Assembly (NCBI GenBank): GCA_029866965.1
Contig: CP123444.1
Location: 2,335,501 to 2,399,500, forward strand
Source: Flavobacteriaceae bacterium YJPT1-3
Lineage (GTDB): Bacteria > Bacteroidota > Bacteroidia > Flavobacteriales > Flavobacteriaceae
Reading direction: 5' to 3'
Length of the DNA stretch: 64,000 nucleotides
The translations under genes and the position numbers were made by a program. This document shows positions 1-64,000 of the stretch, in pieces. The notes beneath the pieces were generated by a model. It was not told the origin of the DNA. It worked only from the letters and a program-made list of their open reading frames with translations, and searched no databases. The first letter of the stretch is position 1. Each line of letters starts with the position of its first letter.

Positions 1-608
1 CAGCTCTGCCATTTCAGTTTGAATTTTTTCTCTTCGTGTGGGGTCACCGTGGGACCCGAATGATTGCTCAAGTCTAAGGTGAAGCAAATATTTTGATTGT
101 ACTCCTTCTCGCGAAGGACAATCTCAGCCGTGTAAGTGCCAGCTCCTAATTTAGAAGTGTCTAAAGACATCAGCACACGCTCTGAGCCGTGGGGAGGCAA
201 GCTGACTTGCTGTTTATTGAGCTGGGGTTGGCTATTTGCGGTATTACCATCCTGATCGTGCAGGGGTCGTAGACCTACGCGATACGTTTTTTCCACATCG
301 CAGGGATTGCTCACCTGGAATGGAACGATAATGCGCTCACCCATCATGGCTTTGCGATGGATGCTGGCGATGCAATGCGGCGGGCATTCCTCTTTGGGCG
401 GACAGCAATGATCACTGTTAAACATACTTTGGACGGGGGCCATCAAATTGCTGCTCATTTGGGATACGCGTTGTGCAGTGCCCGAATTGTTTTGCAAGAC
501 ATTATCGATCAGGGTTCCGTAGAAGTCTAGCGACATATCCGTGAGGTTTTGAATATTATTCATGACGGTATCGCTAAAGACATTGGATTGTAAGTTTCTT
601 TTCTCCAT
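1..608 (-). CDS. Unrecognised cytosolic protein, 3' end cut by window (partial)
   Basis: An open frame starts at ATG 608-606 and runs off the left edge without a stop, giving 202 residues. The first ~65 residues are polar and look helical, phasin-like in character only. A Cys-rich linker follows (HCCPPKEECPPHC, residues 67-79: CC-x5-C-x3-C). Then comes a beta-rich region resembling an Ig-like or NEW3-type sandwich (phrases such as IVPFQVSNPC and LGAGTYTAEIVL). No signal peptide or membrane segment is visible, so it is probably cytosolic. It is the third gene of a minus-strand operon, 16 bp after the 625-1395 gene. I do not recognise the family; an inclusion or granule-coat role is only a guess. 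Confidence 0.7.
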   Translation of the reverse strand, partial: MEKRNLQSNVFSDTVMNNIQNLTDMSLDFYGTLIDNVLQNNSGTAQRVSQMSSNLMAPVQSMFNSDHCCPPKEECPPHCIASIHRKAMMGERIIVPFQVSNPCDVEKTYRVGLRPLHDQDGNTANSQPQLNKQQVSLPPHGSERVLMSLDTSKLGAGTYTAEIVLREKEYNQNICFTLDLSNHSGPTVTPHEEKKFKLKWQS

Positions 609-624
609 GATGTTCTATTTAAGT

Positions 625-1395
625 TTAGGCCGTATGTGATTTAAAGGTCATTGCGATCTCTTCATCCCAAAAGCGCAGCAGCAGATCGTAATCGTTTTTC
701 TCTTGGGCTTGTTTAGGAAGGGTCACCTCGATCTCGACCAACATGGACTGACCCGTTTCGATGATCTTACCGGCTTGCTTGACCTCAGACCGGGCCCAGT
801 CCGGTAAATGTTCTTTCAAATTTTGGGTGACATGATCCATGGTAGCTGTAAAGCCTTCTTCAGGATCCTTTCGAAAACCATATCCAAATGCTCTGCATAA
901 TAAGTCCATATCCAAGGGCGCCACATGTTTGACCTCTGGGATTTGAAAAGGCATATTTCCGGTGTTCGTTACCGTAAGTTGTGCCAGATGCTTGGTACCT
1001 GCAGCGGTGCCTTGAAAGGTAAAGCTGCTGGGTTGGATGTCAATGGCAATGAGTGGCTGTACCACCATTTTGACTTTTTGCTGTTTACCTCCCAAAGTAA
1101 TGTACTGATCATAGGTTCCTGGTGGAGTGTCTATGGGTAAAGAAATTGAGATGTTCTCTAGTCTAGATTCTCCCGCCCTTAGCCTGGTATTGACATAGAG
1201 GGGAGCTTCATCAACACTCTTTGTTTTTTTCGTCTTCGTGGGCTTGAGATCGATAAAGCGAAGCCGGGCAGAATCATCATTCCTATTGTGGAGTTGCACA
1301 CTACCGGACAGTCGACCCGGGGGGCCGTTAAGAATGATCTCCTTTTGATCGGTTTCGATCTGTTCCAAAATGGAATCTGGGACTTTTGACAACAT
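625..1395 (-). CDS. Unrecognised Ig-like sandwich protein, 256 aa
   Basis: Middle gene of the 0-2 kb minus operon. The protein has two beta-rich halves. Residues ~20-110 contain GSVQLHNRND and LPIDTPPGTYD, a pattern seen in Ig-like/COG1470-type sandwiches. Residues ~115-256 contain QLTVTNTGNMPFQIP, then an insertion (LCRAFGYGFRKDPEEGF), then a final strand pair. No signal peptide is seen. Its layout parallels the beta part of the downstream gene, so the two may be diverged partners of one assembly. Start ATG at 1395, 12 bp after the stop of the upstream gene. Function unknown. Confidence 0.75.
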   Translation of the reverse strand: MLSKVPDSILEQIETDQKEIILNGPPGRLSGSVQLHNRNDDSARLRFIDLKPTKTKKTKSVDEAPLYVNTRLRAGESRLENISISLPIDTPPGTYDQYITLGGKQQKVKMVVQPLIAIDIQPSSFTFQGTAAGTKHLAQLTVTNTGNMPFQIPEVKHVAPLDMDLLCRAFGYGFRKDPEEGFTATMDHVTQNLKEHLPDWARSEVKQAGKIIETGQSMLVEIEVTLPKQAQEKNDYDLLLRFWDEEIAMTFKSHTA

Positions 1396-1407
1396 GAGGT
1401 GTATATT

Positions 1408-1881
1408 TTAACCTTCCGGTTCGTTAGGATTTCGCCCTGGGAAAGGCCGGGTGTCTGGCTTACAGCAAGGATCCTCTTCACAACGCTCCGCAGCAGTAGG
1501 GATGTAGGGCTCGGTAATGATTTGACTTTCTCCCCCCATACAGATACTGAAGAATTCAATACCCATCATTTTAAAGCAAACATTGGAGTAATTGGGAATG
1601 CGTACCCGTTGTTTCATGAGGTCTTTGATATCGTCCAGCGTAAATCGAGGAAGATTCAGAATTTCAGTGGCTACCGGTTCTTTGGAATCTCCGGTGAGCT
1701 TCAGAGTATTGGTCGTGGTCAGGCTTCCACTGATCTCATTTTTTACCGAACCGGATAACTCGGTTTCCAACTTGCCGGAGTGACGAGCATCCATGCCTCC
1801 CGAGAGCTGGGTATCCAGGTCAAAAGGACGTATGGGGTTTAAGTTATGAGTGTAGCTGGTGGGTATTTTGGGTGTACTCAT
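1408..1881 (-). CDS. Unrecognised protein with SG octapeptide repeats, 157 aa
   Basis: First gene of the 0-2 kb minus operon. Residues 21-54 hold four 8-residue units each centred on Ser-Gly (SG at 27-28, 35-36, 43-44, 51-52), with a looser fifth (TG at 63-64). The unit reads roughly xx(E/Q)LSGSx. A conserved-looking segment follows (FTLDDIKDLMKQRV), then a hydrophobic stretch (FKMMGIEFFSICMGG), then a Cys/Pro-rich tail (RCEEDPCCKPDTRP). The tail shares the CC-Pro style with the third gene of the operon. No signal peptide. Function unknown; the repeats suggest a structural or binding surface. Confidence 0.72.
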   Translation of the reverse strand: MSTPKIPTSYTHNLNPIRPFDLDTQLSGGMDARHSGKLETELSGSVKNEISGSLTTTNTLKLTGDSKEPVATEILNLPRFTLDDIKDLMKQRVRIPNYSNVCFKMMGIEFFSICMGGESQIITEPYIPTAAERCEEDPCCKPDTRPFPGRNPNEPEG

Positions 1882-1884
1882 CCT

Positions 1885-1951
1885 AGGTGGTTATTGGTTA
1901 TGGTTCACCTAAGGTAGTTAAAAAAATGTAAAAAAAGAAGTATAACTACCT
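1885..1951. promoter_or_regulatory. Inverted repeats upstream of the 0-2 kb operon
   Basis: AGGTAGTTA at 1912-1920 is matched by its exact reverse complement TAACTACCT at 1943-1951, separated by 22 bp of A-rich DNA. A shorter pair, AGGTG/CACCT, lies at 1885-1889 and 1905-1909, nearer the start codon at 1881. The position just upstream of a minus-strand operon suits an operator or a leader hairpin. No perfect TAnnTTTG element was found for this operon. Confidence 0.4.
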
Positions 1952-2089
1952 AAAAAATAGGAAGTTATAAATTTTGTTTATACTTGTAATAAATTGACTT
2001 CTTACTAAAATTTCAGTTGTTTCAGCCGAATTGACCATTCTTACTTTTAAACACTGACCAAAGTCATATTTCGGATTAGATGTGCACTA

Positions 2090-2097
2090 TACATTTG
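2090..2097 (+). promoter_or_regulatory. Candidate -7 element (TACATTTG)
   Basis: TACATTTG matches the Bacteroidota -7 consensus TAnnTTTG exactly and lies 25 bp before the start of the small membrane protein gene at 2123. The -33 region is only TTT, not TTG, so the promoter call is tentative. Confidence 0.42.
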
Positions 2098-2122
2098 TCT
2101 CAAACCTTTTAAAACAACCGTT

Positions 2123-2410
2123 ATGAGCACACTAGCACACTTAGAGAAAGACTTCAATGATCATATTATGGGATATTCAGCCATTGGCATTATTATCTCT
2201 ACCTGTTTGGGAGGAATAGCCGTGATGGAAGCCTTGACTTTTGGCAATGGATTAGTACCTATGTTTTTTGTTTTATTGGCCGTTTCAATTTGTGCAGCTC
2301 ATAATGCAGCCATTCTTACCGTTCAAAAACCCACGATTATTTTTCGACTACTTGTTGCCAGTACGGTAATCAATTCACTAATTATTGTAGGCGCTTTACT
2401 TCTGAGCTAA
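2123..2410 (+). CDS. Small integral membrane protein, 95 aa, unknown function
   Basis: A short polar N-terminus (about 15 residues) is followed by three hydrophobic segments at about residues 17-38, 43-62 and 70-94, so this is a three-helix inner-membrane protein. It has no cysteine-based or metal motif that I can name. It appears monocistronic: a -7-like element precedes it and a strong terminator follows 57 bp after the stop. I do not recognise a characterised family. Confidence 0.72.
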   Translation: MSTLAHLEKDFNDHIMGYSAIGIIISTCLGGIAVMEALTFGNGLVPMFFVLLAVSICAAHNAAILTVQKPTIIFRLLVASTVINSLIIVGALLLS

Positions 2411-2466
2411 ACTGTCTCTGGCAATTATAAGAAACAAAAAGTACCAAACGAAACGACCATAACTTG

Positions 2467-2493
2467 AAAGTCCGCTTGATAGCGGACTTTTTT
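2467..2493 (+). terminator. Rho-independent terminator
   Basis: The stem AAAGTCCGC/GCGGACTTT (2467-2475 with 2482-2490) is followed by a T run. It ends the transcript of the small membrane protein. Confidence 0.85.
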
Positions 2494-2564
2494 GCGATTC
2501 ATAGAATTTTATTTAAACCTTTTCATGCATTTCGATTCCAAGCATAAACGAAAAAGCTCAAATT

Positions 2565-2975
2565 ATGCAAACACAATTTCGCAAAGAAGCGGTTTTGATT
2601 GTTCTACTGATCATTGGTCTTACAGGATCAGGATTCATGGAAGCCCCAATGGTGGACGACTGGCAACGGCTGGGTTCCCGAAAAGTCAATTATCTATTGG
2701 ATCGTGACGTGATCAAGGTGACTCGAAACGAGGGTACATTCACGAAACTGAAAATCAAAGTAACCGGAGGATCTTTAAACATGCATAGGATCATTGTGCA
2801 CTACGGAAACGGAACCCGTGATGTGCTGCTAGTCAAAGAAAATTTTAGACGCGGTGGAAGAACACGAGTGCTAGACTTGCGAGGCAATCAGCGGGTGATT
2901 CGGGATGTCATTTTTTATTACGACACCAAAGATCGTTCACGTCGGCGAGCCACGGTGCACTTATATGCGCGGTAA
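2565..2975 (+). CDS. Secreted DUF2541-like beta protein, 136 aa
   Basis: An N-terminal hydrophobic segment (VLIVLLIIGLTGSG, residues ~10-23) looks like a signal peptide or anchor. The mature part is beta-rich with the order W-x-x-LG, VNYLLDRDVIKV, LKIKVTGGSLNMHRIIVHYGNG, DLRGNQRVIRDVIFYYD. That order resembles DUF2541-type exported proteins (the YaaI kind), which have no established biochemical role. The C-terminus is Arg-rich (RSRRRATVHLYAR). Stand-alone gene, convergent with the cupin gene. Family call is by pattern only. Confidence 0.65.
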   Translation: MQTQFRKEAVLIVLLIIGLTGSGFMEAPMVDDWQRLGSRKVNYLLDRDVIKVTRNEGTFTKLKIKVTGGSLNMHRIIVHYGNGTRDVLLVKENFRRGGRTRVLDLRGNQRVIRDVIFYYDTKDRSRRRATVHLYAR

Positions 2976-2998
2976 GAGGTACTCAGGAGTCGCATGAT

Positions 2999-3469
2999 TC
3001 AATTCAAGAGCGCTGCTACCCGATCATAGTCCTCCTGAGTTAAAACTTCCGTCCAGGTCGTAGGTTGATCGCCCGAATAAAGGGCCAGATAGGTGACCGA
3101 ACTGGTTTTACTGGAAGCATGCCAATGTTCGGTATTGGGTTTACAGCTGATTACATCCCCAACCCGCATCCGAATTGGTTGTTTACCACGTTCCTGATAA
3201 TATCCTTCTCCTTCAACCACAATCAATACCTGCGGTGATTGGTGCTTATGCCAGTCTAAGGTGGAATTGGCTTTAAACGTTGCTTTGGTCAGGTGATAGT
3301 CGGCCTCAAGGTCGTCATTGAGAAGTCCGTTAAGCCAGGCATCCCCTAAATAATGCGCGTTTGGTGCTCGATTTCCTAAGGTGTGGTAGGATGCCACTTG
3401 GTAATCCTCAGTTTGTGCGAGTAAAGTAAAAGGAATGCAGAGCAAGAGGATGAGTAGCGATCGTATCAT
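2999..3469 (-). CDS. Exported cupin-domain protein
   Basis: 156 residues beginning with a clear signal peptide (MIRSLLILLLCIPFTLLAQ). The cupin core spans about residues 60-140. DWHKHQSPQVLIVVEGEGYY supplies the metal-binding His pair and Glu region, and GDVISCKPNTEHWH supplies the second cupin motif with its His. This is the single-domain conserved beta-barrel type. Members bind a divalent metal; the substrate cannot be told from sequence. Periplasmic location is inferred from the signal. Convergent with the 2565 gene, 23 bp apart. Confidence 0.8.
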   Translation of the reverse strand: MIRSLLILLLCIPFTLLAQTEDYQVASYHTLGNRAPNAHYLGDAWLNGLLNDDLEADYHLTKATFKANSTLDWHKHQSPQVLIVVEGEGYYQERGKQPIRMRVGDVISCKPNTEHWHASSKTSSVTYLALYSGDQPTTWTEVLTQEDYDRVAALLN

Positions 3470-3608
3470 GATTTTCTTTTTTAATTAAATATAGCAAAAT
3501 AAGGGAATTAGAAGGATAAGCTATTTAGTGGGACGCTGTTCCCCCAACTGAAACCGGGCTTTTGTCGCTTTTGATTGCAAATTAAAAGAGTATTATAGCT
3601 AGTGCAGA

Positions 3609-3786
3609 ATTATCCTTCGGCTGATCCTGACAGGAAGTTGTGGTACTTCAATTGTTCACTAAACGTGCTTGCTTATTGTCCAGGATTATCCTTCGGCTGA
3701 TCCTGACAGGAAGTTGTGGCACTTCAATTGTTCACTAAACGTGCTTGATTATTGTCCAGGATTATCCTTCGGCTGATCCTGACAGC
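3609..3786. repeat. 76-bp tandem direct repeat, 2.3 copies
   Basis: Copies start at 3609, 3685 and 3761, exactly 76 bp apart. The first two are full length and differ at only a few positions (for example GGTAC against GGCAC). The third stops after about 26 bp, where the sequence turns into an AGCAC/GTGCT hairpin. Each full unit contains short dyads, including AGGAT/ATCCT and GAAGT/ACTTC. Confidence 0.85.
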
Positions 3787-3885
3787 ACTCCGTGCTGAAA
3801 ATCAACAAAAGAAAACTCGTCTTCAAAAAACATCAGCCCGCTATGTTTTTTGGTACGTTTCGTTTTCAACTTTTTGTTGATTTAT

Positions 3886-3904
3886 TCGTGATCACAGCAG
3901 GATT
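3886..3904. repeat. Copy of the tRNA-Arg 3' end
   Basis: The 19 bases here match 4048-4066, which cover the 3' end of the tRNA and its first flanking bases, at 18 of 19 positions and in the same orientation. This could be an attachment-site remnant or the relic of a decayed tandem tRNA copy. Confidence 0.55.
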
Positions 3905-4010
3905 AGATATCCTTAACGCTTAATGTTGCAATTAAGAAACCGTGAAGCTGTCGCTTCATGTTTTTTTATTCCTTTTGCTTACAAAAGCGAGCTTTTGACG
4001 CATTACGAAA

Positions 4011-4040
4011 TAAAAAAAACCGTGCCATTGGCACGGTTTC
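4011..4040 (-). terminator. Terminator of tRNA-Arg
   Basis: On the minus strand the stem AAACCGTGCC/GGCACGGTTT with loop CAAT or AATG is followed by eight T residues, directly downstream of the tRNA 3' end. Confidence 0.8.
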
Positions 4041-4050
4041 TTGAGTGTCG

Positions 4051-4124
4051 TGATCGCAGCAGGATTCGAACCTGCGACCGTCTGCTTAGAAGGCAGATGC
4101 TCTATCCAGCTGAGCTATGCGACC
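4051..4124 (-). tRNA. tRNA-Arg (anticodon UCU)
   Basis: The cloverleaf reads on the minus strand. Acceptor stem GGTCGCA pairs with TGCGATC (one G-U). D arm is GCTC...GAGC. Anticodon stem TCTGC/GCAGA holds loop CTTCTAA, giving anticodon TCT. T arm GCAGG-TTCGAAT-CCTGC is canonical. Discriminator base is A, and CCA is not encoded (CGA follows). It decodes AGA. The transcript has a leader of about 70 nt after the promoter and a strong terminator. Confidence 0.96.
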
Positions 4125-4175
4125 CTGTGAAGTATAGCGAAGCTGCCAGTCCGTCCGCAGCGAAGCGAAGCCGGA

Positions 4176-4187
4176 AGCTATGCGACC
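4176..4187. repeat. 12-bp copy of the tRNA 5' end in its leader
   Basis: AGCTATGCGACC at 4176-4187 repeats the first 12 nt of the tRNA (4113-4124), 63 bp upstream in transcript terms and in the same orientation. It sits about 10 nt after the predicted transcription start, where a tRNA 5' end might be expected. Confidence 0.6.
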
Positions 4188-4204
4188 TTTTCCTTAGAGG
4201 AGTG

Positions 4205-4234
4205 CAAATATACTCACATTCTTAAAAAGGGCAA
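4205..4234 (-). promoter_or_regulatory. Bacteroidota promoter of tRNA-Arg
   Basis: On the minus strand TTG (4234-4232) is separated by exactly 19 nt from TATATTTG (4212-4205), a perfect fit to TTG-N19-TAnnTTTG, the consensus of the Bacteroidota primary sigma factor. Transcription should start near 4198. Confidence 0.85.
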
Positions 4235-4250
4235 GGTATGAAACTATTAT

Positions 4251-5438
4251 TTAGCTATTCACTTTCTGGGTGTGGAGCACCACTAATTTCTTATCGCGAT
4301 CCCGTGTGAAAAAGAGATAGTCTGGACCTCCATCTTTCCACTTCAATTGGCTTCTTAATTGAGCAACCGTTTTGGGAAAATTGCGCGTACTGATATGTGC
4401 TCGGTCCAGTAGAAGCTGTTTTCGTAAGCGTTTATCAAAGGGATATATCGCCTTTATCTCAAATTTTCTCCCCGGAAAATCAATCTCTTTATCAGCAGTA
4501 TACAAATGACTGTTCACGTGCAGCTTGCCTACCTTAAAATGCTGGCTTAGCCATTGAAATGCACCGGCTTTAAGCAAAGCGGCATGAGGCTCATAAAGAT
4601 ATTGCTGAGGGTCTTCATAAAAGGCTTCCGCATTCTCTAACTCGTCCCGACCGATGTGGATCACTTGGCTTTGGTCTTCTTGCAATAGGGCTATGATGAT
4701 TTTGGGTGTGCCTTCCATTGTTTCGCTTCGAATATCCCATACTAATTCTTTAACCTCCTGATCTACAGCGATAATGTGAATCGCATGTACCTGGTTCAAC
4801 TCCTGGAGTCCAGCTTGGAGGTCAAGCATGGGAGAGGTTTTCACCAATAATCGACCAGTCTTCGTCAACAGGGCATCTAAATGTTCAGGCACATTGGGGA
4901 TACAATCACCCAACAAGAACACTTTCTGGCGTTGTGCATCCCGACGGGAGGGATCAATATATAATACATCGTAGAGCTCTTCACTATTTAAAAGGTGTTC
5001 AAGTCCGTCGCCCGCAGTGATGGTGACATGATCGATCCCCATCACGGCGAAATTATGCCGGACCAAAGTGGCCAGCTCAGGATTTAGTTCAAAGTAGTGC
5101 ACTTCGAGGTTTGCTTTCGCGAAAGCATAAGCATCCACCCCAAAACCGCCGGTCAGATCAGCAATTTTTTGATGCTGCGTCAATGACGCTTTATAGTTAG
5201 CGGTGATTTCAGAAGAAGTCTGCTCCAGATTCAACTTAGGTGGGTAGAGTATATGGGCAATATTATACCAAGTAGGCAGTTTTTCTTTGGCTTTTTGCCT
5301 ACCGTGAATTTGTTCGATCAAAAACTTTTGATCAATTTCCGGAAAGGGATTGCTATTCAATAACAACCTTAAAATGTCTTCTTTTTCATGCGCCCTGATG
5401 AAGTCTTGAATTTCCTTATTCAAAAGCGGATGACTCAT
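4251..5438 (-). CDS. Class I SAM-dependent methyltransferase with THUMP-like domain
   Basis: 395 residues. The Rossmann methyltransferase core lies at about residues 90-240. Motif I is LTGGFGVDAYAFAKA, the acidic end of strand 2 is YFELNPE, and DVLYIDPSRRD is the motif IV region typical of RNA or DNA methyltransferases. The C-terminal third matches the THUMP-like domain found in this Bacteroidota family. It is probably an RNA methyltransferase, but the target base is unknown. The stop of the upstream AI-2E gene overlaps its ATG (TAATG), so the two are co-translated. One copy of the 14-bp palindrome (5113-5126) is embedded in motif I and read as AFAKA. Confidence 0.87.
   Translation of the reverse strand: MSHPLLNKEIQDFIRAHEKEDILRLLLNSNPFPEIDQKFLIEQIHGRQKAKEKLPTWYNIAHILYPPKLNLEQTSSEITANYKASLTQHQKIADLTGGFGVDAYAFAKANLEVHYFELNPELATLVRHNFAVMGIDHVTITAGDGLEHLLNSEELYDVLYIDPSRRDAQRQKVFLLGDCIPNVPEHLDALLTKTGRLLVKTSPMLDLQAGLQELNQVHAIHIIAVDQEVKELVWDIRSETMEGTPKIIIALLQEDQSQVIHIGRDELENAEAFYEDPQQYLYEPHAALLKAGAFQWLSQHFKVGKLHVNSHLYTADKEIDFPGRKFEIKAIYPFDKRLRKQLLLDRAHISTRNFPKTVAQLRSQLKWKDGGPDYLFFTRDRDKKLVVLHTQKVNS
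5113..5126. repeat. GCTTTCGCGAAAGC palindrome, copy 1
   Basis: Perfect 14-bp palindrome inside the THUMP-like methyltransferase gene, read as AFAKA. Confidence 0.9.
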
Positions 5439-6526
5439 TACAAATTGCGCGTTAACCCTTTAACGATCTTGTATTCGGATAAGAATTCTTTAGCGATCAC
5501 CTTAAGCGCAGTATAGGTAGGAATGGCAATGACCATCCCGATTACTCCAAATAAGAGTCCGGCGATCAGTATGGTTAAAAAAATCTCCAGAGGATGCGAT
5601 TTTACGCTGCTGCCAAAAACATAAGGCTGTATAAAAAAGTTGTCGACCACCTGCGCAATACAATATCCAATAAAAACATAAGTAATTTTTGGAAGTATAA
5701 CCGCCTGAAAATCAGCGTTTAGGTAGCCGGAAGCCGTAAATAAAAGGATGAGCGCACCACCTACCAGGGGACCAATGTAGGGCACCAGGTTCAATGTAGC
5801 GCAGAATAAGGCCACCGCCAGTGCATTTTCCACCCGAAATAGGGTTAAAACAATGGCGTACATGGCAAACATCAGCATTACCTGTATGAGTAACCCAATG
5901 AAATAGCGCGAAAGCAGATGCTTGATCTTTTCAAATATGGTCAAAAAGCGGTGTTCTTCTCCGCGATCTGAAAAGGCGAGGATCGCATTGGTCAGTATGC
6001 GACTGTCCTTTAAAAAGAAAAAGGAGATGAAGATCACTGAAAAGATCCCGAGTACTGCCGATCCTAGATTCCCGATGATGCTATTGAGAAAGCGAGGGAT
6101 CATTGCAAAATCGATGTTCTTGATGAAATCTGCTTCACGTATCCCTTCTACGATGGTCATTCGGCTTACGCCAAAGTATTCTGCAAGTTCGCCATAGATC
6201 CGATTAAGATTCAAGCGAACTTTATCAAAGTCAATTTCCGCCAGATGCTGACTTTGGGAGATGACCACTGGGATAAGTAAGGACATGATTCCGGCAATGA
6301 TTGTAATGACGAAAAGTATAGTGGTTACTGAGGCGAAGGTGTCGCTAAATTTCAACCGTAACTTTAGGAAAGCCACCACCGGACGTCCAATGAGTGAGAT
6401 TACCGCTGCGATGGCAATAAAGATCAATACACTTTGAATGATATAAAGAAATACTAGCAGTAGGGTGATTCCGCCTAAGATCGCCAGCGCGCGCAGGATG
6501 CCGTAAGCAATGGTTTTGGAAGTCAT
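5438..6526 (-). CDS. AI-2E family transporter (PF01594 type)
   Basis: 362 residues with about eight hydrophobic segments: a pair at residues 10-55, one at 65-90, a long polar loop at about 90-150, then segments from 150 to the C-terminus. The family signature PYIGPLVGG sits near residue 250, and LEIFLTILIAGLLFGVIGM lies near residues 310-335. Family members are permease-like inner-membrane proteins; substrates proposed range from autoinducer-2 to ions, and none can be assigned here. Transcribed with the downstream methyltransferase, overlapping by one base. Confidence 0.88.
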   Translation of the reverse strand: MTSKTIAYGILRALAILGGITLLLVFLYIIQSVLIFIAIAAVISLIGRPVVAFLKLRLKFSDTFASVTTILFVITIIAGIMSLLIPVVISQSQHLAEIDFDKVRLNLNRIYGELAEYFGVSRMTIVEGIREADFIKNIDFAMIPRFLNSIIGNLGSAVLGIFSVIFISFFFLKDSRILTNAILAFSDRGEEHRFLTIFEKIKHLLSRYFIGLLIQVMLMFAMYAIVLTLFRVENALAVALFCATLNLVPYIGPLVGGALILLFTASGYLNADFQAVILPKITYVFIGYCIAQVVDNFFIQPYVFGSSVKSHPLEIFLTILIAGLLFGVIGMVIAIPTYTALKVIAKEFLSEYKIVKGLTRNL

Positions 6527-6570
6527 GGGTCAAAGATAGTATAAATTGACAGCCCTTAAGTGATCTTCAT

Positions 6571-7257
6571 TCAGTGCTCAAAAGCATACTTGAGAATATT
6601 GGCGCCCATACGCAAGGCCAGGAGCCGGACCTCTTCCGGATCATTGTGAATTTCCGGATTTTCCCAACCATCACCCAAATCAGATTCAAAGGTAAAGAGC
6701 AATACCAATCGCTCCTCATAAAATAGGCCCAGCGCCTGGGCGGGTAGTCCGTCATGTTCGTGAATCTTAGGTAAACCGGATGGGAAGGAGTAAGCCGATT
6801 CAAAAATAGGGTGGTCTGCAGGTATTTCCTGTAGCTCCTGATCAGGAAAAACTTTTTTCAGTTCTTTTCTGAGGTAGGGTTCCATCCCGTAATTGTCATC
6901 GATATGTACAAAACCTCCGCTTTGTAAGTACAAGCGTAGATTCTCGGCATCCTCTTGGCTAAAAAAAATATTGCCATGGCCCGTCATAAACACCCAGGGG
7001 TATTGAAAAAGATCGATGCTGCCTACGGCCACTTCTTGGGGTTTGGCTTCAAGCGTAGTTCCAATTTCCCGGTTACAAAACGCAATTAAATTGGGCACCG
7101 CTGTTGGGTTGCTGTACCAATCTCCACCGCCCTGATATTTGAGGATGCCCAATTGTTGAGTCCATCCGGTGTACCCCAGAAAACAGAGTAGGAGAAGTGT
7201 AAGGATTGTAAGTTTTGATTGCTGCACCGACTTATTGTTTGTATCAAAATAACACAT
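6571..7257 (-). CDS. Exported DUF4159 domain protein
   Basis: 228 residues, nearly all DUF4159 after an N-terminal signal peptide (LTILTLLLLCFLGYTGWTQ). Recognisable phrases are GGGDWYSNPTAVPNL, WVFMTGHGNI, LRLYLQSGGFVHIDDNYG and DHPIFESAYSFP. The fold is glutamine-amidotransferase-like, but the family function is not established. The ATG at 7257 gives ten extra polar residues before the signal. A GTG at 7227 would give a cleaner signal peptide and leave room for divergent promoters with the DUF1223 gene starting at 7260. Confidence 0.85.
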   Translation of the reverse strand: MCYFDTNNKSVQQSKLTILTLLLLCFLGYTGWTQQLGILKYQGGGDWYSNPTAVPNLIAFCNREIGTTLEAKPQEVAVGSIDLFQYPWVFMTGHGNIFFSQEDAENLRLYLQSGGFVHIDDNYGMEPYLRKELKKVFPDQELQEIPADHPIFESAYSFPSGLPKIHEHDGLPAQALGLFYEERLVLLFTFESDLGDGWENPEIHNDPEEVRLLALRMGANILKYAFEH

Positions 7258-7259
7258 TT

Positions 7260-8027
7260 ATGTCCATAAAAGGTATCTCACTGCTCCTTCTTTTGGTTTC
7301 ACTCCTGACTTTTCCTTTCAAAAAACAAGAACGCGAGATTACAGAAGAAGGTGTATTTCCTCCGTTTGTACTTATTCAATTATTTACCTCTCAAGGATGC
7401 AGCAGTTGTCCACCGGCAGACAGTCTTTTGTCTGAGGTAGCAGAGCAGTACGAAAGTGATAAGGTGTTCGTCTTGTCCTATCACGTAGATTACTGGGATC
7501 GTCTGTGCTGGAAAGACCCTTTCAGTCAAAAGGCATTTACTGAAAAGCAACAAGACTATGCCGGTTATTTTCATTCTCGGAACATATATACCCCTCAGGT
7601 GGTTGTAAATGGTCAGGATGAGTTTGTGGGCAGCAATCGCTCAGAAATGCGCGCACAAATCAATAAATATAAGTCGGTTAAGGCTCCAGCCTCCTTATCG
7701 ATTGAATCTAAATCCAGAGACCATAATCAATGGATGGTTGAATATGAGCTTGATGGGATGAGTGAAAAAGAGCTTTTTGTAAAAATGGCAGTAGTCGCCA
7801 ACGAACGCACCACCCAGGTGAAGCGAGGAGAGAATAGCAATCGTACCCTAACCAACACCCATGTGGTTCTGCAAGAGATCAGACAGAAAATATCAGACTC
7901 AAAGGGCTCTATTACAATTGGGTTAATTGATGGTCTATTAAACCACAAGAATCTTAAAGTGATTGCCTATGTACAAGGGGAGTCCGGACCCATACTGGCC
8001 GCAGATCAAATTACATGGACAGAATAA
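7260..8027 (+). CDS. DUF1223 domain protein, exported, thioredoxin-like
   Basis: Start chosen at 7260 (MSIKGISLLLLLVSLL), which gives a proper signal peptide; an in-frame ATG at 7215 would overlap the divergent gene. The protein is 255 residues. The motif LIQLFTSQGCSSCPPADSLL (about residues 36-55) has a CxxC typical of DUF1223, a thioredoxin-fold periplasmic family. VLSYHVDYWDRLCWKDPFS and YTPQVVVNGQDEFVGS are further family landmarks. Function is unknown; a redox role is inferred from the CSSC motif. Confidence 0.87.
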   Translation: MSIKGISLLLLLVSLLTFPFKKQEREITEEGVFPPFVLIQLFTSQGCSSCPPADSLLSEVAEQYESDKVFVLSYHVDYWDRLCWKDPFSQKAFTEKQQDYAGYFHSRNIYTPQVVVNGQDEFVGSNRSEMRAQINKYKSVKAPASLSIESKSRDHNQWMVEYELDGMSEKELFVKMAVVANERTTQVKRGENSNRTLTNTHVVLQEIRQKISDSKGSITIGLIDGLLNHKNLKVIAYVQGESGPILAADQITWTE

Positions 8028-8047
8028 ATGTTGTACTTTAAGGAGCG

Positions 8048-8416
8048 ATGGTACGCCTTCGCGAAATACAACCTGTACTCCACGTTAGAGACGTAAAACG
8101 AGCTTTAGCCTATTATGCCCTAATTGGTTTCGACTCTGTTTTCACTGATGATGAAGCCAACCCGCACTATGCCGGAGTGGCTCGAGATGGAATCGAAATT
8201 CACTTGCAATGGCACCACGCCTCAGAGTGGGAGGTCGATATCGATCGGCCTCAGATCAGAATTCTTACGGAAGGCGTAGATGCGCTGTATGAAGAACTTC
8301 AATCTAAGGTAAAGATCAGCTCTGGAGGACAACTGCGCGATACGGCATGGGGTACGCGAGAGTTTGGCATTTACGACCCCGATCAAAATGCATTGATCTT
8401 TTATACCGATAAATAG
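8048..8416 (+). CDS. VOC family (glyoxalase/bleomycin-resistance-like) protein
   Basis: 122 residues forming one vicinal-oxygen-chelate module pair. IQPVLHVRDVKRALAYYALIGF is the first beta-alpha unit, GIEIHLQWHH the strand with a metal-type His and Glu, and WGTREFGIYDPDQNALIFY the second unit ending in the usual Glu/Asp-proline strand. This is the size and pattern of small bleomycin-resistance-like proteins. The actual substrate is unknown. It lies 20 bp after the DUF1223 gene and may be co-transcribed; it ends 2 bp before the convergent lipoprotein gene. Confidence 0.85.
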   Translation: MVRLREIQPVLHVRDVKRALAYYALIGFDSVFTDDEANPHYAGVARDGIEIHLQWHHASEWEVDIDRPQIRILTEGVDALYEELQSKVKISSGGQLRDTAWGTREFGIYDPDQNALIFYTDK

Positions 8417-8418
8417 GC

Positions 8419-9621
8419 TCACTCCTCGATTATATCACTCGCGTTTCTCGCCGCTTCTAATTCTTGGGCGTACAGTTCGCGTCCCAATTGAGCCAAAAAG
8501 GGAATCCCAATGTCTTCATAGGCATAATTATCATCATTGAATACATTATTGGGATTAACGAGTAGGGTTGCAGTAAGTAGAAATTCAATATCATTTTCGA
8601 TATCAGCGATATAGGCCACATCGGTCAGGGTGCCGTAGGCATAACCTACTTTGTTAAAGATTTTCAGGTTATTCGGGATGCGTTCTTGAGTGTCACCATA
8701 GATAAAGAACTTTCCATAACTATCGTAGTATTCCTCGGGGTCGTAGCCTTGCGCTCGAGGAAGTTTCTGCATGGCTCCATAGAGAAACAGAAAAGTCTCA
8801 TCGTCCAGTTGCAGACCTTGCCTGCCCTCATACTGGTCTGGAAAGATCACCCTGCGCATCAAGGCTTCCTGACTACGGATGGGGAAATAATTCTTGTAAG
8901 TAAAATTAAAAGGCGCTTCCACACGCTCGCCCTCGTCCAGATAACCCACTCCCTTTTGGAGTCCGTCGAGCCTAAGTGGTTCAATAGGCTTTGAAGTGTA
9001 ACCGGGTAGGCGAATAGCCGTTTCCTCAGCGCAGGGCAGCGTATCGCAGTGGGGATAGACCAGGATCGCTGCACTTTCTAAACGGTCCGAATTCGCCGTA
9101 CTGAGGCGATGAGCGATACGAACCGGTCCTATACCCAATTCTTCAAGCCGCTTATTGATGGTATCCTGACCCAACCATTCAAAGAGCCGGTTGTATGCGG
9201 CATTATCACTAACCGCAAAAATTGCATTGACATCCTTGCGCACACTACTGACTACACTGTCATTTTCGATACGATAGGGGGTATCTAAGGTAATCATCGT
9301 GTCGCCTATGCTCCGGTTGATCAATTGCTCAAGAGCCAAAATCGCAATGGGAAATTTAACCGTACTCGCCGGATAAAAATACTGAGTGGAATCTACCTGA
9401 TAGCTATAGGTGGTAAGTTCCGGAACTTCTTGCTTAGATCGATCGATCTGCGTGTATAGAATTTGGAGTTCGTAGGTATCCACATCATCCATGACCCTGC
9501 GAATACGCTCGTCACTGGAAGCTAAGGCTTTATCCAACGGGGTCTCCGAAGAGCTACTGCAAGCATTGACGACCGATCCCACAATTATGGTTATTAGTAT
9601 GACAGCGTAAAGGCTCTTCAT
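8419..9621 (-). CDS. Class A beta-lactamase-like serine hydrolase lipoprotein
   Basis: 400 residues. The N-terminus ends in a lipobox (VVNAC, Cys21), so it is a lipoprotein. The penicillin-binding-fold motifs are present in order: STVK (Ser86, Lys89), SDN (138-140), and a KVG-type third motif (KVGYAYG) near residue 330. It is longer than classical class A beta-lactamases (about 290) because of an insertion of ~70 residues after the SDN motif. It could be a peptidase or a peptidoglycan-related enzyme; no claim of antibiotic hydrolysis can be made from sequence. It ends 2 bp from lysA's upstream neighbour arrangement and is probably co-transcribed with lysA. Confidence 0.82.
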   Translation of the reverse strand: MKSLYAVILITIIVGSVVNACSSSSETPLDKALASSDERIRRVMDDVDTYELQILYTQIDRSKQEVPELTTYSYQVDSTQYFYPASTVKFPIAILALEQLINRSIGDTMITLDTPYRIENDSVVSSVRKDVNAIFAVSDNAAYNRLFEWLGQDTINKRLEELGIGPVRIAHRLSTANSDRLESAAILVYPHCDTLPCAEETAIRLPGYTSKPIEPLRLDGLQKGVGYLDEGERVEAPFNFTYKNYFPIRSQEALMRRVIFPDQYEGRQGLQLDDETFLFLYGAMQKLPRAQGYDPEEYYDSYGKFFIYGDTQERIPNNLKIFNKVGYAYGTLTDVAYIADIENDIEFLLTATLLVNPNNVFNDDNYAYEDIGIPFLAQLGRELYAQELEAARNASDIIEE

Positions 9622-9623
9622 GA

Positions 9624-10853
9624 TCAGGAGGTCACCGTAGACTTTTCCAGACTTTTCAGCGGAATTTGATTGTGCAGCAAATCGTCAAAGGTCTCTCGTT
9701 TTCTGATCAGCTGAGCTTCTCCTTCCTGCCACAAAACTTCTGCGGGTCGGTACCTGCTGTTGTAGTTGCTGGCCATGGTAAAGCAATAGGCTCCGGCATT
9801 ACTGAACGCTAATATATCCCCCTCACTAATCTCAGAGATCCTTCGATTGTTGGCAAAAGTGTCCGTCTCACAGATATAACCAACTACCGAGTAAAAGCGC
9901 TCGCGTCCGGAAGGGTTGGTGATGTTCTCGATCTCATGCTGACTGCCGTAAAGCATGGGGCGAATCAGATGATTGAATCCGCTGTCCACTTGTGCGAATA
10001 CCGTGGAGGTCGTTTGTTTGACCACATTGACCTGAACCAGGAATTTACCGGCTTCGCTGACCAAAAATTTACCGGGTTCAAAGGCCAGGGTTAAGGGTTT
10101 GCCGTACGCTTTCGCGAAAGCGTTAAAACGAGCACTAAGTTTTTCACCTAGCTCCTCGATATTAGTCTCTACATCTCCTGACTTGTACGGTACTTTAAAG
10201 CCACTTCCAAAATCGATAAATTCCAAATCGTTGAAGTTGGTGGCTGCCTCAAAGAGGATTTCCGAAGCATAAAGAAATACATCAATATCCAGGATATCAC
10301 TACCCGTATGCATGTGGATCCCGTTGATGGTCATACCCGTATTGGCAACGATACGCAACAGGTGAGGCATTTGATGGATGGAGATCCCAAATTTGCTGTC
10401 GATATGTCCCACCGAAATATTGGTGTTGCCTCCGGCCATAACATGGGGATTGATGCGAATGCACACCGGTATGTGGGGATGTTTAGTACCAAATTGTTCT
10501 AAAATACTAAGGTTGTCTATATTGATCTGTACTCCCAACTGAGCCACCTCTTCGATTTCTTTTAAGGAAACCCCATTGGGCGTATAAATGATCTGCTGAG
10601 GTTCAAAGCCTGCGGCCAGTCCAAGTTTAACTTCTTGTATAGAGACGGTGTCTAAGCCTGCTCCCAGCTGATGCATATACTGCAGCACCGCGATGTTGGA
10701 TAAGGCTTTACATGCGTAATTGATGCGCAATTGTTTGACCTTCTTGAATCCGTCGGTTAGGCGTTTGTACTGCGCTTTAATTTGATCAGCGTTGTACACA
10801 TAGACTGGGCTTCCGTGTTCTTGAGCAATGTTCAAGAGGTCTTGATTGTTCAT
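9624..10853 (-). CDS. lysA: Diaminopimelate decarboxylase
   Basis: 409 residues, PLP-dependent, fold type III; converts meso-diaminopimelate to L-lysine in the cytosol. The PLP lysine is in YACKALSN (Lys49). HMHTGSDI, EPGKFLV and GYICETDTFA are the expected phosphate-binding and substrate-side motifs. The length fits LysA. The stop is 2 bp from the start of the beta-lactamase-like lipoprotein, suggesting one transcript. A 14-bp palindrome copy at 10108-10121 is read here as AFAKA in a surface helix (NAFAKAYGKP). Confidence 0.94.
   Translation of the reverse strand: MNNQDLLNIAQEHGSPVYVYNADQIKAQYKRLTDGFKKVKQLRINYACKALSNIAVLQYMHQLGAGLDTVSIQEVKLGLAAGFEPQQIIYTPNGVSLKEIEEVAQLGVQINIDNLSILEQFGTKHPHIPVCIRINPHVMAGGNTNISVGHIDSKFGISIHQMPHLLRIVANTGMTINGIHMHTGSDILDIDVFLYASEILFEAATNFNDLEFIDFGSGFKVPYKSGDVETNIEELGEKLSARFNAFAKAYGKPLTLAFEPGKFLVSEAGKFLVQVNVVKQTTSTVFAQVDSGFNHLIRPMLYGSQHEIENITNPSGRERFYSVVGYICETDTFANNRRISEISEGDILAFSNAGAYCFTMASNYNSRYRPAEVLWQEGEAQLIRKRETFDDLLHNQIPLKSLEKSTVTS
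10108..10121. repeat. GCTTTCGCGAAAGC palindrome, copy 2
   Basis: Perfect copy inside lysA, extended to 16 bp by flanking C and G (10107-10122). Read as AFAKA. Confidence 0.9.
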
Positions 10854-11005
10854 TTTTATTCAATTAAATTTTAAGCCTACTAAATTAAAAGAGAAAAGCC
10901 ATTTAGAGGCTTAAATTCTCATAAAATACGGTCTGATCGGCCTAGAATTGGGAAAAGTTTAAAAAAGAAGGCTCTTTTATTCATTATTTTTGTAAAAAAC
11001 AGACT

Positions 11006-11659
11006 ATGACTTCCACGCTTGCCATGTTTCCGTTAGAATTGGTCGTCTTCCCAGGCGAACAACTGGCGCTGCATATTTTTGAAGACCGCTACCAGCAACT
11101 CATTCACGATTGTGAACATGAGCAGATTACCTTTGGTATCCCGGCCTACATCAATAAAAAAATGCTGTATGGTACGGAAGTCTCTCTGGTTAGCGTAGAA
11201 AAGCGCTACGACACCGGCGCCTGCGATATCATTTGTCAAGGGGAAAAAGTATTCCGCATTCAATCGTTCTTTAATCAGTGGGGAGAAAAACTCTACGCAG
11301 GAGCAGAGATTTCCTTCATGACCGATATTCAAAACGGGAGTTACGGACAAAAAGAGCAATTTCTAGGATTGGTATTTGAACTTTACGACGCTTTGGATGT
11401 CAACTTGCCGAAAATTGATCCTCGCGCTATAGACAGCTTCATTGTGGCTCATAAAATTGGACTCTCTCTAGAGCAGGAATTACAGCTGCTCAAAATTCCA
11501 TCAGAAAAAGATCGCTTTGACTTTCTGATTGAACATCTCAAAGAAACCATTCCGGTAGTAAGAAAGATCAATCGTACGAAGGAATTGATCAAGTTAAACG
11601 GGCACTTTAAGAATTTTGATCCGCTCGATTTTGAAGAGTATACGCTGGGGGATCTCTAG
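11006..11659 (+). CDS. Lon protease N-terminal-like (LON substrate-binding) domain protein
   Basis: 217 residues that begin at once with the LON-N signature (AMFPLELVVFPGEQLALHIFEDRYQQLI). FGIPAYINKKMLYGTEV and CDIICQGEKVFRI continue the PUA-like barrel, and a helical C-terminal half follows. No AAA or Ser-Lys protease domain is present, so it is a stand-alone domain protein as found across Bacteroidota; the role is unproven. A perfect -7 element (TATTTTTG, 10985-10992) precedes it and would give a leader of only about 8 nt. Confidence 0.87.
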   Translation: MTSTLAMFPLELVVFPGEQLALHIFEDRYQQLIHDCEHEQITFGIPAYINKKMLYGTEVSLVSVEKRYDTGACDIICQGEKVFRIQSFFNQWGEKLYAGAEISFMTDIQNGSYGQKEQFLGLVFELYDALDVNLPKIDPRAIDSFIVAHKIGLSLEQELQLLKIPSEKDRFDFLIEHLKETIPVVRKINRTKELIKLNGHFKNFDPLDFEEYTLGDL

Positions 11660-11801
11660 CAGCTCAGTTCTAGCCTACCCGCTTAACCTTATTCTGTGAT
11701 TACGAGGCGACCTCACCAGAATTCTATGGATAAATTACTAGTCGAAACGTCTCCATTTTGTTACTTTTACACCACTTTTTAAGAAATAACGCAAAGGCAA
11801 T

Positions 11802-12992
11802 ATGAATTTACACGAATACCAGGGAAAAGAAATTTTAAGCAGTTTTGGAGTACGCATTCAGCGCGGGCACGTAGCGACTACACCTCAAGAAGCTGTTGAT
11901 GCAGCTAAAAAGCTTACGGAAGAGACCGGAACCGGATGGCATGTCATTAAAGCACAAGTGCACGCAGGTGGACGTGGAAAAGGCGGAGGCGTTAAATTAG
12001 CCAAAAACATTCAACAAGTGGAAGAGATCGCTGATTCCATAATCGGTATGAATCTGGTGACCCCACAAACTTCTGCGGAGGGAAAAAAAGTACATCAGGT
12101 ATTAGTCGCAGAAGATGTTTACTATCCTGGAGATCACGAGCCCGAAGAATATTATATGAGTGTTTTGCTCAATAGAAGTACAGGTAAGAATATGATCATG
12201 TATTCTACAGAAGGAGGAATGGATATTGAAGAAGTGGCAGAGAAAACGCCGCATTTGATCTTCCATGAAGAAATTGATCCTGCTGCTGGATTGCTCCCTT
12301 TTCAAACGCGCCGAATAGCCTTCAATTTAGGCTTGAGCGGAAACGCGTTTAAAGAAATGACCAAATTTGTAAATGCATTGTATACGGCTTATGTCGAGTC
12401 TGACTCTTCCTTGTTTGAGATTAATCCGGTCTTGAAGACCAGTGATGAGAAAATCATGGCAGTGGACTGCAAGATGTCTCTAGACGACAATGCCTTGTTT
12501 AGACATAAAGATTATCTCGCCATGCGCGACCTCCGCGAAGAGAACCCTGTGGAAGTAGAAGCTAAAGCTGCCGGCTTAAACTACGTTGACCTTGATGGAA
12601 ATGTAGGTTGCATGGTTAACGGAGCAGGTTTGGCTATGGCCACCATGGACCTGATCAAGCAGGCCGGAGGAGATCCCGCCAACTTTTTGGATGTTGGAGG
12701 TACGGCAGATGCGGAACGCGTAGAAACCGCTTTCCAGCTGATCCTCAAAGATCCCAACGTAAAAGCTATTCTCGTTAATATTTTTGGTGGTATCGTTCGC
12801 TGCGATCGAGTGGCGCAAGGAATTGTCGATGCCTATAAAAATATGGGAAACATCAATGTGCCCATCATCGTGCGTCTACAAGGTACCAATGCCGATTTGG
12901 CTAAGGAGCTCATTGACAACAGTGGACTTGATGTGCAGAGCGCTATAGAGTTCCAAGAAGCTGCAGATAAAGTACAGGCAGTATTGAGTTAG
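11802..12992 (+). CDS. sucC: Succinate-CoA ligase, beta subunit
   Basis: 396 residues, full length for SucC. ATP-grasp domain with the nucleotide loop HAGGRGKGGGVKL near residue 50, metal-binding FEINPV near residue 210, and the C-terminal ligase-CoA domain with GGIVRCD. The enzyme makes ATP or GTP from succinyl-CoA in the TCA cycle, together with the alpha subunit SucD. sucD is not adjacent in this window, which is common in flavobacteria. A strong terminator follows, so the gene is probably monocistronic. Confidence 0.97.
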   Translation: MNLHEYQGKEILSSFGVRIQRGHVATTPQEAVDAAKKLTEETGTGWHVIKAQVHAGGRGKGGGVKLAKNIQQVEEIADSIIGMNLVTPQTSAEGKKVHQVLVAEDVYYPGDHEPEEYYMSVLLNRSTGKNMIMYSTEGGMDIEEVAEKTPHLIFHEEIDPAAGLLPFQTRRIAFNLGLSGNAFKEMTKFVNALYTAYVESDSSLFEINPVLKTSDEKIMAVDCKMSLDDNALFRHKDYLAMRDLREENPVEVEAKAAGLNYVDLDGNVGCMVNGAGLAMATMDLIKQAGGDPANFLDVGGTADAERVETAFQLILKDPNVKAILVNIFGGIVRCDRVAQGIVDAYKNMGNINVPIIVRLQGTNADLAKELIDNSGLDVQSAIEFQEAADKVQAVLS

Positions 12993-13016
12993 ACAAGGAC
13001 TGACTGCTTTTAAAAT

Positions 13017-13047
13017 AAAAACCGCCTTTGTAAAGGGCGGTTTTTTT
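13017..13047 (+). terminator. Terminator after sucC
   Basis: Stem AACCGCCTTT/AAGGGCGGTT with a three-base loop and a seven-T run. Confidence 0.88.
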
Positions 13048-13175
13048 ATGGATGTTTATTAAAGATTGATTTTCAAGGACTTAAATGTTAAATATTTGTA
13101 AATATTGGATTTTACTGTAACGATTGAGGGGAGCCACTCGTCTTTTAAATGAACATCAATCTAAATCGAATATTT

Positions 13176-13517
13176 ATGAAAACAATCAAAACCGTACTTG
13201 TTGCTTTAGCATTTATTGCAACAGGAGTACTTTCAGCAAGTACTATCACAACCAAAGCTGAGAAACCAACGACCATTTCCGAAAAAATAGGCCAATTATT
13301 AGAGGCGCCTAATTTTGAAGTGGAGAAGGAAATGACCGCAGCAGTTACCTTCGTGGTCAATGATCAAGACGAAATCGTAGTACTTACTATCGATACCGAT
13401 GACGAGTTTGTAGCCAGATATATTAAATCTCGCTTAAACTATAAGAAATTAGACGCGTCTGCGAACAAGGGTGAGCAATTTACCGTTCCGGTACGTATTG
13501 TTCCTGAGGAGGCGTAA
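13176..13517 (+). CDS. Small exported protein of unknown function
   Basis: Start set at ATG 13176 (MKTIKTVLVALAFIATGVLS) because it opens a normal signal peptide; the ATG at 13149 adds nine residues that fit no signal. The mature part is about 90 residues, beta-rich and acidic (VTFVVNDQDEIVVLTIDTDD), ending in FTVPVRIVPEEA. The pattern is common in flavobacterial secreted proteins, but I know no function. Single gene between two terminators. Confidence 0.75.
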   Translation: MKTIKTVLVALAFIATGVLSASTITTKAEKPTTISEKIGQLLEAPNFEVEKEMTAAVTFVVNDQDEIVVLTIDTDDEFVARYIKSRLNYKKLDASANKGEQFTVPVRIVPEEA

Positions 13518-13546
13518 CACCTGATCAATCAAACAATAATCTTGTT

Positions 13547-13849
13547 TTAAGAACCCGGTTTTTTCAAGCCGGGTTTTTTTATGTGCTGCCTTTGAGTGCC
13601 TGGTTTTTTTGAGGCTGTTTTAGGAGGCATTGGTCCGCGCAGATGAATAACTAAACCATTCAGGAAATTTCGTAACACCTGATCTCCGCATTCCATGTAT
13701 TTGGGATGAGTCTCCTTTCTGAAGAATGCGCCCAATTCGCTTTTGGAGATGGCAAAATCTGCCTTCGCTAAGATGGCGACGATATCGTCATCACGGAGTT
13801 TAAGCGCCACTCTTAATTTTTTGAAAATGTCATTATTTGTCAAAGCCAT
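13547..13849 (-). CDS. DUF1456 (YehS-like) protein
   Basis: 100 residues. The first ~70 form one DUF1456 module: NNDIFKKLRVALKLRDDDIV, then ISKSELGAFFRKETHPKYMECGDQVLRNFLNGLVIHLRG. Enterobacterial YehS carries two such modules; the single-module form is usual in flavobacteria. The family has no established activity. The C-terminal tail is a low-complexity Lys-Pro-Gly run, and its last codons are themselves the hairpin of the shared terminator at 13551-13580. Confidence 0.85.
   Translation of the reverse strand: MALTNNDIFKKLRVALKLRDDDIVAILAKADFAISKSELGAFFRKETHPKYMECGDQVLRNFLNGLVIHLRGPMPPKTASKKPGTQRQHIKKPGLKKPGS
13551..13580. terminator. Shared bidirectional terminator inside a coding end
   Basis: AACCCGG (13552-13558) pairs with CCGGGTT (13569-13575) and has T runs on both strands. 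It ends the 13176 gene and overlaps the last codons of the DUF1456 gene, where it is translated as KKPG repeats. Confidence 0.8.
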
Positions 13850-14002
13850 GAGGCAAAGTTACGCGAAGCATAAATGTCACATAACCGACAATATGGCAGT
13901 ATATTTAAAAAATAAAATGCCATTATGACGTAAATCTGTTATGGTATTTTTTTTGACTATTAGGTATAAAAACAAGGAAGTTTAATTAAAAAATTAGGAG
14001 AT

Positions 14003-14443
14003 ATGAGTTTAGTAAAAAGAAATCAGGACAATTGGCTACCATCAATTTTTGACGATATGTTTAAAACGGATTGGTTAGGAGGAACGACGAATGTCAACAG
14101 TATAGGCGTGAGTATTCCTGCAGTAAACATCATTGAAAATGACGACGATTTTAAGGTCGAAGTTGCTGCTCCGGGAATGTCTAAAGAAGACTTTAATATT
14201 GAATTAGACAACGACATGCTGACCATCGCGGTAGAAAAGCAAGAAAACAACGAGCATAGTGAAAAAGATCGCTACACACGGCGCGAGTTCAGCTACACGC
14301 ATTTTAAGCGTGCCTTCAGCTTACCCGAAACCGTGAAAAGTGAAGACATTGCCGCCAAATACGAAGATGGTGTGCTACGAATTACCTTGCCCAAACGTGA
14401 AGAGGCCAAGGTTCAGGCGAAGCGTTTGATCGACGTTTCATAG
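14003..14443 (+). CDS. Small heat-shock protein, Hsp20 family
   Basis: 146 residues. A short N-terminal arm (DNWLPSIFDDMF) is followed by the alpha-crystallin domain, about residues 40-135 (PAVNIIENDDDFKVEVAAPGMSKEDF, then DGVLRITLPK). It is an ATP-independent holdase that keeps unfolding proteins soluble in the cytosol. Monocistronic, with a strong terminator. No CIRCE-type element was seen upstream. Confidence 0.94.
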   Translation: MSLVKRNQDNWLPSIFDDMFKTDWLGGTTNVNSIGVSIPAVNIIENDDDFKVEVAAPGMSKEDFNIELDNDMLTIAVEKQENNEHSEKDRYTRREFSYTHFKRAFSLPETVKSEDIAAKYEDGVLRITLPKREEAKVQAKRLIDVS

Positions 14444-14466
14444 ATTGATTGGTTGGTTTTAAGTGG

Positions 14467-14498
14467 AAAACGCCCCTTTATGGGGCGTTTTCGTTTTT
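14467..14498 (+). terminator. Terminator after hsp20
   Basis: Stem AAAACGCCCC/GGGGCGTTTT with a five-base loop, followed by T-rich DNA. Confidence 0.88.
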
Positions 14499-14513
14499 AT
14501 AATTTGCAGGAGT

Positions 14514-16451
14514 TTATTCCTCGACATCCATCTCTAGTTCTTGCTCTGTAGGTACATCAGCATCCTCCGATGCTCCCTTCAGGTACTTGTCTAAGAACTT
14601 CAGGGTCCGTTCATAGGCTTCAATCTGATTCTCCTTTTTTACGAAACCATGACCTTCATCTTCAAATAGCACGTATTCTACCGGCACTCCATTTTGACGT
14701 GCTCCTTCCACGATTTCGTCGCTTTCCACTTTGAGTACGCGTGGGTCTTGAGCCCCCTGAAGTACAATCAAAGGTTTGGTTATTTTATCGGTATGAAAGA
14801 GAGGAGAGATCTGCTTCAATCTTATGGAATCTGACGTGTATGGATTTCCCATTTCTTCGTAAAGGGCATCCTTAAACGATTCCCACCAGGGCGGAATACT
14901 TTTTAAAGTCCGCATCCAATTAGTAACTCCAAATAAATTCACGCCTACATCAAATTCTTCCGGCGCACTCGTTAGGGCAGCCATGGTCATAAATCCGCCA
15001 TAAGATCCTCCAATGATTCCAATTTTATCAGCATCGATCTGAGGCTGAGTCGCCAACCAGTCTTTTCCGGCAATCACATCCTTAAGGTCTTTATCTCCAT
15101 GGTTCTGATCGTCCATGCGGTAAAATGTCTTACCATAACCACTACTACCGCGATTATTGACGGCCAATACTGCATAACCATGATTGACCAGGTATTGAAT
15201 GACTGCACTGAAACCTCTTCTCGACTGCCCTCCGGGCCCACCATGTACCCAAACCAAAGCCGGAACTTTTTCCTCAGCGCTGGCTTGCTTTGGTAGATAA
15301 TAGATCGCTGGTATTTCCAGGCCGTCAAAAGAAGGATAACGAACCACTTCAGCTTCGACAAGATGCTCCTCGTCGATGTCTTCATTGAGCGTATCCGTAA
15401 TGGGCGTCAGGTTTTTAGACTGCAGATCATAGACGTACATATTGGTGGGCATATTGGAGCCACCTACACGAATAATGGCCTTGGTTTCGTCAGGCGAAAA
15501 GGAGAAGTCCACGATCTCTTTACCTTCGAAACTTGGAAGATCCAGTGTTTGTCCACTGGCAACTTCCTTCACCTCAATGACATTTTTGGCCTCTTCATTA
15601 GAGAACGTGATGCTGTAGGTCCCTTGGCGGCTTAAGCCGAATCCTACAATATCCCAATCTTTGGAAGCGACCACGCTACGTTCACCCGTAGCCAGATCAT
15701 AAGCCATGAGACGAGCGAATTCACTACCAGCATCGGTGGTATAATACAGGGTTTTCCCATCCTTTGAAAAATCCTGAGCCTGATTGGCACTTTGTTCCGT
15801 ATTCACTTTGGTTTCGGCACCACTGCTTAAATCGATCAAAAAGAGATCAGAGTCATTCGTATTGATGGCCTTAGAAACAGCCAGGTATTTTTCATCATCG
15901 CTCAAGGGTCCCAGATCATAGGCCTTAGTGTTGTTATAGAGTAGTTCCGGCTCAAACCCTTCCGTATCCATAGCGTAGAGATCCATTTGTTTGCCGTTCT
16001 GCTTATTACTCAGATAATAAAAGCCGGTATTGTTCTTATTCCAGCCGCGAAATAACGCCCGGCCTTCTGCACTGGTCAATCGGCGAACTTCTTCTCCGTC
16101 CTTCATGTAGATCTTATAGATTTCATCTCCATTCCCGTCCATATCAAACAAGATGCGCTCGTCATTAGGAAAATAGGATAAGGCAAAAACAGAGGCGCTA
16201 TCCGATTGGGTCACCGGACTGAATTCACCCCCTTCAGCGGGAACGGTGTATAGATTGTAAATCCCGCTACGGTTGCTGTGCACAAGCACCTTGGTATTAT
16301 CGGGAGAAAAGCTGGCTCCACCTACTGCTTCATTATCCATGAATTGTTCAATGGTATAGGTTTTTAAGGCCGTCTCCTCTTCGGGATTGGACTCGGTTTT
16401 ACAACTGATCAGCAGCAAAGTCACTCCCAGATACAGACATAGATTTTTCAT
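14514..16451 (-). CDS. S9 family (prolyl oligopeptidase/DPP-type) peptidase, lipoprotein
   Basis: Start placed at ATG 16451, giving 645 residues and a lipobox (LLLISC, Cys17); the longer reading from 16559 has no signal. Residues ~30-360 are WD-like propeller repeats (SFSPDNTKVLV, SYFPNDERILF, SFSPDETKAII). The hydrolase domain follows with GGSYGG (Ser483), QGAQDP (Asp569) and DEGHGF (His601), a complete triad. It probably trims peptides in the periplasm or at the cell surface. Monocistronic, 125 bp from the next gene on this strand. Confidence 0.92.
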   Translation of the reverse strand: MKNLCLYLGVTLLLISCKTESNPEEETALKTYTIEQFMDNEAVGGASFSPDNTKVLVHSNRSGIYNLYTVPAEGGEFSPVTQSDSASVFALSYFPNDERILFDMDGNGDEIYKIYMKDGEEVRRLTSAEGRALFRGWNKNNTGFYYLSNKQNGKQMDLYAMDTEGFEPELLYNNTKAYDLGPLSDDEKYLAVSKAINTNDSDLFLIDLSSGAETKVNTEQSANQAQDFSKDGKTLYYTTDAGSEFARLMAYDLATGERSVVASKDWDIVGFGLSRQGTYSITFSNEEAKNVIEVKEVASGQTLDLPSFEGKEIVDFSFSPDETKAIIRVGGSNMPTNMYVYDLQSKNLTPITDTLNEDIDEEHLVEAEVVRYPSFDGLEIPAIYYLPKQASAEEKVPALVWVHGGPGGQSRRGFSAVIQYLVNHGYAVLAVNNRGSSGYGKTFYRMDDQNHGDKDLKDVIAGKDWLATQPQIDADKIGIIGGSYGGFMTMAALTSAPEEFDVGVNLFGVTNWMRTLKSIPPWWESFKDALYEEMGNPYTSDSIRLKQISPLFHTDKITKPLIVLQGAQDPRVLKVESDEIVEGARQNGVPVEYVLFEDEGHGFVKKENQIEAYERTLKFLDKYLKGASEDADVPTEQELEMDVEE

Positions 16452-16576
16452 ACGATTATTGGTTGATTGTTGAAGGTTGAAGATACAGAAATTGAACGGC
16501 TTACGAAAGACCCTTTTTTCTCGATAGCCCTTCATAGGCAAGGTTACGAACGCAGACAATCAAGGCGCTCATAAGC

Positions 16577-17059
16577 TTACAAATAGGCCGCTAGCTTGCT
16601 GATCGTCTCTTCGTAATCATAACGTATATCCGGGTGGAGAGCTTCACTTTTGTTTTTGGCCAGTGTCCATTGACGCTCCAGGCTATTTCGAAGCACTTTG
16701 TTTTTCCTGATACTCGGACGAACTTGGGTCAGCTGTTCACAAAAGTGCAGCAACAAAGCAACTTCAGTCTCCTTATTCTTAGAATACCGGATAAAGGTTT
16801 TGGTTTGCTTTAAAATTTTCCGAACACTTTTTTTGATCAAATAGTAGCGCGTGGATTGGATTTGGGCAAAAGACTCCACCATCCATTCTTTGACGCTGGC
16901 CACATACGACGGCTCGTGCTCTGCTTCAAAAAGTAAATAGGTAAGTAATTCCTTATTTTCCTTTTTAAATACAGCCATGCGTGCACAGAGGGCGATTAGA
17001 TCTTCTCTTGGAAGTTCTTTGAGTGCACGTCTGAGATCGGGGAGCTTAGCGGCTTTCAT
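16577..17059 (-). CDS. Conserved all-helical protein, unknown function
   Basis: 160 residues, Lys/Arg/Leu-rich and predicted helical throughout. The opening KLPDLRRALKELPREDLIALCARM and the close HPDIRYDYEETISKL are distinctive. Cytosolic: no signal or membrane segment. I recall proteins of this kind in other flavobacteria without a named function. It is divergent from the GH109-like gene, whose start lies 73 bp away. Confidence 0.75.
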   Translation of the reverse strand: MKAAKLPDLRRALKELPREDLIALCARMAVFKKENKELLTYLLFEAEHEPSYVASVKEWMVESFAQIQSTRYYLIKKSVRKILKQTKTFIRYSKNKETEVALLLHFCEQLTQVRPSIRKNKVLRNSLERQWTLAKNKSEALHPDIRYDYEETISKLAAYL

Positions 17060-17132
17060 GGGGCAAACATCGACAATTATTGTAAATTTCCTTTTCGAGT
17101 AGCACTAAAGAATCCAAAACAAAGCGGAAACT

Positions 17133-18489
17133 ATGAAATCAAGACGTCAGTTTTTACAGCAAACCGCCTTGGCCGGAGCAGCTTTGACCGTTGCACCTTC
17201 CTGGAGCTTGTCGGCTTCCTCATCGGGGGGAAGATCCGCTTCGCGTTGGGTTGATCGGGCTGGGACTGCGAGGGACTAATCATTTGAATAATTTACTCCA
17301 ACGCCAGGACATTCAGGTAACGGCAATTTGTGATATTGATGCTAAACGCAATACCCTTGCTCTAGAACTGATTGAAAAGGCAGGGCACTCCAGACCGAAG
17401 GTGTATGGAGCACACGAGACTGATTATCTGGCCCTGCTCGAGCTAAAAACAGTGGATGCCGTCATCATTTCTACCCCCTGGTTATGGCACACCCGCATGG
17501 CGGTCGATGCTATGCAGGCGGGGAAATACACGGGAGTAGAGGTATCTGCGGCGAATACCCTGACTGAATGTTGGGATTTGGTCAATACTCATGAGGCAAC
17601 CGGTAGTCATCTGATGATCTTAGAAAATGTCAATTTCCGTCGGGATGTAATGGCCGTACTAAATATGGTGCGACAAGGAGTGTTTGGTGAACTGTTGCAC
17701 TTTCGGTGCGGTTACCAGCACGATTTGCGTTTCGTTAAATTTAATGACGGGAACACCGCCTATGGCAAGGGAGCAGAATTTGGGGATAAAGGAATTTCTG
17801 AATCTAAATGGCGCACTCAACATTCCTTAAAGCGCAATGCTGACGTTTATCCCACCCATGGGGTAGGACCGGTTACGGCCTTCTGCGATATTAACCGAGG
17901 GAATCGTTTTGTCAGCATGACTTCGCATGCGACCAAAGCCAGAGGCCTGCATAAATACATCGTCGATACGGCTGGAGCTGATCACCCCAATGCCGCTCTG
18001 GAATGGAAACAAGGCGATATCATTACCTCTACCATTGATACGGCCAATGGAGAAACCATCATCGTCACCCATGATTGCAATTCACCGCGCCCGTATTCCC
18101 TGGGTTTCCGGGTTCAGGGTACCGAAGGCCTTTGGGAGGTTGACGGCAGTAGGATTTATGTGGAAGGCGTTAGTGAGCCTCATCGTTGGGACGATGCACA
18201 AGCCTGGCTGGATAAATACGATCATCCTTTATGGAAAAAGTATGGCGCTTTCGCGGAAGGTTCCGGTCACGGGGGCATGGACTTTTTTGTGTTGAATGCT
18301 TTTGTGGAGTGTGCAAAGCAAAATAGTGCTCCACCACTGGATGTTTACGACGCGGCTGCCTGGAGTGCGATCACCCCCTTATCGGAGAAGTCGATCGCGG
18401 CCAAGGGTGAGCCGCAACTTTTTCCTGATTTCACCCGTGGACTCTGGATTCAAAGAGCGCCTTATCCCTGGATGAACGATAGCTATTAA
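17133..18489 (+). CDS. GH109-like Gfo/Idh/MocA oxidoreductase, Tat-exported, with a +1 frameshift
   Basis: The open frame from TTG 17191 to 18489 encodes the enzyme, but its N-terminus is not a signal. An ATG at 17133 in another frame encodes a textbook Tat signal (MKSRRQFLQQTALAGAAL) and then stops at 17277. Removing one G from the six at 17225-17230 joins signal and enzyme as SASSSGEDPLRVGLIGLGLRG. The body has the NAD loop GLIGLGLRG, YPTHGVGP, GHGGMDF and a C-terminal FPDFTRGLW, as in family GH109 (alpha-N-acetylgalactosaminidase, NAD-dependent retaining mechanism). It heads a four-gene operon. The extra G may be real or a sequence error. Confidence 0.85.
17225..17230 (+). other. G6 tract causing the frameshift
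   Basis: Six consecutive G residues lie at the junction between the Tat signal frame and the enzyme frame. Five would restore one open reading frame of about 451 codons. Confidence 0.8.
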
Positions 18490-18494
18490 GAACG

Positions 18495-19580
18495 ATGATG
18501 CGAACGCGAGCCCCGGGACGTATTTGTTTGTTCGGAGACCATCAGGATTATCTGGGGTTACCCGTCATTGCCTGTGCGATTGATCGCTTCATCACCGTGG
18601 AAGGGAATCTTAATCAGCATGATCAACTTCACATTGAACTGCCCGATTTAGGCACCTCTCCGAACATCAAACTTCATCAGGAAGCCGTGAAGCCGGGAGA
18701 TCATCTTCAATCGGCTGTGAACGTGTTGTTGAACAAGGGTTACTCTATAAATCAGGGAGCGGAAGTGAGCATTCAAGGAAATGTGCCTATCAACGCAGGT
18801 CTTTCCAGTTCCTCCGCCATGACCGTAGCCTGGGTACATTGGCTCCTTAAAGCCTATGATGACGCTGATGCGTGGAGTCCAGAACAGATCGCAGAACTGG
18901 CCTACCAGGCGGAAGTGGTGGAGCAACAAGCCTCGGGTGGCCGCATGGACCAATACACCAGCGCTTATGGAGGTGTGGTCTATATCGAGACAGAAAAACA
19001 AGGGGCCATTACCGAACTTACGAGCTTGCAAAAGCACATGATCGATACGCAAGTCGCACTAATCATCGGGGTCTCCGGAATACCGAAACAGACTGACGCC
19101 CTACTGAAAAAAATAAAGGATCAGGCGTTGGAAGCGGTAGCCATCGTTAAAAAAGCTTTTCCCAAATTTGATCTTAAAGCAGCCCTGGTGCATGAGTACG
19201 ATCAGTATCAAACCCTTTTACCAGCTTCTCTTAAATCCATATTTTATGCGGCTTTGAAGAATCATCAGCTCACCCAACAAGCCGCGCAAGAATTACGCAA
19301 AGACGCTCCCGATTTAACCCGATTGGGTGGATTGATGAATGAGCATCATCAGGTACTACGGGATAACTTAAAAATAACGGTACCTCGAATTGACGCTATG
19401 ATCGAAGCAGCTCTGAATACCGGCGCTTTGGGAGCCAAAATTGTAGGCTCAGGAGGGGGAGGCAGCATTTGCGCATGGGTGGCTCAAGAGAACCAGCAGG
19501 CTATAGAGAAAGCATTGATAAAAGCAGGCGCCGTTGAAGTAGCTGCGGTTCAGATCAGTCCGGGAACTCTAGAATTATGA
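18495..19580 (+). CDS. GHMP-family sugar kinase (galactokinase-like)
   Basis: 361 residues. Motif 1 resembles galactokinase (APGRICLFGDHQDYLGLP, residues 6-23). Motif 2 is INAGLSSSSA (about 99-108), the ATP phosphate loop. GRMDQYTSAYGG carries the catalytic-type Asp. Motif 3 is IVGSGGGGS near residue 330. Such kinases usually phosphorylate the anomeric C1 hydroxyl of a sugar. The substrate is inferred from context to be GalNAc or a related sugar, but L-fucose- or heptose-type substrates are not excluded. It follows the GH109 gene by 5 bp and overlaps the next gene by 4 bp. Confidence 0.87.
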   Translation: MMRTRAPGRICLFGDHQDYLGLPVIACAIDRFITVEGNLNQHDQLHIELPDLGTSPNIKLHQEAVKPGDHLQSAVNVLLNKGYSINQGAEVSIQGNVPINAGLSSSSAMTVAWVHWLLKAYDDADAWSPEQIAELAYQAEVVEQQASGGRMDQYTSAYGGVVYIETEKQGAITELTSLQKHMIDTQVALIIGVSGIPKQTDALLKKIKDQALEAVAIVKKAFPKFDLKAALVHEYDQYQTLLPASLKSIFYAALKNHQLTQQAAQELRKDAPDLTRLGGLMNEHHQVLRDNLKITVPRIDAMIEAALNTGALGAKIVGSGGGGSICAWVAQENQQAIEKALIKAGAVEVAAVQISPGTLEL

Positions 19581-20434
19581 CTACTTCTTTGATCATTTTG
19601 GCAGGCGGCGCCTCCACTCGCATGAAAAAATCAACAGGACAAGCGCTGGATTCTTCGCTAGTTCAGCAGGCCAACGCACGTAGCAAAGCATTGATCCATG
19701 TGGGTGACCATCCCATGTTAGATTATCTGTTGTATCAGGCAAAGCAAGGAGGCATATCAAGGGTATTTATAGTGACCGGGCCGGATGCCGCACTTTTTAA
19801 GGCCTATTTTGGCCAGAAGGACCGAGACAATTCCTATCATGGTCTCCAGATCAATTTTGCCACTCAGCATATTCCTCAGCATCGCTCGAAACCCTGGGGT
19901 ACAGCCGATGCTGTGTTCCAAACCATGGACCAGTATCCCGAACTACAAAGGAGCTCTTTTCTGGTCTGTAACTGTGATAATCTCTACAGCGAAGGAGCCT
20001 TCCACGAGCTGATCCACACAACTGAGAAGCATGCCCTGATCAGTTATGATCGCCAGGCGCTCCAGTTTCCGGAATCGCGTATCGCTCGTTTTGCCTTGCT
20101 TAATTTCAATGAAAAGGACGAATTATTGGGTTTGGTAGAAAAACCCGAATTGAAAGCCATGTCCAGCTATAAACAGAGCGATGGCAGCTTTCGCGTAAGC
20201 ATGAATATCTTTAAATTTCAAGGGGAGAAATTTTGGCCTTTTGTAAAGAATTGTCCTGTGAACCCGTTACGAGAAGAAAAAGAACTACCCTCGGCCATCG
20301 AGGCCATGATCGCTCAGGGAATCACTGTAAAAGGGCTGCCCCGCGCAGAACACGTGCCCGATCTGACGGCAAAGGAAGATATTTTACAAATGAAGTCCTA
20401 TCTTTCAAACCACATGGCCAAGCTCAATTGGTGA
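19577..20434 (+). CDS. Sugar-phosphate nucleotidyltransferase
   Basis: 285 residues, single NTP-transferase Rossmann domain. The signature LAGGASTRMKKS opens the protein, and SKALIHVGDHPMLDYLLYQA follows. FLVCNCDNLYS holds the metal-binding Asp (CDN). LVEKP is the family's sugar-side motif. No left-handed beta-helix is attached. It should join a sugar 1-phosphate to a nucleotide, the logical next step after a C1 kinase. Start overlaps the kinase stop (ATGA), so the two are translationally coupled. A one-mismatch palindrome copy lies at 20187-20200. Confidence 0.85.
   Translation: MTTSLIILAGGASTRMKKSTGQALDSSLVQQANARSKALIHVGDHPMLDYLLYQAKQGGISRVFIVTGPDAALFKAYFGQKDRDNSYHGLQINFATQHIPQHRSKPWGTADAVFQTMDQYPELQRSSFLVCNCDNLYSEGAFHELIHTTEKHALISYDRQALQFPESRIARFALLNFNEKDELLGLVEKPELKAMSSYKQSDGSFRVSMNIFKFQGEKFWPFVKNCPVNPLREEKELPSAIEAMIAQGITVKGLPRAEHVPDLTAKEDILQMKSYLSNHMAKLNW
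20187..20200. repeat. Palindrome copy with one mismatch
   Basis: GCTTTCGCGTAAGC inside the nucleotidyltransferase gene, one base off the 14-bp palindrome. Confidence 0.65.
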
Positions 20435-20450
20435 TGTTAAATCCTAGCCT

Positions 20451-22262
20451 ATGATCGATCTGTCTACCCTTGACATCATTATCATTATTGCTCTTTTTTC
20501 CATCATTCTGATTATCGGTTTTTCGGTGGGTCGTGCCTCCGGAAAGGACACCGCACAATACTTTCTTTCCGGGCGTAATATGCCCTGGTGGTTGCTGGGT
20601 CTCTCTATGGTAGCCACCACCTTTTCAACCGATACGCCTAACCTGGTTACCGATATTGTGCGCACCAACGGGGTTTCCGGGAATTGGGTGTGGTGGGCCT
20701 TTCTTATTACGGGCTTATTGACCGTATTTGTCTACGCCAAACTCTGGCGCAAGTCGGCGGTCAAGACCGATATCGAATTTTACGAATTGCGCTATGGGGG
20801 AGCTCCTGCTCGATTTCTTAGGGCATTCCGTTCCATCTATTTAGGCGTTCTTTTTAATGTGTTGGCCATGGCCGGAGTGACTTTGGCAGCGATAAAGATC
20901 GGTCAGGTGATGTTGGGATTAGCGCCCGAAACTACCGTGCTTATTGCCGGTCTGGTCACCGTGGTGTTTAGTGCTATTGGTGGATTTAAAGGTGTTGTCT
21001 ACACTGATTTTATTCTCTTTTTTGTGGCCATGACCGGAGCCATCGGTGCGGCCATTTATATTGTCGGTTTACCCCAGGTTGGAGGATTGGATGCTATGAT
21101 CGCTCATGAAAACGTACAGGACAAGCTTGATATCCTCCCGGCCTTTGATGACACCGAGATGATCATTACCCTGCTCGTTATTCCTTTGGCTGTGCAGTGG
21201 TGGAGCTCCTGGTATCCTGGGTCGGAGCCCGGAGGCGGTGGGTATGTGGCCCAGCGGATGTTAGCAGCACAAGATGAAAATCACGCCATTGGAGCTACGT
21301 TCTTTTACAACATCATGCATTACGCCTTGCGCCCCTGGCCCTGGATCTTAGTCGCGCTGGCTTCTTTAATTGTCTTTCCTGATCTGGCCAGTATTCAGGA
21401 GGCGTTTCCTAATGTGACCGAGGATAAACTGGGTCAGGATTTGGCGTATTCTGCCATGCTGACCTTACTGCCCAGCGGTTTGCTGGGTCTGGTATTGGCT
21501 TCTCTGGCAGCGGCGTATATGAGTACGATTAGCACCCACCTGAACTGGGGGGCCTCCTATGTGGTCAATGATTTTTACGCCCAACAGGTTAGGCCAGAGG
21601 CTTCAGAAAAGCATTTGGTTTTGGTGGGAAGGATCACCACCGTGATTTTGATGATCATTAGTGCTAGTATCGCTTTGGCCCTGACCAATGCGCTTCAATT
21701 GTTCGATTATATACTGATGTTCGGGGCGGGAACTGGACTTATTTTCATCCTGCGCTGGTTTTGGTGGCGCATCAATGCCTGGACAGAGATCAGTGCCATG
21801 CTGGCCAGCGGATTGATTTCTTTGTTGCTCGTATTCACGCCTCTGGGTGAAACATTATTTGGGGCTGAAGGTTGGCTTCCCGCCTACGCGAAGTTTCCCT
21901 TCGTTGTGGTCTGTACGACCATAATCTGGTTATTGGTGACCTACCTCACGCCACCCGAAAGGAACTCGACCCTATTTCGATTTTACCGGCGCACTCAACC
22001 CGGCGGGCCGGGCTGGGAAAAGGTTCGAAAAGATGCCTTGATCGCTGAAGAAGAAATCGTAGAAGACCGATCGGAATGGAGTGTGCCTTCAGGCATTATA
22101 GCCATGTTAATTGGCTGTGTGCTGATCTATTCAGCCATGTTCACTACCGGATACCTGATCTACGGTCGTATGACTCAGGCGCTCTTGCTTGGAGGAGTTT
22201 GTATAATCGCAGCATTCGCCCTCATACGGGTGTGGAAACGTATCCGAGGTCGGGTCTTGTGA
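20451..22262 (+). CDS. Sodium:solute symporter (SSS family)
   Basis: 603 residues with about 14 hydrophobic segments. FLSGRNMPWWLLGLSMVATTFSTDTPNLV (residues ~38-66) is the SSS opening motif, and KGVVYTDFILFFVAM is further family sequence. The long C-terminal part has a loop rich in Glu and Arg before the last two helices. It imports a small organic solute with sodium ions across the inner membrane. It is the fourth gene of the operon, 16 bp after the nucleotidyltransferase, so it most likely imports the sugar used by the kinase. Confidence 0.9.
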   Translation: MIDLSTLDIIIIIALFSIILIIGFSVGRASGKDTAQYFLSGRNMPWWLLGLSMVATTFSTDTPNLVTDIVRTNGVSGNWVWWAFLITGLLTVFVYAKLWRKSAVKTDIEFYELRYGGAPARFLRAFRSIYLGVLFNVLAMAGVTLAAIKIGQVMLGLAPETTVLIAGLVTVVFSAIGGFKGVVYTDFILFFVAMTGAIGAAIYIVGLPQVGGLDAMIAHENVQDKLDILPAFDDTEMIITLLVIPLAVQWWSSWYPGSEPGGGGYVAQRMLAAQDENHAIGATFFYNIMHYALRPWPWILVALASLIVFPDLASIQEAFPNVTEDKLGQDLAYSAMLTLLPSGLLGLVLASLAAAYMSTISTHLNWGASYVVNDFYAQQVRPEASEKHLVLVGRITTVILMIISASIALALTNALQLFDYILMFGAGTGLIFILRWFWWRINAWTEISAMLASGLISLLLVFTPLGETLFGAEGWLPAYAKFPFVVVCTTIIWLLVTYLTPPERNSTLFRFYRRTQPGGPGWEKVRKDALIAEEEIVEDRSEWSVPSGIIAMLIGCVLIYSAMFTTGYLIYGRMTQALLLGGVCIIAAFALIRVWKRIRGRVL

Positions 22263-22287
22263 GTATTCAAAACAGAGTCCAAGACCG

Positions 22288-23223
22288 CTAGTCCAGACCC
22301 AATTGGGTTCGCAGGGACTCGTCAGCCGTGCCGTTCTGGCGCCAGTAGGGAGTTTTTAGACGTTCTTTACGCGTGGCTGTGGTGGTCATCTGCTTGGCGT
22401 TAGGACCGAAGCCACTGGTAAATGATTCTTCCCAACCCGTGATTCCAAATGGAAAAGTCGTTTCGTAAAAGAGGGTGAGCTTTCGCGAAAGCGAAGGAAA
22501 ATCGATGGTATAAACACCGGGCTTATGACTAACCTTAGCCGTATAGGCCTGTATCTTCTGATGCTTGAGTCGGAGATACTCCAAATTAGGGATGATCTCC
22601 AGCGTTCCGGTGGGTAATTCATCGGGATTTACCCGGAGCAAGGTCCACAGTTCATTTTCGAGGATGGTCTTGGGTAGGCTGTAGTGTTGATCGGCCTCCC
22701 CTTCAAAATAAGAATGGGCCTGTATCTCAAACTGCTCCCGATTATTGATCTGAGCATAGACTTGACCGCACCACTCTTGAATACTGTTGGTGACCTTAAT
22801 CGCATGGTCCTCGCTCGACAAAGGGAGGAAAGTGCTGTTCATGATGGAATACGGATAAATACCGGTCACAAAATTCTTAGTGCTGTTCAATTTGAGTACA
22901 GGCACGTTTGAATCCTGTTGCTGGTCTGCCTTGACCTGTTGATCCGGTAAAAAATCTTCGGTGACATAAATAAGTACGGCGGTTCCTTTACGGAGTTCTC
23001 CGTAGCGGGCTTGTTCAAGAGTATATGAGGATATTTCAGCTTCGCCGGCGAACCAATAGTCTTTAAACTCATCGCTAAGGCTTCGAAGTTCAGCTTCTGC
23101 CTCATAAGCGCTGGGGGCTAAAGCTTCTGAGACTTTGGAGACGCCTTGTTGAGCAAGGTGTTGCTCTTTATTGGTTTGACAGCTTAGGAACAATACGCTC
23201 AGTAGAAGAAAGGTGTATTTCAT
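22288..23223 (-). CDS. Lipoprotein paired with Maf, unknown function
   Basis: 311 residues with a lipobox (SVLFLSC, Cys15). Recognisable blocks are DYWFAGEAEISSYTLEQARYG, VTGIYPYSIMNSTFLP, IQEWCGQVYAQINNR and HSYFEGEADQHYSLPK. I recall this family in flavobacteria under the label septum formation inhibitor Maf, apparently carried over from the adjacent true maf gene; it has no Maf motif. Its role at the cell envelope is unknown. Same strand as maf, 49 bp downstream. A palindrome copy at 22479-22492 is read as LSRK. Confidence 0.75.
   Translation of the reverse strand: MKYTFLLLSVLFLSCQTNKEQHLAQQGVSKVSEALAPSAYEAEAELRSLSDEFKDYWFAGEAEISSYTLEQARYGELRKGTAVLIYVTEDFLPDQQVKADQQQDSNVPVLKLNSTKNFVTGIYPYSIMNSTFLPLSSEDHAIKVTNSIQEWCGQVYAQINNREQFEIQAHSYFEGEADQHYSLPKTILENELWTLLRVNPDELPTGTLEIIPNLEYLRLKHQKIQAYTAKVSHKPGVYTIDFPSLSRKLTLFYETTFPFGITGWEESFTSGFGPNAKQMTTTATRKERLKTPYWRQNGTADESLRTQLGLD
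22479..22492. repeat. GCTTTCGCGAAAGC palindrome, copy 3
   Basis: Perfect copy inside the Maf-neighbour lipoprotein gene, read as LSRK rather than AFAKA. Confidence 0.9.
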
Positions 23224-23272
23224 GGGTGTGAAGACTTGAATTTTTACCTCCTTAAGATACGGAATTAAGCCA

Positions 23273-23863
23273 TTAGACTGCGGCTAGTTCCATAAGCATC
23301 TTATAGACCAGATGGGTTGGAAAACCCATAACTGTGTTAAAGGATCCTTCAATTTTGGTCACGGCTACATGGCCTAGCCATTCCTGAATGCCATAGGCTC
23401 CCGCCTTGTCCATGGGATTCCCGTTTTTCACGTAATAGATCATTTCTTCCTCACTTAAGTCACGTACATGCACCGTGGCCATGTCACTGGCGGTCACGAC
23501 TTCTTCGGTGTTCATGCCGCAAATGGAGGAAATGACGGTGTGCTCTTTGCCGGAGAGGCTTCTTAGCATGCTGTAGGCCTGCATTTGCGATTGTGGCTTA
23601 CCCAAGGCTTTTCCTTCGTGCCAGACGATGGTATCCCCGGTCAATACGATTTGGTTGGGCTCAATATCATCCTTAAAAGCCAGAATTTTTTGAAGAGCCA
23701 CGTGCTCTGGAATATGCACTCCGGTCAGTTCAGGCGGAAAGGTTTCATTGATCTCTCTTACTCGGGTCACAAAGTCAACCCCGAGGTCTTTAAGCAATTG
23801 TTGTCTTCGGGGGGAGCCACTGGCTAGAATGATGGTTTTTTCGCGTAGTTTTTCTGCAAGCAT
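23273..23863 (-). CDS. maf: Maf family nucleoside triphosphate pyrophosphatase
   Basis: Start set at ATG 23863 (MLAEKLREKTIILASGSPRR), giving 196 residues; the longer frame to 23971 lies inside the prenyltransferase gene. ASGSPRRQQLL is the phosphate-binding signature, LTGDTIV the metal-binding Asp, and KNGNPMDKAGAYGIQ the C-terminal motif. Members hydrolyse non-canonical or methylated NTPs (house-cleaning), and were first linked to septum formation. It follows the UbiA gene by 8 bp. Confidence 0.93.
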   Translation of the reverse strand: MLAEKLREKTIILASGSPRRQQLLKDLGVDFVTRVREINETFPPELTGVHIPEHVALQKILAFKDDIEPNQIVLTGDTIVWHEGKALGKPQSQMQAYSMLRSLSGKEHTVISSICGMNTEEVVTASDMATVHVRDLSEEEMIYYVKNGNPMDKAGAYGIQEWLGHVAVTKIEGSFNTVMGFPTHLVYKMLMELAAV

Positions 23864-23871
23864 GAATGGTT

Positions 23872-24765
23872 TTATGTTAGTCCGAGTGTGAATATAGCCA
23901 AAATGCCTACGATCATGGTGAGCTTTAACACTATCGAAAGAAAACCATAGTCCTTCTCTTTTGCCTTCCATATTCTAAAGGCGAAATAGCCCAATGGTCC
24001 TACGACGCCGATCAGTAGATGAGCAACCACCCACGAATTGGCGTATAAATACCTGAATAGGTACCACACTAGCAGGATGATGATCAAAATAGTCAATCCG
24101 GCAAGAAGATGTTGCGTACGCTCACGTCCGGCAACGATAGGTAAGGTTTTAGATCCGATAAAATGATCGCCTTTGAGATCCTGTAGATCTTTAACCATTT
24201 CGCGAAGCCAGTTGAGTAATGCGGCCATAACAGCAATGTCTAAGATGACCATAAATGCGGTCTGTACGGCTTCACTTAAAAAAGGCATCAGGTCAAAGAT
24301 CCCGACTAATAAGATGCTGAGACCCACCAACAAACTAACCACTACGTTGCCCACCACGGCGATGTGCTTCCAGGAGGTTGCGTAGATGTAGAGCAGGGCA
24401 GAGGTAAGCACGAAGAGGAGGGTAAGTTTGGGCTGATGCTCCAAATAGGAGAGGTAAAAACCTAAGCCTACACCGATGATGTTCAATATCAGGTAGGCAT
24501 TGAAAGCCTTGTTTTCACTAATCCACTTACCGATGAGTACCTGGTTGGGTTTATTGATCCGGTCTGCCTCGAGGTCTTGAATGTCATTGATGATATATCC
24601 TGCGGCAGCAATCAATACGGTGGCGAAGACGAGCAGCGCAAAGCGGGAAGGGGTTAAATAGACCGGTACCTCCATCGCTTCCAAAAGACCAAAGCGCACG
24701 GTCACTTGAGCAAAAGCGATCATCAATAGATTAGGAAAGCGAATAAGTCGAAGGAGAGACTTCAT
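23872..24765 (-). CDS. UbiA-family prenyltransferase, geranylgeranylglycerol-phosphate synthase-like
   Basis: 297 residues with about eight membrane helices. The two Asp motifs of UbiA enzymes are seen as NDIQDLEADRINKP (residues ~60-73) and a second, less canonical, DLQDLKGD (near 192-199). In flavobacteria proteins of this type are named geranylgeranylglycerol-phosphate geranylgeranyltransferase by similarity to archaeal lipid enzymes; menaquinone or heme O side-chain transfer is the alternative. First gene of a minus operon with maf and the lipoprotein. Confidence 0.83.
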   Translation of the reverse strand: MKSLLRLIRFPNLLMIAFAQVTVRFGLLEAMEVPVYLTPSRFALLVFATVLIAAAGYIINDIQDLEADRINKPNQVLIGKWISENKAFNAYLILNIIGVGLGFYLSYLEHQPKLTLLFVLTSALLYIYATSWKHIAVVGNVVVSLLVGLSILLVGIFDLMPFLSEAVQTAFMVILDIAVMAALLNWLREMVKDLQDLKGDHFIGSKTLPIVAGRERTQHLLAGLTILIIILLVWYLFRYLYANSWVVAHLLIGVVGPLGYFAFRIWKAKEKDYGFLSIVLKLTMIVGILAIFTLGLT

Positions 24766-24937
24766 TACTTGGGTTAGTTTCTAAGCGGGTTAGGCGAGTG
24801 CAATTTATTACAATCCTCCAAAACAAAACCATCTCCAGTAAAAAGGGTCTCGAAAACAAGTGAAATTTAGTACGAAGGCTCTGCCTGCAGTCAGCTTTCT
24901 TCTAAGTCGTGCACGTAAATAAAAGAATTTTCCACTC

Positions 24938-25336
24938 TCAGAATCCAGCATTGGAATCTAACAATTCGTTAGTGATGAATAGGACGTATTCTGCATCGCA
25001 GGTAGTGCTGCTCGAAAAAGTCCACAATTCATCCTGTATATCCTCTTGTGAATAGACTACTTCATTATCTGACCCGGTAGAGCTATACAACACCAGCGAA
25101 GTCAATCCTCGTGATTGGGAAGGGGATATAAAGGCTTCGCTATCAGAAGCAACGGACAGGAATTGTCTCGCACCGGCTTCAATCAAAAACTCCCGATCTT
25201 CATCGGTGATCCAAAGGAGATCGATAGTACTGTCATTTTGCACGTAGTACTCTGTTCGAAAGACAGGATCTTCGTCTGATTCACATTGGGTCGCCAGAAG
25301 AAAGGGTGCAATCAGAATAAACCAAATCTTTTTCAT
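24938..25336 (-). CDS. Small lipoprotein, unknown function
   Basis: 132 residues with a signal and lipobox (LLATQC, Cys18). The mature part is acidic, with FRTEYYVQNDSTIDLLW, then Ser-rich segments (SVASDSEAFISPSQS), and a single internal Cys (TTCDAEYV). No family recognised. Stand-alone between the UbiA group and the head-GIN operon. Confidence 0.68.
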   Translation of the reverse strand: MKKIWFILIAPFLLATQCESDEDPVFRTEYYVQNDSTIDLLWITDEDREFLIEAGARQFLSVASDSEAFISPSQSRGLTSLVLYSSTGSDNEVVYSQEDIQDELWTFSSSTTCDAEYVLFITNELLDSNAGF

Positions 25337-25416
25337 TGCAGTTCTTTGGGATCTAGATGTAAAACCAGGCTAGTGGTTGCGTCACTCGTTAAAGAGCATT
25401 CCAAATAAGGATTCGA

Positions 25417-25445
25417 CAAAAAAAGCAGAGACCTTAAATCTCTGC
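25417..25445 (-). terminator. Terminator of the PspC/head-GIN operon
   Basis: On the minus strand the stem GCAGAGA/TCTCTGC with a seven-base loop is followed by seven T residues, 50 bp after the head-GIN stop. A GATT tandem run lies between (near 25453-25466). Confidence 0.82.
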
Positions 25446-25494
25446 TTCCTCCGATTGATTGATTGATCAGGTTGATTGATGAACGAATACGGGA

Positions 25495-26232
25495 TTATCC
25501 CTTTTTGTCTACGCTGCCTCCTGACATGCTTTTGCTTGGGGCATCGACTTCCTTAGGCTCACCCCAATAGTCTACATCGCCGCCGCTGCTGGCCCGTGCC
25601 GTCAGTCGATCAGTTGCATACACGTCAATGGCACCGCCACTGGAAGCATTAGCTACCGCATATTTTGCGCGAAGTTCTTTAGCTTTGATCATGCCCCCAC
25701 TGGAAACCGATGCCTCTAAGTTTTCTGTACTTCCGGAGACTTGAATATCGCCTCCGCTGCTCACATCAACTTCAATAGTGCGTACTATAGCATCAACGGT
25801 CAGGCTACCGCCACTGGATACTTTGAGGTCCAGTTCTTCGCCTTTCAATTGATCTAGAGCGACTACATCAGCACCGCTGTTGGCCCGCAGACCTACTAAG
25901 TTCCCCGAATAGGTAACCTTCACTCGTTTAGAAGTAGCTGATGCAATATTTCCATCGGCATATATACGCAATACCCCGTTGCGAACGTCTATTTCGGCGG
26001 CATCTACCAGATTCTCATCGGCTTCTAGCACCACCTTAAATTCATCTCCACGTTGCACGTAGACATCCCAGCCGTCACCGGCTTCTATACGATCGAAAGA
26101 TTCATTCAGCTTGATTTCTTCGGTAATGACATTACCGTTTCCGCGCAGGCGGTTGAGGTCTAAATTAAACGCACAAGAGGTCAGTAAAAGACTGGTCAGG
26201 AGCGTGATGAAAAATTTAATTAAGGTGGTCAT
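25495..26232 (-). CDS. Head GIN domain (DUF2807) lipoprotein
   Basis: Start chosen at ATG 26232 (MTTLIKFFITLLTSLLLTSC), a lipoprotein signal with Cys20; the extended reading to 26307 would translate a palindrome copy. The mature 225 residues form repeated short beta strands with five SSGG turns (VSSGGSL, VSSGGDI, VSSGGMI, ASSGGAI, ASSGGDV), typical of the auto-transporter-like head GIN domain. Proposed as an adhesin-like or envelope-sensing fold. Last gene of the PadR-PspC cluster. Confidence 0.85.
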   Translation of the reverse strand: MTTLIKFFITLLTSLLLTSCAFNLDLNRLRGNGNVITEEIKLNESFDRIEAGDGWDVYVQRGDEFKVVLEADENLVDAAEIDVRNGVLRIYADGNIASATSKRVKVTYSGNLVGLRANSGADVVALDQLKGEELDLKVSSGGSLTVDAIVRTIEVDVSSGGDIQVSGSTENLEASVSSGGMIKAKELRAKYAVANASSGGAIDVYATDRLTARASSGGDVDYWGEPKEVDAPSKSMSGGSVDKKG

Positions 26233-26279
26233 GGTTGTTGTTTTTTGATTTAATACTGTTGTAAAATTTATTAATTGTG

Positions 26280-26295
26280 CGCTTTCGCGAAAGCG
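26280..26295. repeat. GCTTTCGCGAAAGC palindrome, copy 4 (16-bp form)
   Basis: Intergenic 16-bp version (C-GCTTTCGCGAAAGC-G) between the head-GIN and DUF4440-like genes, on the 5' side of the former. Confidence 0.9.
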
Positions 26296-26316
26296 TAATG
26301 GGCTCAATTGTCGTTT

Positions 26317-27096
26317 TTAAGGGTTGAATTGTATAGCCCGCTCTACTTCTTTCCCATCTTCTCTCACAATCATCGTTTGAGCTCCTTTCACTCCCTGAAA
26401 TTCAAAGGTGAGCGGTGCCTGGGGATGCTGAAAGTGCTGTTCTCCTATGGGAATGAGTAAAGCGCTCACTTTGCCTGCCTTGATCTGTAAGTGTCCGTCA
26501 ACAAGTTGAAGCGTCACGTCACCGGTCTTGGGCGCCTGATAGCGGCCTACAAACCGGGAGAGTTGCTCTGTAGATAAGTTTATCGTTTTGATGTCAGACG
26601 CCGACATATGATCGAAGCTGAGCACCCTTTTAATCTTCCACTGCTCTTGATTACGTATCCATAAGTGGGTAAACTTAGCCACTCCGGTTTGGTACAATTC
26701 CTTTCCCGGCTCCTGGATGTAAAAGGCATGATCGCCGTTTTGAATGACACCGTAAAGTTCCTGATTGTCGTAGAGCGGATAGAGCACTGTACTGCCCGCA
26801 ATTAATTTTCGGATCGGTTTCTTGTCCGGATCGCACATATTCTTTTCGAAATTCTTTAAAAATGTGTCTTTGCCGTAGGTGACGCCACCCACATCATGGT
26901 AGAATTCCAGATCATCAGCCAGCAAACTGGCATTCGATTTCATATCACACTGATTAAAGCCTACTTCAAAAAGCAGACTATCCCGTTGCATGATGGTTCG
27001 AAAGAGCTCGTCTTCTTTGCTTACCTGTCCAACCAGAAGCGCCGGAAAGCTGACCAGGAGGATATAGATTGCACAAGTATGGCTACGAATATTCAT
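26317..27096 (-). CDS. Exported NTF2-like (DUF4440/SnoaL-type) protein
   Basis: 259 residues with a signal peptide (CAIYILLVSFPALLVGQ). Residues ~30-155 look like an NTF2 fold: LFRTIMQRDSLLFEVGFNQCD, then LADDLEFYHDVGG, then FTHLWIRNQEQWKIKRVLSFDH. The C-terminal ~90 residues (LSRFVGRYQAPKTGDVTLQ) resemble the DUF3471 add-on seen after beta-lactamase-like and other secreted enzymes. Activity unknown. Second-last gene of the PadR-PspC cluster, 5 bp after pspC-like stop. Confidence 0.78.
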   Translation of the reverse strand: MNIRSHTCAIYILLVSFPALLVGQVSKEDELFRTIMQRDSLLFEVGFNQCDMKSNASLLADDLEFYHDVGGVTYGKDTFLKNFEKNMCDPDKKPIRKLIAGSTVLYPLYDNQELYGVIQNGDHAFYIQEPGKELYQTGVAKFTHLWIRNQEQWKIKRVLSFDHMSASDIKTINLSTEQLSRFVGRYQAPKTGDVTLQLVDGHLQIKAGKVSALLIPIGEQHFQHPQAPLTFEFQGVKGAQTMIVREDGKEVERAIQFNP

Positions 27097-27100
27097 GAGA

Positions 27101-28804
27101 CTAACCGTTTATACTGTCTGTACTCACCGGGGAAGATTGATCGCGACGCACATCAATAGGCTCATCCTCTTCTTCCCAGTCAGGAGTATCATTATTCTCG
27201 TAGGAGCGGTAATTCCATTCATCTTCGTCTTCAATATCCTCGTCACAGGAAGGGCAGACTAAGTCTCCATCGCGCATGATCAGGTATTCCTCTTCCTGAC
27301 CATTATCCAGCAGGTCTCGATAGCGACTGCTGTTGCGATGGTAGGAGTAGGTATTTTCATCGGCATAAAGCGTCATTCCTTCCGGGAGGGTCAGAATGAC
27401 CGTTACTTCCTGTTCGCGATAGCGATTATCCACATCCGTAAGGTAAAAACCATCCAGAAGGAGTGTATTTCCGTCGAGTTTATAATTGTATTCTATGTCT
27501 TGAGCAAGGGCTTTCCCTTCGTCCCAGTTTCCGCCCTGGGCTCGCTTGTTGATCTGAATTCGAGATATACTGTCCTTAGATGTTCTTACGATAAGACGAA
27601 CGTCACGTCCATAAAGCTTGCGTTGGCCATCCACACTAAAGATTTTAATATTGCTCGAGCGGTAGGCACCGTCGTTGATGGTTTGATTACCGGCCATTTC
27701 CAACCGCAAGGTATCTGATGGCCGGAGATTCAATTCGGTAGTGGAGGATACCTCCCCTTCAAACCCGGTATAGGCAGCCTGACGTATTCCCAGTACACCC
27801 AGGGTGATCACTGCAATCAGCCAAAGTCCGAGAAAGGTCAGCTTTCCCGCCAGGGGCATGGACTTCAAATTTCCTACCACGATCTTTAATCCCAAATAGA
27901 ACAGGAAGAAGAACGGAATTCCGATGGCGAGAAACAGCAATAGCGACACCAGCCAAAAGGGGGTTCCGGTAGTATTCATCATATGAAATTGCTCCATAAG
28001 TGCTCCGTCAAAGGCATCCAGAGTACCGGCGGTAAACAGTCCGACAAATAGACCGATCACCGTGGCTCCACCCACAAGGATCAGGAATACACCAATGATC
28101 TTTCCGATGATCTTCAATAGGAAAAGAAAGACTTCTCCCAATCGGGTAAACACAGAGCGGGCTCCGTCACGAGCTTTTCTGCCCGCTTTTTCATAGTCTA
28201 CATTCTTGACACTGTCGGCAACATTTCCAAATCCCTCTTTTACTTTTTGCTGAATATTATCAATGTTAACCGGCTTTCCCGTCATGGCCAATTTCTCTGA
28301 AGTGGTTTTGGCTTCAGGTACTAAGATCCAGAGTAGGAAATACAGGAGAATGGGAAATCCGAATCCAAGCAGGACGATCAGGATCATGCCCAGGCGTATC
28401 CACAAGGGGTCAATTCCCAGGTAATGACCAAGTCCGCTGGACACTCCGCCGATATAGCTATTATCCGTATCCCGGAATAATTTCTTGCTTTCCCGATAAG
28501 CTTTTTGCTTATGGATGGGCTCATCTTCAAAGATTTCTTCGTCCACAGCGTAGTCTTCCGGCTGCCCCATGATCGCGATAACCTGGTCCAGTTCTTCCAG
28601 ACCGATGACCTGACGTTCATGAGAGATCTTCTCGCTGAACAATTCAGCGATGCGCGCTTCAATATCGGCAATGATCTCATCCTGCCCCTGGGCGCCGGTG
28701 AATGAACGTTTTATGGCAGCAAGATAGCGTTGCAGCTTGGCGTAAGCATCTTCATCTATATAGAAAAATAGGCCGGCTAAATTTATGTTAACTGTCTTGT
28801 TCAT
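27101..28804 (-). CDS. PspC domain membrane protein
   Basis: 567 residues. An N-terminal ~100-residue region contains VNINLAGLFFYIDEDAY. The PspC domain sits at about residues 108-170 (LFRDTDNSYIGGVSSGLGHYLGID, then two hydrophobic stretches). Three to four more membrane helices follow between 215 and 345. The final ~200 residues are soluble and beta-rich, with CPSCDEDIEDEDE near the end. PspC proteins sense envelope stress with PspA-type systems. Second gene after padR; gap 2 bp, so clearly co-transcribed. Confidence 0.88.
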   Translation of the reverse strand: MNKTVNINLAGLFFYIDEDAYAKLQRYLAAIKRSFTGAQGQDEIIADIEARIAELFSEKISHERQVIGLEELDQVIAIMGQPEDYAVDEEIFEDEPIHKQKAYRESKKLFRDTDNSYIGGVSSGLGHYLGIDPLWIRLGMILIVLLGFGFPILLYFLLWILVPEAKTTSEKLAMTGKPVNIDNIQQKVKEGFGNVADSVKNVDYEKAGRKARDGARSVFTRLGEVFLFLLKIIGKIIGVFLILVGGATVIGLFVGLFTAGTLDAFDGALMEQFHMMNTTGTPFWLVSLLLFLAIGIPFFFLFYLGLKIVVGNLKSMPLAGKLTFLGLWLIAVITLGVLGIRQAAYTGFEGEVSSTTELNLRPSDTLRLEMAGNQTINDGAYRSSNIKIFSVDGQRKLYGRDVRLIVRTSKDSISRIQINKRAQGGNWDEGKALAQDIEYNYKLDGNTLLLDGFYLTDVDNRYREQEVTVILTLPEGMTLYADENTYSYHRNSSRYRDLLDNGQEEEYLIMRDGDLVCPSCDEDIEDEDEWNYRSYENNDTPDWEEEDEPIDVRRDQSSPVSTDSING

Positions 28805-28806
28805 TG

Positions 28807-29142
28807 TTACTTATTTTTTCGTTTGGTTACTAGCTGGACCGCTCCTTGAAGGTCGTCCCAGGTGGTTGTCAATTCGTTCAGAAAGTGCTTACCGGTTTCG
28901 GTCAGCCCGTAGTATTTGCGGGGTGGTCCTCCGGTTGATTCTTCCCAGCGGTAGCTCAGAAGCCCTGCATTTTTCAAGCGTGTCAGTAGTGGATAAATGG
29001 TACCCTCTACCACAAGCAATTTGGCTTCTTTTAAAGTTTCCAGTATCTCTGCCACGTAGGCGTCTTCGTCCTTCAGGACCGATAAGATACAGTACTCCAG
29101 CACGCCTTTTCGCATTTGTGCTTTTGTGTTTTCGATCTTCAT
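28807..29142 (-). CDS. PadR family transcriptional regulator
   Basis: 111 residues, a single winged helix-turn-helix of the PadR type: RKGVLEYCILSVLKDEDAYVAEI, VVEGTIYPLLTRLKNAGLLSYRWEESTGGPPRKYYGLTETG. It likely represses its own operon (padR-pspC-NTF2-head GIN) and responds to an unknown envelope or phenolic signal. ATG at 29142; it is the first gene of the cluster. Confidence 0.92.
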   Translation of the reverse strand: MKIENTKAQMRKGVLEYCILSVLKDEDAYVAEILETLKEAKLLVVEGTIYPLLTRLKNAGLLSYRWEESTGGPPRKYYGLTETGKHFLNELTTTWDDLQGAVQLVTKRKNK

Positions 29143-29184
29143 AGATGCTTCATTTTAAATGGTAAAACTGTTCGTTTTTTGATG

Positions 29185-29742
29185 TTACTGCTCTGTATCC
29201 GAAGAACTAGTCTCCGTTTGAGATGCAGCGTTGGTATTGTCTGGAGTGTCGTAGTCGACTGCAGGTGATGAGTCTGCCTCCTTGATAAAGTTGATGGTCA
29301 GTGGATACTGGTAGGGTTTACCCTCACTAGCTCGAATGGCCGCCGAAATAACACCGACCAATTCAAAAATGAGGAGTCCCAGTAAGAGTACTCCCGCGAT
29401 AAACAGTATGGTTAGAATACCACTGGCGTGCCAGAAGTCGTCAAAATCATGAAGGCCTCTGTGCACACTCATGGAGTGTTCGTAATCGACTAGTTCAGCC
29501 ACCTGCCATATAAAGAAGGGGATCGCCAAAAGAATCAATCCCACCGTATAGATCAGCAAACTCAATTGAAAATTGAGCGCCTGACGACCGTGGTTGTCAA
29601 TAAATCGAGAATCCTTTTTGACTACACTCCACAAAATAAGGGGAGCGATAAAGTTTCCAAAGGGGATAAACCACTTACTGAAGGTGGATAAATGCATAAG
29701 AGAAGCTAATGTTCTGCTATTGGTTGAGGTGTTATTTTCCAT
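29185..29742 (-). CDS. DUF4870 membrane protein
   Basis: 185 residues. DUF4870 core: LASLMHLSTFSKWFIPFGNFIAPLILW, then SRFIDNHGRQALNFQLSL, with three or four hydrophobic segments between residues 20 and 140. The last ~45 residues are polar and Ser/Thr/Asn-rich. The family is of unknown function and often sits beside padR-pspC genes, as here, 42 bp upstream of padR on the same strand. Confidence 0.88.
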   Translation of the reverse strand: MENNTSTNSRTLASLMHLSTFSKWFIPFGNFIAPLILWSVVKKDSRFIDNHGRQALNFQLSLLIYTVGLILLAIPFFIWQVAELVDYEHSMSVHRGLHDFDDFWHASGILTILFIAGVLLLGLLIFELVGVISAAIRASEGKPYQYPLTINFIKEADSSPAVDYDTPDNTNAASQTETSSSDTEQ

Positions 29743-29886
29743 TGCTTATTAATTTCCTTTACAAATATGTATCTAAAAGATGGTATTATGTTACGCATAG
29801 TACTATAATTAACAAATATTTAACACATAGACTGGTGGGTTAAGAATCGATTTTTCTGAGTACTTTTACCGCAATTCAATACTGCT

Positions 29887-30345
29887 ATGAGCCTTAATCC
29901 AAGTAAATTCAACTGGTATACTTTTTTTAATCTTCCGTCGGCCTGGTGGACTGGCGTTCGGGTTAAAGCTATTGATGCGCATCAGTGTGTGGTCAGCGTA
30001 AAACATCGATGGATCAATCAGAATCCTTTTCGTTCTATGTTTTGGGCGGTACAGGGAATGGCGGCCGAATTGGCGACCGGGGCCCTGGTCATGTTGGCGA
30101 TCAGAAATAGCGGAAAAAAGATTTCGATGTTGGTAGCCAATAACAACGCCACTTTCACCAAGAAGGCTACCGGAAGAATCACCTTTAGGTGTCAGGATGG
30201 CGCGAAAATTCAAGAAGCCATCGATCGCGCAGTCGCTACCGGCGAGGGGCAAACCTGCTGGATGCAGTCGGTAGGTGTCAATAAAGAGGGAATTCCCGTA
30301 AGCACCTTTAATTTTGAATGGACGGTTAAAGCCAAGTCGGTCTAA
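29887..30345 (+). CDS. DUF4442 hotdog-fold (thioesterase-like) protein
   Basis: 152 residues with the hotdog pattern. WYTFFNLPSAWWTGVRVKAID starts the domain, NPFRSMFWAVQGMAAELATGAL is the central helix, and WMQSVGVNKEGIPVSTFNFEWTVKAK closes it. Fits DUF4442, a PaaI-like thioesterase relative; acyl-CoA activity is inferred from fold only. TACTTTTA, one base off the -7 consensus, lies about 25 bp upstream. Confidence 0.85.
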   Translation: MSLNPSKFNWYTFFNLPSAWWTGVRVKAIDAHQCVVSVKHRWINQNPFRSMFWAVQGMAAELATGALVMLAIRNSGKKISMLVANNNATFTKKATGRITFRCQDGAKIQEAIDRAVATGEGQTCWMQSVGVNKEGIPVSTFNFEWTVKAKSV

Positions 30346-30442
30346 ACGCCCTGCTCTTCAGATCAAAGTGATATCCTTGTAACGAAGCGGTATTCATCGC
30401 TACCTATAGATGATCATAAATTAACAATCAACACTTTTACGC

Positions 30443-31243
30443 ATGAATGCACACGAAATTGACTACCACATCTACGGGGAAGAGATGCAGTATGTAGAAA
30501 TCGAACTAGACCCCCAAGAAGGAGTAATTGCTGAAGCCGGCAGTTTTATGATGATGGATGACGGCATTAAAATGGAAACCATCTTTGGTGACGGATCTAA
30601 AAATGACAGCAGTATCATGGGGAAGATCTTTGGGGCCGGGAAACGGCTGCTGACCGGAGAATCCCTATTCATGACCGTTTTCTACAATACCATTCCCGGA
30701 AAAAAGAGGGTTTCTTTTGCTTCTCCTTATCCCGGTAAAATTATTGCCATCGACCTGTCCAGCAATGGGGGTCGCTTTGTTTGTCAAAAGGATGCCTTTC
30801 TCTGCGCGGCCAAAGGGGTTTCAGTAGGCATTGAATTCTCCAGAAAATTAGGTCGTGGTCTTTTTGGAGGGGAAGGTTTCATCATGCAGCGCCTGGAAGG
30901 AGACGGTCTGGCCTTCGTACATGCTGGAGGGACCACCTATAAGAAGGAATTACAGGCAGGGGAGAAGTTGAAGGTGGATACCGGATGCATCATTGGTTTT
31001 GACCATACCGTAAACTACGATATTGAATTCGTAGGGGGTATTCGTAATACCATCTTTGGAGGCGAAGGCTTGTTCTTTGCTACCCTGACCGGACCGGGAA
31101 CCGTTTATGTTCAGTCTTTACCATTCAGCCGACTGGCCGGACGGGTATGGGCCGCTGCACCCAAGGGAGGCGGCAGAGATAAAGGAGAAGGCTCGATTTT
31201 AGGAGGACTCGGCGATCTGCTGGATGGCGACAATCGCTTTTAA
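30443..31243 (+). CDS. TIGR00266/AIM24 family protein
   Basis: 266 residues, almost all beta strands in pseudo-repeats. YVEIELDPQEGVIAEAGSFMMMDDGI opens the domain, then SLFMTVFYNTIPGKKRVSFASPYPGKIIAIDL, GGEGFIMQRLEGDGLAFVHAGG and GPGTVYVQSLPFSRLAGR. This matches the AIM24 family, named after a yeast mitochondrial protein; the bacterial role is unknown. A Gly-rich tail (GGGRDKGEGSILGGLGDLL) may bind membrane or a partner. Probably monocistronic. Confidence 0.9.
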   Translation: MNAHEIDYHIYGEEMQYVEIELDPQEGVIAEAGSFMMMDDGIKMETIFGDGSKNDSSIMGKIFGAGKRLLTGESLFMTVFYNTIPGKKRVSFASPYPGKIIAIDLSSNGGRFVCQKDAFLCAAKGVSVGIEFSRKLGRGLFGGEGFIMQRLEGDGLAFVHAGGTTYKKELQAGEKLKVDTGCIIGFDHTVNYDIEFVGGIRNTIFGGEGLFFATLTGPGTVYVQSLPFSRLAGRVWAAAPKGGGRDKGEGSILGGLGDLLDGDNRF

Positions 31244-31386
31244 TGTTGAAAACTTTTCTGTTAAAGTGCCCGATTTTATCGATAAGATTAAACAAAATGA
31301 GTTAAATTGTATAACGTTAATATAAAAACCAGCACTTTATACAACAACATTACCTGTTTAATCCTAACCCTAAAACTGGTTCAAAT

Positions 31387-31584
31387 ATGGCGAGAGCAAT
31401 GTTTGAGTACACCAAAGAGGTACTCAAGAAAGTGAGTTTCGATGTGAAATTATTCAGCAAAGAACTCACCAAAGCGATGCAGCGATTACTACCTTTTGAA
31501 ATAGCTGAACTTCGCATTTGGATTCTTCAATTAACCAAGGAAAATCCAAATTTGAATGAATGTTTAATCCTTATTAAATCATAA
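31387..31584 (+). CDS. Small conserved helical protein, 65 aa
   Basis: Complete 65-residue frame with Met start at 31387 and its own terminator 5 bp after the stop. The sequence is amphipathic and Lys/Leu-rich (TKEVLKKVSFDVKLFSKELTK, then FEIAELRIWILQL). I recall similar short proteins in other flavobacteria, with no function. A dedicated terminator and a >140-bp leader support a real gene. Confidence 0.68.
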   Translation: MARAMFEYTKEVLKKVSFDVKLFSKELTKAMQRLLPFEIAELRIWILQLTKENPNLNECLILIKS

Positions 31585-31588
31585 ACAG

Positions 31589-31617
31589 AAAGCCCTACGC
31601 CAAGTAGGGCTTTTTAA
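31589..31617 (+). terminator. Terminator after the 65-aa gene
   Basis: Stem AAAGCCCTAC/GTAGGGCTTT with a five-base loop and a T run. Confidence 0.88.
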
Positions 31618-31643
31618 TTTTGGGTATGTATTTACGGCTACTA

Positions 31644-32582
31644 TTATTTAGTCGTCGGACTGATAATCTCTACATTTTGAAAGGTGATGGCCCCTTTGAT
31701 CACGCCATTAAGTACCGAACGGAGCGCTTCAATGATCTGCATTTTGAGTTCGCTTTTGTGAAAAATTAAGCTCACTTCCCGGGCGGGGTGCGGTTCTCCA
31801 AAATGTTTCAGGAATTTTTGATCTTTTTCAGGCAGGTCTAAAGTATGTAAATAGGGCAAAAGGGTCATGCCCAATCCCTCATTGGCCAGTCGGATCAAGG
31901 TTTCGAAACTTCCACTTTCCAGCGCAAAGTGTTCCGTAGTTGCGCCTTTTTGTGCTTTGCATAGATTGATCACCCCATCTCTGAAGCAATGCCCGTCTTC
32001 TAACAGTAACATGTCGTCAAGATCCAGATCACTGCTGTTCAATCCCTCTTTTTTAAACAATCGGTGATTCTGAGGAACATAAGCGACAAAAGGTTCGTAG
32101 TAGAGGGGACGTTCGATCAAATTATCGTTCTCCAGGGGTGTTGCTGCGATTGCCGCATCCAGATGTCCCTCTTCCAGGCGTTCGATGATGGTTTCTGTGG
32201 GCAACTCCTCGATCTTTAACTTGACTTTGGGGTATTTATTGATGAAATTCTTGAGAAACATCGGGAGTAGGGTGGGCATCACGGTGGGGATGATCCCGAG
32301 TTTGAACTCACCGCCAATAAATCCTTTCTGCTGATCAACGATATCGGCAATTCGATTGGCTTCATTGACGATATTCTTTGCCTGGGTCACGATCTTCCGT
32401 CCAATCTCCGTCAGTTCAATTGGTTTTTTGCTCCGGTCAAAAATGAGCACATCCAGCTCATCTTCCAGTTTCTGGATCTGCATGCTCAAGGTAGGCTGAG
32501 TGACAAAGGTCTTCTCCGCCGCTTTGGTGAAATTTTGATGTTCCGCAACAGCGAGCACATATTTTAATTGGGTTATCGTCAT
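31644..32582 (-). CDS. oxyR: LysR-type peroxide regulator OxyR
   Basis: 312 residues. LysR helix-turn-helix at the N-terminus (QNFTKAAEKTFVTQPTLSMQIQKLE). In the effector domain EDGHCFRDGVINLC places the redox pair at Cys199 and Cys208, the same numbers as in E. coli OxyR. Oxidation of this pair by hydrogen peroxide would form a disulfide and switch activation of catalase and peroxiredoxin genes. No katG or ahp gene lies next to it. It is a single gene, 133 bp from the DUF2141 gene. Confidence 0.92.
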   Translation of the reverse strand: MTITQLKYVLAVAEHQNFTKAAEKTFVTQPTLSMQIQKLEDELDVLIFDRSKKPIELTEIGRKIVTQAKNIVNEANRIADIVDQQKGFIGGEFKLGIIPTVMPTLLPMFLKNFINKYPKVKLKIEELPTETIIERLEEGHLDAAIAATPLENDNLIERPLYYEPFVAYVPQNHRLFKKEGLNSSDLDLDDMLLLEDGHCFRDGVINLCKAQKGATTEHFALESGSFETLIRLANEGLGMTLLPYLHTLDLPEKDQKFLKHFGEPHPAREVSLIFHKSELKMQIIEALRSVLNGVIKGAITFQNVEIISPTTK

Positions 32583-32670
32583 AGTTCTAATCGTTGGAAC
32601 GAAAGTACAAAGTGATCGACAAAATCTATATTACTTAAGACGATTTTAGGTTTTGTTTATGAATAGAACT

Positions 32671-32695
32671 AAAAAAAGGAGCCCTTGAGCTCCTT
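32671..32695 (-). terminator. Terminator after the DUF2141 gene
   Basis: Minus-strand stem AAGGAGC/GCTCCTT followed by a run of T residues (complement of seven A), 20 bp from the stop at 32716. Confidence 0.75.
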
Positions 32696-32715
32696 GTTCT
32701 TCTTCCATACCAGGA

Positions 32716-33132
32716 TCAATGTCTGATCTGCAGGGTCAGGTCTTCGTTGGCCACTTCAAAGGCCGCATCAGCAAATACCGGTGGGCCCATACTCATTTCA
32801 TTGTTGGACGTCCCGTAAGGTTCTTTAGGCATGCCGTTGGCTTCAAAATCCATGCGACCATTGCTGTTGAAATCGTGCAGTGTAACAATCGCATAGGTGC
32901 CCGGAGCTACATTTTTGAAGGTCAAAACGGTTTTGGTTGTGTCCGGTTGAGTTCCTGCGGTCTGTAATGGAGCAGCCTTCATGAAGGTGTTTTCATCATA
33001 GAGTGCGGCGGAGATCTGTCCCTCGGTACTCTGTACGTTCTCCAATTCAATGGTAATGGTGACCCCTTCGGTCTCCTGTGCCATTCCTAAGGTAGTGACG
33101 AAGGCCATGACTAAATAGACAAGTGTTTTCAT
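32716..33132 (-). CDS. Exported DUF2141 protein
   Basis: Start set at ATG 33132 (MKTLVYLVMAFVTTLGMAQ), a signal peptide; the reading from 33213 would translate a near-palindrome. 138 residues. The DUF2141 domain follows: GQISAALYDENTFMK, VAPGTYAIVTLHDFNSNGRMDF, GMPKEPYGTSNNEM. These small periplasmic beta-sandwiches are frequent in Bacteroidota and have no proven role. Monocistronic. Confidence 0.88.
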   Translation of the reverse strand: MKTLVYLVMAFVTTLGMAQETEGVTITIELENVQSTEGQISAALYDENTFMKAAPLQTAGTQPDTTKTVLTFKNVAPGTYAIVTLHDFNSNGRMDFEANGMPKEPYGTSNNEMSMGPPVFADAAFEVANEDLTLQIRH

Positions 33133-33175
33133 AAGTGTAGTTTTTGATGTGATTATGCGGTAAAAGTAGGGGTGC

Positions 33176-33189
33176 GCCTTCGCGAAAGC
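33176..33189. repeat. Palindrome copy with one mismatch
   Basis: GCCTTCGCGAAAGC differs from the 14-bp palindrome at one base. Intergenic, 44 bp upstream of the DUF2141 start. Confidence 0.7.
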
Positions 33190-33248
33190 GAATCCGATGT
33201 ACCGAACCGTCAAATCTTAGGTCTCAATTGTAAGTGAATGCTATCGGA

Positions 33249-34589
33249 TTAGAGTAGCCCGCGGGCTTTGATCTCCAAGTACTTGTTGATCGTTTTGACG
33301 CTGAGGTCTTCCGGTTTGGTCAGTATGGTCTGAATTCCATGTTTTTCCAGCGCCTTGACCATAAGGCGTTTTTCGTATTCAAACTTGGCAGCAATGGTAT
33401 GCTGATATACACTTACCAGATCTTTCGCCGGTTCCTTCAATAGCGCGTCCAATTCGGTATTCTGAAAGAAGATGACCACCAACAAATGCTTTTTTGCCAG
33501 GCGTTGAAAGAAGGGGAGTTGGCGTTCCAACGCCGACATGTGTTCGAAATTGGTATACAACATCAAAAGGCTTCGGTTGGGTACCTTGCGCTTCAGATGC
33601 GCAAAAAGTCCGCTGAAATCACTGTCTAAAAATCCGGTGTTGATGTTGTAGAGCACTTCCAAAAGGGTGCTCAGGTGGGATTTCTTTTTACTGGCCGGCA
33701 GATGATTGATCAGGGTATTGGCAAAGGTGACCAGGCCTACCTTGTCATTTTTCTTAAGCGCCACATTGCTGAAAGCCAGGGTGCTATTGATTGCATAGTC
33801 CAATAAGGTTAATCCCTGAAAGGGCATTTTCATCACCCTACCGGCATCAATGATTGAATAAATGGGCTGAGAACGCTCGTCCTGAAATTGATTGACCATC
33901 AACTTCGCGCTTTTAGCGGTGGCCTTCCAATTGATCGTACGCACATCATCACCGGGAATGTATTCTTTGATCTGTTCAAATTCCATGGTGTGCCCAATAC
34001 GACGGATACGCTTCATTCCCGGTAGGGTCAATTTTTGATCCAATGCCAGAAAGGCGTATTTCTTCATTTGAATGAAGGAGGGATACACCTTCACCATTTG
34101 GTCATTCATGAATTTAAACCGTCGCTTGAACAATCCATTGGAGCGGTAAGCATACACATTCAAATGGCCAAAAACATAGGCACCACGCTCCAAAGGGCGA
34201 AGCGCGTAGGAGAAGCGCTTTGTTTCTCCCGCGGTTAAATGCAGGGTCTCCATAAAGTCCCGTTTTTGGAACTGCACCGGAATCTCATCGATAAGTTCTA
34301 AGCTTATCGATTTCCCGTATGTGCTGTTGAAGATCAATTCAACCGTATTGAGGTCGCTGTTCGAAAACTTATCCGGAAGTCGCCGACTGGCCTTCAGGGG
34401 TTGGTCCGGTCGGTATATAAACACGAGATCGACCAGCGCCATAAAGATCGCCAGCACACCCAGTACACTTGCCGCGGTAAACAACAAAGGATACCAGAAA
34501 CTAAATAGATAGAGCACCGCCAGGATGGCGAGCAACCAGTATACCCGTTCCTGAACATACAAAGACCGTATGAGTCGAATTCCTTTCAA
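33249..34589 (-). CDS. DUF58 domain protein
   Basis: 446 residues. Two N-terminal membrane helices (residues ~15-60) are followed by a beta-rich region. DUF58 starts near residue 195 (MKRIRRIGHTMEFEQIKEYIPGDDVRTINWKATAK), and a von Willebrand A-like fold continues with SIIDAGRVM and LMLYTNFEH. DUF58 proteins partner with MoxR ATPases, here encoded next door with no gap. Last gene of the MoxR cluster. Thought to help assemble envelope complexes; the client is unknown. Confidence 0.88.
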   Translation of the reverse strand: MKGIRLIRSLYVQERVYWLLAILAVLYLFSFWYPLLFTAASVLGVLAIFMALVDLVFIYRPDQPLKASRRLPDKFSNSDLNTVELIFNSTYGKSISLELIDEIPVQFQKRDFMETLHLTAGETKRFSYALRPLERGAYVFGHLNVYAYRSNGLFKRRFKFMNDQMVKVYPSFIQMKKYAFLALDQKLTLPGMKRIRRIGHTMEFEQIKEYIPGDDVRTINWKATAKSAKLMVNQFQDERSQPIYSIIDAGRVMKMPFQGLTLLDYAINSTLAFSNVALKKNDKVGLVTFANTLINHLPASKKKSHLSTLLEVLYNINTGFLDSDFSGLFAHLKRKVPNRSLLMLYTNFEHMSALERQLPFFQRLAKKHLLVVIFFQNTELDALLKEPAKDLVSVYQHTIAAKFEYEKRLMVKALEKHGIQTILTKPEDLSVKTINKYLEIKARGLL

Positions 34590-35627
34590 TTATCGGGGGA
34601 CTTCAACGGATTGTACAATCATGTCGATCACTTGCTCCGGACTCATGCCTTCCATTTCGCGCTCCGGGGAAAGAATGATACGATGCCGCAATACCGGATG
34701 GATCGCCAATTTAATGTCTTCCGGGGTGACGAAGTCCCTACCGTCAATTGCGGCAAAGGCCTTAGAGGCGGTAAGGATGGCCAGAGAGGCACGAGGAGAA
34801 CCTCCTAAATATAAGTGCGGATGACTCCTTGTTTTTCCGATCAATTCGGCAATGTAGGCAATGACCTTCTCTTCCACTTTGACCTGAGCGATCTGCGTTT
34901 TGTAATCGAGTAATTGTTCAGGTGTCATGACCGGTTCAATCTGATCCGGTGCGGCCTGACCGCCTCGTTCATGGTGGCGAGTCAGAATATCAACCTCTTC
35001 CTCCTGGGAGGGATAGTTTACCTTGATCTTAAAGAGAAAACGGTCCAACTGGGCTTCGGGTAGGGCATAGGTGCCCTCTTGTTCGATGGGATTCTGGGTG
35101 GCCAAAACCATAAAGGGCGGTTCCATGGCATAGCGCGTTCCGTCCATGGTGATCTGACGTTCTTCCATGACCTCAAAAAGGGCAGCCTGGGTTTTGGCCG
35201 GAGCCCGGTTGATCTCATCGATGAGCACGATATTGCTGAATACCGGACCTTTGCGAAATTCAAAATCAGAGGTTTTCATGTTCAGAACGGAAGTCCCCAA
35301 AACATCACTCGGCATCAGGTCGGGGGTAAATTGAATCCGGCTGAATCCTGTTTTCATGGTACGGGCGAACAGCTTGGCCGTGATCGTCTTGGCGATTCCG
35401 GGTACGCCTTCAATAAGCACATGACCTTCGGAAAGCAAGCCTACCAGAAGTAAATCAATGAATTCCCGTTGTCCTACGATCACTTTTCCCAATTCTGAGC
35501 GCATACGCTCAGCGGCCTGACGGAGTGCTTCCAGGGAAATCCGATTGTCAAACTGCAGGCCACTCTGGTCTTCTCCCTGAGTCGATTGGGGATCTTGTTG
35601 TGGTGTATTCTGATCTTCTGTTTGCAT
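34590..35627 (-). CDS. MoxR family AAA+ ATPase
   Basis: 345 residues. Walker A GVPGIAKT (near residue 75), Walker B VLIDEINRAP (near 137), sensor 1 VLATQNPIEQEGTYALPEAQLDRF, and sensor 2 GGSPRAS. The acidic, Gln-rich N-terminus is low complexity. MoxR ATPases act as chaperones that activate metal enzymes or membrane complexes with vWA/DUF58 partners. Abuts the DUF58 gene exactly (stop at 34590, DUF58 start at 34589) and follows the DUF4350 gene by 3 bp. Confidence 0.93.
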   Translation of the reverse strand: MQTEDQNTPQQDPQSTQGEDQSGLQFDNRISLEALRQAAERMRSELGKVIVGQREFIDLLLVGLLSEGHVLIEGVPGIAKTITAKLFARTMKTGFSRIQFTPDLMPSDVLGTSVLNMKTSDFEFRKGPVFSNIVLIDEINRAPAKTQAALFEVMEERQITMDGTRYAMEPPFMVLATQNPIEQEGTYALPEAQLDRFLFKIKVNYPSQEEEVDILTRHHERGGQAAPDQIEPVMTPEQLLDYKTQIAQVKVEEKVIAYIAELIGKTRSHPHLYLGGSPRASLAILTASKAFAAIDGRDFVTPEDIKLAIHPVLRHRIILSPEREMEGMSPEQVIDMIVQSVEVPR

Positions 35628-35630
35628 GTT

Positions 35631-36839
35631 TTAGTGTTTAAATTCGGTAATGAGGGTTTGTAATTTAATGAGGGTCGCAGAATCCACCTGCGTTTGCGCC
35701 TGAATCACGGTGATCAGATCGATCAGTCGTTTGGTTTCTGCCTGACTTTTTCCTCCTTTGGCTGCTAATTTTTCGATAAAATCGAGGCCCAGATGCCTGG
35801 TATCCAGATAGAGATGCTGACGTATATAATCCAGGAAGTGGTTGATCTGATGCCTGGCAATTTCCTTATTCCGTTTTTCTGCCAGATACATCCCGGCAAT
35901 GGTCTTGGTAAAGGCCAGGGTTTGATTGGGCAGGGGTTCTACGATCGGGATGCTGCGCTGTTTGCGTTTGGTTTCAAAAAGCACCCAGATCAATGCGATC
36001 AATAATACGGTGTAGTACGCCCATTTTAAATACTTATTACTCAGCAGGAGGTACAGTGGCGTAGAATAGACCGTTTTACCCGTTTTGTAATGATTATCCC
36101 AGTAGAGGGTGCCTTCTTCAGGGAGGTAGCTCAGCAGTTTTTCACCGTATTCATAATTCAGGCTGTCCAGTAGGGTGTAATTGTTTAAAGCTTCCGGGAA
36201 GGTATTGAGCAGAATGGTGCCTTCTCCAAATTCCTGCTGTATCACATTGATATGAGGTTCTCGGATAAGCGGCTTTTCCTGATCCCATAAAAGATCTACT
36301 TCTCCCAGGACTACGGCCTGAGCGGTGTCGATCGCACTAAAGTAAACCGTATAATGATCTCTGGGATAATGATAGGCTGAGTCTCGCTTCAACTGCGGGT
36401 TGCTCAAATTAAACAGTGGCTCCCGGCTCAATTGTTCGGTCGCGGTCAATACGGCGGTTTCCAAATGCAAGGTATCCAGTAAGTCTTTACCAATGGCAGA
36501 GGCATGCACCACCAGCGTATTTCCTTCAGCTACCCAGCGAAGCAGACGATTGGTTTCTGCTTCATCAAAATAAACGCTGTTGTTGATAAAAAAATAGGTG
36601 CCCTTTAAGGTACTGTCGCCTCCTAGAACCTCAAAAGGCGGGTCATTGCGTTCCTCCCATCGATCGTCATAGCGCTCACTCAACTGTTGATGGAGAACGT
36701 AAGTGCCCAATGGAATTTTAGCCGTTTTGGAATAGCTGGGAAACCAGTTGACCGGTTCGGGCTTCGAGGCTTCCAGAATGGTCAGTAGCAGGATAACCCC
36801 CAGAAGCGCAGCGGCGATTATGCGGTATCGTTTACTCAT
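35631..36839 (-). CDS. DUF4350 membrane protein
   Basis: 402 residues. N-terminal helix (IIAAALLGVILLLTILEA), then a DUF4350 domain at about residues 35-225 (SYSKTAKIPLGTYVLHQQL, RWVAEGNTLVVHASAIG), a second helix near residues 275-293, and a helical C-terminus (HQINHFLDYIRQHLYLDT). The domain is a class I glutamine-amidotransferase-like fold of unknown function and is a fixed part of this cluster. Overlaps the DUF4129 gene by 4 bp. Confidence 0.85.
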   Translation of the reverse strand: MSKRYRIIAAALLGVILLLTILEASKPEPVNWFPSYSKTAKIPLGTYVLHQQLSERYDDRWEERNDPPFEVLGGDSTLKGTYFFINNSVYFDEAETNRLLRWVAEGNTLVVHASAIGKDLLDTLHLETAVLTATEQLSREPLFNLSNPQLKRDSAYHYPRDHYTVYFSAIDTAQAVVLGEVDLLWDQEKPLIREPHINVIQQEFGEGTILLNTFPEALNNYTLLDSLNYEYGEKLLSYLPEEGTLYWDNHYKTGKTVYSTPLYLLLSNKYLKWAYYTVLLIALIWVLFETKRKQRSIPIVEPLPNQTLAFTKTIAGMYLAEKRNKEIARHQINHFLDYIRQHLYLDTRHLGLDFIEKLAAKGGKSQAETKRLIDLITVIQAQTQVDSATLIKLQTLITEFKH

Positions 36840-37573
36840 AATAGCGCCTCCAGGTTACTGAATTGTAGTTTTGCTTTCGCGAAAGCGGACTCATCCACTT
36901 CAAATTGGCCGTACCAACTGTAGTCATAGATGCGCGTTACTCGTCGAAAGGACTCCCGAAGCTCGTCCTGCTTGATCTCGTACAGATATTCCCGATTGGT
37001 TTTTTGTGCCTGCCAGTCAATATGCTCCTGATCGGAAAGGCGCTGGAGCAACAACAAATAATAAAAACGGATGGCCAGGCGATAATTTTTTACGGCTAAG
37101 GCCTGTTCGATCAAAGCCTGAATATCATCATGTTCAATGATCTCCTGATCTTTGCTGCTTAAGTACTGATTTAACGTATTAGTCGTTCGCTGCAGCGAGC
37201 GTTCATCTATCTTTAGGATAAGCCAGATAAAGAGAAAGAGTATACCGGCAATAGCGAGGTAAGGAAGTACGCGAAGCACAAAGCCCCAAAAACCGGTGGC
37301 CTCTTCGCTACCTGTTAGCCAGCGTATAAAAGCCCTCCAGCGTTCATTTACCCAGCGTTTAAAGCGCGACCAAACCGTATCAGGTTCTTGGTACTCAGTA
37401 TAGTCAAATGCCTTGTCTTCTCTTAGTTTTTTGAGTGCTTCCTGATCAAAGGATACCGGTTCCAGGTAGTCACGTTGATCGTAACGTATATCCTGAAGCG
37501 TTGTGGCAGTCGAATCTTGGCTCCAAAGCGGGGCCCAAAACAAAACGGCGATGGCAAAAAAGAGTTTAGGCAT
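36836..37573 (-). CDS. DUF4129 domain protein
   Basis: Start set at ATG 37573 (MPKLFFAIAVLFWAPLWS), a signal peptide overlapping the upstream stop by 8 bp; the longer frame to 37642 lies inside that gene. 245 residues. One membrane helix at about 105-130. DUF4129 at the C-terminus: YRLAIRFYYLLLLQRL, REYLYEI and YDYSWYGQFEVDE. A palindrome copy at 36873-36886 is read as AFAKA near the C-terminus. Confidence 0.83.
   Translation of the reverse strand: MPKLFFAIAVLFWAPLWSQDSTATTLQDIRYDQRDYLEPVSFDQEALKKLREDKAFDYTEYQEPDTVWSRFKRWVNERWRAFIRWLTGSEEATGFWGFVLRVLPYLAIAGILFLFIWLILKIDERSLQRTTNTLNQYLSSKDQEIIEHDDIQALIEQALAVKNYRLAIRFYYLLLLQRLSDQEHIDWQAQKTNREYLYEIKQDELRESFRRVTRIYDYSWYGQFEVDESAFAKAKLQFSNLEALL
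36873..36886. repeat. GCTTTCGCGAAAGC palindrome, copy 5
   Basis: Perfect copy inside the DUF4129 gene, read as AFAKA. Confidence 0.9.
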
Positions 37574-38438
37574 GGCGATCCTCACCCAAAGCGTCGATAC
37601 GTTCCAGAGTTCCGGTATTGTTCTTTTTTTCGTTAAGGTCAAAATAGATGAAGGCTGTAGCGATCACGGTAAAGAGGTATAAAAAATACTGCACCGCACT
37701 GGAGATGACCGAAAGCGCAATATACACCCCGTCCACCAGTTGGCGCGGATCGCCAAAATTCCCTTGATCCATAGCGGTAAAGGTTTTCACCATGGTGTAG
37801 ATCAGAGCAGGGATTTGGAAGACAAATCCAATGATCCCAATGATCAGACCAATCACAAAGAGCGTTATGAAAGTCATCCACCATTCTCCGTGGATCAATT
37901 TAAAAGAATTGCTGATCGAATCGGAGATCCCTTGATTGCGAAAGACCGCGAGGGCGAAAACCATGGATAGGGGAACGTACAGGTAGATGCCCGGGAACAC
38001 ACACAGTAAAAATCCAAAAACCAACATGATCACAGAGATGACCCCAAGCCCAAACAACTTACCCAAGTCTCGCTTTACCCGCTGAATGACCGCCTGCTGG
38101 TCGACCACACCTTTATTCTCGGTGTAGGAACGAATAAAATGCAAAACGGATCCAAAAAGTAAAGAGTAGTACAGGAATCCACTTATGGCCAGTAGGCCTG
38201 CTGAAATAAAGAATGTGCCCAGATTTAAGAATTCATTGTCGATCCATCCAAAGCCCGTAAAGTCGGCAGAGGCGTAGGTGTAGAACCCAATCGCAAAGAG
38301 CAGGAGAATAAAGGGAATGGCCACCGTTTTCACAAGCAGCTGAAACAAAGGCTTGAAATTGCGACGTACAAATTTGAAGGTATCAGTCAATGTTTCTCCG
38401 AGTTCGCGACGGCGTTTGAATTCAATGTATTTATCCAT
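37566..38438 (-). CDS. Multi-pass membrane protein of the MoxR cluster
   Basis: 290 residues. A short cytosolic start (IEFKRRRELGETLTDTFKFVRRNFK) is followed by six or so helices between residues 35 and 280. VFPGIYLYVPLSMVFAL is a distinctive phrase. The pattern resembles DUF975/GlpQ-membrane-like proteins, but I cannot fix the family. Overlaps the SpoIIM-like gene upstream by 8 bp and the DUF4129 gene downstream, so it belongs to the same transcript. Confidence 0.8.
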   Translation of the reverse strand: MDKYIEFKRRRELGETLTDTFKFVRRNFKPLFQLLVKTVAIPFILLLFAIGFYTYASADFTGFGWIDNEFLNLGTFFISAGLLAISGFLYYSLLFGSVLHFIRSYTENKGVVDQQAVIQRVKRDLGKLFGLGVISVIMLVFGFLLCVFPGIYLYVPLSMVFALAVFRNQGISDSISNSFKLIHGEWWMTFITLFVIGLIIGIIGFVFQIPALIYTMVKTFTAMDQGNFGDPRQLVDGVYIALSVISSAVQYFLYLFTVIATAFIYFDLNEKKNNTGTLERIDALGEDRHA

Positions 38439-39465
38439 AGTTTGCTGTAAAGTCCTGAACCTGATTTGAGGTATGCTCCGGGTGGAGATCAGTTAAATAT
38501 TCTTTTGTTTTTTGTTGCTTCCGATAGACGTACTGCGGATAGTAAACATAATAAAAAAGGATGAGAGCCAGCGAGCTGCTGATGATCAAAATAGCAAGCC
38601 AGTCGGGCATCCCGGTCCGTCGGGTGACAAAGCCTTCCAGAAAGCCGGCGATCACAAAAAACGGCAGTGTACTGGTCACGATTTTCAATCCGTCCTTGAC
38701 GCCTCGTTTAAAACTCGCCAGTCGGGTATAGGTTCCCGGAAATAAAATGCTGTTGCCCAATACCAATCCGGCGCATCCGGCCACGATAATGACAGAGATC
38801 TCGATGGTGCCATGGATCCATATGGTGCGTGCAGATTCCCAGAGCAATCCTTGATCGTAGAAGAAGTACTGAAATGAGCCTAACATGATGGCATTGCGCA
38901 TCAGGATAAAAAGTGTACCAATTCCAAACAAGACCCCCAAGGTAAAGGCATAGAGCGAAACGCGTATGTTGTTGATGGTGATCCCTAAGAACATGTCCAT
39001 TTCACCGGCTTTTTTATAGACCGCCATGGGGTCTCCTTCTTCAATATTCTCTAAGGTCATATTGACATAGGCATCGCCTAAGATCATACGTACGAATGAA
39101 CCATCGCTGGCCGCACTATAGGCCCCTACTAGGGTGAACAACAGAAAGACTAAAAAAGCGACGAGTAACTGCCGTTGGTAACGATAAAAAAGCAGGGGAA
39201 ACTCCTGGGTAAAGAAGGTGACAAAACGTTTGGTCGATTCCCGTTTGGTCTTATAAATCTTCAGGTGAGACTGGGAAGCCAGATGATTGAGGTACTGATG
39301 CGTCTTGCTATTCGGGTAAAAGGTCTTGGCATAACTCAGATGGTCAGTCACTTCGATGTAGAGATCAGAGAGGGCATCGGGACCAATGCGCTCATTCTTC
39401 AACAACACATTTTCAAATTGCAGCCATTTGTGCTTATTTTGCTTGACAAAAGCAGCTTCACGCAT
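38431..39465 (-). CDS. SpoIIM-like (stage II sporulation protein M, DUF95) membrane protein
   Basis: 344 residues. N-terminal soluble part (VKQNKHKWLQFENVLLKNERIG), then five or six helices from ~95. ITINNIRVSLYAFTLGVLFGIGTLF and IWIHGTIEISVIIVAGCAGLVLG are hallmarks of the SpoIIM/DUF95 family. No sporulation is implied; in non-sporulators it sits in MoxR-RDD clusters as here. First gene of the minus-strand cluster, divergent from the RDD gene 34 bp away. Confidence 0.88.
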   Translation of the reverse strand: MREAAFVKQNKHKWLQFENVLLKNERIGPDALSDLYIEVTDHLSYAKTFYPNSKTHQYLNHLASQSHLKIYKTKRESTKRFVTFFTQEFPLLFYRYQRQLLVAFLVFLLFTLVGAYSAASDGSFVRMILGDAYVNMTLENIEEGDPMAVYKKAGEMDMFLGITINNIRVSLYAFTLGVLFGIGTLFILMRNAIMLGSFQYFFYDQGLLWESARTIWIHGTIEISVIIVAGCAGLVLGNSILFPGTYTRLASFKRGVKDGLKIVTSTLPFFVIAGFLEGFVTRRTGMPDWLAILIISSSLALILFYYVYYPQYVYRKQQKTKEYLTDLHPEHTSNQVQDFTANYG

Positions 39466-39498
39466 CTCAATTCCTTTTGTCGTAAAGAAACTAATTCA

Positions 39499-40215
39499 AT
39501 GGATAATTTTCAAATAGAAACAGCACAAAATGTAAGCATATCGCAAAATGTTGCGGGCATTGGCGAGCGTATTCTGGCTTTTCTGATCGACGGGATCATC
39601 ATCTTTGCTTATTTGCTGGCTGTTCTATTTTTAATGGGTGCCAGTGGTTTGGATAATCATGTCTCCGAATGGGTGTATCAGCTCGTTCTTGGGCTTCCTA
39701 TTTTTCTCTATCATCTGCTCTTTGAAACGTTTATGAATGGCCGTTCACCGGGTAAATACGCCATGAATACACAGGTAGTGAAATTGGACGGATCGAAGCC
39801 CGGTTTTGGTAGTTATTTTGTCCGTTGGTTGATGCGTGTGGTCGACATTTCATTTACTTCCGGCGGGGTGGCTGTATTGTCTATACTGTTGAGCGAACGC
39901 GGGCAGCGGTTGGGGGATATCGCGGCAGGAACCACCGTGATCAGCACTAAAAAGCAGGTGCGACTTTCCCAAACGCTGATGGTCGATATACCGGAAAGCT
40001 ATGTGGCTAAATATCCTCAGGTCACTGTTTTTAAGGATGACGAGATTCAGACCATCAAGACCGTGTTTATGGATGCGCGGCGCTACGGTAAGCATGATCT
40101 GATCTTAGCCCTATCGGATAAGGCCTCGACCGTCATGGGGGTGGTTCCAGATGAAAAACCCATCGACTTTGTCGACCGCATCATTAAGGATTACAACTTT
40201 TACACCCAACAGTAG
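39499..40215 (+). CDS. RDD family membrane protein
   Basis: Start set at ATG 39499 (MDNFQIETAQNVSISQN); the long frame from 39175 is antisense to the SpoIIM-like gene. 238 residues. RDD core: GIGERILAFLIDGIIIFAYLL (Arg, Asp), FETFMNGRSPGKYAMNTQVV, and LSERGQRLGDIAAGTTVI. Three helices in the first ~130 residues and a soluble C-terminus. RDD proteins are possible ion or solute channels. Divergent from the cluster and one base before the TRIC gene. Confidence 0.88.
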   Translation: MDNFQIETAQNVSISQNVAGIGERILAFLIDGIIIFAYLLAVLFLMGASGLDNHVSEWVYQLVLGLPIFLYHLLFETFMNGRSPGKYAMNTQVVKLDGSKPGFGSYFVRWLMRVVDISFTSGGVAVLSILLSERGQRLGDIAAGTTVISTKKQVRLSQTLMVDIPESYVAKYPQVTVFKDDEIQTIKTVFMDARRYGKHDLILALSDKASTVMGVVPDEKPIDFVDRIIKDYNFYTQQ

Positions 40216-40216
40216 A

Positions 40217-40825
40217 ATGGAATTTCTCACCTTGATCGATATTCTGGGTACGATTGCTTTTGCCATCTCCGGGGTATTGAAAGCCATGGACAAACGTCTG
40301 GATGTTTTTGGGGTCTTCATTATCGCCTTGGTTACTTCTGTAGGAGGTGGGACCTTGAGGGATTTACTCATCGGAAAGACCCCGGTGACCTGGATGCTGG
40401 ACATGACCTTTGTTTACCTGATCATCGCTACGGTCATTCTGGCCATTGTATTTCGAAATAAATTACAATTTCTGGGTACCTCCCTGCTGCTATTCGACAC
40501 CATCGGAATCGCGCTCTATACCGTGGTAGGGGTGCAAATGGGTGCTGGACTGTTGCATCCAATCATTTGTGTCGCCCTAGGGACGATGACCGCTTGTTTT
40601 GGAGGCGTCTTACGCGATATACTCTGTAATGAAGTGCCTGTCCTGTTCCAAAGAGAGATCTACGCAACAGCTTGTATCGCCGGTGGAACGGTGTATTTGG
40701 TCTTAGAACGCCTGGGAGTAGATAGTGCCCTGGCGTCTATCGTGGCCGGTTCTACGGTGATCACCATTCGATTACTGGCGGTACACTTTAAACTCAGTTT
40801 GCCAAGTATTTACCGGACCACATAA
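40217..40825 (+). CDS. Trimeric intracellular cation (TRIC/UPF0126) channel family protein
   Basis: Start set at ATG 40217, one base after the RDD stop; 202 residues. Two UPF0126 repeats are visible: DILGTIAFAISGVLKAMDKRLD with TSVGGGTLRDLLIG, then DTIGIALYTVVGVQMGAG with TACFGGVLRDILCNEVP. The GGGTLRD/GGVLRD loops are the pore-lining signature. Bacterial homologues conduct potassium. Co-transcribed with the RDD gene. Confidence 0.92.
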   Translation: MEFLTLIDILGTIAFAISGVLKAMDKRLDVFGVFIIALVTSVGGGTLRDLLIGKTPVTWMLDMTFVYLIIATVILAIVFRNKLQFLGTSLLLFDTIGIALYTVVGVQMGAGLLHPIICVALGTMTACFGGVLRDILCNEVPVLFQREIYATACIAGGTVYLVLERLGVDSALASIVAGSTVITIRLLAVHFKLSLPSIYRTT

Positions 40826-41590
40826 TTAATCGATCAACTCGGCGTCCAGATAAATATTGGTCAATGGCCATTCCTGCTCGTCAATGGCGACGGCATTGAT
40901 CTTATCAACCACATCCATCCCTTGGGTCACTTCCCCAAAGACCGTGTGCTCTCCATCCAAATGATGCGCTCCGCGTGGTGCCTGCACAATAAAGAATTCA
41001 AAGGGAGCTGTGGCATTGCTGACGTTCATTTCGGTGTATTTGGCACTGGATAAAGCTCCGCGGACATGGGTGTGCCTGGACGAGGCCTCGTTGGGAATTA
41101 AATAATCTCCAATCCGCGCTCGTTTGTCCTGTAACTCATAGTTGTCGCTATTTCCGCCCTGAATGATGAAGTCGGGGGAGACCCGATGCATATAAGAACC
41201 CTTGAAATAGTCCTCTTTTACCAAAAGAATGAAATTGGCTCGATGCAGGGGCGTGTCGTCGAAAAGACGGACTTCAATGTCGCCCATAGACGTTTTGATA
41301 CGCACTCGATTTTCAGGATTTTCCTCACCATAGGCATAGAGAAAATCCTTTAACTCGGCCTGCGATTTGATCATGGGATTCTCTACAGAGAAAGAATCCT
41401 TTATTGCTGTTCTGTGTTTTTGCTTTCGCGCTGCGCCGTCGGCAAGCCCTTGGCGACCGAGGGAAAGTGTACTATCCTTGATCGTCTGATTATTGGTTTG
41501 GATCTCCTCTTTCGCAGGAGTTTTTGTTTTTTTATCTTCACAGGATGCGCTGACTAGAATCAACGCCAAGACAATCCAGTAGTGTTTCAT
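40826..41590 (-). CDS. Cyclophilin-type peptidyl-prolyl isomerase, lipoprotein
   Basis: 254 residues. Lipobox LVSASC (Cys17), then a Lys/Thr-rich linker of ~80 residues, then the cyclophilin domain from ~95 (GDIEVRLFDDTPLHRANFILLVKEDYFKGSYMHRV, FIIQGGNSDN, FFIVQAPRGAHHLDGEHTVFGEVTQGMDVV). Active-site Arg in HRV and the FGEV loop are kept. Folds envelope proteins from the inner face of the outer membrane or the periplasm. The stop is directly next to the TRIC stop (convergent). Confidence 0.9.
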   Translation of the reverse strand: MKHYWIVLALILVSASCEDKKTKTPAKEEIQTNNQTIKDSTLSLGRQGLADGAARKQKHRTAIKDSFSVENPMIKSQAELKDFLYAYGEENPENRVRIKTSMGDIEVRLFDDTPLHRANFILLVKEDYFKGSYMHRVSPDFIIQGGNSDNYELQDKRARIGDYLIPNEASSRHTHVRGALSSAKYTEMNVSNATAPFEFFIVQAPRGAHHLDGEHTVFGEVTQGMDVVDKINAVAIDEQEWPLTNIYLDAELID

Positions 41591-41592
41591 AA

Positions 41593-42237
41593 ATGACTTT
41601 TCAAGAATTTCTCAATAGCGTCCCAAAAATAAGAAAATCACAGCTTCCCGGCCTCGCGGCTCAGTTGGAGATGGCCCCCAGCCTTCGTCAGGAGGAATTG
41701 GAGCAATTGGATGTAGAAGCCTTAAACCCGAAGAAGGCAGGGGTCATGGCCTTGATTTACCCCGGTGTGCAAGACCTGGCTATGCTGTCCCTTATTTTAC
41801 GCAAGACCTATGCGGGTGTACACAGCAATCAGGTGGGCTTCCCGGGAGGGCGAGAGGAGCCCGAGGATGAGGACCTTCAGGCCACCGCCTTGCGCGAAAC
41901 TGAAGAAGAAATTGGCGTACCTCGGGGACAGATACAGGTGGTGAAACGACTTACCCAGGTCTATATTCCGCCTTCTAACTTTTCAGTTTGCGTCTATCTG
42001 GGCTATACAGAACAACGTCCGCGTTTTGTTCCTCAGGAAGAAGAGGTAGAGGCCATTATAGAAGTGCCCATGGCTCATTTATTGGATGATGCCTATCTGA
42101 TCGAGCGGGAAATGACGACTTCCTATGCCGGGCGCATCCCGGTTCCCGCATTTAAATTGGAAAATCATACGGTATGGGGAGCGACGGCCATGATGTTAAG
42201 CGAACTCAAGGCTTTAATGCGCTTGGTGAATTCTTAG
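41593..42237 (+). CDS. NUDIX hydrolase, CoA pyrophosphatase-like
   Basis: 214 residues. The NUDIX box is GGREEPEDEDLQATALRETEEEIG (about residues 95-118), preceded by HSNQVGFPGG, a combination typical of the CoA-pyrophosphatase (NudL/YeaB) subgroup. The enzyme would cleave CoA to 3',5'-ADP and phosphopantetheine. Divergent from the cyclophilin gene with only 2 bp between start codons, so both promoters must lie inside the opposite gene's 5' end. Confidence 0.88.
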   Translation: MTFQEFLNSVPKIRKSQLPGLAAQLEMAPSLRQEELEQLDVEALNPKKAGVMALIYPGVQDLAMLSLILRKTYAGVHSNQVGFPGGREEPEDEDLQATALRETEEEIGVPRGQIQVVKRLTQVYIPPSNFSVCVYLGYTEQRPRFVPQEEEVEAIIEVPMAHLLDDAYLIEREMTTSYAGRIPVPAFKLENHTVWGATAMMLSELKALMRLVNS

Positions 42238-42298
42238 TACATGTGGTATCTTTGCTTTTCTGCACTGAAGAGAAGCAGGCCTAAGTGATCAGATCAAT

Positions 42299-43102
42299 AT
42301 GGGGTTATTCAAGACCAATCCGTTCGGACATATTTTATTCATCAAAAAGTGGTTAATTCGTATTCTGGGAGCGTTGACCCATAGACGGTATCGGGGCTTC
42401 AATGAATTGCAGATCGAAGGATCAGAAGTTATCAAAAATCTTCCGGATACCGGAGTGCTTTTTGTTTCTAACCACCAGACCTATTTCGCAGATGTGGTCG
42501 CCATGTTCCACGTCTTTAATGCCAGTTTGAGCGGTCGTACGGATTCGATCAAAAATATAGGCTACCTCTGGAATCCCAAATTGAATGTCTACTACGTGGC
42601 TGCCGGGGAGACCATGCGCAGCGGACTTCTACCGCGTATTCTAGCCTATGTGGGGGCAGTTACGGTAAGCCGTACCTGGCGGGAAAAGGGAAAAGAGATC
42701 GATCGCGAAGTGAATTTGAGCGATACGGAGAATATTGGTATCGCGCTGCATGACGGTTGGGTGATTACCTTCCCTCAAGGCACCACCAAACCCTGGAAAC
42801 CCATTCGCAAAGGAACGGCGCACATCATTAAGCAGTATAAGCCAATTGTGGTTCCTATCGTCATTGATGGCTTCCGTCGAGCCTATGACAAAAAAGGATT
42901 ACGCATCAAAAAGAAGAACATCCTCCAGTCGATTGAGATCAAACAACCGTTGGACATCGACTACGAAGGCGACAGCATAGAAGACATCGTTGAACAGATC
43001 GAGTACGCCATCGAGCAACATCCTTCGTTTTTAAAAGTAATTTCAGAAGAGGAGTTGCAGGAAGAAGAGGAGCTCAATCGCAAACGGATGTGGGAGTATT
43101 AA
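42299..43102 (+). CDS. Lysophospholipid acyltransferase family protein
   Basis: 267 residues. Acyltransferase block I is NHQTYFADVV (about residues 59-68), block III FPQGTTKPW near 160, block IV PIVVPIVIDGF near 185. Members move an acyl chain onto a lysophospholipid at the inner membrane (PlsC-like). Block I spaces His and Asp by five residues instead of the usual four, so it may be a divergent subgroup. An acidic C-terminal tail (SEEELQEEEELNRKRMWEY) extends beyond the core. Confidence 0.84.
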   Translation: MGLFKTNPFGHILFIKKWLIRILGALTHRRYRGFNELQIEGSEVIKNLPDTGVLFVSNHQTYFADVVAMFHVFNASLSGRTDSIKNIGYLWNPKLNVYYVAAGETMRSGLLPRILAYVGAVTVSRTWREKGKEIDREVNLSDTENIGIALHDGWVITFPQGTTKPWKPIRKGTAHIIKQYKPIVVPIVIDGFRRAYDKKGLRIKKKNILQSIEIKQPLDIDYEGDSIEDIVEQIEYAIEQHPSFLKVISEEELQEEEELNRKRMWEY

Positions 43103-43107
43103 TACCA

Positions 43108-43587
43108 ATGCAATACCGATTAGTAATAGTATCAAAATCGTCTTTGACTTACTTTATAGTCTTTATAGTAATGGTCTCCCAAGGCTTGACTTTGCAGGCA
43201 CAGATGGCCAAGGTCGATGAGATTTACTCTCCCAAGGAACTTTCTTATATCTTATCCAATATCCAGGTCGAAAAAATATCCTCAAAGGTTTTCTACCATG
43301 GCGGGATTTACGCTAAAGCCTACCCAATCTCTGATTCAAAGGCCACACAGGAAACTACCTTTGAAGGCTACGACGGAGTTTTAATGAGCTATTACTTCTC
43401 CTTTACGCCAGACGGCGATTATTACTCGAGCAGTCGGTTGTACAAGATAGAAGGCTTACTCGATCCTCAACTGATCGATTGGATGGAATTGAAAGAGGCT
43501 GATCAGCTTCAGATCAAAGTCATCATTGAACACGGCCCTGCACTAGAGCGGATATCAGATTCCTTCCAATTCAAGGTGAATGAATAA
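43108..43587 (+). CDS. Exported protein of unknown function
   Basis: Start set at ATG 43108; a GTG at 43090 would overlap the acyltransferase end. The N-terminus holds a signal-like stretch (LTYFIVFIVMVSQGLTLQAQ). The 159-residue protein has EIYSPKELSYILSNIQVEKISSKVFYHGG and FEGYDGVLMSYYFSFTPDGDYY. No family recognised. Six bp after the acyltransferase gene, so probably co-transcribed. Confidence 0.68.
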   Translation: MQYRLVIVSKSSLTYFIVFIVMVSQGLTLQAQMAKVDEIYSPKELSYILSNIQVEKISSKVFYHGGIYAKAYPISDSKATQETTFEGYDGVLMSYYFSFTPDGDYYSSSRLYKIEGLLDPQLIDWMELKEADQLQIKVIIEHGPALERISDSFQFKVNE

Positions 43588-43639
43588 AATTGCCTAGCGT
43601 TTATCCGCAACGTAGAGTCGGCTACTTCCCTGATTGCAA

Positions 43640-44248
43640 TTATACCTCCAATTTCTTTAATTCTTTATAATTGGTCATTAATCGGCGGGCAATGATGCCA
43701 TAGATCAGCCGATAGAAAAACCATACGGCGATCAGTACACCAATAAGGACGGCTGTAAAGGCCAGCGTGATACTTACCAGATTCTTATCGGCCATGCTGG
43801 GTGCATTGTTGACCACTAAAATAAAGGTGGTGATCAAGGCCAGGCCTAGAAAACACAGATTAAACCAAACGTAGAATTTGACCGTTTGCCGGGCTTTTAG
43901 AATATTCTTCATCAATACCCGAGCTGAGGCCGTGGTGCTGATCTTACGGTAGTTGATATAAAACCAGCCGATGAAGAAGAGCAAGGCGCCGTAGTTGATG
44001 ACATCCAAGGCCACAAAATAATTTTCCAGGCCGGCCTCTTCAATAAAGGCGGCGTTTCGATCACGGCCGAAGAGGAACGAGATGGCCAGCCAAAAAGCGA
44101 ACTCAATAATGCTGATGATGAAGATCCACTTCACTAAAGAAGAGGATTTCTTCAGTAACATGGGGTAAATGTCACTGGCGGTCAAATGCGGGAGATTGGC
44201 CTCCTGATTCTTCCAGTCTTTTTTTAATAATTCTAATTCGTCTGCCAT
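43640..44248 (-). CDS. Membrane partner of the adjacent ECF sigma factor (putative anti-sigma)
   Basis: 202 residues. The N-terminal soluble stretch (LELLKKDWKNQEANLPHLTASDIYPMLLKKS) is followed by four hydrophobic segments (about 40-62, 78-97, 122-145, 155-180). The LLKKDWK start and position 4 bp after a sigma-factor gene are shared by putative anti-sigma partners in flavobacteria. There is no RskA or FecR domain, so the anti-sigma role is inference. Confidence 0.7.
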   Translation of the reverse strand: MADELELLKKDWKNQEANLPHLTASDIYPMLLKKSSSLVKWIFIISIIEFAFWLAISFLFGRDRNAAFIEEAGLENYFVALDVINYGALLFFIGWFYINYRKISTTASARVLMKNILKARQTVKFYVWFNLCFLGLALITTFILVVNNAPSMADKNLVSITLAFTAVLIGVLIAVWFFYRLIYGIIARRLMTNYKELKKLEV

Positions 44249-44252
44249 AACC

Positions 44253-44747
44253 TTACGGGTTAAGTATCGTTCTTAATTTTGTCTTTATTCGATTCATTTT
44301 CACTCGGGCATTTACTTCAGAGATACCCAGAGTTTCTGAGATCTCCCGGTAATTTTTATCCTCCAAATACAGGAAAACGAGGGCTTTTTCAATATCGTTC
44401 AATTCCTTGACCGCACTATACATTAATTTCAACTGCCGCTCAACGGTATCGTCGTATTCCTGAGCCGCGATCTTAAATTGGACATTCTCGTAATCCTGCG
44501 TTTTGACCCTCCGTTTGGATTTGCGATAGAGCGTGATGGCTGTATTGAGCGCCACCCGGTACATCCAGGTACTGAATTTACTGTCTCCCCTGAACTTGGG
44601 GTAGGCTTTCCATAACTGTATAGTAACTTCCTGAAAAAGATCATTGTGCTCTTCTTGATTATTGGTGTAGAGCCGGCATATCTTATGCACTATATTCTGG
44701 TGCTCTTCCAGCTGCGCTACAAATTCCGCTTCCTTGGGGGTGCTCAA
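44253..44747 (-). CDS. ECF-type RNA polymerase sigma factor
   Basis: 164 residues. Region 2 (HNDLFQEVTIQLWKAYPKFRGDSKFSTWMYRVALNTAI) and region 4 (VKELNDIEKALVFLYLEDKNYREISETLGISEVNARVKMNRIKTKLR) are both complete. It directs core polymerase to a stress or envelope regulon, probably released by the adjacent membrane protein. Divergent from the NDH-2 gene; the 124-bp gap contains a palindrome copy. Confidence 0.92.
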   Translation of the reverse strand: MSTPKEAEFVAQLEEHQNIVHKICRLYTNNQEEHNDLFQEVTIQLWKAYPKFRGDSKFSTWMYRVALNTAITLYRKSKRRVKTQDYENVQFKIAAQEYDDTVERQLKLMYSAVKELNDIEKALVFLYLEDKNYREISETLGISEVNARVKMNRIKTKLRTILNP

Positions 44748-44832
44748 TGGTTCTTTGTTAGTGATTGATTAGTAGTCTTCGCTGCACAGTTGTTACAGCA
44801 AGTGCTAAATTAATGGTAAATCTCTGGATTGT

Positions 44833-44846
44833 GCTTTCGCGAAAGC
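44833..44846. repeat. GCTTTCGCGAAAGC palindrome, copy 6
   Basis: Perfect intergenic copy in the ECF/NDH-2 divergent region. It directly abuts the -7 element at 44847. Confidence 0.9.
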
Positions 44847-44854
44847 TAACTTTG
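44847..44854 (+). promoter_or_regulatory. -7 element of NDH-2 promoter
   Basis: TAACTTTG is an exact TAnnTTTG match 17 bp before the NDH-2 start. The only TTG upstream is 15 nt away rather than 19, and the palindrome fills almost the whole spacer, so the site may be controlled by whatever binds the palindrome. Confidence 0.5.
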
Positions 44855-44871
44855 AGAAAATTGCTCACATC

Positions 44872-46164
44872 ATGAATCTTCCCCAGACCAATCACAAGCG
44901 CATAGTCATTATAGGCGGTGGTTTTGGCGGTATCCAACTCGCAAAATCGCTTAAAAATACAGACTACCAGGTGGTTCTTCTCGATAAGCGAAACTACCAT
45001 ACGTTTCAACCGTTGTTGTACCAGGTATCGACCTCGGGCCTGGAACCGGACAGCATTGCCTATCCCTTGCGGAAAATCATCAAGAACGGGAAAAACCTGC
45101 ATTTCAGAATGGCCGAGGTCACTAGAATTGACCCGGAAGAACAATGTGTTCATACCGATATTGGCCCCGTGAGTTATCATTATTTGGTATTGGCTACCGG
45201 TACACGGACCAATTTTTTTGGGAATGAAGATATCGAGAATAATGCGGTCTGGATGAAGACCGTACCCCAGGCGCTGAATATTCGAAGTTTGATTCTGGAA
45301 AATTTGGAAAAGGCCAATCGAGAGCGGGATCCCCAGATCCGCAAACGCTACCTCACATTCGCTATTGCCGGCGCCGGACCTACGGGAGTAGAGCTTAGCG
45401 GAGCCTTAGCCGAACTCAAGAATCACGTTTTGCAAAAGGACTATCCGGAGATGGACTTGAATGAAATGGAAATCCACCTCTATGAAGGTGCTGATCGGGT
45501 GTTACCGCCCATGAGTGAAACAGCATCAGAAAAAGCCCAACATTTCCTGGAGCAATTAGGCGTGCAGGTGCATTTGAATACTATGGTGGCCGGCTATGAC
45601 GGGACCACGGTAACTTTTGAGGAGGGCGAACCGCTGGACGCGGAAACTTTTATCTGGTCTTCCGGGGTTACCGGGGCTAAAATTGACGGAGCTGCCCAGG
45701 CTTTGCACGAAAAGACCAACCGGTACAAAGTGAATGTCTACAACAAATTGGAGCACTATGACCACATTTATGCCATTGGGGATATCGCCTTGATGGAAAC
45801 CGAAGATTTTCCCAAAGGACATCCGCAGGTCGCCCAACCAGCCATTCAGCAGGGTAAGCATTTGGGGTCTAATTTCAAGCGCATGCTTCAAGGAAAAGAC
45901 CCGGAGCCGTTTAACTATTTTGATAAAGGTACAATGGCCACCATTGGTCGTAACAAAGCGGTAGTCGATATCGGTAAGCTTCACTTTGGAGGCTTCTTCG
46001 CCTGGTTCATCTGGATGTTTATCCATCTCTGGTTCTTAGTCGGTTTCCGAAATCGGGTAGTGACCTTCTTCAACTGGACCTATAACTACATCAATTTCGA
46101 TAAGGCCGCGCGACTCATCATTCGGCCCTTCCAGAATAATAAGAATCTTGCTATGGAAGACTAA
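44872..46164 (+). CDS. NAD(P)/FAD-dependent oxidoreductase, type II NADH dehydrogenase-like
   Basis: 430 residues. FAD-binding GGGFGGIQLAKSL at the N-terminus, NAD-binding AGAGPTGVELSGALAEL near residue 165, and the second FAD motif YAIGDIALME near 300. C-terminal hydrophobic segment (GGFFAWFIWMFIHLWFLVGF) would dock it to the membrane. Transfers electrons from NADH to menaquinone without proton pumping. Single gene. Confidence 0.93.
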   Translation: MNLPQTNHKRIVIIGGGFGGIQLAKSLKNTDYQVVLLDKRNYHTFQPLLYQVSTSGLEPDSIAYPLRKIIKNGKNLHFRMAEVTRIDPEEQCVHTDIGPVSYHYLVLATGTRTNFFGNEDIENNAVWMKTVPQALNIRSLILENLEKANRERDPQIRKRYLTFAIAGAGPTGVELSGALAELKNHVLQKDYPEMDLNEMEIHLYEGADRVLPPMSETASEKAQHFLEQLGVQVHLNTMVAGYDGTTVTFEEGEPLDAETFIWSSGVTGAKIDGAAQALHEKTNRYKVNVYNKLEHYDHIYAIGDIALMETEDFPKGHPQVAQPAIQQGKHLGSNFKRMLQGKDPEPFNYFDKGTMATIGRNKAVVDIGKLHFGGFFAWFIWMFIHLWFLVGFRNRVVTFFNWTYNYINFDKAARLIIRPFQNNKNLAMED

Positions 46165-46175
46165 AGCGGCTTGCT

Positions 46176-46601
46176 TTAATCGGTGGTTTCGTACTTGCTT
46201 TGCATTAGTGCTACTGATTTTGCGATCAGCTGCTTCAGAATATCCACATCGATGTCTTCCAGAGTGTTGAAATAGAGGCAGCTTACTGAGGTTTTGTGTT
46301 TGCCCAATTGCTCCAGAAGGTCGCCATACTTGTCAAATCCGGTCATGATGTAGACGGTCATGTTCTGCTTACGCGGAGAGAATCCCGTCAGCATCCAGTC
46401 GCCTTCCCGACCGCTGGCGTAGCGATAATGGTAGGATCCATAACCAATAATGCTTGGTCCCCACATCACGGCCTTCATGCCGGTCACCTCCTCGAAAAGT
46501 CTCAACAGTTTCAAGGCATCCTCACGCCTTTGCTTGTTCTGAACGGTTTGGATAAACGATCGAGGATCAACTTCAGTGGGAGTAGTTTTTGGATCAGCCA
46601 T
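46176..46601 (-). CDS. DUF1801 domain protein
   Basis: 141 residues. SFIQTVQNKQRREDALKLLRLFEEVTG, MWGPSIIGYGSYHYRYASGREGDWMLTGFSPRKQNMTVYIM and TSVSCLYFNTLEDIDVDILKQL match the DUF1801 (YdhG-like) fold. Small cytosolic protein of unknown activity. Paired with the YdeI-like gene upstream on the same strand (17 bp gap). Confidence 0.87.
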   Translation of the reverse strand: MADPKTTPTEVDPRSFIQTVQNKQRREDALKLLRLFEEVTGMKAVMWGPSIIGYGSYHYRYASGREGDWMLTGFSPRKQNMTVYIMTGFDKYGDLLEQLGKHKTSVSCLYFNTLEDIDVDILKQLIAKSVALMQSKYETTD

Positions 46602-46618
46602 GGTGAGAATTCTAAAGA

Positions 46619-47212
46619 TTATTTATACTTGTCGTTTAACCCTTTGCCTTCCAGAATTAGGGGTATGATCTTTTCTAATCGGCGGGCTTTGGTTGTGGCT
46701 TGCTTGGCTTCAGTGATGTACAGCTTATATTCTTTTCTTTTCGACAAACTCAGTTGATTATAGGCTTCTTTTAAATCCTTTTGAGAACTCAAGGCTTGCT
46801 GCAACTCCTCAGGCATGGCTACCGTCTTGGTTTTTCGGTCGATCTTGACTTCCAGACCCTGTTTTTGATTGGCGATGGCTTCCGCAATGTAGTCGCTAAC
46901 CAGATCGGGCTGCATGGGATGATCCTCATCGAATCGTAGTTGGCGCATGGCCTTGGTCTTGCCTTGTTGTGCATTGACGAGTACAGCGGCTTCATCTTTT
47001 AGATACACCCCTTGAAAGAACCAGACGCCATAATGCTGTTTAAAGCCCCCCAGGCCCACCACGTTCTTACCCTTCCAAGTGTAGACCGGAAAACTCCATT
47101 TCCAATCCTCTTCGAGTTCGGTGGAGCGTACGATTTCGCGTAAGCGTTGTAGTTCCTGTTTCCAGGGACTGTCATTTTCAAAAAAACGCTCAAGCTTTTC
47201 CGATTTATCCAT
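46619..47212 (-). CDS. YdeI/OmpD-associated family protein
   Basis: 197 residues. DUF1801-type first half (WKQELQRLREIVRSTELEEDWKWSFPVYTWKGKNVVGLGGFKQHYGVWFF), followed by a C-terminal OmpD-associated motif (MPEELQQALSSQKDLKEAYNQLSLSKRKEYKLYITEAKQATTKARRLEKI). This combination is labelled YdeI/OmpD-associated in Bacteroidota; no biochemical role is known. One of three such genes in the window (with 46176 and 62106). Confidence 0.88.
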   Translation of the reverse strand: MDKSEKLERFFENDSPWKQELQRLREIVRSTELEEDWKWSFPVYTWKGKNVVGLGGFKQHYGVWFFQGVYLKDEAAVLVNAQQGKTKAMRQLRFDEDHPMQPDLVSDYIAEAIANQKQGLEVKIDRKTKTVAMPEELQQALSSQKDLKEAYNQLSLSKRKEYKLYITEAKQATTKARRLEKIIPLILEGKGLNDKYK

Positions 47213-47224
47213 GCTTAAAGATAG

Positions 47225-47701
47225 CTAATTTTTCTTGCCTAGATGGGGATAGCGCTGGGGCCAAAAGAGTCTGCCCAGCACCAATCCGGTAAGCAAATCG
47301 ACCAGATACATCAATTGCAATTGATTGCCGGCCGTCGTCTCAAAATCGATAAGCGAACGGTTATCCAGAAAAAATATAAGGACAGCAATAGCCAGGATCA
47401 AGGTGACTCCAAGTAATTCAGGCAGGAGTTTTTTTCCTTTATGAGCAAGAAAAAAGTGCGACCCCAGTACGCCCCATAGATAGCATAAGACAAATAAGCC
47501 TTCTTCAGTCGATCGCTGAATGATCTGACTTATGGTATCGCCCTCCGGGGGTAGAATGGCCAGAAAAAGGTCAAAAATGATCAGGGCGATAAAGGTGAAG
47601 ATGAGGATCTGTTGCACCCGTCGGACCGTCCTGGGGTTTTGCGTAAGCGCTCTAAAGATCGCATCTACAATATTATCTACGGCCTTCTTTTCTGAGTTCA
47701 T
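47225..47701 (-). CDS. Membrane protein, paralogue of the upstream gene
   Basis: Start set at ATG 47701 (MNSEKKAVDNIVDAIF), overlapping the upstream stop by 4 bp; the frame to 47743 is inside that gene. 158 residues, four hydrophobic segments. The phrases WGVLGSHFFL and LGRLFWPQRY mirror WGVLGGHFFL and FGHFFWSQRL of the upstream gene, so they are diverged duplicates. Function unknown. Confidence 0.76.
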   Translation of the reverse strand: MNSEKKAVDNIVDAIFRALTQNPRTVRRVQQILIFTFIALIIFDLFLAILPPEGDTISQIIQRSTEEGLFVLCYLWGVLGSHFFLAHKGKKLLPELLGVTLILAIAVLIFFLDNRSLIDFETTAGNQLQLMYLVDLLTGLVLGRLFWPQRYPHLGKKN

Positions 47702-48111
47702 GGTGCGACTTTTAAAAGTTCTTCCAGCAAGCGTTGCGACCAAAAGAAATGACCAAAAAGAAAGCCACTAATCAACAAGGCGAATTGATGTTTAGGTTGG
47801 ATGGTCCATCGGTCTCGGTATCGGACGCCTAAATAATACAGCAAGGCCATAATGACCACTACAAGTAGGGGCGGCAACCAAAGACTGGTTCCCAAAATCG
47901 ATTCTTTTACCCCCAAAAAAAAGTGTCCACCCAGTACGCCCCAGGCGAAGGTGATAAAGAAATACCGGTCGAAAGCCCAGCTCTTGAGGACATGACTGAT
48001 GGTATCGTCTTCCTCTCCATTGAAGTACAACCAAATGTTCAGGAGCATCAAGATCCCTGCGGTCAGCAGCAAGAAGAGTTGTACAAATTCGATGGTGTCA
48101 AAATCACCCAT
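47698..48111 (-). CDS. Membrane protein, paralogue of the downstream gene
   Basis: 137 residues, four hydrophobic segments (about 10-28, 48-66, 74-95, 108-122). The short loop NGEEDDTISHVLK precedes WGVLGGHFFL; the downstream paralogue has PPEGDTISQIIQ at the same place. The pair is translationally coupled. First gene of a short minus operon. I do not recognise the family. Confidence 0.75.
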   Translation of the reverse strand: MGDFDTIEFVQLFLLLTAGILMLLNIWLYFNGEEDDTISHVLKSWAFDRYFFITFAWGVLGGHFFLGVKESILGTSLWLPPLLVVVIMALLYYLGVRYRDRWTIQPKHQFALLISGFLFGHFFWSQRLLEELLKVAP

Positions 48112-48168
48112 AAAACCAATTTTACTTTTAAAGATAATAAGATCTACTTACAGCGTATCGGTTCAATG

Positions 48169-48201
48169 TACAATTGAGTCGGCTCTTTTTACAACTGAGT
48201 C
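48169..48201. promoter_or_regulatory. LytTR-type direct repeat, 21-bp period
   Basis: TACAATTGAGTC (48169-48180) and TACAACTGAGTC (48190-48201) are direct repeats with one mismatch and a 21-bp period. LytTR regulators bind two ~9-bp direct repeats about two helical turns (21 bp) apart. The site lies ~110 bp upstream of an operon that encodes a LytTR response regulator, so autoregulation is likely. A CATCTTTG near the -7 consensus follows at 48233-48240. Confidence 0.58.
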
Positions 48202-48313
48202 ATCTATACTATGATGATCTTAATCTGAAATTCATCTTTGTAGTGTAACATGCACCTCGGATTGATGGCAGTGCTGGCCGACCAAGATCGCATCAAATTC
48301 GTAGATTTAACCT

Positions 48314-49648
48314 ATGAGATTAAAACAATACATCAAAGAATTAGGTAAAGCCTTCCTCCTGGGGATAGGTATCTTTATCGTCCTATTGCTCATTCGCTAT
48401 TTCAGTGGGCAGGGCTGGTTACCGCTCGAGTATTGGTGGAGCAGTTTTTGGCTTAATCAATTGTTCTCGGTCACCTTGTATGGAGTGAATATGGTCATCG
48501 TTGATTTTTGTTTAAGTCGGTATAGAAGTCAATTTTTTCAACTCCGCTATTTAAGCATCGCATTTGCAGGACATATCCTGGTTACGCTCATCGCCATCTT
48601 TTTTCTGAATGCTTTCGCCGACATGGTCGTTAACGGTCTGAGTTGGGAGGCCTTTCTGGATAGGCAATCGCTCACCTATTATCAAACCGCCTTCATCATT
48701 TCCATGGTATTGACCGTGGTCTTCTACGTTTTCTACTATTGGAAGTATAAAAAAGACCGGCAGGTTACTGAGCAGAAGATCATAGCCGGGGCTGCTACCG
48801 CCAGTTTTGATGCCCTTAAGAACCAATTGGATCCCCATTTTCTGTTCAATAGTTTAAATGTATTGACCAGTCTCATTGAAGAAAATCCGGATCAGGCACA
48901 AAAATTTACGACCTCCCTGTCTAAGGTGTACCGTTATGTGTTAGAACAAAAGAGCAAGCAATTGGTGCCTTTGAGTGAGGAGCTCGCTTTCGCGAAAACC
49001 TATATGTCCCTACTCAAGATGCGTTTTGAGGACAGTGTGGTCTTTGAGATTGACTCCTCGGCCGCTGCTCAGGAGGCCAAGATAGTCCCACTAGCCCTGC
49101 AATTACTCTTGGAGAACGCCGTAAAGCACAATGCGATCACCCCCGAAAAAAAATTGAAGGTTACCGTAAGTGCCACAGCCGATCGATTGCTCATCAGAAA
49201 TAACAGACAACCCAAAGAATCGGTCAAAAAAAGCAGTGGGGTAGGGCTTCAAAACATTAGACAGCGCTATGCTTTGCTTACCCGAATGCCTATTGAAATT
49301 GATCAAAATGAAGATCATTTTCAAGTTTCCATTCCATTAATCAAAAACGAAATCATTATGCAGACCCAGGAAGATTACCTAACCGACAAGCGCTACGCCC
49401 GCGCCAAGGAGCAAGTGGAAAAAATGAAAGGATTTTACAGTCATTTTGCAATCTATCTTTTTATGTGTGTGGTGTTCATCTGGCTCAATTTCAGATCCGG
49501 TGGATTTCCCTGGGCGATCTTCCCGATCGCAGGATGGGGACTGGGCGTCGCAGGACACGCAGCAGATACCTTCAACTGGAATCCTATTTTTGATCGCGAC
49601 TGGGAAGAACGCAAGATCAGGGAATTTATGGATAAGGATAATTTATGA
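48314..49648 (+). CDS. LytS-like histidine kinase with C-terminal 2TM domain
   Basis: 444 residues. Four N-terminal helices (about 13-34, 46-68, 78-99, 118-139). The His_kinase core (PF06580 type) follows: FDALKNQLDPHFLFNSLNVL with the phospho-accepting His in DPHF, then LLENAVKHNAI and SGVGLQNIRQRY of the ATPase lid. From about residue 350 a 2TM domain is fused (YARAKEQVEKMKGFYSHF ... GWGLGVAGH ... DWEERKIREFM). The kinase has its catalytic part between two membrane regions, an unusual layout. Heads the operon with two 2TM genes and a LytTR gene. A one-mismatch palindrome (48986-48999) is read as AFAKT. Confidence 0.9.
   Translation: MRLKQYIKELGKAFLLGIGIFIVLLLIRYFSGQGWLPLEYWWSSFWLNQLFSVTLYGVNMVIVDFCLSRYRSQFFQLRYLSIAFAGHILVTLIAIFFLNAFADMVVNGLSWEAFLDRQSLTYYQTAFIISMVLTVVFYVFYYWKYKKDRQVTEQKIIAGAATASFDALKNQLDPHFLFNSLNVLTSLIEENPDQAQKFTTSLSKVYRYVLEQKSKQLVPLSEELAFAKTYMSLLKMRFEDSVVFEIDSSAAAQEAKIVPLALQLLLENAVKHNAITPEKKLKVTVSATADRLLIRNNRQPKESVKKSSGVGLQNIRQRYALLTRMPIEIDQNEDHFQVSIPLIKNEIIMQTQEDYLTDKRYARAKEQVEKMKGFYSHFAIYLFMCVVFIWLNFRSGGFPWAIFPIAGWGLGVAGHAADTFNWNPIFDRDWEERKIREFMDKDNL
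48986..48999. repeat. Palindrome copy with one mismatch
   Basis: GCTTTCGCGAAAAC within the kinase gene, read as AFAKT. Confidence 0.7.
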
Positions 49649-49741
49649 TCCTACAACTCATCCGCTTTCTTCTACAATTGGGTGGAATAAACTGGATGCA
49701 CGAAACCAGACTTTTTAAGTTTACACTAAATCTTAGAAATC

Positions 49742-50032
49742 ATGAAACTTGAAGAACAAGAAAACAAATACCTCAAAGCCCGTGAGCGGGTGGCCCAGAT
49801 CAAAAAATTCTATACCAGTCTAATCAGTTATGTGATCTTTATTACGCTACTGGGGGCTTTAAATTATTACGTCAATGAATGGGATTATCCCTGGTTTCTC
49901 TGGGCAGCATTTGGCTGGGGCATTGGCCTTTTCTTTCAGGCGGCTAAAGCATTCAACTGGAATCCATTTTTTGGAAAAGATTGGGAAGAGCGCAAGATGA
50001 AAGAATTTATGGATAACGAACGCTTTAAATAA
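49742..50032 (+). CDS. Stand-alone 2TM domain protein 1
   Basis: 96 residues. EENKYLKARERVAQIKKFYTSLISYVIFITLL starts the 2TM domain, WFLWAAFGWGIGLFFQAAKAF is the second helix, and DWEERKMKEFMDNERFK the conserved cytosolic end. The same domain is fused to the kinase upstream. Ninety-four bp separate it from the kinase gene; eight bp from the next 2TM gene. Confidence 0.9.
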   Translation: MKLEEQENKYLKARERVAQIKKFYTSLISYVIFITLLGALNYYVNEWDYPWFLWAAFGWGIGLFFQAAKAFNWNPFFGKDWEERKMKEFMDNERFK

Positions 50033-50040
50033 ATCGATCC

Positions 50041-50370
50041 ATGGATATTCAACGCGAACAGCAATTGCGTGAACGCGCTAAAGCCAGAGTTAAGGCCATA
50101 CGTGGTTTCTACTCTCACCTGACCGTTTACATCATCGTAAATCTTCTGATCATTGTGCTTTTCTCGAGCATCACTTCCTGGACACGTACTGATTGGACCT
50201 CCTGGTGGACCTACCTCAGTACCCCTGTTTTTTGGGGAATAGGCCTTCTGGCTCATGGTATTTATGTCTTTGCACCCAAAATTACCTTTATTAAAGATTG
50301 GGAAGAACGCAAAATCAAAGAATTGATGGAGAAAGACCGTCAACACCATCCATCAGATCATACTTTTTAA
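50041..50370 (+). CDS. Stand-alone 2TM domain protein 2
   Basis: 109 residues, the third 2TM domain of the operon: LRERAKARVKAIRGFYSHLTVYIIVNLLIIVLF, then WWTYLSTPVFWGIGLLAHGIYVF, then DWEERKIKELMEKDRQ. Probably forms hetero-oligomers with the other 2TM proteins and the kinase C-terminus. Followed 11 bp later by the response regulator gene. Confidence 0.9.
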   Translation: MDIQREQQLRERAKARVKAIRGFYSHLTVYIIVNLLIIVLFSSITSWTRTDWTSWWTYLSTPVFWGIGLLAHGIYVFAPKITFIKDWEERKIKELMEKDRQHHPSDHTF

Positions 50371-50381
50371 CATCGATATTT

Positions 50382-51149
50382 ATGGCTTTACAAGCACTTA
50401 TTATAGAAGATGAACAACCCGCAGCACGGCGCCTTTCGCGTATGCTTCAGAAGGAAGACGTCGAGGTATTGGCCATGCTTCATTCCGTAAAAGAAGCGGT
50501 CAACTGGTTTAAGCATAACGAACATCCAGGCCTCATCTTTCTGGATATTCAACTCTCCGACGGTCTGTCTTTCAAGATCTTTGATGAGGTCGATGTACGC
50601 AGCGCGATCATTTTTACCACCGCCTTTGATGAGTATGCCTTACAAGCTTTTAAGCTCAACAGTGTAGACTATCTATTAAAGCCTATAGACGATGAAGAAT
50701 TAGCAGCAGCCCTCCAGAAATACAAATTGAATAGTACCCAAAAACCGGAAGTCAAACTCAACTTCGATGATATCCGAAAGCTATTGGGGGCGACACCGGT
50801 CGAACGGGAGTACAAAAAGCGCTTTACGACTAAGATCGGCCAGCACATCAAGATGGTCACCGTAGACGAAATCGAATGCTTTTACAGCGAAAATAAGGGT
50901 ACCTACGCTTACACTACAGATAAACGAAGTTACCTACTGGATCACCTGACCCTGGAACAATTGGAGACGGAACTGGAACCGGAAACCTTCTTCAGGGTGA
51001 GTCGGCAGTTCATTGTCAATATTGAGGCCATTCGGGATATTATTTCTTACACCAACTCCAGACTGGAACTCAAACTCAATCACTTTGATGAAGATCAGAT
51101 CATCGTCAGTCGCGAGCGGGTCAAGGACTTTAAGCTGTGGCTAGAATAG
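50382..51149 (+). CDS. LytTR family DNA-binding response regulator
   Basis: Start set at ATG 50382 (MALQALIIEDEQPAARRL); the longer frame is inside the 2TM gene. 255 residues. Receiver domain with phospho-acceptor Asp55 (LIFLDIQLSD) and the switch Lys in YLLKPID. LytTR domain from ~155: KMVTVDEIECFYSENKGTYAYTTDKRSYLLDHLTLEQLE, FFRVSRQFIVNIEAI. Phosphorylated by the upstream kinase and likely binds the direct repeat at 48169-48201. Confidence 0.93.
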   Translation: MALQALIIEDEQPAARRLSRMLQKEDVEVLAMLHSVKEAVNWFKHNEHPGLIFLDIQLSDGLSFKIFDEVDVRSAIIFTTAFDEYALQAFKLNSVDYLLKPIDDEELAAALQKYKLNSTQKPEVKLNFDDIRKLLGATPVEREYKKRFTTKIGQHIKMVTVDEIECFYSENKGTYAYTTDKRSYLLDHLTLEQLETELEPETFFRVSRQFIVNIEAIRDIISYTNSRLELKLNHFDEDQIIVSRERVKDFKLWLE

Positions 51150-51152
51150 ACT

Positions 51153-52478
51153 TTATTGGAATCCCACCGGGTTTTTCGAGTTGACACCCGGTATCCGGCT
51201 TGCGATCGCTTCAAGATCTTTCAGATCTTGTGAATTCTTGATCTCGGCTCGTATATCTTCCAGCGCTAGTCGGGCTTCTTTAACTAAGCATTGTTGATAC
51301 TTTTCATTTTCTCGCCGACTATGACACAGATAATTGAGCGATAACAGCAGCTTCTTCATCATGATCACGTCGTGTTTGCAGTATTGGCGCAGAGCAGCGT
51401 AGACGTGATAGATCAATTCGTCAAATCGAATGGTACGGAGTTGAATCAATACTTTTTGATCCTCATTGGTGATGACATTCGAATCCCGTTTGAGTAAGCG
51501 CAATGCAAACAGTTCCGTGAGATAGTCCAAACAGGTAATGGCGGTGCCCGGGTCATTGATCCCGGGCGACATGGCCTTTAGGGCGATTTCAGTCAGCTGC
51601 TTAAAGGCCAACACATAATTCTCTGAAACCATCTCACTTTCCGATAAATTGAGGCAGGTCAACAAATTGTCCTTGACTTCCTCATCCAGCTCCTTGCTGA
51701 CTTTGAGTACAGGCATGCCTTCCAAAATAAAGGTGCCAATAGGGATCAAGGCCTCGATCTGAAGTTCTTGTTTTTCAGCAATGCGCTGCATGGATTCTGT
51801 AGCGATGCTCTGTAGATAGCCGGTCTTGTCGATATTCACTTCCTGCCAGTCTGCCGTATCCAAAGGCCCCTGTTCCGGTTGATCGTAAGTCTCTTTCTCA
51901 TTGATCAAGTAGCTCAGGCGTTTTCTAGCCGTGGAAAATATGCTTTTAACGATGTAGGTAATTTGAATGGACTGAGAAATGGAGTGAATAAAATACACAA
52001 AGAGCGCAAGACAGGTGACCACCAAAGCGATCGATAGGACGACAGAAAAGCCGGGCAGGGAGAACTTGTTGTCATCCGGCGCAATGGAGAGCAAAACCAT
52101 AATGCAGTAGAGTATGGTGGCCAGATACGTACCTAAGACCAATTGATGTTCCTTGTTGGCGATCAAATTGGGTAAAAGTCGGGGTGAGTAATTGTTGGCC
52201 GCCTGATTCAGCAAGATCATCACCATCGAAAAACTGAATACCATTAAAGAAATGATACCGGCAATAAATGTACTTAAGAGCGTCCGTGCTGTATCGGCAT
52301 CGCTGATCACCAATTGAGGAACCTTATCCAGCAGGATTTTGGAAACCCCTTGTTGTTCTGCATATTGCATCACGAAACCAAAGGAGAATCCCAATACGGC
52401 AATGAGCGTAGGATAGAAAGCGATTTTACCGGTAATACGCGTATAGGCGATTTCCAGCTGCGTAAAGATCTTGTTCAT
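51153..52478 (-). CDS. DUF2254 membrane protein
   Basis: 441 residues. Four N-terminal helices between residues ~18 and 165 (LIAVLGFSFGFVMQYAEQQ, LLSTFIAGIISLMVFSFSMVMILLNQAA). A long cytosolic part follows with IALKAMSPGINDPGTAITCLDYL, the DUF2254 signature. Function unknown; possible channel. The gene is convergent with the response regulator (3 bp). Confidence 0.88.
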   Translation of the reverse strand: MNKIFTQLEIAYTRITGKIAFYPTLIAVLGFSFGFVMQYAEQQGVSKILLDKVPQLVISDADTARTLLSTFIAGIISLMVFSFSMVMILLNQAANNYSPRLLPNLIANKEHQLVLGTYLATILYCIMVLLSIAPDDNKFSLPGFSVVLSIALVVTCLALFVYFIHSISQSIQITYIVKSIFSTARKRLSYLINEKETYDQPEQGPLDTADWQEVNIDKTGYLQSIATESMQRIAEKQELQIEALIPIGTFILEGMPVLKVSKELDEEVKDNLLTCLNLSESEMVSENYVLAFKQLTEIALKAMSPGINDPGTAITCLDYLTELFALRLLKRDSNVITNEDQKVLIQLRTIRFDELIYHVYAALRQYCKHDVIMMKKLLLSLNYLCHSRRENEKYQQCLVKEARLALEDIRAEIKNSQDLKDLEAIASRIPGVNSKNPVGFQ

Positions 52479-52515
52479 AGGTTGAAGTTCTTAAATTTTT
52501 CCCGGTCAGACCTGC

Positions 52516-52529
52516 GCTTTCGCGAAAGC
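52516..52529. repeat. GCTTTCGCGAAAGC palindrome, copy 7
   Basis: Perfect intergenic copy in the 72-bp gap between the DUF2254 and LETM1-related genes. Confidence 0.9.
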
Positions 52530-52550
52530 TTAACACATCAATACTCCGTA

Positions 52551-53762
52551 TTAAAAGGTTTTGACATCTTCATCAGACCGATTCTCATTGAAAGCCGAAG
52601 GCAATAATTGGGGGATCAGCTTGACCAAAAGCGGCAGAAGTATTCCGCCACCAGGCAAGATGAAGATGGCCAGGGAAGGGATGCTCTTACAAATATCCAG
52701 CAATTGATTTCTGACCAGCCTTTTCTCTTGAGCATTTAATTCGCGGATGGTGGACTGCCCGAGCAGCAAGACCAGATCTTTGCTTTCGGAAAGCTCGACC
52801 AGCAAGCGCTTCTTGTTACGCATGATCAGCACCCGGGTAGTCCTACTCATCTGACCGTAAAAATGATTGAGCGGATTGCTGTAATTCAGGTAGGAGATAT
52901 CATCAATATGCGCCTTGATAAAGTGGTTTACGGCCTGATTGCTCGATTGTGCCATTTCCGGCTTCAGGTATAATTCTTTGGCCAGCTGCTTTAAGAATTT
53001 GGATTCCATACGATCCAACTCCCCATCATTATGCACCGCCAAACAAGCCAGATCAAAAATGTAACGACGCTCCTGCAATAGGGCATACGACTGTAAATCA
53101 AGACTGGCAAGTTCCTGGGATTGGGTGTTCAATGCTTTGGAATAGCGCAGCGAGCCTTCAAAGAGCCGAATCAGCAGTTCGTCATAGTCATCTTTTTCCT
53201 GCTTCTGTTGCAGGGCTAACCAAATCACACTGGTCAGGGTCGATTCTAATCGAGTGGCATAGGGCAACGGCGATTCTCCGGTCAGCAATTGATGATCAAA
53301 GGCCAAAACATCCACAAAGAGCAGCGCATTGGTGATCAAATTACTGAAGTTCTTTTGCAGCAATGATTCGTTGGTCTGTATCCGAGCGTTGAGAATGCGC
53401 TCGAGCTTCTCTTCCGGCTTCAGTTGGCGTCTTGGAAACTTCAGAAAGGAATTACTGCGCTTGCTGAGCTTGGCGTAAAATCCATTAATGGCCTGTACAC
53501 AATCAGCCAACTTCGGATTGGCAATGGTATCGTAATAGGTAAAAACCAGAGCATCTAAAAGATTGACCTTAGTTTTTTCTTCCTCCGTCCATTCCAATTG
53601 GGCGCGCTGTTCATCAGCCAGCGTCTTTACAGAAGCCCCATAAATAAACCCCGCATCTCTTAATTGGTCATAATAGGCATCTTCTCCCGAATGCAAATGC
53701 GGATTGGAAGCCAGAAAATAGGCCAGGTGTTTTTTGATCCAGCCCGGAGCTGAAGGATTCAT
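52551..53762 (-). CDS. LETM1-related protein
   Basis: 403 residues. The C-terminal LETM1-like segment is clear: LLDICKSIPSLAIFILPGGGILLPLLVKLIPQLLPSAFNEN (residues ~352-392). The middle is helical (EERRYIFDLACLAVHNDGELD, then QLAKELYLKPE), with one weak hydrophobic helix. Flavobacterial members carry the label LETM1-related biofilm-associated protein. In mitochondria LETM1 handles cation exchange; the bacterial role is unproven. Confidence 0.85.
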   Translation of the reverse strand: MNPSAPGWIKKHLAYFLASNPHLHSGEDAYYDQLRDAGFIYGASVKTLADEQRAQLEWTEEEKTKVNLLDALVFTYYDTIANPKLADCVQAINGFYAKLSKRSNSFLKFPRRQLKPEEKLERILNARIQTNESLLQKNFSNLITNALLFVDVLAFDHQLLTGESPLPYATRLESTLTSVIWLALQQKQEKDDYDELLIRLFEGSLRYSKALNTQSQELASLDLQSYALLQERRYIFDLACLAVHNDGELDRMESKFLKQLAKELYLKPEMAQSSNQAVNHFIKAHIDDISYLNYSNPLNHFYGQMSRTTRVLIMRNKKRLLVELSESKDLVLLLGQSTIRELNAQEKRLVRNQLLDICKSIPSLAIFILPGGGILLPLLVKLIPQLLPSAFNENRSDEDVKTF

Positions 53763-53922
53763 AGTTTGGGTGCTTGGCGGTAAAAATAATCAATTCTGGT
53801 TGGAGACCTAGGGAATTAAGCGTTAACACAACATTAACAGCTTTGGAGAAACCATAGGTCCTGATCTCTCGTAAATATGGTGAAGTCAATTCAGACTCCA
53901 ACTTAAATCTAAATACTTTACG

Positions 53923-54600
53923 ATGAAAAAACTCAAAATTTTAGCCCTTGCATTCACCGTGGGAGCTATCGCTATTTTTATAGCGGCTGATCACGTTGAC
54001 GCTCCCGGTGTTGGAGGCAGTAATGCCGACATTGCCGACTTTTTCGCCTTTGAACCTCAGACCGGTTCTTCCAATACGGTGTTTGTAGTCGATCTGCAGT
54101 CTAATGTGCTGCCTGACCTGACTTACGGTGAATTTGCCGAAGACGTACTGGTAGAAATTAACATTGACCTGGACGGAGATCTAGTAGAAGATCGTGTTAT
54201 TCAAGCCATTCCAAGAGATGGAACGATGTATTTCTTCGGGCCTTTCGAGCCTAACGCAACTGGACTTAACAGTACCATTAATACTGATGCTGCTTTAGGA
54301 TCAGTTGAAATTTCTTCTACAACAGCAATTACAACGACCACCGATAGTGGAGTGTCGCTATTTGCAGGACCGCGTCAAGACCCGTTCTACTTTGACTTTG
54401 TGCGTTTTAATCAGGTGATCAACCCAAGCATGGATGATAACTCCGGTTTCAATGTACCTGGAAATGACACCTTCGACGGGGCTAACACCCTTTCCATTGT
54501 TGTTGAAGTACCCAATTCTTTGTTAGGAACACCTTCTGCCACCAATGTCATTGGAGTACCTGTGTATAAGACCTGGGTAACTACGAATAGAAAACAATAA
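53923..54600 (+). CDS. DUF4331 protein, N-terminal half as a separate gene
   Basis: 225 residues after a signal peptide (LKILALAFTVGAIAIFIA). AADHVDAPGVGGSNADIADFFAF is the DUF4331 start; RQDPFYFDFVRFNQV and ANTLSIVVEVPNSLLG follow. Full DUF4331 proteins are longer (often >400 residues); here the fold ends at VPVYKTWVTTNR, and the C-terminal part continues as the next gene. Exported. Confidence 0.87.
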   Translation: MKKLKILALAFTVGAIAIFIAADHVDAPGVGGSNADIADFFAFEPQTGSSNTVFVVDLQSNVLPDLTYGEFAEDVLVEINIDLDGDLVEDRVIQAIPRDGTMYFFGPFEPNATGLNSTINTDAALGSVEISSTTAITTTTDSGVSLFAGPRQDPFYFDFVRFNQVINPSMDDNSGFNVPGNDTFDGANTLSIVVEVPNSLLGTPSATNVIGVPVYKTWVTTNRKQ

Positions 54601-54622
54601 TAACCGACTTAAAACATACAGC

Positions 54623-55315
54623 ATGAAAATTATAAATATTAAACAGATTTTAGTCCTCGGGACCGCTTTACTAGCCCTGCAGGCGTGTAGCAATGACGAT
54701 GATGTCACCGATCAAATGCCTCCCATGGAAGAGGAAATTGATTTCAGCGGAACGTTTAGTCAGGTAGATCATATGGGTCGCCCGGGTATCAATACCGTTT
54801 TGAGCGCCAATGCAACGATAAAGAATTCTCACAATACCACTATTCCTTCTGCCATGCAGGCAGCTTTCCAAGCTGATTTTGAAGCACGTCTGGAGGGATT
54901 ACACGATGCTTATGCCGTCGCTTTAGGGTTGACTCCTGCCGATGTGGATTACCAGCCTAATATTTTAGGGGATATTTTAAACGGACCGGAGCCCACCTCT
55001 GAGTCCAATCCAAATCCGGTGACCGCGACTGTGTTGACCAGTGTATTGGCTGACGACGTATTGGAAGTTGCGCCAGACGCACCTACCATTTACTTCAATC
55101 CGGGAAGCGGAGCTCCCAATTTCGAAGGGGCGATTGGACTGACCGGCCGACAATTAAGTGACGATGTCATTGATATCTCTTTGATCCTACTCTTTGGAGG
55201 TGAATCTGGAGCTCGTTTTAACGGCCAGGATGGTTTGCCACAATTGGTGACAGATGGAGTTTCTCTAACTGCCAATCTCTCATCTAGCTTTCCTTACGTA
55301 GGAGCACCTGAGTAA
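54623..55315 (+). CDS. DUF4331 C-terminal-type lipoprotein
   Basis: 230 residues with lipobox ALQAC (Cys22). The body reads FSQVDHMGRPGINTVL, PNILGDILNGPEPTS, VTATVLTSVLADDVLEV, GRQLSDDVIDISLILLFGGE, the second half of DUF4331. Separate signal peptide, so it is exported on its own and may dock with the first-half protein 22 bp upstream. Both end before a terminator at 55328-55358. Confidence 0.87.
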   Translation: MKIINIKQILVLGTALLALQACSNDDDVTDQMPPMEEEIDFSGTFSQVDHMGRPGINTVLSANATIKNSHNTTIPSAMQAAFQADFEARLEGLHDAYAVALGLTPADVDYQPNILGDILNGPEPTSESNPNPVTATVLTSVLADDVLEVAPDAPTIYFNPGSGAPNFEGAIGLTGRQLSDDVIDISLILLFGGESGARFNGQDGLPQLVTDGVSLTANLSSSFPYVGAPE

Positions 55316-55327
55316 ATAATCATAGAT

Positions 55328-55358
55328 CAAAGAGTCGACGATGGGCTCTTTGGTTTTT
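55328..55358 (+). terminator. Terminator or attenuator between DUF4331 pair and TPR gene
   Basis: CAAAGAG (55328-55334) pairs with CTCTTTG (55346-55352), followed by GTTTTT. Some transcription may read through into the TPR gene that starts at 55371. Confidence 0.7.
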
Positions 55359-55370
55359 ATATCCAATTTC

Positions 55371-56657
55371 ATGAAAAATTCTATACTTCTCCCTATACTC
55401 GCATTGAGCATGATGTTGTCTTGTCAGCAGAACAGACAGGAACAGCAAGGCACTATTGCGATGGCTCAGGACTACAATGCCTTTCTTGACGTCCATAAGA
55501 CACGAACGAACTCCCGTTATTTTGAATTGTGGAATGGAAAAATATCAGAGGATAGCCTGGAGCTTCCCAGTTTTGGCATCGTAGCCGGTCAGTACCGCAG
55601 CTTTTTTGAGTCTAGTGGAGACATTCAATATTTGAAGAAAGCCGAACAAGCTCTTGAAAAAGCGGTGGAAATTGCCAACTTAAATCAGGATCAATACCAC
55701 CGGGCTCTATCTCGCAATTACATCTCGCAGCACCGTTTTCAAGATGCACTCGTGCAGGCGGAAAAGGCCTGGGAATATGCTCCGGGATTACCAGCGAATG
55801 ATCAGTTGCTTTTTGATGTTTACATGGAATTGGGACGATATACAGAGGCGGATAGTCTCTTGACCGGTCTCAAATCAATGACCAATTTTGGATACTTGAT
55901 ACGGGCCGCTAAGTGGAATGATTATTTGGGGAATCTGGATACCACTATCAGTCTGATGGAAAAAGCACGAGATCGTGCGGAGGATAGCCAGGACCGTACT
56001 TTACGGTTGTGGACCTATACGAATCTAGCGGATTATTACGGACATGCCAATCGCATCAATGAGAGTTGCAACCATTACCTCAAGGCTTTAGCCATCGATA
56101 GTTCGTATGCTTACGCGAAAAAAGGACTGGCGTGGATCGCCTATGCCCATGATGACCGACCGGAAGAAGCGCTTCGCATACTGGACGAAATTCTCCAAAG
56201 CCACCGAGCACCGGAATACTATTTGCTTCAGGCGGAAATCGCTGAATATTTAGGGGATCAGGACAAAGCCCAGCAGGCCAATGAGCAATTTTTAAGTATG
56301 ACCTCAAATCCAGCCTATGGAAGTATGTATGCCACCTACCATATCGAGCGTTTGCTAAAAAGTGATCCGCCAAAAGCCTTAAGTCTGGCTGAGGATGAAG
56401 TTCGTCAACGAGCAACTCCAGAGACCTACCATTTGTTGGCCTTAGCCCAATTAGCGAACGGTCAGTTGGAGTTGGCGCTAGAGACGGTAGTAACAAAGAT
56501 AGACGGAAAAACCTTTGAACCCCTTGCCCAATGGACCATGGCCCAAGTCTACAAAGCCAACGGCATGCATGAAAAAGCCGATACCTTAAAATCAGAACTT
56601 CTGGCCGCGAGCTATGAATTGGGTCCGTTAACCGTAAAGGAAATTGAAAACTTGTAA
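55371..56657 (+). CDS. TPR-repeat lipoprotein
   Basis: Start set at ATG 55371 (MKNSILLPILALSMMLSC, Cys18 lipobox); the frame from 55341 overlaps the terminator. 428 residues. Helical tetratrico-like repeats: AEQALEKAVEIANLNQDQYHRALSR, DALVQAEKAWEYAPG, SCNHYLKALAIDSSYAYAKKGLAWIAY, ALRILDEILQSHRAPEYYLLQAEIAEYLGD. Probably a periplasmic scaffold for the DUF4331 proteins next door; inferred from context. Confidence 0.85.
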   Translation: MKNSILLPILALSMMLSCQQNRQEQQGTIAMAQDYNAFLDVHKTRTNSRYFELWNGKISEDSLELPSFGIVAGQYRSFFESSGDIQYLKKAEQALEKAVEIANLNQDQYHRALSRNYISQHRFQDALVQAEKAWEYAPGLPANDQLLFDVYMELGRYTEADSLLTGLKSMTNFGYLIRAAKWNDYLGNLDTTISLMEKARDRAEDSQDRTLRLWTYTNLADYYGHANRINESCNHYLKALAIDSSYAYAKKGLAWIAYAHDDRPEEALRILDEILQSHRAPEYYLLQAEIAEYLGDQDKAQQANEQFLSMTSNPAYGSMYATYHIERLLKSDPPKALSLAEDEVRQRATPETYHLLALAQLANGQLELALETVVTKIDGKTFEPLAQWTMAQVYKANGMHEKADTLKSELLAASYELGPLTVKEIENL

Positions 56658-56829
56658 AAGAAAAGTGTTTGGAGAAAACCGTCGTGCACTGGCTTTCGTA
56701 TATAGAATAGATTTTAGGTTGGGAGCTTAAATCTGAAGTGAAAATCAGAAGCTTGACGACTTATCCTTTCAACGTGATTTATGATGAGAGCGAAAAGTGA
56801 TGGTTAGTTTTTTGGTTTTTTGTTAGTTG

Positions 56830-56875
56830 GACAATCGCCTTAATTCCTTCGGGAGTTGGGCGATTGTTTTTTTTT
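56830..56875 (+). terminator. Terminator after the TPR gene
   Basis: ACAATCGCC (56831-56839) pairs with GGCGATTGT (56859-56867), then a run of T. The rest of the 56658-56886 gap shows nothing else. Confidence 0.82.
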
Positions 56876-56886
56876 GCCATTATCTT

Positions 56887-57318
56887 TCAGAGTTGGAACA
56901 GTTTATTGTACCATTTTGAGATGTTCTTACGAATGGCCGGATAATAATCGTATAAGATAAGGGCGAGATCGAACTCCGCCCAGGGTTCCGCATTGTAGTC
57001 CACCGTGAAGATGCCCAACTCATTCCCGTCTTCATCTTTAGCGATGGGAGGGAAGGCCGCCTGACTGTTCCAGGGGCTGTATTCGCTATCTTCACTGCCA
57101 TAAGTACCTGAAGGATTCCAAATGGATAAATCACTGGCTGCATCTCCAAAGTCCCCTTGCAGATTCCAAATGGAACTGGCTTCCAGCTCGTGGCAATTGA
57201 TACATCCGATCATCAAATCACGTTGCTCACCACCATAGAGATAAATTTTTTGACCCCAAACAGTGGCTGAAAGGATCAGGAAGTACACTAAAATAGTGCT
57301 GTGCTGTATACGTGTCAT
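56887..57318 (-). CDS. Exported SIWN-repeat protein with CxxC
   Basis: 143 residues, signal peptide (STILVYFLILSATVWGQ). CINC (Cys39, Cys42) is followed by three 16-residue units carrying Trp-Asn at 51-52, 67-68 and 83-84 (SIWN, SIWN, SPWN), each with a Gly turn. The C-terminus is AEPWAEFDLALILYDYYPAIRKNISKWYN. Similar repeat proteins occur in flavobacteria, without known function. Divergent from the acyl-CoA dehydrogenase gene. Confidence 0.75.
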   Translation of the reverse strand: MTRIQHSTILVYFLILSATVWGQKIYLYGGEQRDLMIGCINCHELEASSIWNLQGDFGDAASDLSIWNPSGTYGSEDSEYSPWNSQAAFPPIAKDEDGNELGIFTVDYNAEPWAEFDLALILYDYYPAIRKNISKWYNKLFQL

Positions 57319-57391
57319 GAGTGGCTAGTTATCATCCAGAGCATGCAAGATACTTATTTTCAGAAATACATGCTCAGGCAGAAATGCGGGG

Positions 57392-57407
57392 TGCTATTTT
57401 AATAGCA
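57392..57407. promoter_or_regulatory. Palindrome in the divergent gap before the acyl-CoA dehydrogenase
   Basis: TGCTATT-TT-AATAGCA is a perfect inverted repeat, flanked by GGGG on the left and CTCCCC on the right. It lies 43 bp before the dehydrogenase start, near a TATCTTTA. Operator for a regulator of either divergent gene is likely. Confidence 0.45.
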
Positions 57408-57449
57408 GACTCCCCAACGATCATTATCTTTAAGTAAAATCAATACATC

Positions 57450-58814
57450 ATGACTCTTTTCTCTAAAATCAAAAATACCATGGGACTGCTCAAGTCCATC
57501 GACCTGGAGGCCTTATCCAAATTATCTCAGAAAGTTGATCTCTCCGAAGTGATGACTGCGGTAGGAGAATTGGACGATCGCCAACTCAAAGGCCTTATGA
57601 AAATGCTGAATAGCCAGGCAAAGAAAGGCCAGCATAAGTTGCCTCCCATTGATGGAGATTTTTATGATCTCAGTTTAAAGTTATCGCCGGAGGAGCGGGA
57701 GATGCAGCTTCGCATGCGCAATTTTATGGAAGATGAGGTGAAACCCATTGCCAATCGATACTGGAACCGTGCAGAATTTCCGCACGAGATCATTCCCAAA
57801 ATGGCTGCATTGAATTTGTGTGGTATTGCTTACCAGGGTTATGGTTGTCCGGGCAAATCATTTCTTATGGAAGGGATACTGGCGATGGAGCTGGCGCGAA
57901 TTGATGTTTCTATATCGACCTTCTTTGGAGTGCACAGTGGATTGGCTATGGGAGCCATTTACCTTTGTGGCAGTGAGGAGCAAAAGCAAGAGTGGTTACC
58001 TAAAATGCAGCGTTTTGAAAAAATTGGAGCCTTTGGTCTAACCGAACCCGAAGTAGGATCGGCAGTGGCGGGAGGATTAGGAACCACCTGCAAGAAAATA
58101 GGTGAGGAGTGGATATTGAACGGACAAAAAAAATGGATAGGAAATGCTACTTTTTCAGATCTGACCATCATTTGGGCCCGTGATGAAGACTCCGGTCGGG
58201 TCAAGGGATTCATTGTGCGGAAAGAAAATCCAGGATTTACCGCTGAAAAAATGCAGGATAAAATGGCACTGAGAACGGTGCAAAATGCACTCATTACCCT
58301 AAAAGACTGCCGGGTACCGGAAAGTGATCGTTTGCAGAAGGCCAATTCCTTTAAGGATACGGCCAAGGTGTTGCGGATGACCCGGGCAGGAGTGGCCTGG
58401 CAGGCCGTTGGCTGTGCGCGAGGTGCTTATGAAAGTGCCCTCAAATACACCAAGAAAAGAGAACAATTTGGTCGGCCTATTGCCAGCTTTCAGCTGATAC
58501 AGAATCATTTGGTAGAAATGCTCTCCAATCTAACCGCCATGCAAACGCTTTGTTTCCGCTTAAGCGAAATGCAGGATCAAGAAATACTTACCGATGAGCA
58601 TGCTTCACTGGCTAAAGTGTTTTGTTCTATGCGTACCCGCGATGTGGTGAGTAGAGCACGAGAAGTGATGGGGGGGAACGGTATCTTGCTCGAATATGAT
58701 GTGGCCCGATTTGTGGCCGATGCGGAAGCCATCTATTCGTATGAAGGCACCAAAGAGATCAACAGCTTGATCGTGGGCAGGGCCATTACAGGATACAGCG
58801 CCTTTGTGAGCTAA
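57450..58814 (+). CDS. Acyl-CoA dehydrogenase, glutaryl-CoA dehydrogenase-like
   Basis: 454 residues. A ~65-residue N-terminal extension of helices precedes the core. FAD-binding GAFGLTEPEVGSAVAGG near 190, WIGNATFSDLTIIWA near 227, and the C-terminal YEGTKEINSLIVGRAITG with the catalytic-type Glu in YEGT. That last motif is close to glutaryl-CoA dehydrogenase. Oxidises an acyl-CoA with FAD; decarboxylation would depend on residues not decided here. No etfAB nearby. Confidence 0.9.
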   Translation: MTLFSKIKNTMGLLKSIDLEALSKLSQKVDLSEVMTAVGELDDRQLKGLMKMLNSQAKKGQHKLPPIDGDFYDLSLKLSPEEREMQLRMRNFMEDEVKPIANRYWNRAEFPHEIIPKMAALNLCGIAYQGYGCPGKSFLMEGILAMELARIDVSISTFFGVHSGLAMGAIYLCGSEEQKQEWLPKMQRFEKIGAFGLTEPEVGSAVAGGLGTTCKKIGEEWILNGQKKWIGNATFSDLTIIWARDEDSGRVKGFIVRKENPGFTAEKMQDKMALRTVQNALITLKDCRVPESDRLQKANSFKDTAKVLRMTRAGVAWQAVGCARGAYESALKYTKKREQFGRPIASFQLIQNHLVEMLSNLTAMQTLCFRLSEMQDQEILTDEHASLAKVFCSMRTRDVVSRAREVMGGNGILLEYDVARFVADAEAIYSYEGTKEINSLIVGRAITGYSAFVS

Positions 58815-58816
58815 AC

Positions 58817-58849
58817 AAAAAAAGGTCCTCAATGATTGAGGACCTTTTC
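58817..58849. terminator. Bidirectional terminator
   Basis: AAAAGGTCCTCA pairs with TGAGGACCTTTT; T runs on both strands end the dehydrogenase and cold-shock genes. Confidence 0.88.
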
Positions 58850-58872
58850 ATTCAAAAAATTTATTCGGTGAA

Positions 58873-59064
58873 TTAGATGACTCTAACGTTTACCGCATTC
58901 ATTCCTTTGTTTCCTTGTTTCAATTCAAACTCTACTTCGTCTCCTTCTCTGATCTCGTCAATTAGGCCTGTCGCATGTACGAAGTGCTCATTGTTTGAGT
59001 CTGACTCGGTGATGAAACCAAATCCTTTAGTCTCATTGAAAAATTTTACTGTTCCTGTATTCAT
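58873..59064 (-). CDS. Cold-shock protein
   Basis: 63 residues, complete CSD. TGTVKFFNETKGFGFITESDSNNEHFVHATGLI carries RNP-1 (KGFGFIT) and an RNP-2-like EHFVH. Binds single-stranded nucleic acid and melts RNA structure in the cold. TACCTTTG, a perfect -7 element on this strand, lies at 59086-59093. Short leader of about 20 nt, unlike long enterobacterial cspA leaders. Confidence 0.95.
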   Translation of the reverse strand: MNTGTVKFFNETKGFGFITESDSNNEHFVHATGLIDEIREGDEVEFELKQGNKGMNAVNVRVI

Positions 59065-59085
59065 TTTAATAATTTATATGAAGAG

Positions 59086-59093
59086 CAAAGGTA
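59086..59093 (-). promoter_or_regulatory. -7 element of the cold-shock gene
   Basis: TACCTTTG on the minus strand matches TAnnTTTG. A TTG lies 14 nt further upstream, shorter than the usual 19. Confidence 0.5.
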
Positions 59094-59138
59094 CGCTACG
59101 CCCTGATCAAAATTGGGGTAATCTACTTTTATTTATTC

Positions 59139-59152
59139 GCTTTCGCGAAAGC
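59139..59152. repeat. GCTTTCGCGAAAGC palindrome, copy 8
   Basis: Perfect intergenic copy between the cold-shock and fasciclin genes. Confidence 0.9.
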
Positions 59153-59290
59153 AGAACCGATACGCTGCTAAGGTTGGCTATCATTGACTCGTGAACGACG
59201 ATAGGCTTGTAAGGGGCTCCTCTTCTTATGATAACGTTTAAGTAAATTAACAAAAGATTAAACAGAAATATGATCATATCGACCAACAAG

Positions 59291-59306
59291 GCACTAATTT
59301 TAGTGC
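59291..59306. promoter_or_regulatory. Palindrome GCACTAA-TT-TTAGTGC before the fasciclin gene
   Basis: Perfect 16-bp inverted repeat ending 14 bp before the fasciclin start codon. Its core TAATTTTA is one base off the -7 consensus, so it could be an operator overlapping the promoter. Confidence 0.5.
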
Positions 59307-59320
59307 AAACAAGATAAACT

Positions 59321-59920
59321 ATGAAAATTATGAAAAATCTAATGACCCTATTCGCGGTGGTATTTGCATTTGCTGCTGTATCCTGCGTAGACAACAAACA
59401 GAACAACGAGCCGGAAACTGAGGAAGTAGCTCAGGTAGAAGAAGCTGAAATCGAGGTAAAAGACTTACAAACGCCAACCATTGTTGGAGTAGCGGCAGCT
59501 AATGAAAACTTTTCGACCTTGGTCACTGCAGTAAAAGCTGCCGGACTTGTAGAAACATTGAATAGTGACGGACCTTTTACCGTATTCGCACCTACCAATG
59601 ATGCTTTTGGAAAATTGCCAGAAGGAACTGTAGCTACTTTGGTAAAGCCGGAGAATAAAGAGAAATTGACTGGAATTTTAACTTATCATGTAGTCGCCGG
59701 AAAATTAATGGCTGCTGATGTGGTAAAAGCTATTCAGGAAAACAACGGAAGTTTTTCTGTAACTACGGTACAGGGAAATAAGCTGACTGCATCTCTTTCT
59801 GGAGATAAAGTGATCTTAACAGACATGGCCGGAAATGCAGCTGAAGTAGTCATTACTGATGTAGCAGCATCTAATGGAGTGATTCACGCAATCGACACCG
59901 TAGTGATGCCATCGAAGTAA
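59321..59920 (+). CDS. Fasciclin domain lipoprotein
   Basis: 199 residues. Lipobox AAVSC (Cys22 from the first ATG; the ATG at 59330 is an equal start). An acidic linker ([17 protein letters not shown]) precedes one FAS1 domain: [68 protein letters not shown]. Cell-surface adhesion or polysaccharide binding is inferred from the family. Monocistronic. Confidence 0.94.
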
Positions 59921-59935
59921 TTTAAATTGTATTCA

Positions 59936-59972
59936 AAAAAAAACCGCTGATTTTAGATCAGCGGTTTTTTTT
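59936..59972. terminator. Bidirectional terminator between fasciclin and anti-sigma genes
   Basis: AACCGCTGAT/ATCAGCGGTT with A8 before and T8 after. Confidence 0.88.
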
Positions 59973-59982
59973 ATGGAGATCA

Positions 59983-60789
59983 TTAGGAGGTTTCAGCGAC
60001 ACCCAGGGTGTATAGTTGCTCCAGGGTGGGAGATTCGCTGCCGCCCTCCGGTTCAAGGGTGATGCCAAAGGCTTCCGAATCATTCGGATTCTCTAAGACA
60101 AAGATTTTATTCTCATCGCTGGCAAAGTCTTCCAGTAGACCCAGACTGGTGGGCGTCAATGGATTCAATTTTAAAGACCATACTTGATACACCTTACCCG
60201 GTGGAGGTTCGGGTAATCCTTGGGCGTCAAAATAAGCCCGATTGTTTTCTTTATCCCAGAACACATCTACGTAAGCCTCAGGAGCGACCTGCTGCCCGGC
60301 CAGGGGCACTTTAGTGATCGAGCGATCCCGATACACAGCAAGTAGTTCTTCGGTACGCTCTATGTCATTACGCGCATCCTCTATTTTCGTTTCGAGAAGT
60401 GCATTTTGTGCTTCCACATACTGCAGATCGTCTTTGAGCTCATTGTTTTTCGTCAATAAGGCGAATATTCCGGCAATTAAGGCCAGGCAAGCTGCCCAAC
60501 TGATGTAAGTAACAACCGAGGAGAACCCTCGCTTCCGGTCTATTGGAACGACCTTGGGTTCATGCTCTCCTAATTTTTCTTTGATAGCGGCCAGTACGGC
60601 TTCGGCTTGGTAGGGTGCAGTCGCGGCTGATAATTGCTGTAAGGCACTTTCGATCTCTTCCACTTCCTGGCGCACCTCCGGATACTGTAGCAACTGATTG
60701 CTTACCGCTTCGCTTTCTTCCGCAGTGAGCGCCCCGTAGACGTATAGTTCCAGTATGCCTGAATCGATATATTCCTGTAGATTCTCCAT
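59983..60789 (-). CDS. RskA-type anti-sigma factor
   Basis: 268 residues. N-terminal zinc-free anti-sigma region (YIDSGILELYVYGALTAEESEAV), one membrane helix near 95-115 (VVTYISWAACLALIAGIFALL), a coiled-coil (LLETKIEDARNDIERTEELLAVYRD), and the RskA C-terminal domain in the periplasm (FWDKENNRAYFDAQGLPEPPPGKVYQVWSL). Overlaps the sigma gene by one base. Confidence 0.9.
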   Translation of the reverse strand: MENLQEYIDSGILELYVYGALTAEESEAVSNQLLQYPEVRQEVEEIESALQQLSAATAPYQAEAVLAAIKEKLGEHEPKVVPIDRKRGFSSVVTYISWAACLALIAGIFALLTKNNELKDDLQYVEAQNALLETKIEDARNDIERTEELLAVYRDRSITKVPLAGQQVAPEAYVDVFWDKENNRAYFDAQGLPEPPPGKVYQVWSLKLNPLTPTSLGLLEDFASDENKIFVLENPNDSEAFGITLEPEGGSESPTLEQLYTLGVAETS

Positions 60790-61319
60790 TAATTCAATAC
60801 TATTTCCCTGAGTTTGTTAATACAAATTCTATTTCTGGTTTTAACCGTACCCAGGGGGATATCTAGTTCTTCAGAGGTTTCCTTTTGAGTATAGCCTTTG
60901 AAGAACAGCAGGTCGATTACTTTTTTACAAATGGGCTCTAAAATATCTATGTATTTTTGAACCCCGATAAAGTCCACTTTAGCAGCATCGTTGCTTTTGT
61001 GTTCCAGTATATCTACGAAGTAATCTGCCGTTAGGTTTTTCTTATTGTTTTTAAATGCCTTGGAACGGGTTTTATCAATAGCTCCATTCCGGGCTATATT
61101 GAGCATCCATGTAAAAAATCGTCCTTTTTTGGAAGAGTAGGATGAGGCATTATTCCAGACCTTAATGAAGGTATCTTGCAACACCTCTTCCGCCATATGC
61201 TCATCGCGAACGATGGTATTGATGACTCCAAAAAGACTCTGAGAGTACATGCTGTATAAAGTGTCTAAAGCTTTGGCGTCCTGCTGCTTTAAACGTTCGA
61301 TCAATTCATCGGGTTGCAT
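60789..61319 (-). CDS. ECF sigma factor (SigK-like)
   Basis: 176 residues with region 2 (LYSMYSQSLFGVINTIVRDEHMAEEVLQDTFIKVWNNASSY) and region 4 (YTQKETSEELDIPLGTVKTRNRICINKLR) complete. Partner of the adjacent RskA protein; likely controls an envelope-stress regulon. The fasciclin gene across the terminator may belong to that regulon, as in mycobacterial SigK, but this is inference. Confidence 0.92.
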   Translation of the reverse strand: MQPDELIERLKQQDAKALDTLYSMYSQSLFGVINTIVRDEHMAEEVLQDTFIKVWNNASSYSSKKGRFFTWMLNIARNGAIDKTRSKAFKNNKKNLTADYFVDILEHKSNDAAKVDFIGVQKYIDILEPICKKVIDLLFFKGYTQKETSEELDIPLGTVKTRNRICINKLREIVLN

Positions 61320-61363
61320 AGTAGGCGTTTAGGGGATGTCAATTATTCATGGAAATGTATAAA

Positions 61364-61400
61364 AAAACACCGGATCAAGCGCTTGATCCGGTGTTTTTTA
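61364..61400 (-). terminator. Terminator of sodC
   Basis: A perfect inverted repeat, AACACCGGATCAAGC with its complement GCTTGATCCGGTGTT, flanked by A and T runs. Confidence 0.88.
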
Positions 61401-61415
61401 TATTAGATCGTGGTC

Positions 61416-62000
61416 TTATTTGATAATACCTCCGCAGCTTACCCGGGCTCCGGCAGCTCCTGAGGGCTGACTGGTGAAATCATCTGCTCCCTGATGAACG
61501 ATGATTGCTTTACCCAGAATGTTCTTTTTTTCATCATCACAACCAATGCACCACAGATCGGTGGTCATGGTAATCGTTCCATTCCCATTAGCGTCGGCTT
61601 CGAAATTGCCAATATCTCCTCGGTGGAAGCCACCTGCGTCGCCCCATTTCCCGTGATCTTCGAAAGTGGGATTCCAATGTCCTCCTGTAGAGGTGGCATC
61701 AGCCGCAGAACAGTCGGCTTCTTCGTGAATATGAATGGCGTGCGTTCCCTCGCTCAGTCCATCCATCACCGCGGTCATGGTCACCTGACCATTTTCTTCT
61801 TTAAAAACAACACTTCCCTTAGCTTGACTGTCGCTTTTGGGGCTTAATTTAAAAGTGACCTTTTTTACGGTCATTTCTTCTTCTTTATTCATTTCGGTCT
61901 CCGTGCTGGTCTCCGTTTCTGATTTCTCTTTTCCTTTGCACGCATTCAAGCTTAGAGCGGCTACCGCGAGCACACTAAGTACAATTGCTTTAATCTTCAT
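61416..62000 (-). CDS. sodC: Cu/Zn superoxide dismutase, lipoprotein
   Basis: 194 residues. Lipobox SLNAC (Cys21), acidic linker, then the SodC fold: HAIHIHE (His90, His92), GGHWNP (His108), GFHRGD (His126), IIVHQGADDF (His169), and disulfide pair Cys97/Cys189 (EADCSAAD, VSCGG). An extra CxxC (LWCIGCDDE, 151-154) sits in a loop and is not usual. Removes periplasmic superoxide. Confidence 0.92.
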   Translation of the reverse strand: MKIKAIVLSVLAVAALSLNACKGKEKSETETSTETEMNKEEEMTVKKVTFKLSPKSDSQAKGSVVFKEENGQVTMTAVMDGLSEGTHAIHIHEEADCSAADATSTGGHWNPTFEDHGKWGDAGGFHRGDIGNFEADANGNGTITMTTDLWCIGCDDEKKNILGKAIIVHQGADDFTSQPSGAAGARVSCGGIIK

Positions 62001-62105
62001 AGGTAATTTAGTTTGGTGAATTAGTGTAGGAAAGATAAAGGATTTGCCGGTGGCTGCAAAAGTTTTAGAAAAACCTTAGTAATCAGCCATCGTAACTGGT
62101 CCTGT

Positions 62106-62591
62106 TCACGAGGATTTTAAAAGTTCTCTTGGTGATCGAAAGCCGCGTTTGAGATTGTCGGCCAGCAAGAGGGCTTTATCTACTTGGGTCTGTGCACTTT
62201 TGTAGCGGTTGATCGCATAGATCAGACTGCGCTTTGCTCCGGAAGATAAACTGTCAAAGAGCTCCAGAGCTTCGGAGTCAGACTGCATCACGGCCTCGAA
62301 AGCCTCGCAGGGGATGACGCCGTACTGCGATTGATCTTCAAAAAGCCGTATGGTGAAGGCTTCTCCAGTTTGGAGCCCCAATTCCTTTTGTTTAGCCTTG
62401 CTGAACATCATATAATACAGGTCTTCTCGTTTCTGTAAGGCCGCATGAAATTCGATCTCTGCATGAGCTGAGGAGGCTTGAACGCGAACCCGAGGTTTCT
62501 TTGCTGTTAGAAAAGGGGCTATTTGCTTTCGCGAAAGCGCAATCAGATAGCCATTCACAAGCTGTACTTCTATGGGATCCGTTTGTCGCAT
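62106..62591 (-). CDS. YdeI/DUF1905-like protein
   Basis: 161 residues. EIEFHAALQKREDLYYMMFSKAKQKELGL is a DUF1905-like barrel, and SGAKRSLIYAINRYKSAQTQVDKALLLADNLKRG matches the OmpD-associated C-terminus seen in YdeI proteins. The N-terminus contains IALSRKQI, translated from palindrome copy 9. It follows the hydrolase gene by 7 bp. Confidence 0.82.
   Translation of the reverse strand: MRQTDPIEVQLVNGYLIALSRKQIAPFLTAKKPRVRVQASSAHAEIEFHAALQKREDLYYMMFSKAKQKELGLQTGEAFTIRLFEDQSQYGVIPCEAFEAVMQSDSEALELFDSLSSGAKRSLIYAINRYKSAQTQVDKALLLADNLKRGFRSPRELLKSS
62525..62538. repeat. GCTTTCGCGAAAGC palindrome, copy 9
   Basis: Perfect copy inside the YdeI-like gene, read as LSRK. Confidence 0.9.
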
Positions 62592-62598
62592 AAATGCA

Positions 62599-63819
62599 CT
62601 AGGCGTTTAAGGTAGTGATCACTTGGGTCGTGCTTTCCAGGGTACGGTGAACCGGGCACTTATCGGCAATCTCCAGCACGCGTTGAATCTGCTTTTCATC
62701 CAGATCGCTTTTGATCTTGATCTCCCGGTAAAAGGTATCGATCTTGGCCGAATCATTTTCGCAGCGTTCGCAATCCTGAGCGTGATCCTTATCATAGCGG
62801 GTATGAACCTCCACCTGCTCGATGGTCCAGTTCTTACGACGGGCATACATCTGTATGGTCATGGCCGTACAGGCCGACAGTCCGGCAGACACTAATTCAT
62901 AAGGCGTAGGACCGCGCTCGTTCCCGCCCACTGATTTAGGCTCATCGGCCAGCATAAAATGCTTACCGAGTTTCATGGCTGTGGTGAAGCCTTGATCTCC
63001 ATCTAATTGGGCCACTACATCGTGGTTTGGGCTCGAAACCAATTCATCCTTCCAGGAGGTGTCTAAATAGCGGGAGGCCCAACTGGCTATAATCTGACCT
63101 ACGTAAGCTGAATCTTCTTTTTTGGAGAGCAGGTGATCGGCGCCATCCAGGGTCACAAAACTCTTGGGATGATGAGCTCCCAGGTACAGGGCTTCCGCAT
63201 TTTTAATTGCTACAATGCGATCCTGAGGCGCGTGTAAGATCAGCAAAGACTTTCGCAAGGAACCCAATACTCCAGCCGCTGATTTATTTGTAAGATCGTC
63301 GACAAACTCTTTTTTGATCTTGAAGTCTCTACCGCCCAGCTGAACTACCGCTTCCCCTTGCTGTTGAATCGTTGGGATATCCTCCTCAAACAAATGCTGA
63401 ACATGGGCTGCTGAGGCCGGAGCCCCTATAGTAGCAATGGCTTCTACGGCTTCTAATTGCTCCGCAGCAAATATCACCGCGGCACCCCCGAGAGAATGAC
63501 CTATGAGCAGGGTAGGGGCTTTATATTCTTGCTCCAGATACCGGGAAGCGGCAACGAGATCAGCGACATTATGCGAAAAAGTGGTGTCTTCAAAGGCTCC
63601 TTCACTGTCTCCTAAACCGGTAAAATCAAAACGAAGTACCGCAAAACCCCGGTCAGTGAGCGACCGACTGATATTGCGGACCGCAGCTAAATTCTTGGTA
63701 CAGGTGAAGCAGTGGGCAAAAAGTGCAAAATTATGAGCTCTTCCATCCAGCGGTAGTTCCAGCTTGCCGGAGAGTTGCTGGCCTTGGGCATTTTTAAAAG
63801 TGAGTGGAGTCGTATTCAT
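62599..63819 (-). CDS. Bifunctional alpha/beta hydrolase-OsmC protein
   Basis: Start set at ATG 63819 (MNTTPLTFKNAQGQQL), giving 406 residues; the frame to 63867 adds 16 polar residues. Residues 1-250 are an alpha/beta hydrolase (nucleophile in GHSLGGAA; His in GADHLL). From ~265 an OsmC domain follows (LGKHFMLADEPKSVGGNERGPTPYELVSAGLSACTAMTIQMYA, with Cys in SACT, and CPVHRTL with the second Cys). OsmC parts reduce organic hydroperoxides. The fusion is known in Bacteroidota. Confidence 0.9.
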   Translation of the reverse strand: MNTTPLTFKNAQGQQLSGKLELPLDGRAHNFALFAHCFTCTKNLAAVRNISRSLTDRGFAVLRFDFTGLGDSEGAFEDTTFSHNVADLVAASRYLEQEYKAPTLLIGHSLGGAAVIFAAEQLEAVEAIATIGAPASAAHVQHLFEEDIPTIQQQGEAVVQLGGRDFKIKKEFVDDLTNKSAAGVLGSLRKSLLILHAPQDRIVAIKNAEALYLGAHHPKSFVTLDGADHLLSKKEDSAYVGQIIASWASRYLDTSWKDELVSSPNHDVVAQLDGDQGFTTAMKLGKHFMLADEPKSVGGNERGPTPYELVSAGLSACTAMTIQMYARRKNWTIEQVEVHTRYDKDHAQDCERCENDSAKIDTFYREIKIKSDLDEKQIQRVLEIADKCPVHRTLESTTQVITTLNA

Positions 63820-63923
63820 GGATGCTATCGGTTTAGTGGTTGACCCATTTTCGGTCGGAGATTTCAATTATTCCTTTCTTTGCTTAAGATAAGCCGCCAA
63901 CGATTCACCTCCTAATGGCACAC

Positions 63924-63952
63924 AAAAAAAACCGGCTTTCGCCGGTTTTTTA
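63924..63952. terminator. Terminator upstream of the hydrolase gene
   Basis: AACCGGC/GCCGGTT with TTTC loop and T runs on both strands. On the minus strand it ends the gene that runs in from the right. Confidence 0.82.
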
Positions 63953-63971
63953 AATCATGAGTCCTGCACCA

Positions 63972-64000
63972 TCAGTCCATGGTCACGGGTGTGGTCTCCT
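63972..64000 (-). CDS. C-terminal tail of a gene cut by the window (partial)
   Basis: A minus-strand frame ends ETTPVTMD-stop (TGA at 63974-63972), 20 bp before a strong terminator. Only nine codons are in the window, so no product can be named. The terminator position supports a real gene. Confidence 0.35.

Follow-up and report, generated by a model that had tools for sequence, protein, structure and literature searches.

A seven-gene cassette of Flavobacteriaceae bacterium YJPT1-3 that may encode a coated cytoplasmic isoprenoid body

The left edge of the DNA analysed here, a 64,000-nucleotide stretch of the genome of Flavobacteriaceae bacterium YJPT1-3 (the window; G000:C1:2335501-2399500, in a genome that is a single 3.16 Mb contig), contains three tightly packed open reading frames, A, B and C, all on the minus strand. 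A preliminary description presented them as an operon of three proteins that might form one assembly, and the question raised is what that assembly could be. The genes to the left of the window, which that description had proposed to inspect, were examined. It is apparent that A, B and C are indeed present and closely spaced, but that they are the start of a seven-gene operon, A-G, transcribed leftwards past the window's left edge; the four further genes, D-G, had been overlooked. The full-length gene C terminates 52 bases left of window base 1 on the genome contig. Past G, on the opposite strand, there is an ORF that we take to be katG-like. The features are given below, the first six in window positions and the last four, which lie left of the window, in contig positions.

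1408..1881, minus strand: gene A (157 aa), which opens the operon, with a Ser-Gly octad region, a conserved core and a Cys-rich tail
1714..1809, minus strand: Ser-Gly array of A, with four units of 8 residues each (residues 25-56; period 8)
1462..1482, minus strand: Cys tail of A (C134, C139, C140), kept in 9/9 loci
625..1395, minus strand: gene B (256 aa), with a probable pair of Ig-type sandwiches
1..608, minus strand: gene C, truncated by the window edge (full length 219 aa; helical-looking head, Cys linker, probable sandwich)
372..407, minus strand: Cys linker of C, CC-x5-C-x3-C (C68, C69, C75, C79; conserved Cys)
G000:C1 2334784-2335443, minus strand: gene D (219 aa)
G000:C1 2334096-2334821, minus strand: gene E (241 aa)
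G000:C1 2333048-2334085, minus strand: gene F, polyprenyl synthetase (345 aa)
G000:C1 2331586-2333043, minus strand: gene G, geranylgeranyl-reductase family flavoprotein (485 aa)

Just upstream of A, at window 1912-1951, there is a perfect inverted repeat with 9-nt arms (AGGTAGTTA / TAACTACCT) separated by 22 nt. It is overlapped by an imperfect inverted repeat of 22 nt, and the two are possibly an operator. The TAnnTTTG promoter pattern was no commoner than chance in L001. An intergenic region at window 3602-3785 contains two 76-nt direct repeats (95% alike) and a partial, 32-nt third copy, arranged head to tail.

All seven genes were found, in identical order and with gaps of -44 to 68 nt, in nine of nine distinct loci (L002, which is that of the window's own genome, and L007, L008, L009, L010, L011, L012, L020 and L021). 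This number of loci is a lower bound, since the scan of public contigs employed two short peptide patterns; gene A was found on six contigs of the public genome collection, and L009, which by its length and position is the contig found in G019, was counted once. The cassette is rare, gene A being present in 4 of 397 Flavobacteriaceae genomes and gene B in 2 of 79 related genomes, the own genome included in each case. Records that carry the cassette include Marixanthomonas spongiae, Arcticiflavibacter luteus and a Chryseobacterium MAG. Phylum-wide searches covered 395 genomes each, and searches for further members in the families of G843 (12 genomes), G579 (13) and G515 (41) added none. In searches of the open-licence PMC literature, no description of the cassette was found.

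In flanks of up to about 10 kb, gene sharing was confined to two close pairs, L007/L020 and L008/L009, apart from regulator and sensor genes. The cassette is self-contained and patchily spread. Similar response regulators were observed at differing positions, just upstream of A in L012, at L002:2950-6885 and just past G in L009, and a sensor kinase-like protein is encoded near the cassette in L012 and L002. These regulators, presumably of the LytTR type, are perhaps those of the cassette and perhaps merely members of a common family. A phage or plasmid origin was considered and dropped: A, B and D were unmatched in PHROGs to an E value of 0.1, C and E each had one weak match of unknown function, and plasmid records yielded neither A nor G at the limits applied.

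Evidence that these are functional genes was provided by substitution rates in two close locus pairs. The values of dN were far below those of dS for all seven cassette genes (for gene A, 0.008 vs 0.261 in one pair and 0 vs 0.181 in the other), which shows A, B and C to be real genes. The cassette genes are under purifying selection. As the preliminary description had stated for the first three proteins, no signal peptide was apparent, and the same was true of membrane spans, in a hydropathy scan of A-E from three loci (highest 19-residue Kyte-Doolittle mean, 1.55). The own-genome A-E exceeded no curated cut-off in Pfam or NCBIfam. Clear homology of A-C to a characterised system, the result that had been named as contrary to the description, was absent; F and G fall into established enzyme families.

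Protein A was said to contain four exact 8-residue Ser-Gly units. The spacing of the Ser-Gly pairs is exact (residues 27/28, 35/36, 43/44 and 51/52), but the units themselves are similar rather than identical. This periodicity was reached by 0 of 1000 shuffles of the window protein, and period 8 was the best among periods 3-16 in seven of eight A orthologues, the window's included. The L012 protein has lost part of one unit and has a best period of 12, and the array is therefore not fixed. All five cysteines of A are conserved in 9/9 loci. An Ig-like fold had been proposed for A, B and C alike; for A it is unsupported, with no Pfam match in seven members and an AlphaFold model of very low confidence (mean pLDDT 39, from an alignment of 7 sequences).

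For B the proposed fold is probable and for C it is weakly indicated. Window B gave sub-threshold matches to Ig-type Pfam models. When ten B and E orthologues were checked against Pfam cut-offs, two passed, namely B of L012 (NEW3 domain NPCBM_assoc, 25.9 vs 24.4 bits) and E of L011 (DUF4625, 27.5 vs 27 bits), and the other eight passed none; the double β-sandwich that had been read in B is consistent with the sub-threshold matches and with that single orthologue. Comparisons with hhalign, in which pair values lack calibration to a database, gave 96% for D and E, 74-76% for B and D, and 18-27% for B and E, the first half of B being related to the sandwich of D and, weakly, to that of E. An Ig-type sandwich is thus probable, from these profiles, in both B and D.

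C is linked weakly to D (15-33%), and its values with B or E (0.3-0.5%) were no higher than those of pairs with A, F or G (0.1-1.8%). The claim that C comprises a helical head, a CC-x5-C-x3-C linker and a sandwich was correct as to the Cys motif, with a sandwich that is only weakly linked, and to D. Within the linker, C69 and C75 are present in 9/9 loci and C68 and C79 in 8/9, the full linker being found in 8/9; C of L011 has two of these four linker cysteines missing. The conserved cysteines may possibly form a metal site.

D and E, which follow C, are further proteins with a helical head and a sandwich, and their genes overlap by 8-44 nt in 9/9 loci. The AlphaFold model of E (six orthologues in the alignment) consists of a helical hairpin (residues 28-64 and 74-119), with pLDDT values of approximately 45-60, and a sandwich (139-244), in which they are mostly 84-92. 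Among the structure matches listed (Z 8.3-12.3), the sandwich resembled PapD/MSP/ASH domains, including those of CEP192 (6fvi; Z 10.7, rmsd 2.1, 102 aligned) and HYDIN (2e6j; Z 10.3), as well as the sandwich at the N terminus of GH123 enzymes (5fr0; Z 12.3). The C-terminal domain of E is confidently modelled as a PapD/MSP-type Ig fold. A viral structure library yielded generic sandwiches, and PDB sequence searches with the A-E profiles yielded nothing convincing except GH123 sandwiches for E (0.0054). Phasin structures were absent among the E matches listed, which span residues 133-247 and so hardly cover the E head.

The Phasin_2 model (PF09361) was matched by four of the nine D orthologues, with E values of 0.0025-0.18 and scores of 12.5-18.4 bits, all under the 24.9-bit cut-off. 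The match was located at residues 56-86 in three orthologues and at residues 7-45 in the fourth. Phasin_2 was not matched by D of the window's genome, and 0/9 D orthologues passed a Pfam cut-off. The head helices are amphipathic, the highest hydrophobic moment (0.72) occurring in E. Identification of C, D or E as phasins was rejected, since Phasin_2 was either under its cut-off or unmatched. The heads are here called phasin-like in style rather than phasins.

The last two genes encode enzymes. F exceeded the cut-off for polyprenyl synthetase PF00348 (190.6 vs 27 bits), with a domain that begins at residue 36 of 345, and its nearest solved relatives are the GGPP synthases 1wmw and 1wy0. The Asp-rich motifs DDxxD and DDxxN are invariant in 8 aligned F-type rows. 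Because the host genome contains two other polyprenyl synthetases, F is regarded as a dedicated copy. G exceeded the cut-off for geranylgeranyl reductase TIGR02032 (202.1 vs 158.8 bits), which none of the other 12 among the 13 own-genome matches did, and also passed PF22578 (29 vs 27 bits); these scores identify it as a member of the geranylgeranyl-reductase superfamily. Its second-best curated model was the menaquinone reductase MenJ (123.2 bits vs a cut-off of 700).

The F-type synthases can be distinguished from others by their motifs. Of 14 F-type rows, 12 contain the sequence KKTCWY and the remaining two KKTSWY and KKTCAY; KKTCWY was observed in 0/7 other synthases. The final residue of the second Asp motif is N in 14/14 F-type rows and D in six of the seven others, the seventh being unmatched. 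A tree of these 14 F-type sequences and 7 others, in which the Kitasatospora and Ruegeria rows began at an internal Met, separated the two groups with a support of 99/96 and in 98% of 200 bootstrap trees. With full-length rows and two more synthases (nine others), the values were 88/98 and 90% of 200 bootstrap trees. Of seven synthases found in one search (207-218 bits), five group with the other synthases and are not of the F type.

Relatives of E were found beside F-type synthases in other lineages. The phylum-wide search with E detected, besides the own genome, a head-only relative in G515, a Chlorobia-like genome, where the next gene encodes an F homologue (55% identity). A search of plasmid records with F returned seven, of which two from Ruegeria (46% and 46% identity) and one from Kitasatospora (44%) are of the F type; the tree covered these and a Collinsella record, the other matches being from Phocaeicola, Nonomuraea and Parabacteroides (30-32%). 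The Collinsella synthase falls just outside the F-type branch, its second motif ending in N and the KKTC motif being absent, and no head or sandwich neighbour was found for it.

The E profile was run against 1153 ORFs from the five loci with an F-type gene (G515, G579, Kitasatospora and two Ruegeria) and from one own-genome stretch. Up to an E value of 0.05, four proteins only were found, and each adjoins F: E heads in G515 (1.7e-13) and Kitasatospora (2.5e-6), and E sandwiches in the two Ruegeria loci (1.6e-10 and 7.9e-9), encoded there on the strand opposite to F. Among 1700 control ORFs the best value was 0.3, for protein B itself, followed by 0.59 for an unrelated ORF, and reversed ORFs reached 1.7 at best. 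The gene after the F-type synthase of G579 encodes a 199-aa protein found by the D profile alone, and weakly (0.006). A head or sandwich neighbour is thus present, weakly so in G579, in 5/5 F-type loci with readable context; a sixth, in G843, is at a contig end and was outside this count, and the two Ruegeria plasmids, 96% alike in F, were counted as one lineage. As E halves adjoin F-type synthases elsewhere, the coat-like proteins are tied to an isoprenoid enzyme beyond the operon, and it is these separate halves that argue most strongly for a role of the structural proteins in the service of the synthase.

Several other genes were noted at these loci. On the Ruegeria plasmids (L027:8103-13475 and L028:6100-11475), a family 1 encapsulin, a DUF3237 protein, an FAD oxidoreductase and the F-type synthase are encoded in one run, which, with the convergent E-like sandwich gene, is possibly an isoprenoid encapsulin system. 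A 1080-aa fusion of ferritin-like, flavin amine-oxidase-type and Rieske parts is encoded near the F-type synthase of G579 (L026:13077-16319). In G515 (L019:10396-11856), the genes for the E-head and F homologues are immediately preceded, on their own strand, by one for an Amidohydro_2 protein of 486 aa that contains a hydrophobic stretch. A Streptomyces plasmid synthase that adjoins a Ruegeria-like FAD oxidoreductase was set aside as not of the F type, and a Haloterrigena locus with such an oxidoreductase has no annotated synthase.

The reading preferred here, to which a probability of roughly 40% is assigned, is that F, G and a hydrophobic product are surrounded in the cytoplasm by a coat or scaffold made of A-E, A-G thus encoding a cytoplasmic isoprenoid body or coated metabolon. 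F would condense isoprenoid units to a linear polyprenyl diphosphate, probably of about C20, and G, a flavin enzyme, would saturate double bonds of the prenyl chain. The helical heads of C, D and E would sit on the hydrophobic product or on a membrane-derived surface, in the manner of phasins, and their PapD/MSP-type Ig sandwiches would face outwards, binding one another and B; A, with its repeats and five invariant cysteines, may link or cap the layer. The product, the body, the binding partner of the heads, the geometry and the roles of A and of the cysteines are all inferred.

Support for such a coat comes from the constancy of the seven genes, including the D/E overlap, in all nine loci, from a dedicated synthase and a reductase that each exceed their family cut-offs, from the hairpin-plus-sandwich model of E, from the E halves beside F in G515, Kitasatospora and Ruegeria, and from the weak Phasin_2 matches of some D orthologues. 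Since the proteins keep order and company in 9/9 loci, the earlier claim of one assembly is supported, albeit indirectly. Among the three guesses first offered (a surface coat of an intracellular body, a metal-binding scaffold, a contractile or adhesive part), the coat fits best, because D, E and two isoprenoid enzymes follow and 4/9 D orthologues have weak phasin matches. Against it, those matches are below the cut-off, lie in two different places and are absent from the window's D; the helical part of E is of low confidence; C is unrelated to B or E by hhalign, and A has no reliable model; no G-type reductase was recognised beside F-type synthases outside the cassette; and the Collinsella synthase, so close to the F type, has neither neighbour.

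The main rival, considered somewhat less probable, is a lipid-free, soluble scaffold or shell, in which A-E hold F and G as a metabolon and the heads dock the enzymes. It would account for heads and sandwiches that adjoin F-type synthases in other lineages even where no G was seen, as well as for the lack of a hydrophobic span in A-E of three loci, and the encapsulin gene in F's gene run on the two Ruegeria plasmids, whose shell may likewise dock enzymes, is in accord with it. The weak phasin matches of some D heads argue otherwise, as do the absence of a shell-type protein from the cassette and that of a family 1 encapsulin from the host genome.

It is unlikely that A-E form a peripheral membrane complex that organises or bends the membrane, with F and G making or reducing the prenyl chains of membrane lipids or quinones. 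The MenJ score of G, although far under its cut-off, and the amphipathic head helices would suit such a complex, but A-E of three loci contain no span and a prenyltransferase for attaching the chain to a head group is absent from the cassette. Still less probable is an ordinary terpenoid or carotenoid-like cluster, with the small proteins as accessory regulators or chaperones and no compartment. F-type genes elsewhere do lie near FAD oxidoreductases and the ferritin-like/FAD/Rieske fusion, but here five structural-looking genes accompany two enzymes in 9/9 loci, and neither a terpene cyclase nor a phytoene synthase is among the seven. A surface, adhesive or contractile structure can be dismissed: pilus chaperones and WxL-interacting proteins are among the sandwich matches, but the same fold lists include cytoplasmic and ciliary proteins, no signal peptide, span or other export signal is apparent, no contractile or adhesive genes are in the operon, and isoprenoid enzymes are encoded downstream.

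A bolder proposal, advanced tentatively, is that A-E found a type of bacterial organelle in which a coat of heads and Ig sandwiches surrounds an isoprenoid body or enzyme core, with no encapsulin or microcompartment shell. Such a type would be modular, since in Actinomycetota, Alphaproteobacteria and Chlorobia-like bacteria heads and sandwiches are encoded by genes of their own that accompany this type of synthase. If this is true, an isoprenoid pathway is packaged by a coat that is unlike phasins on polyester, encapsulins or microcompartments, and encapsulin-type and granule-type packaging are linked via one type of synthase. One compact operon would then provide a genetic handle on isoprenoid packaging, and five protein families, which lack annotation in the genome of the window, would gain a function.

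The cassette can be compared with several known systems. Like phasin-coated granules, it has small, soluble proteins with helical heads, in several paralogues, beside enzymes for a hydrophobic product; unlike them, its heads are fused to Ig-type sandwiches, and its enzymes are those of isoprenoid metabolism, with no PHA synthase among the seven. Two reports (PMC8049743, PMC8346489) describe family 2B encapsulin operons that include polyprenyl transferases, and according to the latter the family 2 cargo polyprenyl transferase has a disordered N-terminal region of 50-100 residues. The cassette shares with encapsulin operons a polyprenyl synthetase kept beside protein-assembly genes, but differs in that no HK97-fold shell gene is among A-G, that F scores 153.3 bits against the 450-bit cut-off of the encapsulin cargo model NF041169, and that F has no long N-terminal extension. 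A family 1 encapsulin in the host was rejected, PF04454 being found in 0/1 own genome.

At the level of single proteins, F has the PF00348 domain and both Asp-rich motifs of IdsA/GGPP synthases, but differs from them in that F-type rows share the KKTCWY-like and DDxxN signatures and group together. G passes the cut-off of the geranylgeranyl reductase superfamily TIGR02032 and is far below those of the equivalog models. The C-terminal domain of E has the fold of the PapD/MSP/ASH Ig domains of CEP192, HYDIN and VAP-A and of the GH123 sandwich, and related sandwiches are probably present in D and B. This shared fold does not, of course, imply a function. It is the combination that sets E apart from the PapD/MSP/ASH proteins, its sandwich being fused to a conserved helical hairpin and encoded together with isoprenoid enzymes.
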